Origin: a virus
IMG/VR virus record: IMGVR_UViG_3300032265_001784
Span: 1-28,138 of that record
Strand: one strand, 5' to 3'
Length of the DNA: 28,138 nucleotides
Shown: in pieces, positions 1 to 28,138 of the stretch
Numbering within the stretch: position 1 is the first letter of the stretch
How the letters are laid out: each line of letters begins with the position of its first letter
The notes under the pieces: generated by a model
The model's database searches: none
Told to the model about the DNA's origin: nothing
What the model saw: only the letters and a program-made list of their open reading frames with translations
Made by a program: the position numbers and the translations under genes

Positions 1-318
1 CCCGGCATCTTCGGTAATGGCAAATACACTACCTTCTTTGGCATAGTCTTTGGCATATTTGGTGCCACTCACATATGGCATCTTTTCGATAACCACAGTG
101 TTGTTTGAAGTATCCATCCAGGGCTGTGTGCTCAGTTCAAATCGTGTGTTGCCAGGAACTGCCGCTAGAAAATCTGCGGCCATGAATAGTCCGTTGCGTT
201 GAGCTTGGTAAGGGCTTATGGTTCCAGAGCTTAATAATGTTGTGGGTGCATCTTCTGCCGCGGCACTACTTATTACTGTGATACCGAGTATCATTACTGC
301 TAATATATTTTTGATCAT
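1..318 (-). CDS. Small exported protein, 3' end outside window
   Basis: The gene reads from ATG at 318 and is still open at the window edge, giving 106 codons. Residues 1-21 form a clear Sec signal peptide: a lysine at position 3, a hydrophobic core, then SSAAA before EDAP. The mature part seen so far is mixed polar sequence with no motif I recognise. A good ribosome binding site (AAGGAA) lies 7 bases before the ATG. It follows another exported protein (336-701) by 17 bp and is probably the last visible gene of the nrdA operon. It is likely to act in the host periplasm or envelope; its function is unknown. Confidence 0.75.
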   Translation of the reverse strand, partial: MIKNILAVMILGITVISSAAAEDAPTTLLSSGTISPYQAQRNGLFMAADFLAAVPGNTRFELSTQPWMDTSNNTVVIEKMPYVSGTKYAKDYAKEGSVFAITEDAG

Positions 319-335
319 TTTGTTTTCCTTTAATT

Positions 336-701
336 TTATTTGGTAGCCGGCATCTCTATGGTAAGATTGATTATTATTTTTGTTGGTGCATTGCCGTTGT
401 TTCCATTACCGCCAACACTAACGGTATTAGTAGTATTGCCATACGATCCTTGTAGATTGGTATTGCCATACGAGCCCTTGATATCGGTATTACCGTATGA
501 TCCTTGTAGATCAGTATTACCGTAGGATCCCTTGATATCGGTATTGCCGTAGGAGCCTTGTAGATCAGTATTGCCATACGAGCCCCGGAGGCTGGTGTTG
601 CCATTGTCTTTTACAGCGGCCTTGCCGTTGTTTTGTGTGCTCTGTGCGAATCCAAATGCTGGGATTAAAAAAGCCAGCATAATAAGTAATTTGAGTTTCA
701 T
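336..701 (-). CDS. Exported protein with 9-residue SYGNTD-type repeats
   Basis: 121 residues. The first 19-20 form a signal peptide (MKLK, hydrophobic core, GFA before QST). Residues 33-90 are a regular 9-residue repeat in which GSYGNT is invariant and the last three positions alternate DLQ and DIK, so the larger unit is 18 residues. The tail is Asn/Gly-rich and ends in a short hydrophobic beta-like stretch (KIIINLTIEM). Regular G/N/T repeats of this length suggest a beta-solenoid or adhesive strand, but this is inference. Its ATG overlaps the stop of the HNH endonuclease gene (ATGA), so translation is probably coupled. I do not recognise a named family. Confidence 0.8.
   Translation of the reverse strand: MKLKLLIMLAFLIPAFGFAQSTQNNGKAAVKDNGNTSLRGSYGNTDLQGSYGNTDIKGSYGNTDLQGSYGNTDIKGSYGNTNLQGSYGNTTNTVSVGGNGNNGNAPTKIIINLTIEMPATK
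432..605 (-). repeat. 27-bp in-frame tandem repeats coding the GSYGNT array
   Basis: About six copies of a 27-bp unit (54-bp higher-order period) lie inside the 336-701 gene. The copies differ mainly at synonymous positions while GSYGNT is kept, which points to selection on the protein rather than very recent slippage. The repeats also create spurious open frames in other frames here. Confidence 0.85.
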
Positions 702-1372
702 ATTGTTTCCTTTTTCTTTGCTTCTCTTGCTTTCGCGGCAAGAGATTTCTTTAGCTTAGTTTCTGCCGAGTCAGTTCTGCCTTGTTGCGAAGCTGACATT
801 TTTGCCTTTGTTTCTGCTGACATTGTTCTACCAAGCATACCTTTATTTGGTTTTCTACTCTTTAACTTTGCTCTTGTTTCTTCACTAATAGACGGACGAT
901 TCTTTGCGGCAATAGCCATATTGCGTTTTGTTTCTTCAGAGAATGTTCTACCTTTTTGTGCTTGCGACATTCTTATTTTAGTTTCTTCTGTGCGTTTTTG
1001 TCCTACTCTTTTCTTAGCGGCTTCTTTTTGTAAGTTAGGATTGCGACGAGCCGGATTATTATCGCCCGACATAGATTGTGCGTATTGTCTGCGAAGCCAT
1101 CCGTATGCTTTATTATTTCGCTTACCGTTATTAATCATAGAACCAGTAGTCATATTCATTGCGGCATACAATAACTTTTGGTTACCTTCATTTATTTTAC
1201 ATAACAGCAAGTGAGCAAGATAATGTTCTTCGGGATAGAGACTTATAATATTTTCTTTACTATCGTCACCGCCAAGGCAGCGAGGAACTATGTGATGTTT
1301 TTCAACATAGCCCTCACTAATCCTGCGTGTAGCACGATTGATTAAGTTATTGTAAATTTTTTGATAGTTCAT
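698..1372 (-). CDS. HNH homing endonuclease with NUMOD3-type repeats
   Basis: 224 residues. The N-terminal half holds an HNH (beta-beta-alpha-metal) nuclease: H26-H27, N41, H50 and H54 within the sequence from VEKHHIVPR to the EEHYLAHLL helix. From about residue 100 follow basic NUMOD3-like DNA-binding modules, with five copies of an E-T-K/R-x-x-M/L-type element (EETKIRMS, EETKRNMA, EETRAKLK, AETKAKMS, AETKLKKS). Such proteins are free-standing or intron-borne homing endonucleases common in T4-like phages. It lies directly after an intact nrdA, sharing ATGA with the nrdA stop, and shares ATGA with the next gene, so it looks like a free-standing element fitted into an operon. The DNA target is not visible. 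Confidence 0.9.
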   Translation of the reverse strand: MNYQKIYNNLINRATRRISEGYVEKHHIVPRCLGGDDSKENIISLYPEEHYLAHLLLCKINEGNQKLLYAAMNMTTGSMINNGKRNNKAYGWLRRQYAQSMSGDNNPARRNPNLQKEAAKKRVGQKRTEETKIRMSQAQKGRTFSEETKRNMAIAAKNRPSISEETRAKLKSRKPNKGMLGRTMSAETKAKMSASQQGRTDSAETKLKKSLAAKAREAKKKETI

Positions 1373-3690
1373 AGTTTACAGGCCAAACAATCCTCTTCGT
1401 CGCCAAAATCATCTACTGGTAACTCAACAACTTCATCACTTTTATCAGACTTACTACCTTGCTTATCAATAAGGCTATAATAAAAAGTTTTTCCGCCCCA
1501 TTTATGGAACAACATTAAATTCTTAGCAATCAATGTCGACGGTACCTTTCTATCTGGAAAATGCTTTGGTGAATAAAATGTATTAGTACTTATGCTTTGG
1601 TCAACATACACTTGAATAACCGCGGCAGTTTTCAAATAACCCACACAGTCTTTCTGATCCCACATGAGTTGATATTTATTCTTTAACTTGTTGTATTCTG
1701 GCACCACCTGGATCAATGATCCTGCTTTCGATTCTTTGACTGTGATCAGGCTCATGGGCATTTCAATACCGTTGGTTGAGTTGATTACCACGCTAGAACT
1801 TTCTACCGGTGCCACTGCCATCAAGGTAGCATTGCGAACTCCATAGGCCTGCATGTTAATACGCAAGGTTTCCCAGTCCAGTTCAGGCTCAAAGTTGGTC
1901 AATTCGTTCACAGCTGGAGCACGGAATTCCCAAGGAAACACACCTTGACCATAACGGGTCTTGGCTGAATCTTTACAAGCACCTCGTTCACAAGCCAATT
2001 CTACTGTAGCTTCGGTCAAGTAATAGGCCTGATGCTCCATCCATGACTTGACTTCTTGTAAGGCATCTGTTTCACCATATTCAAGACCACGCTTGGCATG
2101 CCAGTAGGCCAGGTTAGTAATGCCAATGCCCAAGGGACTAATCTCGTCGTTACTTAATTTGCTTTGCACTGACAAATAATCTTGATAATCAAGTATGTTG
2201 CATAGACTACGCTGTAGAATACGGCAAGCACGGCGCATGTCTTCTGGATTGCGGAATGCTCCCCAATTGATTGAGCCGAGTGTACAAAGAGCAATACGGC
2301 CGTCCACATCATCTAATCGTGTAAAACTTCGAGTGGGTAACAAGATTTCACAACAAAGATTACTTTGATAGATGGTGTGTTCTTTAGGGTCAAACGGACC
2401 TTGTTTCATTACATTGTCAATAAACACAAGATAAATGCGTCCGGTGTCAGTGCGTTCTTTTAAGATACCGCCTTTGAATACATCTTCAGCATTCATGACC
2501 TTGGTGCGCAGATCCTTGCGCTTCTCATATTTCACATATAACTGTTCAAACAGAGCCGTGTCTTGATAAAATGCTTCATACAGGTCAGGGACTTGGTTAG
2601 GATCAAAGAATGTAATTAATTCTTTATTCTTGAAGCGACGCCAAAAGAAACTGTTAAGCACTACACCGTAATCCATGAATCTTACTCGTGTTTCTTCAGT
2701 TCCTTGATTATTCTTAAGCACAATAAGATCGTCAAACTGATAGTGCCAAATAGGATAAAATACGGTAGCACTTGCATTGCGGATACCTCCTTGTGAACAA
2801 CTTCTTAAATCTCCAAACCACTTCTTGAGAAATGGTACCATGCCAGTGTGCATGACTTCACCACCGCGGATGGGTGCGCCTAAGGGACGCAAGCGACCAA
2901 CTTCCAAGCCAATGCCGGCTCGCTTGGCCGCATACTTGGCCATCATTTCTCCTGAGGCAAAAATACTATCGAGATTATCGTCACTACGTATAAGCACACA
3001 ACTGCTAAATTGTTTTGTTGGTGTTCCCAATCCAGCCAGAACAGGAGTCGCAAGAGTAAACAGGCCGTCACTAGCAGCATTGTAATATTCTTTAATGTAA
3101 CGCATTCTAGCACTGTTAGGCTCTTCTCGATGGAATACAGTAGCGGCTGCAATGATATAACGAATTTGGGGAGTTTCATAAATTTCCTTTGTGGCACGAT
3201 TGCGTACTAGATATTTTTCAATCAACTGTTCAATGGCCGCGTATGAATAAAGTTCGTCCTTGTCATGATCCAACATGTCGTTCATGCGGTTCCAGTCATC
3301 TTCTGTGTACCATTCTAATAGTTCTGGAGTGTAAAGTCCCACTTCCACATTTTTCTTTACAATGTCGTACAGGTGTGGAACTATGTATGATCCGTATACA
3401 TCTTTGCGTAACATGCTGAGTCGTTGTTTGCCGGCCACATACTGATAGTTGGTATGACCAATGTCGGGATTTGATTCGATGTCAATCAGATCCACAATGG
3501 CTCGCAAGGTAATGCCATCAATCTCCTGCGTGGTGATACCATCATAAAAATGCAACTGTGCTTTGATTTCTATCATTGACTGACTAACATCAGCAATACC
3601 TTGACATACCTTAGCGACCTGTGCCTGCCACTTGTCAATCTGTAGTGGTTCTTTCACACCGCTTCTTTTTACAACTGTAATCTGCGTCAT
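1369..3690 (-). CDS. nrdA: Ribonucleoside-diphosphate reductase, class Ia alpha subunit
   Basis: 773 residues, the usual full length. It reduces ribonucleotides to deoxyribonucleotides for phage DNA synthesis together with a radical-carrying beta subunit (NrdB), which is not in this window. An ATP-cone allosteric domain covers about residues 5-95. Active-site features are intact: C231 (SSCVL), the NLCCE motif with N444, C446 and E448, and C469 (ALCTLGS) as partner cysteine. The radical-transfer pair is Y737-Y738. The C-terminal CLAC (C768, C771) is the swinging-tail dithiol re-reduced by thioredoxin or glutaredoxin. ATG is preceded by GAGAG. The stop overlaps the HNH gene start. The gene is uninterrupted: no intron or intein. 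Confidence 0.97.
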   Translation of the reverse strand: MTQITVVKRSGVKEPLQIDKWQAQVAKVCQGIADVSQSMIEIKAQLHFYDGITTQEIDGITLRAIVDLIDIESNPDIGHTNYQYVAGKQRLSMLRKDVYGSYIVPHLYDIVKKNVEVGLYTPELLEWYTEDDWNRMNDMLDHDKDELYSYAAIEQLIEKYLVRNRATKEIYETPQIRYIIAAATVFHREEPNSARMRYIKEYYNAASDGLFTLATPVLAGLGTPTKQFSSCVLIRSDDNLDSIFASGEMMAKYAAKRAGIGLEVGRLRPLGAPIRGGEVMHTGMVPFLKKWFGDLRSCSQGGIRNASATVFYPIWHYQFDDLIVLKNNQGTEETRVRFMDYGVVLNSFFWRRFKNKELITFFDPNQVPDLYEAFYQDTALFEQLYVKYEKRKDLRTKVMNAEDVFKGGILKERTDTGRIYLVFIDNVMKQGPFDPKEHTIYQSNLCCEILLPTRSFTRLDDVDGRIALCTLGSINWGAFRNPEDMRRACRILQRSLCNILDYQDYLSVQSKLSNDEISPLGIGITNLAYWHAKRGLEYGETDALQEVKSWMEHQAYYLTEATVELACERGACKDSAKTRYGQGVFPWEFRAPAVNELTNFEPELDWETLRINMQAYGVRNATLMAVAPVESSSVVINSTNGIEMPMSLITVKESKAGSLIQVVPEYNKLKNKYQLMWDQKDCVGYLKTAAVIQVYVDQSISTNTFYSPKHFPDRKVPSTLIAKNLMLFHKWGGKTFYYSLIDKQGSKSDKSDEVVELPVDDFGDEEDCLACKL

Positions 3691-3717
3691 CTAACTCTCG
3701 TTTGTTTTAATGTGCTA

Positions 3718-4131
3718 CTATTTTATTTGATACTGCTTCAACTGCCGAATTGTTTTTGCTTTGGGTTTGTTATTTAAGATCGAATCATTTTTCCAATTAA
3801 GTATATATTTTTCTTTTGCCACGCGGACTAAATTATCACCTTCTTCAGTCAAAACCAGCTCTGCATCGGCCATATCAGCACGATCCAACAGACTTATAGT
3901 ATACAGGATTCCAAGAGCTCTTGCAAGATCACAATAAACATTATCACTCAGAAGTTGCCAAGGATCTGGCCATAATGCTTGGTCATCCCAATGTAGATAG
4001 TAAGGTTGCCAAGGAGTTCCAAACCACCAATGGTTGATAACTGTAAGAGCTTGTTCTAAATCAAGAGATTGAACGCGAATGCGTAGATCTGACCAAGACT
4101 CTAATCGGTCAGCAAAGTCTGCTGACCACAT
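3718..4131 (-). CDS. Conserved phage protein, unknown function
   Basis: 137 residues, rich in tryptophan in the first half (WWFGTPWQPYYLHWDD, then LWPDPWQLL), followed by a helical segment and a basic C-terminus. It gives the impression of a small soluble T4-like phage protein, but I cannot name a function. Its ATG shares one base with the stop of the tail fibre gene (TAATG), so it is translated in tandem with it and may serve the fibre, for example in folding or attachment (inference). 27 bp separate it from nrdA. Confidence 0.75.
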   Translation of the reverse strand: MWSADFADRLESWSDLRIRVQSLDLEQALTVINHWWFGTPWQPYYLHWDDQALWPDPWQLLSDNVYCDLARALGILYTISLLDRADMADAELVLTEEGDNLVRVAKEKYILNWKNDSILNNKPKAKTIRQLKQYQIK

Positions 4132-5726
4132 TAGGACAAATAGGTAACAGAATAATTAATTATTCCCGGAATACCCGTATTATTTGAAGTGTATTGAACA
4201 GTTATGTTGTTGCCAGATTGACTAACCGCTAGAGCTACACCGGTGGTTTCATTTTCCACATAGTCCTGAGACCAATTTAAATCGGCAGATGCTCCGTTAC
4301 TTGAAACTATCACAGTGCCTGTCTGATAGCCGGTGCCACGAATTATAGTATAATTAAAACTAAATGCTTTTGCCTGGGTAGCACTAATAGTTAACACTGT
4401 TGCCGTGGTGTTGTTTACAATATCAATCTTAGAGCCCGACTGTCTTGTGTAGGTTCCCATGCTCAATTGCGAACCATTGGTTGTGGCTATACTAGCTGTA
4501 TCATTTAACTGTACACAAGGATAGATTGTTGCAAAGTCCGGTGTACGTTGAAAAAGATCACTTATACTTAGATTGTTACTGTTGTATATGTTGATGTTAG
4601 GTGCCGATGGTGTACCGGTTACCCCAGTAAACTGATTGCCAACATCATAAAAAACATTATGTCCTGATGCATTCAATTGAATATTGTTTGAACTAGATCC
4701 AAACACAATACCTTCTAGAAAAATAGTGTTAAAAAAGTTTCCAATAATTCGTACACCAGTTGGACCACCATTGGTTACTGTGCCATTGCCTAATACAATG
4801 CCTTGATACAAAGTAATAAATTTGCCATTGGTGAAAACAATGCCTTGCAGTTGTTGTCCAGTATTGACTGCGTACACTGTGCCTGTAAATACGCATCCAT
4901 CAAAAACTATTTCTGTACAGATCAAACTGGTGGTGCTTTTAAAATCTACCCCAACAGTATTGTTTGCATTTGTGGTCAAGTTTGTGGTAGTAAGGGGTCC
5001 ATAAAAACCTACATTTTGAAAATGGCAATTTTTAGCCTGCCCAACTAAGAACACACTAGATAGTGGATCAGCACTTCGAAATCCAAGATTGCTAATATTA
5101 ACATACTGCGGAGGCACGGCTCCGTTACTGCCAATGTTTGCTCCTGTCTGTTGTAGGCTATCGGCTGTTTGAGCCACATAAGGAACGGCTCCGCCATTGT
5201 TGACCAATGAAATTACCGAACTGTTGGTGCCTTCTCCGTACAACATAGCATAGGGAGGAATATTAATGGTGCCACTGACTAGATATGTTCCGGCGGGGAA
5301 AAACAAACTACGACGGACTTGTGGATTCACTTCTCGGCAATACAATTGATACAGGGCACGATTAATTGCAGCGGTGTCGTCAGTAACTCCGTCGCCTACA
5401 GCGCCAAAATCAGTCACACTGGCAAATTGATCTAACCAGGTTTGAAGACTTTGACTTACCGGTGTACCAGGTGTGGGGCCAGTTTGTACTGTATATCCGG
5501 CAGCCTGACCTTTGTAGGTGTAGGTGTTGGTAAAAGCCAAAATATCTGAAAATTCTGTTAAAATTTCAGTATTACCAATTACAGGAGCACCTTGAGCCAA
5601 GGTACCATTGCCAATATACAACTGTCGAGTATCAGTACTCCAGCCCAGCTCGGCACCAGCCAACTGAGGCAAATTTGAATTTATACCTAAGCGGTTAGTG
5701 ATTTGAGATATTTGTACAATGGCCAA
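4131..5726 (-). CDS. Tail fibre/spike protein, pectate-lyase-like beta-helix
   Basis: 531 residues. Residues 1-55 match the short N-terminal module of many phage fibre proteins (VQISQITNR, PQLAGAELGW, LYIGNGT), thought to be an attachment or trimerisation domain. From about residue 102, VTDFGAVGDGVTDDTAAIN is the signature start of the Pectate_lyase_3 right-handed beta-helix fold used by tailspikes to bind or cut surface polysaccharide. The rest is Asn/Thr/Gly-rich beta-helix. The start is TTG at 5726: it follows AAGGAAG by about 7-8 bases and gives the conserved (M)AIVQIS beginning. A late-type promoter lies 27 bp upstream. A receptor-binding role is inferred; any enzymatic activity is unproven. 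Confidence 0.88.
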   Translation of the reverse strand: MAIVQISQITNRLGINSNLPQLAGAELGWSTDTRQLYIGNGTLAQGAPVIGNTEILTEFSDILAFTNTYTYKGQAAGYTVQTGPTPGTPVSQSLQTWLDQFASVTDFGAVGDGVTDDTAAINRALYQLYCREVNPQVRRSLFFPAGTYLVSGTINIPPYAMLYGEGTNSSVISLVNNGGAVPYVAQTADSLQQTGANIGSNGAVPPQYVNISNLGFRSADPLSSVFLVGQAKNCHFQNVGFYGPLTTTNLTTNANNTVGVDFKSTTSLICTEIVFDGCVFTGTVYAVNTGQQLQGIVFTNGKFITLYQGIVLGNGTVTNGGPTGVRIIGNFFNTIFLEGIVFGSSSNNIQLNASGHNVFYDVGNQFTGVTGTPSAPNINIYNSNNLSISDLFQRTPDFATIYPCVQLNDTASIATTNGSQLSMGTYTRQSGSKIDIVNNTTATVLTISATQAKAFSFNYTIIRGTGYQTGTVIVSSNGASADLNWSQDYVENETTGVALAVSQSGNNITVQYTSNNTGIPGIINYSVTYLS

Positions 5727-5752
5727 TTTGATCTTCCTTGAATTCTATTCAG

Positions 5753-5760
5753 TATTTAGC
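5753..5760 (-). promoter_or_regulatory. Late promoter candidate GCTAAATA for the tail fibre gene
   Basis: Read on the minus strand the site is GCTAAATA, a 6/8 match to the T4 late element TATAAATA. Taking it as -13 to -6 puts the transcript start near 5747, giving a 20-nt leader that contains the AAGGAAG binding site of the TTG-started fibre gene. The same octamer appears on the opposite strand at 5794-5801. Confidence 0.55.
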
Positions 5761-5793
5761 TAAACTTAATACCAACTGGGCAAACCAGGATCA

Positions 5794-5801
5794 GCTAAAT
5801 A
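5794..5801 (+). promoter_or_regulatory. Late promoter candidate GCTAAATA for the 5825 gene
   Basis: Plus-strand GCTAAATA, identical to the divergent site at 5753-5760. It predicts a transcript start near 5807 and an 18-nt leader holding AGGAG (5814-5818) six bases before the ATG at 5825. Confidence 0.55.
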
Positions 5802-5824
5802 TTGGTATAAAACAGGAGATTTAT

Positions 5825-6025
5825 ATGTCAAATTTTTGGGCTTGTGACGATCGAATTGATCCAGATTCAGCCATGCGGGATCTCGAAAAGAAAGTGCATT
5901 TTTTAATGCAACAATTAATGGGTGCCGGGATTATTAATACACGCGGCGGAAATGCAGCCGATGTTCCTAACGATATCGATGCTGACGGAAATGAAGTTGC
6001 CGGTCAGTTCCCCACTAATACCTAA
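5825..6025 (+). CDS. Small phage protein, unknown function (plus strand)
   Basis: 66 residues from the ATG at 5825. I chose this start over an in-frame ATG at 5738 because AGGAG lies at ideal spacing and a late-type promoter sits between the two. The protein begins MSNFWACDDRIDPD, then has a predicted helix (MRDLEKKVHFLMQQLMGAG) and an acidic, disordered-looking tail. It is one of only two plus-strand genes here and overlaps the end of the convergent nuclease gene by 4 bp. The late promoter and the neighbouring fibre gene suggest a virion or assembly role, but nothing in the sequence proves it. Confidence 0.75.
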   Translation: MSNFWACDDRIDPDSAMRDLEKKVHFLMQQLMGAGIINTRGGNAADVPNDIDADGNEVAGQFPTNT

Positions 6026-6735
6026 GCCTGCAGGTAGTACAGTTCTAGTCTACGCCACCATTGGTCGGACCAGTAGTCAAAATCTTCCGGTTTTAATATA
6101 AATTCTTGATATTGTGGGCGACCCAGAGGATTGCCCATAGCATCTATTTCAGGTTTCACACACATCAGCACCACACCCTTGCGTATATTTGTGCCATACA
6201 CTTCATTGTGTGCCAAGGCATAGGCAGTAAGTTGCAAATAATAGTCTTCAATCCACTCCTGCCGCTTGGGCTTGTTAGTTTGTTTATAGTCTAGTATTGA
6301 TTCGTCACCCAAGTGTATACCACAGCCATCAGTGGTGCCAGCATATAGGCTAGGAAAATACAAGGGTATTTCTACTCCCCAAAACTCTGACACATTTTGT
6401 AAACCATCTTCGATCACTGTTTGTGCCATAGCATGGCTGGCCCACCCAAACGGATTCGATCCGCGGTCTTTGAGCTCGCCTGTTTTTACATAGTGCTCAA
6501 GATAGGTGTGCATGCGAGTGCCACGATTGGCCGCTTCGGTGGTAATAGCCTGTGCCTGTGCATGGCCTACACGATTACGCCATTGTTGTAGCGCGGCTTT
6601 TTTTTCTTCGGGTTTGGTTTTTTCTAATACCGTGGTCACACTAGGAACACGCTTGCCATCTGGAGTAAGATATAATCTTTTTCCTTCTTCGGTAGTCCTA
6701 CTCAGTTCATGATAGTTAAATTTTGGATTGTACAT
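6022..6735 (-). CDS. PD-(D/E)XK nuclease, RecB/Cas4-like exonuclease
   Basis: 237 residues. The order of motifs fits the RecB-family PD-(D/E)XK fold: RGTRMH (H76), TTDG (D136), ILDYKQ (D149-Y-K151) as the catalytic D-x-K, and Q168-x3-Y172 (QLTAY), the QxxxY motif typical of RecB/AddB/Cas4-type nucleases. No cysteine cluster for an Fe-S site is evident. It probably degrades or processes DNA during phage replication or recombination. It has its own near-consensus sigma70 promoter, pointing to early expression. The ATG is 6 bp after the -10 box and has no ribosome binding site, so the mRNA is predicted to be leaderless. Confidence 0.85.
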   Translation of the reverse strand: MYNPKFNYHELSRTTEEGKRLYLTPDGKRVPSVTTVLEKTKPEEKKAALQQWRNRVGHAQAQAITTEAANRGTRMHTYLEHYVKTGELKDRGSNPFGWASHAMAQTVIEDGLQNVSEFWGVEIPLYFPSLYAGTTDGCGIHLGDESILDYKQTNKPKRQEWIEDYYLQLTAYALAHNEVYGTNIRKGVVLMCVKPEIDAMGNPLGRPQYQEFILKPEDFDYWSDQWWRRLELYYLQA

Positions 6736-6741
6736 TAGATA

Positions 6742-6771
6742 ATTATAACAGTATTATGGTTCGATTGTCAA
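6742..6771 (-). promoter_or_regulatory. Consensus sigma70 promoter for the nuclease gene
   Basis: TTGACA at 6771-6766, an 18-bp spacer, and TATAAT at 6747-6742 on the minus strand; both hexamers are perfect. The -35 lies inside the last codons of the upstream SGNH gene. The -10 ends 6 bp before the ATG at 6735, so transcription should start at or next to the A of the start codon. Confidence 0.85.
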
Positions 6772-7461
6772 TGATTGAATTTGGTCGGCAAACATTTTTG
6801 CTAATGCTTGCTGTGCCTTTGGCCCTGGATGACTGTCTCTAGCCCAGTCGTTTTCAAATGTTGGTGCATCTCTGGTAGTAGATTCAATTACTCGATACCC
6901 TAACTGATCTTTTAATAAATTTACAATAGCCCGATTCTTTTCTCTTAGGTTACCGTAATGGATTTCAGTTAGAGTATCGGGCGTAAATGAATCGTAGTCC
7001 AATGCTGACATATCTATAATATTGTGTTCTTTATATATTTCATATCGAAATATTTCTGGCCACAAAATACAAACTATTTTAGTGTTTAATAATCCGCCAA
7101 TGTTATAAAGTGTACGAGCAACAGAATCGCCAGCATTACCGCCAATTCCAAAATTATATACACGATAGTCTGGAAACTGATTTTGCAATAGAACTGGCCA
7201 AATTTGATTATTTCTTAGTCCGGTACCCATAGTAAAACTACATCCTATACATATAATCGACGGAGTGGATGAGTTAATTTCAAACTCGGATGTACGAAAT
7301 CCGTGTGAATTAAATTGATAAACAATAGAATTTTCATCGTACCCAGGGGTAAGAGTGCGTAAAAAATTTTCTCTAGAGTCTGATCCATACCAACTCAAAG
7401 TTTGATTGGCATATTTGGTCACTGGTAGGGTGTTAAATTTCCAATAGTTTGTTGTGTTCAT
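6754..7461 (-). CDS. SGNH/GDSL-hydrolase-like protein
   Basis: 235 residues. Three SGNH blocks are visible: GCSFTMG around the nucleophile S75, GIGGNAGDS (G107, N109), and RDSHPG (D209, H211) near the C-terminus as the Asp/His pair. SGNH enzymes act as esterases or acyltransferases on sugars, lipids or peptidoglycan; the substrate here is unknown. There is no signal peptide, so it should act in the cytoplasm. It begins 3 bp after the TAATAA end of another SGNH-like gene and closes the IscU operon. A role in modifying phage or host glycans is inferred. Confidence 0.75.
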   Translation of the reverse strand: MNTTNYWKFNTLPVTKYANQTLSWYGSDSRENFLRTLTPGYDENSIVYQFNSHGFRTSEFEINSSTPSIICIGCSFTMGTGLRNNQIWPVLLQNQFPDYRVYNFGIGGNAGDSVARTLYNIGGLLNTKIVCILWPEIFRYEIYKEHNIIDMSALDYDSFTPDTLTEIHYGNLREKNRAIVNLLKDQLGYRVIESTTRDAPTFENDWARDSHPGPKAQQALAKMFADQIQSLTIEP

Positions 7462-7464
7462 TTA

Positions 7465-8115
7465 TTACAAATATTGTTTTATTTTTTTAAAAATTTCGTA
7501 GTGTACTTCCTTACTAGGATGTCCAAAATCTGGAAACCAATTTTTTGCTGCCTGAAATGCATTAATTTTCTGTTCAATTTTATTCATAACATCTAATGCC
7601 AATTCTTTTATTTTTATATGGTGTATTTCTTTTATCTCGCCAAACATTGATTTAGGAAAATCTGCGATTACCAAAGAACTGATACTTGGAATTGGAATTT
7701 TAATTTTACTAAACTGTAATTGGATTATTTCACTAGGAATGTCGCATAGACCACCCAATGCATAAATTGTTAAATTATATTTTTCAGCTAGATACTCGGC
7801 ATAGTCAAACACAATTTTTAGTTGTTGTATTCCAAATTCGTCAGGACTGTTGTATATAGTACCACCGGGCCAACGCAATGGACAAGTTACAAACCAAAAT
7901 ACAGTGTTAAAATTTACAGCAGTGGATTGGAGATAATTTTCAAGGCTATCAATTGATTCAAAATTTTGATTGCCACCGCGAGATAAATTTATTACCTTGT
8001 GATCATGTTCTATTAGAAATTGCTCTAGACCAGCATGTGTGATTGTTGCACCAATGACATTTGGCACAAAATTCCATTCTCCGCACCCCCAACTATCACC
8101 AATAATTGCAATCAA
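7465..8115 (-). CDS. SGNH-like hydrolase, TTG start
   Basis: 216 residues. [10 protein letters not shown] carries the GDS nucleophile block (S8), SRGGNQN (G47, N49) is block II, and [10 protein letters not shown] (D196, H199) is the C-terminal DxxH block. It differs strongly in sequence from the neighbouring SGNH gene, so the pair is not a recent duplication. The start must be TTG at 8115: it overlaps the IscA stop (TTGA), an in-frame stop lies upstream, and any later start would remove the catalytic block. The protein is lysine- and isoleucine-rich with no signal peptide. Its substrate is unknown. Confidence 0.75.
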
Positions 8116-8432
8116 ACTCTAAAACTTTCTCCGCACCCACAGCGGTCTTTTTCATTGGGGTTGGTAAATTCAAAGCCTTCATTTAGTCCTTGACGCACAT
8201 AGTCTATTTGTAGGCCTTCAAGATACACACTACTCTTAGGATCAACGACAATAACAAATCCTGCTTGCTCATAGGCAATATCTTCAGAATTAACTGTATC
8301 AATATATTCTAACACATAGGCCAGGCCACTACAGCCTGTGGTTTTTACCCCAAGTCGAATGCCTAGGCCTGTTCCACGCTTGTTGAGGTTGGTGACAATT
8401 TTTTTGGCAGCTGTGTCAGTTACTGTGATCAT
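8112..8432 (-). CDS. iscA: IscA-type Fe-S cluster carrier protein
   Basis: 106 residues, standard length for the HesB/IscA/ErpA family. The three cluster-ligand cysteines are present: C34 (TTGCSG) and C98 and C100 in the terminal CGCGESF motif. The segment [10 protein letters not shown] before them is typical of IscA. Such A-type carriers receive Fe-S clusters from IscU and pass them to apo-enzymes. It overlaps the end of a radical SAM gene by 17 bp and lies two genes after a phage iscU, so a dedicated delivery role to the radical SAM protein is plausible (inference). IscA is a better fit than ErpA, but the two are hard to separate by eye. Confidence 0.93.
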
Positions 8433-9450
8433 ATTTTTTTTTATTTGTTAGTATCTGTTCTTTGCACGAGCGTTGACAATTAAAATGCCAGCCTTCTTCG
8501 GCCCCCAATAGTGATTCTACTAGATTATTATTAAAAAATTTATTGCCCAACACAGTTGAAATAGTATTCAGCAACAACGACTGATTGTCTAATCCGGCAG
8601 TTAGTTGTTTCATGTGGTCGGTACCAAAGTAATTTAGTTCTGTATCAAAATGCATCATGCAACAGGGTATTACATGTCCCAGATGATTAATATATATCTG
8701 CCCTTGACTCAAGTTGGGACAAATTTGATTGGTATATACTGGTGGTTTTATCAAGTTATATTTTCTATACCTGATGTGTTGCATTTGATTAATGTCAACT
8801 GTGGTGGGCTCTATATGATGGCTGATTTCGCCATTGACCCGCACTGGCCATTTTTCCAATCCTAGAAATCTATAACGATCACCTGGGCCAAAGAGCAAAG
8901 CTGAAAATCCATATTCCTTTGATAATTTTTTAATTTCTTCAAGTTGATGTTCGTTGTGCTTGAACAATAAAAATTTCCATATAGCATAGCCACCGCCCTT
9001 GGCAAACGCCCTGGCATTATCCATGGCTTTGTTATAGTTTACTCCTACCCTGTAAAAGTGATTGGTATCCTCTAGTCCATCTATACTAAACAAGACTCTA
9101 AGATTTGGATACTGTTGACCTAAATTGTTCCACCAGGCAGTACTTCGTATTCCACCGTTGGTCATTAAATGAATTACCGGGCGAGAAGGCAACTTGTAAA
9201 AAGCATCAATGAATTTTTCTATTTCAGGGTGCATGATTGGATCACCCTTGTCACCTTCTAATATCACTTCAGATAAAGATGTCAATGACGATAATTGTAA
9301 ATTTTCTAAAACTGTGTCAATGTCCAAGTGTAGCAGTGCAAGGTCGGGATGTAGATCGCCCACATCATCAAATCTTCCACAATGTGGGCATCGAGCATTA
9401 CAGTAGCTAGTAGGTTCAAATTGTAAAGTTTGTATATCGGCCGGCGTCAT
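8416..9450 (-). CDS. Radical SAM protein with SPASM-like C-terminus
   Basis: 344 residues. C17-x3-C21-x2-C24 (CNARCPHC) binds the [4Fe-4S] cluster that cleaves S-adenosylmethionine; GDKGDP (66-71) and the TNGG motif (97-100) fit the barrel core. Further cysteines at C244, C263/C264, C325 and C329 resemble a SPASM/twitch auxiliary cluster domain, as in enzymes that modify peptides or small substrates. The substrate is not evident. The start ATG overlaps the iscU stop (ATGA) and the 3' end overlaps iscA, so the enzyme is embedded between two Fe-S assembly genes. A relative with the same layout lies at 16491-17498. Confidence 0.9.
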
Positions 9451-9827
9451 TGTGCCTGCTTTGCTCTGTAGTCATCTATAGCGGCCTTAATAGCGTCTTC
9501 CGCAAGGATACTGCAATGGATCTTAACCGGGGGTAAACAGAGCTCTTCTGCAATCTGCACATTCTTAATAGATCCAGCTTGCTCCAGCGTTTTACCCTTG
9601 ACCCATTCCGTGACGAGCGAACTACTCGCGATCGCCGATCCACAGCCATAAGTTTTGAATTTTGCATCTGTTATAATCCCATCTTCTACCTTGATTTGTA
9701 ACTTCATTACATCACCACAAGCCGGTGCTCCTACCATGCCGGTGCCAATGCCTGCTTCGTCCTTGGCAAATGATCCCACGTTGCGTGGATTTTCGTAATG
9801 GTCGATTACTTTGTCGCTATAGGCCAT
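9447..9827 (-). CDS. iscU: IscU Fe-S cluster assembly scaffold
   Basis: 126 residues, very close to proteobacterial IscU over its whole length (for example VIDHYENPRNVGSF, GMVGAPACGDVMKLQIKV and IHCSILAEDAIKAA). Cluster ligands C37, C62 and C105 and D39 are all kept, as is the LPPVK motif (98-102) recognised by the chaperone HscA. An additional cysteine, C97, directly precedes LPPVK where bacterial proteins usually have another residue. IscU builds [2Fe-2S]/[4Fe-4S] clusters with sulfur from IscS. No IscS, HscA, HscB or ferredoxin gene is in this window, so the phage protein would have to work with host partners. AGGAAA precedes the ATG. Host-to-phage transfer is the likely origin. Confidence 0.97.
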   Translation of the reverse strand: MAYSDKVIDHYENPRNVGSFAKDEAGIGTGMVGAPACGDVMKLQIKVEDGIITDAKFKTYGCGSAIASSSLVTEWVKGKTLEQAGSIKNVQIAEELCLPPVKIHCSILAEDAIKAAIDDYRAKQAQ

Positions 9828-9828
9828 G

Positions 9829-9993
9829 CTATTTTCCTGTTGGAGACTTGGGTGGCTGTGGTTGAGGAGCAGGTGGTCGAGGTTGTGGTGCAGTTACAGG
9901 AGGTTTTTTTAAACTTTCAAACAACTGTTGTAGGCCAGCAGCCATGCCGGTTCCAGCAATCAACATCATAAGAACAAAACAAATTTTTCTCAT
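9829..9993 (-). CDS. Small proline-rich exported protein, 54 residues
   Basis: A short gene with ATG at 9993 directly after the stop of the 9994-10308 gene and a TAG stop one base before the iscU ATG. It encodes a signal peptide (MRKICFVLMMLIAGTGMA), a short amphipathic stretch (LQQLFESLKK), then a Pro/Gln tail made of PP, PQP and PAP units ending SPTGK. The perfect fit between two genes, the plausible signal peptide and the iscU binding site within its last codons support it as real. It may span or attach in the periplasm with its neighbour; its function is unknown. Confidence 0.72.
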   Translation of the reverse strand: MRKICFVLMMLIAGTGMAAGLQQLFESLKKPPVTAPQPRPPAPQPQPPKSPTGK

Positions 9994-10308
9994 TTAGTTT
10001 GGTACCAATACTGTTCGATAACAATTACATGCACCATCTACCAAGGCTTCCCAATGGTACCCAGACGGTGCTGGGTATACAGGAACAGCTGGCGGATATG
10101 CTTGTTGAATATAGACCGGTTGTTGTTGCACGGCAATAATAGGAGGGCGAGTTGCTTCATATACAATAACACCACTGACCACGGCTGGTACCGCCCAGCC
10201 ATATGCAGGATGATAGTAGTATGCTCCGCCGCCGTGTCGCCAGCGTTCAGCCTGTGCAGTACCTACTGAAATCAAGGTCAATAATAAAATAGTTAAAAGT
10301 TTTTTCAT
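9994..10308 (-). CDS. Small exported protein, first gene of the iscU operon
   Basis: 104 residues. Residues 1-20 are a textbook signal peptide ending AQA before ERWRHGGG. The mature protein is rich in Tyr, Pro, Val and Ala, with a hydrophobic patch (WAVPAVVSGVIVYEA) that could touch or span a membrane, and a CNC pair near the C-terminus. An excellent AGGAGG binding site stands about 5 bases before the ATG, and a sigma70 promoter lies upstream. Periplasmic or outer-membrane placement is inferred; an envelope-altering or superinfection-exclusion role is possible but untested. Confidence 0.8.
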   Translation of the reverse strand: MKKLLTILLLTLISVGTAQAERWRHGGGAYYYHPAYGWAVPAVVSGVIVYEATRPPIIAVQQQPVYIQQAYPPAVPVYPAPSGYHWEALVDGACNCYRTVLVPN

Positions 10309-10324
10309 GTTTGCCTCCTAATTA

Positions 10325-10353
10325 ACTATACAATATTATAAGGTCTATGTCAA
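10325..10353 (-). promoter_or_regulatory. Sigma70 promoter for the exported protein-iscU operon
   Basis: TTGACA at 10353-10348, a 17-bp spacer and TATAGT at 10330-10325 on the minus strand. An additional TATAAT at 10340-10335 lies in the spacer without a matching -35. The block from TATAAT through TATAGTTAA is nearly the same as one upstream of the AAA ATPase gene. The leader contains AGGAGG. Confidence 0.75.
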
Positions 10354-10363
10354 CCTAAATTGT

Positions 10364-10699
10364 TTACTGTCGGCGTTTTAATGCTGCTTTGGCATTTGAG
10401 TCTACTACATTTCGAGCTTGGTCTACTGTCATGCCGGTATTGGCTTCGGTATCGCCTTTAAAACTAACCACACCCGAAGTTGGATCTAGGGGTTCTAATA
10501 CATTACTCAGTGGGGGTTTATTAATCAATGCACCCAAATTGTCCAAGGTAACATTGACCCCTAGACTTTTGGCCAAGTCAACAAAGGCCTGTTGACTGAT
10601 TTGTTTTTGAGCTGATTCGTCGTTGCTACGGCCGCTCAAAAATTGAGCAAGGGCCATAAGTTTTTGTCCACTGGGATCTGCTACTTCGACAATGCGCAT
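10364..10699 (-). CDS. Conserved phage protein, probable virion-related
   Basis: 111 residues, begins MRIVEVADPSG; helical in the first half, with a charged C-terminus ending AALKRRQ. No catalytic motif or membrane segment. Its ATG shares a base with the stop of the preceding gene (TAATG), and it is the last gene of the late structural operon. The start resembles small T4-like cyanophage structural-region proteins, but I cannot assign a function. Confidence 0.7.
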   Translation of the reverse strand: MRIVEVADPSGQKLMALAQFLSGRSNDESAQKQISQQAFVDLAKSLGVNVTLDNLGALINKPPLSNVLEPLDPTSGVVSFKGDTEANTGMTVDQARNVVDSNAKAALKRRQ

Positions 10700-11643
10700 T
10701 ATCTGCGGCCACGACCTAACGAGGCTTTTGGTGTGCCAAGGTTAGCATCCATTTCGGCATCAACATCGGGTGCTGGTATTTCGGTTGGAACTTCTTCAAC
10801 AGGTGGTACAGCTGGAGCCATGTCTTGACCTGGAATGGTAGGAGCTTGACCTGTAACTACACCAAGTGCGGCTTCTAACTGTTGTTTGCTACCTTGTAGA
10901 TTTTGTACAAGTCCACCCAATGCTGCATTGGCATCGTTGTTGAATTGTCCTGCCTGGTCCGCACCTACTTCGTTTTTAATTTGATCAACTAAGGCTGGAA
11001 GATCCTTGAACTGCATGCTGGTAACCTGTTCAATCATTTTTTGTACTTGGTCAACCATGTCCTGGCTGGCCAAAACTACCTGTGCCTGTTGAATCTCGCT
11101 AGCTTCACGCAATCTACGATACAAGCGACTTTCATACTGTGGAGCCATCATTGTTTTATTAACTTCAGCCTGTTCTTGAGGGGTCAATGGTTGGCCAGCT
11201 TGAGCTTTTTTCATGATAGCCTGTTGAGCTGGATCCATGTTTGACATGGCTTTTTCATGTTGTGCTTTTTGTTTAGCAGCACCAGCTGATTTGTTCATGG
11301 CCACTGTGGGATTAACTGGAGGCATGCCTTCAGTCGATGATCTGGTATTAAAATCAGCACCGGCTGTTGAGCCAACGGATACTGTAGCGCCACCGCCTTC
11401 TTTGAGTCGAGCCGATAGAAACTGTTCCATCATGACCAATTTGAGATAACTGGGATTTTGTTCACTACGATGAAATTCAGGTGTACGACGATGTTCGTTA
11501 ACCAACCCACGCACACGGTTTAACAAGTTACGAGCTTGAGTGCGGGTAATAGTATCAATATTGATACGACCGCCAAAATAACTTTCAAATACCTTAGCGG
11601 CTTGCTTTGTTGGGCTGATTGCGGCCAGTTCTTGCAGTTTCAT
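10699..11643 (-). CDS. Putative virion structural protein
   Basis: 314 residues. The N-terminal 90 residues are helical and basic, with a conserved-looking stretch around LLNRVRGLVNEHRR and a PSYLKLVMMEQFLSARL helix. The middle is Gln/Ala/Met-rich coiled coil, and the tail (about 265-300) is Pro/acid-rich and disordered, ending GRGRR. This layout resembles a virion structural protein family of T4-like cyanophages and pelagiphages. No enzymatic motif is visible. It overlaps the upstream gene by 50 bp, more than its neighbours do. Position in the late operon supports a structural role. Confidence 0.72.
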   Translation of the reverse strand: MKLQELAAISPTKQAAKVFESYFGGRINIDTITRTQARNLLNRVRGLVNEHRRTPEFHRSEQNPSYLKLVMMEQFLSARLKEGGGATVSVGSTAGADFNTRSSTEGMPPVNPTVAMNKSAGAAKQKAQHEKAMSNMDPAQQAIMKKAQAGQPLTPQEQAEVNKTMMAPQYESRLYRRLREASEIQQAQVVLASQDMVDQVQKMIEQVTSMQFKDLPALVDQIKNEVGADQAGQFNNDANAALGGLVQNLQGSKQQLEAALGVVTGQAPTIPGQDMAPAVPPVEEVPTEIPAPDVDAEMDANLGTPKASLGRGRR

Positions 11644-12091
11644 TATTAAATCCTCGTTGTTGAATATATTTAGCCCAGTTTACACATTTGGCTAATTCGT
11701 TTTCCATTTGTTTTTTTCTTATAATTTTGGTTTCTAATTTTGTACCAACACTATCTCTAAATTCCCACTGTTTGCTACGATCACCAATGGTAGTTCTAAC
11801 AGTAATATCTGTGGTTAGGCTATGTAATTTGTTATCTAATTCCAGTATTTCCCTAGCTGTGTTGTAAGCATTGACCTTGTCGGCTATACACCAGCTTAAG
11901 GCTGATTTGGTGCTGTTAAAAATGCCCACTTCCGTAGCCGAGCAAAACACTTGATATCCAGGACGTTGTGGTATTATGCGATATTTTCCAAATACTTCGT
12001 ATTCGCCTTTATCATTTTGCCAAATTAAGTTGTTTTCAATTCCACGAAATTCCTGGCGGAACATGTGTTCAAATTCTTGGTCTAATTTCAT
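11594..12091 (-). CDS. Conserved phage protein, unknown function
   Basis: 165 residues. It opens MKLDQEFEHMFRQEF, has a beta-like section (GEYEVFGKYRIIPQ, GYQVFCSATEVGIF) and ends in a long basic helix. The size and pattern recall a conserved T4-like hypothetical protein of the structural region. Start and upstream stop share ATGA. Its last 50 bp overlap the start of the next gene in another frame; both frames look genuine because each protein continues well beyond the overlap. Confidence 0.7.
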   Translation of the reverse strand: MKLDQEFEHMFRQEFRGIENNLIWQNDKGEYEVFGKYRIIPQRPGYQVFCSATEVGIFNSTKSALSWCIADKVNAYNTAREILELDNKLHSLTTDITVRTTIGDRSKQWEFRDSVGTKLETKIIRKKQMENELAKCVNWAKYIQQRGFNNETARTGRNQPNKASR

Positions 12092-12354
12092 TTAACAACG
12101 TAGTGCATTACAAACCACCCAATAGTGGCCGTTAAAAATCCAATTATGCCCACACCCCATGATATAAGTTGGTCATTGTGTTTGTTAGACATTTGAGTCA
12201 CACTTGATTTAACTTCAGCAACCATAACACACAGATGTGAAATATTTTCAGACATGGTAGACATTTTGTCCTCCAAGGCATTGTAGCGTTCGGCACACAG
12301 TTCCACATGTGCTTCTAGGCTTTTCTTTTCAATTTCGGTAGCTTCAACCATCAT
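12088..12354 (-). CDS. Small coiled-coil protein with C-terminal membrane anchor
   Basis: 88 residues from the ATG at 12354. A longer frame begins at 12405, but the ATGATG here follows GGAG at good spacing and reduces overlap with the upstream gene. Residues 8-58 are a charged coiled coil, followed by one transmembrane helix at about 64-85 ending MHYVVK. This arrangement resembles XhlA-type hemolysin/holin-associated proteins, so a lysis or membrane-tethering role is possible; the match rests on architecture only. A late-type promoter lies 26 bp upstream. Confidence 0.7.
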   Translation of the reverse strand: MMVEATEIEKKSLEAHVELCAERYNALEDKMSTMSENISHLCVMVAEVKSSVTQMSNKHNDQLISWGVGIIGFLTATIGWFVMHYVVK

Positions 12355-12374
12355 AATCTCCACAATAACTTCTA

Positions 12375-12797
12375 TCACATATTTATGGAAATAGGTATAA
12401 ACCAAATGTTTTGATCAGAACCCTGAGTTTTCAAAACTGGGGGTAATTCTTTGGTATTGTTTAAATGGTTGATCATGGGTATTCCGTCGGCATCTGATCG
12501 CAAAACTGCTACTGGATCTGATTCTGGTCCAAATATGCCCGGAGTTTCAATCTCAAATTCAAAACTCCAGGTTCCTTTATAATTGGTCGGTTCCACCAAT
12601 TCAAATATTTGTGTACGCATGGATATCAATTGAGTTAATGTTTCCCAATTGCGTTGCTGATTTCTAGAACGATTCCAGGATGATTGGTCCACAATATCCT
12701 GGCCAGCGCGATCCTGGTATGGCAAAGACAATGGTTTGAAATACCCGGTTACGCCTGTGGCTGTAATATCGTAGTAAGTTTGGCAGGCATATCTCAT
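12375..12797 (-). CDS. Conserved T4-like phage protein, probable structural
   Basis: 140 residues with an opening (MRYACQTYYDITATGVTGY) and a central motif (RNQQRNWETLTQLISMRTQ) that I associate with a conserved hypothetical protein of T4-like marine phages. The rest alternates beta strands and loops, with no catalytic residues standing out. It begins inside the stop of the preceding gene (ATGA). A virion or assembly role is likely from context; function unknown. Confidence 0.75.
   Translation of the reverse strand: MRYACQTYYDITATGVTGYFKPLSLPYQDRAGQDIVDQSSWNRSRNQQRNWETLTQLISMRTQIFELVEPTNYKGTWSFEFEIETPGIFGPESDPVAVLRSDADGIPMINHLNNTKELPPVLKTQGSDQNIWFIPISINM
12380..12387 (-). promoter_or_regulatory. 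Late promoter candidate CATAAATA
   Basis: Minus-strand CATAAATA, 7/8 to the T4 late consensus, lies at the end of the upstream gene. It predicts a transcript start near 12374 and a 20-nt leader with GGAG before the 12354 start. Confidence 0.55.
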
Positions 12798-13042
12798 GGT
12801 TTACTCAGAGTATAAAACATTTCGACTTGCTCACACAAATAATCTAATTCTGGATTATTTTTTCTTTCTTGAAAAATATCAACCCAGCGTTTTTGTTGCT
12901 CCAACTCGGCCAACTCTAATTGTCTCTCTTCGCTTTGACTATGTAATTCTCTTTGCAAAGATCCAGGGCGTCGTGCATAGACTGTGTGTCCACCATCGGG
13001 ACTTTCGTATATGGTTACTTCAGTAATTTTACTTGAATGCAT
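12794..13042 (-). CDS. Small conserved phage protein, unknown function
   Basis: 82 residues: a short beta-hairpin-like start (TEVTIYESPDGGHTVYARR) and a strongly charged helical second half (SEERQLELAELEQQKRW). No membrane segment or known motif. There is no ribosome binding site before its ATG. It is the first gene after an intrinsic terminator, so it must be read by a promoter within the 70-bp gap or by read-through; ACTAAGTA just upstream is a weak late-promoter candidate. Confidence 0.75.
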   Translation of the reverse strand: MHSSKITEVTIYESPDGGHTVYARRPGSLQRELHSQSEERQLELAELEQQKRWVDIFQERKNNPELDYLCEQVEMFYTLSKP

Positions 13043-13050
13043 GACACAAA

Positions 13051-13058
13051 TACTTAGT
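13051..13058 (-). promoter_or_regulatory. Weak late promoter candidate ACTAAGTA
   Basis: Minus-strand ACTAAGTA differs from the TAAATA core by one base. If used, the transcript would start near 13045, leaving only a 3-nt leader before the ATG at 13042, which lacks a binding site. The call is uncertain. Confidence 0.3.
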
Positions 13059-13062
13059 CAAC

Positions 13063-13092
13063 AAAAAACCCTGGGTGTTTATTCCAGGGTTT
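13063..13092 (-). terminator. Intrinsic terminator after the 13113 gene
   Basis: On the minus strand, AAACCCTGG and CCAGGGTTT form a perfect 9-bp stem around a 9-nt loop, followed directly by a T run (six T including stem bases). It lies 20 bp after the stop of the 13113-13526 gene and would separate its transcript from the downstream genes. Confidence 0.88.
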
Positions 13093-13112
13093 AGTGCTAA
13101 TAGATTAAACTA

Positions 13113-13526
13113 TTATTGTGTTGTGAATGTAGCATAAGCATTGGAAGTAGCCCAACCAATGTTTAAACCACCAGATGCATTAGCACCTTGGCAAGCTGTC
13201 AAGAATGTAGCCGCATTAGCAAAAGAGCCAACTGGGAATACAGCAACGTTCAATACTGTTGGAGCAGCAGGATTTACCTGATACATAGCAACAGTACTTG
13301 TTTGTTGAATTGCTTGCAATGTGTTGGAAACAAATCCATTAACGTTACCAGCACCGCTTACACCCAATGAAGAGTTTGCGTTAACTGACCAGAAGTCTAA
13401 TTTAGGACCTTGGAAGTTGGTTACTGAAGCGTTTGCTAAGTTTGCGCCTTGTGCAACGGAACCGTTCAATACGTCGGTTGCAAATACTGGTTGTGCGCCA
13501 CCAGAAACTACGGTAATATAAGCCAT
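13113..13526 (-). CDS. Small Ala/Val/Asn-rich protein, probable major virion component
   Basis: 137 residues from the ATG at 13526. An in-frame start at 13565 is rejected because AAGGAG lies seven bases before 13526. The protein (MAYITVVSGGAQPVF...) is almost free of charge, rich in Ala, Val, Asn, Thr and Gly, and looks beta-rich, as in capsid decoration or fibre proteins. It has a unit of its own: late-type promoter, strong binding site, and a strong terminator after the stop, which suggests abundant expression. No recognised family; a head-decoration or other abundant virion role is inferred. Confidence 0.82.
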   Translation of the reverse strand: MAYITVVSGGAQPVFATDVLNGSVAQGANLANASVTNFQGPKLDFWSVNANSSLGVSGAGNVNGFVSNTLQAIQQTSTVAMYQVNPAAPTVLNVAVFPVGSFANAATFLTACQGANASGGLNIGWATSNAYATFTTQ

Positions 13527-13566
13527 TTTAAATCTCCTTAATATATGGTCACGGAGGACCTGCAAG

Positions 13567-13574
13567 TATTTACC
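13567..13574 (-). promoter_or_regulatory. Late promoter candidate GGTAAATA within a short hairpin
   Basis: Minus-strand GGTAAATA predicts a start near 13561 and a 34-nt leader with AAGGAG. The site overlaps the 3' arm of a 6-bp inverted repeat (13569-13574 with 13581-13586). It would give the small virion-type gene its own transcript. Confidence 0.5.
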
Positions 13575-13595
13575 ATTTCTGGTAAAAAAGGAGAC

Positions 13596-15521
13596 TTAGG
13601 TAGTCTGTTTGGGGTTATTTAAAGCACGATTTGCCGCGGTAAATCCACCGGCCAAACGATTCACAGCCTTGGCCATGCCAGCCGGAGTAGCCATGACCCA
13701 GCCTTCTTGACCTGGATGTTGTAGATCTAATTGACCCAAGATATCCATCTTGATAGCATGTAGCAGTTCCCAAGCATCAAATGCAGCGGCCATGGCGCCA
13801 AGATTGCTCTGTGGACTTTTTAGGTATTCTACTATGTTGCTAAATTTACGGGGACCAGCTTTTTCTAACAACCATGGCCCAAAGTCTGACAATAGATTAT
13901 CAAAACTTTTACCCACACGACTGTTGATATAGTCTATGCACAGCTTAGGCAGGTCGGTAATTTGTAGGCTACGCAGATCAGTTGGATTGAACAGTTGATC
14001 TATTGCGGCGCCTTGGGTTTTGTAAATGTTGCGCAGTTGCTTGACTGCCTGTGTTTCTGGTCTGACATTTTGTTTGGCCGACATGGGTTCTAACAGTAAC
14101 AAGCCAGGAACTGTTCGAAATTTAAAATTACCAATGGGCTCTTTAGGAGCACCAGGTTCTGCATAACGGGTATGCATGGCCAAGCCCACATCACTAACAC
14201 CAATCCGTTGACCAATATCACTGGCTGCAGGAATACGATAGGTTATTTCGTTAGGCTTAAACACATAGTTTCCGGATTCCACAGGCGGAGTATCAGTATA
14301 CAGCAGATCACCTTGAAAAAATCCACGGTAATCTTTGGGCACTGCCGCATCCAGCATGCTCCATAACTTGTCATAGATTGGAGCCAGCTCCTGGACTCGT
14401 GTGGCTGGACGACCTTGTTCGGCTGCTGCCGCATCTCTAGCGGCCAGGTGTTGACGAACCTGTCTAGGGCTGGTAAACAAGCCATTGTAGCCGCGGGCTG
14501 TAAATCCCGACACATCGGTTAAAACAAATGTTCCTGTGTCATCACGACCAAATACCAGAGCAGGTTTGCCGTCCCATTTGACTGTGGTGGTGCCGGCAGT
14601 ATCTGCAGAAGTATGCTTGACAATGTCCATAGCCTGTTGAATGCCACGACTGCCTGATCGGAACACGAGATCTTCAAGATGCTCAATACCCTTGGCACGA
14701 CCACCTTGCACTTGATTTTCAATAATAACCTGCATGCCTTGATTCACAATGCGGTCACGGAGTCTAGCTAGAAAGTTTACATCGCTGTACTCCAGGTATG
14801 GATCAGCACTTTCCATGGTATCTTCCAGGAATGGTAAACCTTCTCGTTCCATGTGCTGACGGAAATCGGCCAACTTGGCATCACGAGCAGGATCGGTGCC
14901 AAGTGCCTGCAAGATCGATTCTACGCTGGCCAAGTCTTGACGAGTAGCGGTCTTGTTTAACAGCAGTTTAGCCACTCGATCTGGATCGTTTGTGATCAGT
15001 TGATTGGTTGTGCGGTCAGCAATGCCACTATTTTGATTTAACTTGTAGCCCATGCTCTTGGCAATGCTGTTCATTAACACATTGCGTTCACGACCCTTGT
15101 ACTTTGAATCTACCGGCATAGCGCCTAACACAAACTTGGACCAAGGTACATCCTTCATAAACATGAAGTCGGTTTGCACATGGCCACGGTCTGGACGACC
15201 GTCAATGGGTGTTTTGAAATGCACAGCCGACCCAGATTTTTTGACATAGTCTTCGGGCTTAAACCCGTGACTCACAGCCCAGGCACGGAGTTCTTGTTCT
15301 AGTTGTTCCTTTGTGACTTGATTGGCGTCCACAGCAATGTCCAGGTCACCCGAAGTGTCTTTGATGCCAGTCGACCCCAGGGTATTGTTCTGTAGATCTA
15401 AGTCTGGCAACATTTGCTCAAGCCAGGCCAAGGTAGGTTTGACATCGGCCTGATTGATGCGTTGAGTTAGAGCCTGACCGTCAATGTTCTTGAATACATT
15501 GCCGCCTTCCAGAATGTTCAT
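13596..15521 (-). CDS. Two-domain protein: Pol-beta-type nucleotidyltransferase plus KxDG ligase-like domain
   Basis: 641 residues. The N-terminal part has a Pol-beta superfamily signature: LGSTG (G49, S50), GDLDIAV (D59, D61) and a third acid D118 in VQTDFMF. The second part has KWDG (315-318), the lysine motif of nucleotidyl-transferring DNA/RNA ligases, then FFQGDLLY (401-408) at the place of motif III and EGWVM (606-610) like motif IV, with a lysine at 618. A protein with the KWDG section is conserved in T4-like cyanophages without an assigned function. The motif order fits a covalent nucleotidyltransferase, but the distance between motifs III and IV is long, so activity is unproven. It starts on ATGA of the preceding late gene, so it is probably a late protein. 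Confidence 0.75.
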   Translation of the reverse strand: MNILEGGNVFKNIDGQALTQRINQADVKPTLAWLEQMLPDLDLQNNTLGSTGIKDTSGDLDIAVDANQVTKEQLEQELRAWAVSHGFKPEDYVKKSGSAVHFKTPIDGRPDRGHVQTDFMFMKDVPWSKFVLGAMPVDSKYKGRERNVLMNSIAKSMGYKLNQNSGIADRTTNQLITNDPDRVAKLLLNKTATRQDLASVESILQALGTDPARDAKLADFRQHMEREGLPFLEDTMESADPYLEYSDVNFLARLRDRIVNQGMQVIIENQVQGGRAKGIEHLEDLVFRSGSRGIQQAMDIVKHTSADTAGTTTVKWDGKPALVFGRDDTGTFVLTDVSGFTARGYNGLFTSPRQVRQHLAARDAAAAEQGRPATRVQELAPIYDKLWSMLDAAVPKDYRGFFQGDLLYTDTPPVESGNYVFKPNEITYRIPAASDIGQRIGVSDVGLAMHTRYAEPGAPKEPIGNFKFRTVPGLLLLEPMSAKQNVRPETQAVKQLRNIYKTQGAAIDQLFNPTDLRSLQITDLPKLCIDYINSRVGKSFDNLLSDFGPWLLEKAGPRKFSNIVEYLKSPQSNLGAMAAAFDAWELLHAIKMDILGQLDLQHPGQEGWVMATPAGMAKAVNRLAGGFTAANRALNNPKQTT

Positions 15522-16228
15522 GATACTTTAAATCCAGCTGCTTTTAATACAGAATCGGCCTGTGCGTTGCCTGTGGACTTGGCATATTTGCCACTTAGTT
15601 TTGCTCGGGCTCCCAACTTGCTTTTGCTTTCTTGCGAACGAGCCTGAATTCCGGCAATGGCCAATTCTAGATATTCTTTCATGGCCGCGGCAGCGGCTGG
15701 AGTTCCTTGTGAGGCTATTACTTTTTCCAAGGCTCTGGCCAATTGTGGACCCAAGCCCGACAACTGTCGTACTTCGTCCATGGTAATTTGTTCACCGGTG
15801 CCGGGCACACGGCTCAGCAGTTGCGCATCTGTCCAAGTTTCAAATGGCGATTTCTCTAGTTCAGCTGGTTCAGAAGCTGCTTTGGCCGCTTGAATTTTTT
15901 TTGCCAATTTGGCTCGATCGGCTGGGGTTGGTCCGCCAGTGGTGGCTGGTCGTATGGTGGACAAGTCATTGGCTTCATTGGTGGTAGTGTTGGATTGCTG
16001 TTGCCAGGCCGCAAGCAAGCCATTGATGTATTTTTGTACCGCAGGATCTGTTTGCACAGTCTTTAATTTTTCTGGCCAAATTTTGTTGGCATCAACCGGT
16101 TGGTAACTAGTACCGTAGCCCTGTTTCTGTAGTTTTGCAGCAGCGTCCTGTGCAGAGCCAGCAAAGTTGCCGGTGGCGGCTCCTACCAGAGTATTGAACA
16201 GTCCTTCTGTTATTTCATGAATTTGCAT
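15518..16228 (-). CDS. Phage protein of the late operon, unknown function
   Basis: 236 residues, rich in Ala, Gln, Lys and Thr. It starts MQIHEITEGL, a short opening also seen in other T4-like structural-region proteins, followed by a Gly/Ala stretch (LFNTLVGAATGNFAGSA). The middle (about 90-120) is charged and disordered; the C-terminal half is helical and basic. No catalytic motif is visible. It overlaps the upstream gene by 14 bp and the downstream gene by ATGA. A virion or scaffold role is possible. Confidence 0.7.
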   Translation of the reverse strand: MQIHEITEGLFNTLVGAATGNFAGSAQDAAAKLQKQGYGTSYQPVDANKIWPEKLKTVQTDPAVQKYINGLLAAWQQQSNTTTNEANDLSTIRPATTGGPTPADRAKLAKKIQAAKAASEPAELEKSPFETWTDAQLLSRVPGTGEQITMDEVRQLSGLGPQLARALEKVIASQGTPAAAAAMKEYLELAIAGIQARSQESKSKLGARAKLSGKYAKSTGNAQADSVLKAAGFKVS

Positions 16229-16463
16229 CAGTTTTCCTTACAGTACGAGTGAACTTAGCAGGATCTCGTTGATTGATAGCATTGATCAATTTACGCTGTA
16301 GATTCTGGGCTTGCTCTTCGCTGTAAGTAGCATCAATCTGCTCTAGCAAACGTATAGCACTGGCTATGATATTAGAAGCACGATTTTCAATCACATGGCG
16401 ACTGTCGCGTTCAGCATACAGTGTTTCTAATTCTTCTAAAATACTGCGAGTTTTCTTTTGCAT
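16215..16463 (-). CDS. Small helical phage protein, first gene of the late operon
   Basis: 82 residues, almost fully alpha-helical and highly charged (LEELETLYAERDSR, EEQAQNLQRKLINAINQRD), with a basic C-terminus. No known motif; size and composition resemble small conserved T4-like proteins. No good binding site stands near the ATG; an AAGG at the far 5' end of the predicted leader is the only candidate. A late promoter candidate lies 22 bp upstream. Confidence 0.7.
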   Translation of the reverse strand: MQKKTRSILEELETLYAERDSRHVIENRASNIIASAIRLLEQIDATYSEEQAQNLQRKLINAINQRDPAKFTRTVRKTDANS

Positions 16464-16484
16464 TTTGGGCCAGAACCTTTTTAT

Positions 16485-16492
16485 TATTTATT
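16485..16492 (-). promoter_or_regulatory. Late promoter candidate AATAAATA
   Basis: Minus-strand AATAAATA, 7/8 to TATAAATA, overlapping the stop of the radical SAM gene. It predicts a start near 16479 and a leader of about 16 nt. It would head the operon running to 13596. Confidence 0.5.
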
Positions 16493-17498
16493 AGTTTTGA
16501 CCACATACATCATCACAAATAACCAGGCGTCCCTGTTCAAATGTTGGTATATTCCAAGACTTTTCAATTTGATCAAACCATTTAACACACTCATTTAATG
16601 GATATTTTAATGCGTTATTTTTTACAATTAACGGAATTAACTGTGCATTAGCAGCTTTATGATATTGTCCTGCGCCATAAGTTTTGGGATATAATCCAGT
16701 CCAACAACACGGGCTGATATCACCGGTGGAGCTAATATATATAGATTTATCATTTTTTGCTTTGCAACCAATAGAAGCCGATGGAGCTTGATCTTTAACA
16801 ATATCTTCTAATAGAATTTGATCTGTTTTTTTCTTGTAAAACAATATTTCAAAGTTTTTTTCTCCGGTATAATCGCCAAGAACATGTGTAAGTTCTCCAT
16901 GTTTATTGAATACTGGCGCTGTATCCCTCCCATCATTGACTAGTTGAAACTTAACAAATCCCAATTCTTTACTTAATTGGCGACAACGATCAACTTGATG
17001 CTGATTGTGTTTGAACTGTATCATTTTCCAAACAGCTTTGCCCCCTGCATTAATAAATGTTTTAGCATTTTTAATTACTATTTCCCAATTAGTATTTTGT
17101 CTATACAGGTGATGGGTGTCACTGAGTCCGTCTAGACAAAATAATACTGTTGCACCACTCAAAGCTAATTGGATCCAAAATTTTTGATCTCTTGCACCAC
17201 CGTTGGTACTAATGTCAATTTCTAACTTAGAATTTTGTTCTAAGAAGTAATCTACAATATCTGGACCGTCAGGATTCATAACTATGTCGCCAAAATTTCC
17301 ATTGATATTAATACTGTGCAACTGTGACAAAAAATCTGGTTTAAATATTTTTTTGGCCGATTCCAACGTAAGATTACATTCTGGATATCCGGCATTATAG
17401 GGATAGCCCCAGAAGGTTCTAGGGCACCAGGGACAACTAGCATTACACATGCTAGATATTTCTAAATGTACATTTCGAATATCTTTATATTCTATCAC
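16491..17498 (-). CDS. Second radical SAM protein with SPASM-like C-terminus
   Basis: 335 residues. C18-x3-C22-x2-C25 (CNASCPWC) is the SAM-cleaving [4Fe-4S] motif. Later cysteines C245, C264/C265, C304, C328 and C332 resemble SPASM auxiliary-cluster ligands. It is a diverged relative of the 8416-9450 protein: both have a STNGG/MTNGG motif, the segment DGL-DT-H-YR, an [17 protein letters not shown] stretch and FKHNxHQ. The start is GTG at 17498, overlapping the helicase stop (GTGA). Placement behind the primase-helicase genes implies co-expression with replication. Substrate unknown. Confidence 0.88.
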   Translation of the reverse strand: MIEYKDIRNVHLEISSMCNASCPWCPRTFWGYPYNAGYPECNLTLESAKKIFKPDFLSQLHSININGNFGDIVMNPDGPDIVDYFLEQNSKLEIDISTNGGARDQKFWIQLALSGATVLFCLDGLSDTHHLYRQNTNWEIVIKNAKTFINAGGKAVWKMIQFKHNQHQVDRCRQLSKELGFVKFQLVNDGRDTAPVFNKHGELTHVLGDYTGEKNFEILFYKKKTDQILLEDIVKDQAPSASIGCKAKNDKSIYISSTGDISPCCWTGLYPKTYGAGQYHKAANAQLIPLIVKNNALKYPLNECVKWFDQIEKSWNIPTFEQGRLVICDDVCGQN

Positions 17499-18904
17499 GA
17501 TTGTTTAATTTGACCCAACAACTGTTTGAGTTTGGCGCTCTGTACATCGGCTGTAATCCGACCTGTGTCCTCTCGCTCTGCTGGATTGGCTGATTCTGCA
17601 CCATTAATCATGATACTTTTTGCCTTGATTGAGTCTAATAAATTGCCGCCTGGCCGTTTGAATCCGGTCTGTTCTTCTTCGCCCGGATCAGTAATACGCA
17701 TGGTTTCAATGTTATAGTCCAGATCAATCTTCATGCCTACACCTGTTGAACTACGCGATTTCATGCATTGTATCTGATACTTGCCTCGCTCACGCATGGC
17801 TCTACTTGTAAAAATGCCAAACACATTGTCTGCGGTATTGATCTTAGAGATACCACCACTAATATGACTGTGGTCAAATTCAATTTCTTCTACTGCGCTA
17901 CGATTCAACTGACTAGCTGTTACAAACAGCACATTGAGCTCCTTGGCCAAATTACGCAATTCTTCACTCACATACTTGTCTTTGACAAACAGATCATTAG
18001 GACTAACCTTGGCACTAACTGGCATTAGTAGGTCCAGGTAATCACACATAATAAAATCTACCTTGATGCCTGTTTGTACCTGTACTTCTTTAATATAACT
18101 GCGAATATCATTGATGTTGCTCTGTGCTGGTAGTGCTTTGATACGATACTGTCCAGCTTTCTTGCTGACCAGCTTGACCTTGAGCTCAGTTTGATCTATG
18201 TCCTTGCGGATTTCTTTTGTACTCATTCCGGCCAACATGGCATCTGTTCTAAGCGCACATAGTTCTTCTGAAAGTTCTAAACTGATATACACACCACTCA
18301 GTCCTGCTTGCAACCAACTCAGTGCTATATTCATCATAACAAGCGATTTACCTGACCCAGATCCACCGGCAAAAATGTTTAGTTCGCCGCGACTAAATCC
18401 GCCATATAAAATCTTGTCCATCTGTGGCCAGCCTGTGCTCACTTGTCCGCCAGAATTAAAATACTTGTCGATGCGTTGTCTAGGGTCCGCCCAGTAGTCT
18501 GTACCCATGTCTTTGGTTAGACTGATTTGAACTGCATCTTTAATTAATTTTTCTACCGGATCATACTCGCCCTTTTCCAGTAGGTCGGCACTTTTTAAAA
18601 TTGCACGCTCTAGCTCTTGACGACGAGTAAATGATTCAAACTCGTCCATGAACCATTCAAAGTGTCCTTCGTTAAGTTCAGGCACATGAGTTAATTTTAC
18701 ACCAGTTGCGGCTGCCACCTGTTCTAATGCTGGTAAGGTCTTGTGTTCATCACTATGTTTGGCAATAAACTCGGCTGCAGGCCTAAGACTGCGATCAAAG
18801 TTTTCTGGATTGTAAATGTTCTGCACACGCACATATGACTCTGCGTCTTGCAACATCATTTCTAAGAATAGTTTTTGGACATCAAGCCCGTAGTCTTTTA
18901 ACAA
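17495..18904 (-). CDS. 41: Replicative DNA helicase, T4 gp41 / DnaB-like
   Basis: 469 residues, close to T4 gp41 in length. An N-terminal helical domain is followed by a RecA-type motor: Walker A GGSGSGKS (180-187), the segment ISLELSEE (207-214), Walker B-like VDFIMCDYLD (282-291) and TASQLNR (329-335). As a hexamer it unwinds the replication fork 5'-3' with the primase. The gene overlaps the primase gene by 23 bp. The start is TTG at 18904, preceded by AAGGAAGA; an in-frame stop lies just upstream and the next ATG would cut into the N-terminal domain. The C-terminal 60 residues are polar and probably disordered. Confidence 0.93.
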   Translation of the reverse strand: MLKDYGLDVQKLFLEMMLQDAESYVRVQNIYNPENFDRSLRPAAEFIAKHSDEHKTLPALEQVAAATGVKLTHVPELNEGHFEWFMDEFESFTRRQELERAILKSADLLEKGEYDPVEKLIKDAVQISLTKDMGTDYWADPRQRIDKYFNSGGQVSTGWPQMDKILYGGFSRGELNIFAGGSGSGKSLVMMNIALSWLQAGLSGVYISLELSEELCALRTDAMLAGMSTKEIRKDIDQTELKVKLVSKKAGQYRIKALPAQSNINDIRSYIKEVQVQTGIKVDFIMCDYLDLLMPVSAKVSPNDLFVKDKYVSEELRNLAKELNVLFVTASQLNRSAVEEIEFDHSHISGGISKINTADNVFGIFTSRAMRERGKYQIQCMKSRSSTGVGMKIDLDYNIETMRITDPGEEEQTGFKRPGGNLLDSIKAKSIMINGAESANPAEREDTGRITADVQSAKLKQLLGQIKQS

Positions 18905-19844
18905 GTTGTTTCTTCCTTAGTTCTATTTTAATTTTACTAGTTTCTCGGGCTTGCATTATAGTTATCAATGCACCTAGTCTACCCAAACGAATTACTGCAT
19001 CGTTTACATCCTTAATACCGTTAGGCCACTCGGGCATACTAACAGACCATCCTAGTTCTACTGCACGGTCTACTAGCTTCATGCCAGCTGTGTCCTGGTC
19101 TGGCACTACAACAACTTCATTACCGAGACTACGAATTAGTTTAACCTGCGCATCGTTAATCTCTGCGTGTAATACTGCAAGTCCATTGATACTCAATGCA
19201 TCAAATACACCCTCAACAACAATAGAATATTGCCAGGTGGCGCTTTGTAAGTCTGTACCAAATACATAGCCATGCTGTATGTCTTGAATATACCTGGGTG
19301 TACGATCATCTAAAAATCTTGTTGTATGCCCTACCACTTGATTATTGTGTGTGAACGGAATTACAACACCCGGGCGCGGCATTGTTTTATACAAAAATGG
19401 ATAGTCCAGAGGCACACATCTTTTACGCAAATATTCTTCAGCTTGTTCGGTGAGTGGTTGTGTATCAGCGGGTAGGTCTCGATCTTCAAATTCAATACTT
19501 TGTAATTGTCGTACTACTTCTTGACGCTCGCCCAGCAAACCTTCAATGGATTTGTATTTTAAACTTTCAAGATTAATGCGTTCAATTTCTTCTTGCGGTA
19601 CCGTTAGCCACTCTAATAACTTGCGAGCTTTAAATGTCAAGTTACGGCCCAATACAAAACTAGCAGTATAGCCACAGTTAAAACAGTGATATGACCACGA
19701 TCCATCTGTACCGGGCTTGATGCCGCCACGCTGTCGTTTGTCCTGTGTGTCGCCGCGATGCACACAACAAGGTGCGTTGAAACTTATCCAGCCCGAACTT
19801 GTTTGTTTTCTTTTATTAGGTAAAAAGGAAATCACATCGATCAT
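18882..19844 (-). CDS. 61: DNA primase, T4 gp61-like
   Basis: 320 residues. The N-terminal zinc-binding domain has C26/C27 and H29 (CCVH) paired with C54-x2-C57 (CFNC). The TOPRIM catalytic core has VEGVFDALS (E211) and VVPDQDTAG (D249, D251), the metal-binding acids. It makes RNA primers for lagging-strand synthesis with the gp41-type helicase encoded next to it. The C-terminus is a basic helix. The ATG is 6 bp after a TATACT box and has no ribosome binding site, so the mRNA is predicted to start at the ATG. Confidence 0.95.
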   Translation of the reverse strand: MIDVISFLPNKRKQTSSGWISFNAPCCVHRGDTQDKRQRGGIKPGTDGSWSYHCFNCGYTASFVLGRNLTFKARKLLEWLTVPQEEIERINLESLKYKSIEGLLGERQEVVRQLQSIEFEDRDLPADTQPLTEQAEEYLRKRCVPLDYPFLYKTMPRPGVVIPFTHNNQVVGHTTRFLDDRTPRYIQDIQHGYVFGTDLQSATWQYSIVVEGVFDALSINGLAVLHAEINDAQVKLIRSLGNEVVVVPDQDTAGMKLVDRAVELGWSVSMPEWPNGIKDVNDAVIRLGRLGALITIMQARETSKIKIELRKKQLVKRLRA

Positions 19845-19850
19845 GCTATT

Positions 19851-19879
19851 AGTATAACAGATCGTTTGGCAAATCGCAA
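19851..19879 (-). promoter_or_regulatory. Sigma70-type promoter for primase-helicase operon
   Basis: TTGCGA at 19879-19874, 17-bp spacer, TATACT at 19856-19851, preceded by TGT. The -10 ends exactly 6 bp before the ATG at 19844. It lies in the 45-bp gap after the structural gene. Confidence 0.7.
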
Positions 19880-19889
19880 CTAGATTAGA

Positions 19890-21044
19890 TTATCTATAGT
19901 AGAGATTTTCCACAAAACCGGTGCCAATCAAAACCATAGCACCTTGTTGATTTGGGGGAACCGGATAGTAAGGAGTGTTTACTCCGGCGTTGGGGACTAA
20001 CCAATAACCCGATCCGCCGTGTGTAACCGTAATACTTTCGATTGATCCATTGCCGCCCAATGTAGCTACAGCGGTAGCTCCTGAACCGTCACCTACAATT
20101 GAAATCTGTGGCGGTGCCAAGTAGCCAGCTCCGGAATTCTGGACCACAATATCAGTTACCACGCCATTATTACAAATAGCGTAGGCACTAGCTGGTACAC
20201 CTTGACCATTCGGTACAGCAAAAATACTGTTGTTAAAACAAAGACGCATTAGCGGATACCAACCAATCACATTCATATAAATGGTGCCGGTATGGTTATA
20301 ATAAGTAGTCGACTCAGTGGCATTGATAGGAACTGATTCATAATTTTCGGCCCATTGTGCTTTAATAGTTCCGGTATATCCAACCAGGTCCATTTGAATT
20401 GTAGTAATACTGTTTTGTGGTTCAATAAAACTACTATAAAATTCAGTGTTTAGAAAACTGTTCCAATAATTGCCGCCATTAGGATTGCCATTCCAGTAGT
20501 AATCTGAATAGCTTGGATAGTTGGCAAAGCTAGCACCATCATAACTACCTTGTGCTGACATTTTAACTGTAGGAATAGTAAGTGGCCAACTGGGTACATA
20601 TTGCGGAAATACGCTGTTAACAATATCTACAGGAGCCCGTGCCCCTGATTGTGCATTGGTAAACACTGCTTCGTTGAGATTTCCGCTAGCACGACTTATA
20701 CTATAGCTTGCCGGTTGAGCTAGCACTTCCAATAAATCTGAACCAGATATAGTTACTTTAGCACGACCCAATGCAGCATTCAATATGACCATGGGCTCCT
20801 CTACCAGTATTTCAGTTCCTGCGGTGTTGATTACACGGAACATAAAACTGCTACCTGTTATATTTACAGGTTTTTCCTCTTGATTTATGAATTGAAACAA
20901 CAATACGTTGTCAACTCCTTTATTGATAGTTAGTTTTTTAGCGTACACGGGGTTATACCTATAAATGAAAGATTCTCCGTCGACGGTGTCTATGGTCAGC
21001 ACTGATGTTATCTGTTGGTATATATAGGCGTCGGTAGAATACAT
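19890..21044 (-). CDS. Virion structural protein (tail/fibre-like)
   Basis: 384 residues from the ATG at 21044. The frame stays open to 21182, but a perfect late promoter ends 5 bp before 21044 and the extension would run antisense through another gene. Residues 1-100 (MYSTDAYIYQQ, NPVYAKKLTINKGVDNVL) resemble the N-terminal domain of T4-like cyanophage structural proteins. The C-terminal part has the beta motif GAGYLAPPQISIVGDGSGA followed by GGSGYWLVP, common in phage fibre and baseplate proteins. No ribosome binding site precedes the ATG. Exact place in the virion is unknown. Confidence 0.82.
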   Translation of the reverse strand: MYSTDAYIYQQITSVLTIDTVDGESFIYRYNPVYAKKLTINKGVDNVLLFQFINQEEKPVNITGSSFMFRVINTAGTEILVEEPMVILNAALGRAKVTISGSDLLEVLAQPASYSISRASGNLNEAVFTNAQSGARAPVDIVNSVFPQYVPSWPLTIPTVKMSAQGSYDGASFANYPSYSDYYWNGNPNGGNYWNSFLNTEFYSSFIEPQNSITTIQMDLVGYTGTIKAQWAENYESVPINATESTTYYNHTGTIYMNVIGWYPLMRLCFNNSIFAVPNGQGVPASAYAICNNGVVTDIVVQNSGAGYLAPPQISIVGDGSGATAVATLGGNGSIESITVTHGGSGYWLVPNAGVNTPYYPVPPNQQGAMVLIGTGFVENLYYR

Positions 21045-21049
21045 AAGTG

Positions 21050-21057
21050 TATTTATA
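21050..21057 (-). promoter_or_regulatory. Perfect T4-type late promoter TATAAATA
   Basis: The minus-strand octamer is an exact match to the T4 late consensus. With the element at -13 to -6, position +1 is 21044, the A of the start codon, predicting a leaderless late mRNA. Confidence 0.8.
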
Positions 21058-21079
21058 GTTTCACCAGACTGTTCCAAAA

Positions 21080-21087
21080 CATAAATA
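21080..21087 (+). promoter_or_regulatory. Divergent late promoter candidate CATAAATA
   Basis: Plus-strand CATAAATA predicts a start near 21093, only 4 nt before the ATG at 21097. With the minus-strand site it forms a compact divergent late promoter pair in a 52-bp gap. Confidence 0.6.
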
Positions 21088-21096
21088 TCCCATATT

Positions 21097-21474
21097 ATGA
21101 ATAAAGATGTTTTTGAACAATTGGCCAAAAAATACCCATTTATAACTCTGTGTGTGTATGCCAGCACCGAGTACCTGGGCATTATACAAAATCAAGATGA
21201 AACTATAACCACCATCTACGATTTTGGCAGTATTCAGGATTTAGAAGCTAAACGCAAATTCTTAGAATTAGCCAACATTTGGTGGTGGGAATCAAACCGT
21301 AGTATACCCATCAACATATTCCTTAAAACAGAGTGGGATATTTTTAAATCTTGTCTAAGAACTTTTGTCAATAAAGATTTGGAAATACTACATGGACCGG
21401 TGTGCAGTTTAAGCGAAATGAGTCGTAAAAAGTCAAAACGCCGTAGTATTACTCTAGTCCGTCGGATGGACTAA
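21097..21474 (+). CDS. Conserved T4-like phage protein (plus strand)
   Basis: 125 residues starting MNKDVFEQLAKKYPFIT. It has an alternating beta pattern, a tryptophan-rich motif (NIWWWESNRSIPINIFLK) and a strongly basic end (RKKSKRRSITLVRRMD). The pattern recalls a conserved hypothetical protein of T4-like cyanophages. The basic tail could bind nucleic acid. It is one of two plus-strand genes, driven by a divergent late promoter, and its end overlaps the convergent DnaE-like gene by 26 bp. Function unknown. Confidence 0.75.
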   Translation: MNKDVFEQLAKKYPFITLCVYASTEYLGIIQNQDETITTIYDFGSIQDLEAKRKFLELANIWWWESNRSIPINIFLKTEWDIFKSCLRTFVNKDLEILHGPVCSLSEMSRKKSKRRSITLVRRMD

Positions 21475-22027
21475 GCAGATTCATATGTAAGGCCACTAGG
21501 GCTGCGTAACCAATGGCATGCGCATGTTTAAATACAAAACCCTTACTATCATCACCGTCCCATACTGATTCAAACACCTCAGCCCAAGGTCTATTTTGTA
21601 AGTGTGCCTTGCCCGGTCGAATAATACTGATAAATGCTGCCATTCTTGGTATTGAATCTGGTTGCATTGATTGTAGTAAATTTGTATAGTTGCCTACATG
21701 CACCAATTGTTGAGCCCACACAGGATCGTTCCATAGGCGTGACCAATTAGGCTCTCGAGATAACATCTCTTGGTAATGTTCAGGATTAGTAATCGATTGA
21801 TAAACCGACATGTTTAACAAATCTATTTTAAAGTAACCCAATTGTTCGGCTGTCTCATAATCTATAGACGCACACTGGTTAACAGGATCCCATGGAATAT
21901 CAGTCACATATACACCAGAATTGTGTCTACGCACTTGTCCTTGATGCAACTGTCGTGCTGGTATTACTTGTATTAATTTTAACAATTGATCTCTGTCAGC
22001 TAGATCAATATCAATGTCTGCGCTCAT
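21449..22027 (-). CDS. Miniature DnaE/PolC-like protein (Pol III alpha palm remnant)
   Basis: 192 residues from the ATG at 22027 (an ATG at 22033 is also possible); the chosen start overlaps the upstream stop as TAATG and has AGGA at good spacing. Landmarks of bacterial Pol III alpha occur in the right order: ADIDIDLADRDQ (D6, D8, as in DnaE PDxDxDF), RRHNSGVYV (34-41, as in H-A-A-G-V-V), IDYETAEQLGYFKIDLLNM with the third acid D69 (as in KFDFLGL), QPDSIPRMAAFISIIRPGK (as in KPDSFEDLIALxALYRPGP), and FKHAHAIGYAAL (as in NKSHAxxYALV). DnaE proteins exceed 1000 residues; PHP, beta-binding and OB parts are absent. Catalysis is uncertain; a regulatory or accessory role is as likely. Confidence 0.72.
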   Translation of the reverse strand: MSADIDIDLADRDQLLKLIQVIPARQLHQGQVRRHNSGVYVTDIPWDPVNQCASIDYETAEQLGYFKIDLLNMSVYQSITNPEHYQEMLSREPNWSRLWNDPVWAQQLVHVGNYTNLLQSMQPDSIPRMAAFISIIRPGKAHLQNRPWAEVFESVWDGDDSKGFVFKHAHAIGYAALVALHMNLLSPSDGLE

Positions 22028-22701
22028 TACCATCCTGCTTTCTGCAATAAATCTTTTACATACTCTTGATCGGCTGTGTAATCTTTAAACTTTCGCATCC
22101 AAAAATCACTATCAATATAAGGCCATATCATGGCAATCTGTGTGGCATCCAGTTCTGATAAAAATTTCTGCCACGATTCACAGTTGTAGATGATCCAGGG
22201 ACTAATACGACCCGATGCCACAGCATAAGCCATTGAGTTGGAATTTCCGTATCGCAAACAATCGTGCGGAGGGTTTCCGGTTTGTTCCGACCAGTCAATT
22301 CCAAATTCAATTGCACGAGCCAAAGCATCATTTACATTTTCCACACGCAGGTAGTCAGTCAAGTATTCATTGTACACCGAGTCACGGGCCCAGTGGTCCA
22401 ACTTCTTGTTTTGCTTTAAGACCCACTCAACAAAGCGCGATGGATTAATAGCACGGATATCTACACAGTAACGACCAAACTTTAGAAAGGCCTTGTAGTA
22501 AGGACTATCAGCAAAGTCATCAAAGGTTTTTAACTTGGCACTGCCCTGCGTCAATTCATAGAATTTTAAGTAGGCATTAAACCCAAGACGAACCCCAGGT
22601 TCGTCTTTCTCTTGTCTACGACGACGCGGCTCACAGCTATGTACCGCAAGGCTAGACTCTTTTATAAAGTCTTTCCGACAATACTGGCAGGTATATTTCA
22701 T
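22027..22701 (-). CDS. Conserved T4-like phage protein with N-terminal zinc finger
   Basis: 224 residues. Residues 5-23 form a C2HC zinc finger (C5-x2-C8, H21-x-C23), followed by a basic stretch (EPRRRRQEK). The remaining 180 residues are helical and aromatic-rich, with FGRYCVDIRAINPSRFVEWV and RISPWIIYNCES as the most distinctive parts. A finger plus helical body of this kind recurs in T4-like cyanophages without an assigned function. Nucleic-acid binding is inferred. Start and upstream stop share ATGA; the stop is coupled to the DnaE-like gene. Confidence 0.8.
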   Translation of the reverse strand: MKYTCQYCRKDFIKESSLAVHSCEPRRRRQEKDEPGVRLGFNAYLKFYELTQGSAKLKTFDDFADSPYYKAFLKFGRYCVDIRAINPSRFVEWVLKQNKKLDHWARDSVYNEYLTDYLRVENVNDALARAIEFGIDWSEQTGNPPHDCLRYGNSNSMAYAVASGRISPWIIYNCESWQKFLSELDATQIAMIWPYIDSDFWMRKFKDYTADQEYVKDLLQKAGW

Positions 22702-23144
22702 TTTTTAACTTCTTGTCCTAGCTGTTTTAGATAAGCATCTATATCTCGTTTGGTGTTGAGTTGGGCCATGAGATTGATTTCATCGTCCTTGAGTTGTGGA
22801 TACAATTCGGCCAACTGTTTACGAATACCCGAAGCACCGGCTTCTTTTTTGCGTGGAGCAATCCAGGCATGTCGTTGTTGGCCCAAACCTGGACTAACTG
22901 CTGTAGCACACAACCATTGTAGCTTGGGATGGCGGGTAATGTCAAAAAACCGCTTGTTCAAGTAATGATTGCAACTCTGTAAATAGTAGCCCTGTAGTTC
23001 CACACCGCCTTGCACAGACGATCCCCAGCGAATCATAAGATAGTTTGAAAACTTTTTGCGTTCTTCATCAGTTAAACTGTCGTAAAACTTTCTGTTTTTA
23101 CGATCAAACTCTGACATTTCGTTAGCAATAGATAATTTGTCCAT
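22698..23144 (-). CDS. Conserved T4-like phage protein, unknown function
   Basis: 148 residues with a helical, charged start (SIANEMSEFDRKNRKFYDSL) and a central segment (RHPKLQWLCATAVSPGLGQQ) that I associate with a protein conserved across T4-like cyanophages. The end is helical and lysine-rich. No known catalytic motif. Its ATG overlaps the stop of the preceding gene as TAATG, and the stop overlaps the zinc-finger gene as ATGA, so these proteins are made together. Confidence 0.75.
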   Translation of the reverse strand: MDKLSIANEMSEFDRKNRKFYDSLTDEERKKFSNYLMIRWGSSVQGGVELQGYYLQSCNHYLNKRFFDITRHPKLQWLCATAVSPGLGQQRHAWIAPRKKEAGASGIRKQLAELYPQLKDDEINLMAQLNTKRDIDAYLKQLGQEVKK

Positions 23145-24052
23145 TAAGTTGTAGTCTGTAAAAAATTATAAAAATGCTGATAGTTATATTTTACTATATC
23201 TTGTGCTAGATTGCAATTATATCCATCCTGAACAATAGCATCCATAACCAATTTCATTCTAATCCAGCGTTCTACTCCTTCGTATTGGTCATAATTTTCA
23301 TCCCACAAATCCGAAAAAGTTTTAAAACCTGTTTGTTTTAGATTATCTAAAAATCCAACTGGACCAAATAACAAAAATGGACGACATCCGATTATGGGCC
23401 TTGCTGTTTTTTCTGTTGGGAAAAAAGTTTCGCCTCGTGTAACCGTTTCGGCTATGATTTCAATTTGAAATTGATTATAAAAAGTCAACAAAGAACTATT
23501 TGCAGTAGGGGATGGCCCATAATGATCATCAATAGTGGTATTGTCAATTGATCCAATATTATAAATGTGCTCAGGCCACCAAGTTCCTCGAGATCCGCTA
23601 CTGAGTTTATGATTTTGTTGTATACTAATCAAACAATGTTCTTGATAATGATCGAGTATATCTTGAGCCATGGTTGCCCTGTCTTCTGTATATCGTTGCA
23701 TAAACAAACCAAACAGTTTGCCAGTCAATGTTAAGGGACGGGCATCACAAAAATATGGTGCGCCTGTTTTGGTAAAAAAATGTGTGAGTTTTAATACTGG
23801 ATTATCATATTGATAAGGAATTTTTTCGAATTGATTAGAAGTATCAATTTTAACAGTAGTAGGATCTCGTCCTGTGGCAATTACCCATTGGTCAATTACC
23901 TTTAGTATTCCAGACGCTTTAAGACTTATTCCTTCGTGTTGCATGTGAACTATCACGGTATCAAATTTATCAATGGCATACAGTTGTTGTGTCATTTCAA
24001 TTTGATTCAGCCACTTGTCACCAGAGGTATAACAATTAACTGTGATTGTCAC
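23144..24052 (-). CDS. Conserved phage protein, possible glycan-related enzyme
   Basis: 302 residues starting at GTG 24052, which shares one base with the preceding TAG. The C-terminal part has FFPTEKTARPIIGCRPFLLF followed by GFKTFSDLWDENYD. Similar segments (TEK, P, RPF, GF-TF, DE-YD) occur in many phage and giant-virus proteins, sometimes near sugar-handling genes, and faintly recall the TEK motif of GT10-type glycosyltransferases. The N-terminal half gives no motif. The enzymatic suggestion is weak; conserved hypothetical is the safe name. It is co-transcribed with four other conserved genes. Confidence 0.65.
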   Translation of the reverse strand: MTITVNCYTSGDKWLNQIEMTQQLYAIDKFDTVIVHMQHEGISLKASGILKVIDQWVIATGRDPTTVKIDTSNQFEKIPYQYDNPVLKLTHFFTKTGAPYFCDARPLTLTGKLFGLFMQRYTEDRATMAQDILDHYQEHCLISIQQNHKLSSGSRGTWWPEHIYNIGSIDNTTIDDHYGPSPTANSSLLTFYNQFQIEIIAETVTRGETFFPTEKTARPIIGCRPFLLFGPVGFLDNLKQTGFKTFSDLWDENYDQYEGVERWIRMKLVMDAIVQDGYNCNLAQDIVKYNYQHFYNFLQTTT

Positions 24053-24555
24053 TACCAGGCCTTGTTGTAGTCAACAATCTCACAGTTACGACTAATGTCT
24101 TTGACAAAATATACACAATCAGGTTCGTTACTATCGTCAACCGGTACACACAACATTTGCCCATTTTTGAGTTTGGGTGCGTACCAGGTAACTTCTTGAT
24201 ACACATCTACAATTTCAATGTCAAGGAAGCTGGGGCGGAAACTGCTGAGTGGATTAAATTGAAAAGCCTTGAACCCTCGATCATTTATAGCAGTAAGCGG
24301 TAATACTTCCAAGTCACCCAAGTCAGGTTCGCCAATTAAGATTTGCCAATCCACCGGCATGCGTACAATATTTGTGCCAATACGTAAGACCAGAGCAGGG
24401 CTGGTAAAACTTTCCAAAAAAATCAAAGGAATATAATGATAATCCGGATCCTGCGGGTTGCTATTATCCAAGATAGCAAATCGCATGTCGTCAACTTCTT
24501 CCGGAAGATGATCTAAATCGTATGCTTGATTATGGTCTAAGGTTAATATTTTCAT
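24052..24555 (-). CDS. Conserved T4-like phage protein, early
   Basis: 167 residues: MKILTLDHNQAYDLDHLPEEVDDMRFAIL opens an acidic beta-rich domain, with PVDWQILIGEPDLGDLEVLP and NDRGFKAFQFNPLSS as the most recognisable parts, then VTWYAPKLKNGQML. I associate this with a conserved protein of T4-like marine phages whose function is unknown. It heads the five-gene operon down to 21449. Its promoter leaves 6 bp before the ATG and there is no binding site, predicting a leaderless mRNA. Confidence 0.8.
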   Translation of the reverse strand: MKILTLDHNQAYDLDHLPEEVDDMRFAILDNSNPQDPDYHYIPLIFLESFTSPALVLRIGTNIVRMPVDWQILIGEPDLGDLEVLPLTAINDRGFKAFQFNPLSSFRPSFLDIEIVDVYQEVTWYAPKLKNGQMLCVPVDDSNEPDCVYFVKDISRNCEIVDYNKAW

Positions 24556-24561
24556 ACAATC

Positions 24562-24589
24562 ATTATAACATATTTGTTTGTAGTTGCAA
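24562..24589 (-). promoter_or_regulatory. Sigma70-type promoter for the 24555 operon
   Basis: TATAAT at 24567-24562 preceded by TGT, with TTGCAA at 24589-24584 (16-bp spacer) as -35. The -10 ends exactly 6 bp before the ATG at 24555. Confidence 0.7.
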
Positions 24590-24592
24590 CCT

Positions 24593-25324
24593 TTATTTCC
24601 ATTCTATGGTCATTTGCAATAGAATTTTGGAAAAATAATCATGTGCTACTTGAGGATTATGATTTATTGTAGTGGGTTCAAATCCATAGGGCATTGACCA
24701 AGGTAGCTTATCGTTCCAAAGACTATGACCAACAAATGACCAATCACAATTTATCATACCGGTGGACGGAATCAAAACAAATGGTATATTTAAACTCATG
24801 AGTCGGCGAACTCCGTCAGCTATGATAAAATAATCTTTCATAGTTGCAATGGCATTGTTATGCATATAAGCAGTATACTGCTTTACGGCTTCTAGAATTG
24901 CAGGAACATTTGCCGGATCTTCATAGCCCTTAGGCAACAGGTCAGCTGGAAAACTACCTATACTGTCACTAATAATTTTAGGATTTAAATTATCAATGTT
25001 ATTGGCACTATCTGAACTGTAATGTATATAACCCACATCTCGTATGTTGATTGGTAGATCGATCTTTTTTGCCTGTGCCTGTATAGGCAAATCAATTCGA
25101 TCACTGCTAGTAGTTCCTATCACTACAAAATCAGCGTCTTGCTGAATGGCTTCTTCTATTTGCAATCTGATTAAAAAATTTGTTGCTCCGGCACGACCTA
25201 AACTAACATGTTTAAAGTTTTTTTCTTGTGCATACAGATCTAAGAAACTAGTAATAGCATGACACCCACCAAAATCAACGGACATAAAACTACAACCACA
25301 GGTGTATAATTGTTTTATTTCCAC
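24593..25324 (-). CDS. SGNH-like protein, GTG start
   Basis: 243 residues. CGCSFMS (S12) is the SGNH nucleophile block, SLGRAGATN (about 41-49) is block II with its Gly and Asn, and VVIGTTSSDRI follows as in phage SGNH-like proteins. A C-terminal NHNPQVAHDYF region could supply the histidine, but a clear DxxH is not seen, so activity is less certain than for the two genes at 6754-8115. The start is GTG at 25324, 10 bp inside the end of the uvsW gene. Cytoplasmic; substrate unknown. Confidence 0.7.
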   Translation of the reverse strand: MEIKQLYTCGCSFMSVDFGGCHAITSFLDLYAQEKNFKHVSLGRAGATNFLIRLQIEEAIQQDADFVVIGTTSSDRIDLPIQAQAKKIDLPINIRDVGYIHYSSDSANNIDNLNPKIISDSIGSFPADLLPKGYEDPANVPAILEAVKQYTAYMHNNAIATMKDYFIIADGVRRLMSLNIPFVLIPSTGMINCDWSFVGHSLWNDKLPWSMPYGFEPTTINHNPQVAHDYFSKILLQMTIEWK

Positions 25325-26775
25325 TCTAATTTTTCTTGTGTAAATGGATAGTTGGCTTCTTTATAAAACTGTTTGCGTTTAGTCAGATGTCGTTTAGCAA
25401 ACTTACAGTTGCTGGTTACATCCCAGATTTGTACATGGTCTTTGTCTTCGGCCTTGCGTATGCCTCTTCCAATGCTTTGTATGACCCGCACAAATGATTT
25501 GCCAGGTTCCACAAGAACAAGATTAAAGATACGGGGTATATTAATACCAACAGCAGCAACACCATAGGTAGCCACAATAATTTTTCCAGTAGCTTCGGCC
25601 ACTTCATCATATTCATCTTGTCGATCCTTTGCTTTGGTTGCACCTGATACCATCACAGCACGATCGCCTAGGCGTTCTATTAAGCCTTGTCCTGCGGCAA
25701 TGCGATCAACTAATACCAGAGTATTGCCTGTCAGATTAACCTGCTGGATTAGATTGGCAATGGTATCTAGTCTGTCGGGTTCTTCTAACAGAAATTTGAG
25801 CTCGCTTTGATAATTGGCAAATTCTGCGTGATCTACCAGCTGTACAATGTTCACATGACACTGTGCCAACACACCACGATCCTGCAGTTCGCTAGCACTG
25901 AGTTGATTGATCACAGGACCTAGACTACAACGAAGTGCCTGGAATTCAAATGGTTCTTTGGGTATGGTTCCTGTAAGTCCCCAGCGCAGGGGTATACGGC
26001 TCATTACACCAGTCAACAAGGTTTTTAGTGCGTCGGCCTTGGCCATATGTACTTCGTCTACAATCACGCACACCACATCTTCCAAGAACTCCTGTATGGT
26101 ACAATCACCTACCCCCGATTTGGTATTTTTTAACAAGACATTTAGGCTTTGCCAGGTACAGATGGTATGTTGACGACCCCACTCCTTACGATCGCCAAAG
26201 TATACCCCTACATCCTGTTGCATGTTCACATAGTCTTTTTCTGTTTGTGTAACTAGACTCTTATTCGGTACAATCACAATGGTACGGCCGTGTGGTGCTA
26301 CTGCATTTGATAGTGCGGCCGTGATCACAGTTTTGCCTGCGCCTGTGGCAATCTCTTGGATACATTGTGGATTCTCAAGAAAGTTATTGATGATTTCCAC
26401 TTGATAGTCACGCAGGGCCATGGGTTGACCTTCTATGGGGTGTCCCTTGGGCCAGGCTATGTGGCTGAATGTGGATTCGGTGACCTGTTTGAAAGCAAAA
26501 TTGACACTGTAGTCTCGCTGATCATCCAGCTCAATGTCATAGTTAAACTTTTCTAAGATGGGAATAATTTCGGGCAGGAGATTTACATAGGTGCTACCAC
26601 CCAGTTGAAAGTATGAAACCTTGCCGTCCCACCGTCCAAGACGCACCGCTGGCAAGTATCTAGCACCCGGAACATCATACTTAAATGCATTGACTAAAGC
26701 TCTGCGAGCATCCAGCTCAAGGCCTTCGATCTTTATATTGACTTCATCACGGATTATAATTCTAGCTGTTCGCAT
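25315..26775 (-). CDS. uvsW: UvsW-type helicase (superfamily 2)
   Basis: 486 residues, near T4 UvsW (about 500). An N-terminal substrate-binding region (1-110) precedes an SF2 motor: Q-motif-like LRDYQVE (121-127), Walker A ATGAGKT (143-149), DEVH (240-243), LTGTI (267-271) and the arginine-finger motif QSIGRGIRKA (433-442). In T4, UvsW remodels branched DNA and removes R-loops, helping the switch from origin- to recombination-driven replication. The ATG lies 6 bp after a TACACT box and has no binding site. All key motifs are intact. Confidence 0.93.
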   Translation of the reverse strand: MRTARIIIRDEVNIKIEGLELDARRALVNAFKYDVPGARYLPAVRLGRWDGKVSYFQLGGSTYVNLLPEIIPILEKFNYDIELDDQRDYSVNFAFKQVTESTFSHIAWPKGHPIEGQPMALRDYQVEIINNFLENPQCIQEIATGAGKTVITAALSNAVAPHGRTIVIVPNKSLVTQTEKDYVNMQQDVGVYFGDRKEWGRQHTICTWQSLNVLLKNTKSGVGDCTIQEFLEDVVCVIVDEVHMAKADALKTLLTGVMSRIPLRWGLTGTIPKEPFEFQALRCSLGPVINQLSASELQDRGVLAQCHVNIVQLVDHAEFANYQSELKFLLEEPDRLDTIANLIQQVNLTGNTLVLVDRIAAGQGLIERLGDRAVMVSGATKAKDRQDEYDEVAEATGKIIVATYGVAAVGINIPRIFNLVLVEPGKSFVRVIQSIGRGIRKAEDKDHVQIWDVTSNCKFAKRHLTKRKQFYKEANYPFTQEKLEWK

Positions 26776-26781
26776 ACGGAT

Positions 26782-26811
26782 AGTGTAACATACTTAGTTG
26801 GGCAAAGTCAA
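26782..26811 (-). promoter_or_regulatory. Sigma70-type promoter for uvsW, -35 within terminator T run
   Basis: TTGACT at 26811-26806, 18-bp spacer, TACACT at 26787-26782 preceded by TGT. The -10 ends 6 bp before the ATG at 26775. The first bases of the -35 are the last T bases of the upstream terminator. Confidence 0.7.
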
Positions 26812-26836
26812 AAAAACAGGCCCCTAAAGGCCTGTT
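26810..26836 (-). terminator. Intrinsic terminator after the AAA ATPase gene
   Basis: On the minus strand AACAGGCC and GGCCTGTT form an 8-bp stem with a 6-nt loop, followed by seven T. It ends the 26899-27933 transcript and lies immediately before the uvsW promoter. Confidence 0.9.
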
Positions 26837-26842
26837 GTCAAA

Positions 26843-26897
26843 TGGGTAGAGTTTCATCTACCCAGGAGCTACCAATACTTACCAAGCCGTTTGCTTG
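26843..26897 (-). other. Two additional stem-loops in the 3' UTR of the AAA ATPase gene
   Basis: Between the ATPase stop and the terminator the minus strand can form CAAGC/GCTTG (26883-26897, 5 bp) and TGGGTAGA/TCTACCCA (26843-26864, 8 bp, 6-nt loop). The second lacks a good T run. With the terminator they give three consecutive hairpins in about 90 nt: a structured 3' UTR, possibly a stable small RNA. Confidence 0.5.
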
Positions 26898-26898
26898 A

Positions 26899-27933
26899 TT
26901 AAGAATTTTTCATACAGGTTGTAGCAGCCAGGGCCTTCCAGTTTTCGGCTGATACCTTGGTCAAGTCCGCAATCTTCAACGCCATACGCAGGCTAATTTC
27001 ACGCAAGCGATTCTGGTTAGTTTCCATAAACGCAATAACTTCATCACCTTGTTCTGAGCTAAAATCGTAATCGGCAAACAACTCACCTTTGAGGTAGATC
27101 TGCTTGATACGCAGGAAACGATCACGCAAGGTGTTAAGAGTCAAGTCAATAAAGTGACAACGACTTTGTAGTGCTTCTAAATGGTCTTGCAACTTCTTGC
27201 TCTTAAGATTTTGGAACTGTAGATTGGTAATAAAGATGCAGGAACCTTTGAAGTCAAACATGTCTGGAACGCCTTCACGACGCAACATGGCACTATCACT
27301 GTTCCAGTAGATACGACGCTTCTTGCCCGAATCTAGGGCGGCCTTGAGAATGTTCAAGCTCAAGTCATCTTGGAACACAGAGTCACAGTCGTCAAATACG
27401 ATCACATTGTTCCGGTCAGAATGTTTATATAGAGTGCAATACAGGCCAATTGGAGTCATGGCACCTTTGATCACTTCATACTTGACACGACGACCCGACA
27501 ACTTGTCAAACAGGCCTGAATGCTCTAGCTGTTTTTCCACACCAAAAGATTTGCCTACACCAGGAGGGCCAACTACAATCATAGCACGGACATCGCCGGC
27601 AATGGTGGCCTTGGTCATTTGGTCAAGAATGTCAAAGCGTTCGCCGATACGGGCAATAACTTCTTCATCAGTTTCCACTGGTGCCTTGTTATGAACATGC
27701 ACCTGCGGATGAGCAATAGGCGCTACAAATTCACCTGCGGTAAACTCTACATCTTCAATCGTGTTTACATTGACACGAACTACTTCTGGTAAGTCTGGGC
27801 CAAAAAAGCCATCTGATTTCACAGTCACATAGCCTCCTTTGGCTCCTGTTTGGTAACCTTTAACTAAATTAAAGATCATGTTGTTTACGGGTTGATTACG
27901 GTATGTTCCGTTTTTAATAATTACTGTACTCAA
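26899..27933 (-). CDS. Phage AAA+ ATPase
   Basis: 344 residues. An N-terminal domain (1-90) is followed by an AAA+ core: Walker A GPPGVGKS (122-129), Walker B VIVFDDCDS (177-185), a sensor-1-like FITN (234-237), and a helical lid with arginines around 305-316. Proteins of this type occur in T4-like marine phages; the substrate to be remodelled is unknown. The start is TTG at 27933, with a strong AAGGAG seven bases before it. It forms a single-gene unit with its own promoter(s) and terminator. Confidence 0.85.
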   Translation of the reverse strand: MSTVIIKNGTYRNQPVNNMIFNLVKGYQTGAKGGYVTVKSDGFFGPDLPEVVRVNVNTIEDVEFTAGEFVAPIAHPQVHVHNKAPVETDEEVIARIGERFDILDQMTKATIAGDVRAMIVVGPPGVGKSFGVEKQLEHSGLFDKLSGRRVKYEVIKGAMTPIGLYCTLYKHSDRNNVIVFDDCDSVFQDDLSLNILKAALDSGKKRRIYWNSDSAMLRREGVPDMFDFKGSCIFITNLQFQNLKSKKLQDHLEALQSRCHFIDLTLNTLRDRFLRIKQIYLKGELFADYDFSSEQGDEVIAFMETNQNRLREISLRMALKIADLTKVSAENWKALAATTCMKNS

Positions 27934-27952
27934 GGTTAGCTCCTTTTTGTTA

Positions 27953-27992
27953 ACTATACAACTATTATACTATATTGGCAATTTCTGGTCAA
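27953..27992 (-). promoter_or_regulatory. Two overlapping sigma70-type promoters for the AAA ATPase gene
   Basis: P1: TTGACC 27992-27987, 17 bp, TATAAT 27969-27964. P2: TTGCCA 27981-27976, 17 bp, TATAGT 27958-27953. P2 and its surroundings match the promoter of the 10308 operon. Both give leaders that contain AAGGAG. Confidence 0.75.
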
Positions 27993-27993
27993 C

Positions 27994-28138
27994 CTACGCT
28001 TTACGAGCAATTAAATGCTCTGCTAGACTCAATAATTGCATTGGTAAACGCTCTGAATATGCTTCTGCTTTATACTTGTGCTGGACACCTAAATAGCGGC
28101 CATAAATGACATTAGCAGCATCTATTTTATTAACAGCA
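27994..28138 (-). CDS. C-terminal end of an unknown phage gene
   Basis: An open frame enters from the window's right edge and ends with TAG at 27996-27994, giving 47 or more codons. The visible part includes AANVIYGRYLGVQHKYKAEAY and ends LAEHLIARKA; it is helical with no motif I recognise. The ATPase promoter begins immediately after its stop. Same strand and tight spacing support a real gene. Confidence 0.6.
   Translation of the reverse strand, partial: AVNKIDAANVIYGRYLGVQHKYKAEAYSERLPMQLLSLAEHLIARKA

Follow-up and report, generated by a model that had tools for sequence, protein, structure and literature searches.

Sigma70-type promoters abutting start codons in a jumbo phage lineage: a set of predicted leaderless replication and repair genes

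Four promoter-start codon junctions in a viral contig

The stretch of DNA analysed here (hereafter the window) is an IMG/VR record of 28,138 bases in which simple greedy gene calling places all genes but one on the minus strand. Four of its minus-strand genes, each predicted to be leaderless, are directly preceded by a sigma70-type promoter. The first is a gp61-like primase gene (Toprim, phrog_47; 18882-19844), with a -35 box TTGCGA at 19874-19879 and an extended -10 box TGT-TATACT at 19851-19859 that ends 6 nt before ATG 19844 (TTGCGA-17-TATACT-AATAGC-ATG). The uvsW-type helicase gene (phrog_16; 25315-26775) has its -35 box TTGACT at 26806-26811, continuous with the T-tract of a terminator, and its extended -10 box TGT-TACACT at 26782-26790 (TTGACT-18-TACACT-ATCCGT-ATG 26775). 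A phrog_11279 gene of unknown function (24052-24555), referred to below as the 24555 gene, carries TTGCAA at 24584-24589 and TGT-TATAAT at 24562-24570 (TTGCAA-16-TATAAT-GATTGT-ATG 24555), and a PD-(D/E)XK exonuclease gene (PDDEXK_1, phrog_298; 6022-6735) carries TTGACA at 6766-6771 and TGT-TATAAT at 6742-6750 (TTGACA-18-TATAAT-TATCTA-ATG 6735).

A first-pass annotation had described these sites as -10 boxes ending exactly 6 bp before the ATG, accompanied by a TGT, a -35 box and no Shine-Dalgarno (SD) sequence, and all four were found to be present to the base. The -35 box lies 16-18 bp from the -10 box and TGT directly precedes the latter in every case, so that in all four genes the first T of TANNNT precedes the start codon by exactly 12 bp. 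Inspection of the upstream sequences revealed no SD sequence at the usual position before any of the four ATGs, an absence partly implied by the geometry itself, and each ATG is the earliest ATG, GTG or TTG past an in-frame stop. The pattern TGTTANANT-N6-ATG occurs four times in the window, always on the coding strand, against 0.19 expected, and none of 100 shuffles reached four. Promoter-like sites are modestly more frequent over the whole window than in its shuffles (52 vs 36), as might be the case if the boxes were chance TATAAT-like sequences, devoid of promoter activity, in AT-rich DNA. This explanation was rejected statistically by the shuffles and by distance controls and, considering in addition the distance peaks, the primase conservation and the promoter-swap series presented below, we give it practically no credence.

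Other genes had been said to retain strong SD leaders, which is borne out at two places in the window. A contrasting promoter (TTGACA-17-TATAGT; 10309-10353, minus strand) has its -10 box ending 16 nt upstream of ATG 10308, the intervening 16-nt stretch containing AGGAGG, and the promoter of an AAA gene (27934-27992, minus strand) is followed by the strong SD leader AAAAAGGAG before the start codon, TTG 27933. As both of these genes have good promoters together with SD leaders, the two styles coexist side by side. Elsewhere on the window, a 125-aa plus-strand ORF (21097-21474) overlaps the upstream end of a minus-strand ORF (19890-21182), the true start of which is therefore probably located further downstream.

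Conservation among orthologs and behind a recurrent terminator

IMG/VR loci coding for relatives of the primase, of UvsW and of the nuclease were retrieved. For the primase, 60 distinct upstream regions were compared, the presence of a promoter not being required for inclusion, and in 57 of them the best promoter ends 5-6 nt before the ATG. Once these upstream regions were anchored on the -10 box, the TTG of the -35 box proved invariant (2.0 bits per base), the spacer measured 17 bp in 56/57 and TGn was found in 51, and positions midway along the spacer carried 0.0 bits; constraint on the boxes but none on the spacer, with 16-18 bp between them in the window, is what characterizes a sigma70 promoter. 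Conservation of the -10 box in the family comparison is partly circular, sites having been chosen on the -10, and the unselected primase figure (57/60) is the cleaner one. The 24555 gene family shows a distance of exactly 6 nt in 74 of 91 rows with a promoter-proximal ATG. Many uvsW and nuclease orthologs are devoid of the promoter because they are located inside an operon. The distance is 6 nt at all four genes of the window; in relatives it is not always exactly that, the spacing varying between 5 and 7 nt.

Codons 2-20 of the primase retain their amino acids among orthologs despite many synonymous changes, indicating that translation from the promoter-proximal ATG is under selection. This observation bears on the alternative of genuine promoters combined with translation from an in-frame codon further downstream, endowed with its own ribosome-binding site, in which case the transcripts would have an ordinary leader. 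Some annotations are indeed so placed: those of the primases of Salicola phage SCTP-2 (locus L537, around position 5980) and Pseudomonas phage Paride (locus L591, around position 385) begin downstream. These two starts look misannotated, the geometry pointing to upstream codons, and it is in such cases that the geometry may serve to correct start codons in phage annotation. Given the primase codons, a similarity of UvsW to proteins of cultivated phages that begins at residue 1-3, and the specificity of the 6-nt peak for ORF-opening ATGs (see below), a downstream start is very unlikely.

A pyrimidine immediately before the ATG, an enrichment expected of a Y-1/A+1 transcription start, is found at -1 in 77% of the families with a distance of 5-6 nt versus 52% of the others (family averages). 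It is missing from most uvsW orthologs (9/24 have one) and from all nuclease orthologs (0/13), for which a 1-nt leader or a slightly shifted start is possible.

In the window, the AAA gene upstream ends in an intrinsic terminator (26815-26836, minus strand) that leads directly into the -35 box of uvsW (GGGGCCTGTTTTTTTGACTTT). The T-tract of this terminator also forms the beginning of the -35 box (26806-26836, minus strand), a compact fusion that recurs before unrelated genes in relatives. The AAA-terminator-promoter unit is followed there by uvsW or by unrelated genes, and among units with a called gene the start codon lies at 5-7 nt in 44/48, representing eight unrelated families. Genes are thus exchanged behind the unit at a maintained distance.

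Distribution in relatives, environmental viruses and cultivated phages

Considering all fetched relatives, promoter-like sites before ORF-opening ATGs number 154 at 6 nt versus approximately 13 per distance. Thirteen protein families are represented at 6 nt by three or more members, versus 0-5 families at other distances, in a per-family count that leaves out randomly fetched loci and in which a smaller bump near 29-30 nt corresponds to the leadered class. Four large relative contigs (149-337 kb), analysed with the query genes removed, yielded 28 sites at 6 nt versus 8.25 per distance (P=5e-8), and the start codons at this distance were 26 ATG, 2 GTG and no TTG, a preference for AUG like that of E. 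coli-type leaderless mRNAs to which the PA5oct primase is an exception. Recurrent members of the 6-nt class include a UvdE-type UV endonuclease, an SbcD/gp47-like nuclease, a DexA-like exonuclease, a phosphoribosyltransferase, a phrog_420 protein of unknown function and, in some relatives, the AAA gene itself; the majority of the named genes act on DNA or nucleotides. The geometry is carried by a broad clade of environmental jumbo phages of the T4 superfamily, most of them from freshwater.

An IMG/VR-wide scan for TTGACA-N16-18-TATAAT-N0-12-ATG returned at least 120 loci. Among the matches listed, ORF-opening ATGs at distances 0 to 12 numbered 3, 1, 3, 1, 2, 4, 23, 15, 3, 3, 1, 3 and 2, that is, 23 at 6 nt against a background of 2.2, and the peak was repeated with TATACT (24 vs 2.4 in the IMG/VR sample), so that both scans give a roughly tenfold excess at 6 nt among the matches listed. 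ATGs opening no ORF displayed no peak at 6 nt among the matches listed in the IMG/VR scan, and neither did the GTG version of the scan, the power of which is limited. Primases, UvsW, a DNA polymerase, a clamp-loader-like protein and nucleases (names assigned partly by eye) recur among the listed hits.

These distances also bear on the proposal that compaction alone is at work, terminator, promoter and ORF being packed together and the missing leader a tolerated by-product with no role of its own. The overlap of the uvsW -35 box with the terminator T-tract and the many window genes that overlap or abut are in keeping with it. Compaction alone, however, predicts a spread of short distances, whereas the counts at 0-4 and 8-12 nt are at background, and leadered SD promoters persist beside the abutting ones. 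We regard this proposal as a serious possibility, albeit one we lean somewhat against; it shares the leaderless mechanism and differs from our reading solely on purpose.

Nucleotide searches of cultivated phages returned nothing close. At the protein level, the primases of PA5oct and Paride (approximately 30% identity) are preceded by TTGACA-17-TATAAT-GTGCGC-GTG and that of SCTP-2 (approximately 30% identity) by TTGACA-16-TAGCAT-AGCTAT-ATG, all at a distance of 6 nt; the annotated start of the PA5oct primase is a GTG touching the -10 box, unlike the GTG predicted from the geometry. HTVC008M has four sites at 6 nt, a possible small excess. The genomes of T4 and Syn9 show no 6-nt peak, and the primases of T4, JNE01, CBB, XbC2, Vibrio 2.275, Atu_ph07 and Phosso are devoid of the promoter arrangement, on which grounds a general T4-like trait was rejected. 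The trait is enriched in certain lineages rather than universal.

A homing-endonuclease-like gene (identified by eye) lies at 698-1372 of the window (minus strand), and a relative in genome G007 (G007:C1:44745) is preceded by a separate promoter at 5 nt from the ATG; mobile genes may thus also adopt the promoter-abutting-ATG arrangement.

Leaderless initiation, host practice and known systems

No other explanation of the four sites comes near that of leaderless mRNA, which, as judged from sequence, is highly probable. The -35 and extended TGn -10 boxes would be used by host RNA polymerase; as transcription usually starts about 7 nt downstream of the -10 box, a box ending 6 nt before the ATG would place the start at its A, yielding mRNAs with a leader of 0-1 nt that would be translated from the 5'-terminal AUG independently of an SD sequence. 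Selection maintains this geometry, which serves a recurrent set of genes for DNA replication, repair and nucleotides; SD leaders are retained elsewhere. The initial prediction of sigma70 promoters driving transcription from the A of the ATG finds strong support in the conserved spacing and the free spacer sequence, as well as in the promoter-swap series, the ATG specificity, the -1 pyrimidine and the conserved codons after the ATG. Less readily accommodated are the GTG of the PA5oct primase, the want of -1 pyrimidine enrichment in uvsW and nuclease orthologs, the many such orthologs lying promoterless inside operons, and T4 and Syn9, which have no peak. In T4, uvsW is a late gene and gp61 a middle gene. 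The early timing proposed for these genes, 70S-type initiation during infection, a benefit from undissociated 70S ribosomes, and a fitness benefit at large are conjectural. 70S ribosomes bind leaderless mRNAs at the 5' AUG, and starts other than AUG function poorly on such mRNAs in E. coli and Caulobacter (PMC9031893; PMC4965119), with which the ATG preference of the relatives is consistent.

Phages of bacteria that rely on leaderless genes as a matter of course (Actinobacteria, Deinococcus) might simply follow their host. Many genes of such bacteria are leaderless and of the TA-led type (PMC3160421, PMC12340547). Against this stand the near absence of non-ATG starts at 6 nt, whereas actinobacteria accept GUG (PMC9031893), the -35 box, which is retained here unlike in Deinococcus, and the primase geometry of PA5oct and Paride, both of which grow on Pseudomonas. 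The scan described above for IMG/VR, applied to bacterial genomes, mostly Firmicutes, gave only 6 sites at 6 nt versus 1.9, suggesting at most a weak version of the arrangement in that sample. The window also encodes IscU and, judging by eye, an IscA/HesB-like ORF (IscA/HesB-like and IscU at 8112-8432 and 9447-9827, minus strand), adjoined by a radical SAM-like ORF; among solved bacterial IscU proteins, those of the proteobacterial type most resemble the phage one, and these Fe-S assembly genes, an unusual cargo, hint at a proteobacterial host. Altogether, we find it improbable that the arrangement mainly reflects host practice.

Leaderless genes with an abutting -10 box are already known. The mRNA of lambda cI begins at the A of its AUG, from the host sigma70 promoter PRM, much as is predicted here; this classical case concerns one repressor, in a temperate phage, whereas the present one would involve a replication and repair gene set across a clade. 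The cI mRNA has been named as leaderless (PMC4965119), and phage transcripts have been remarked in one paper to be often leaderless (PMC5312081). In TA-led bacterial genes, approximately 12 bp separate the first T of TANNNT from the start (Zheng et al. 2011, PMC3160421), compared to exactly 12 bp here; the window genes likewise have no SD sequence, and they open at the first start codon after a stop, with coding constraint from codon 2 in the primase. TA-led genes were defined in cellular genomes, whereas here the carriers are phages, ATG is nearly exclusive and the -35 box is conserved. In Deinococcus-Thermus, a -10 motif TANNNT located 6-7 bp before the ORF needs no -35 box; the absence of an expected 5' UTR, the coexistence of RBS-type genes and misannotated starts are shared features, but there the -10 box without a -35 serves about a third of all genes with no preferred pathway (PMC12340547). 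Here, the -35 box (its TTG invariant in primase orthologs) and the extended -10 box are kept, and the genes are few, most of those named acting on DNA or nucleotides. T4 gp61 and uvsW have orthologous functions, but gp61 has no such upstream promoter and the T4 genome no 6-nt peak.

What looks new is the wiring of a conserved replication and repair gene set with abutting promoters in T4-superfamily jumbo phages. A literature search found no survey of leaderless genes in phages, nor of such a leaderless set in jumbo phages, earlier reports in phage transcriptome studies being possible. If confirmed, it would mean that lytic phages rely on leaderless mRNA as a matter of strategy for a whole functional class, and not just for a single repressor. 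We tentatively propose, granting that the proposal has somewhat less than an even chance of being correct, a lineage-wide programme in which this large clade of uncultivated phages keeps its replication, recombination and repair set leaderless, with translation independent of, or timed against, SD-dependent initiation and the ATG held at +1 despite gene exchange behind the promoter. What fixes the ATG at +1 can be asked of the promoter swaps that nature has made in this clade, and the growth of PA5oct and Paride on laboratory Pseudomonas makes a direct test feasible. Finally, a small secreted-looking protein with tandem QGSYGNTDIKGSYGNT repeats is encoded at 336-701 of the window (minus strand).
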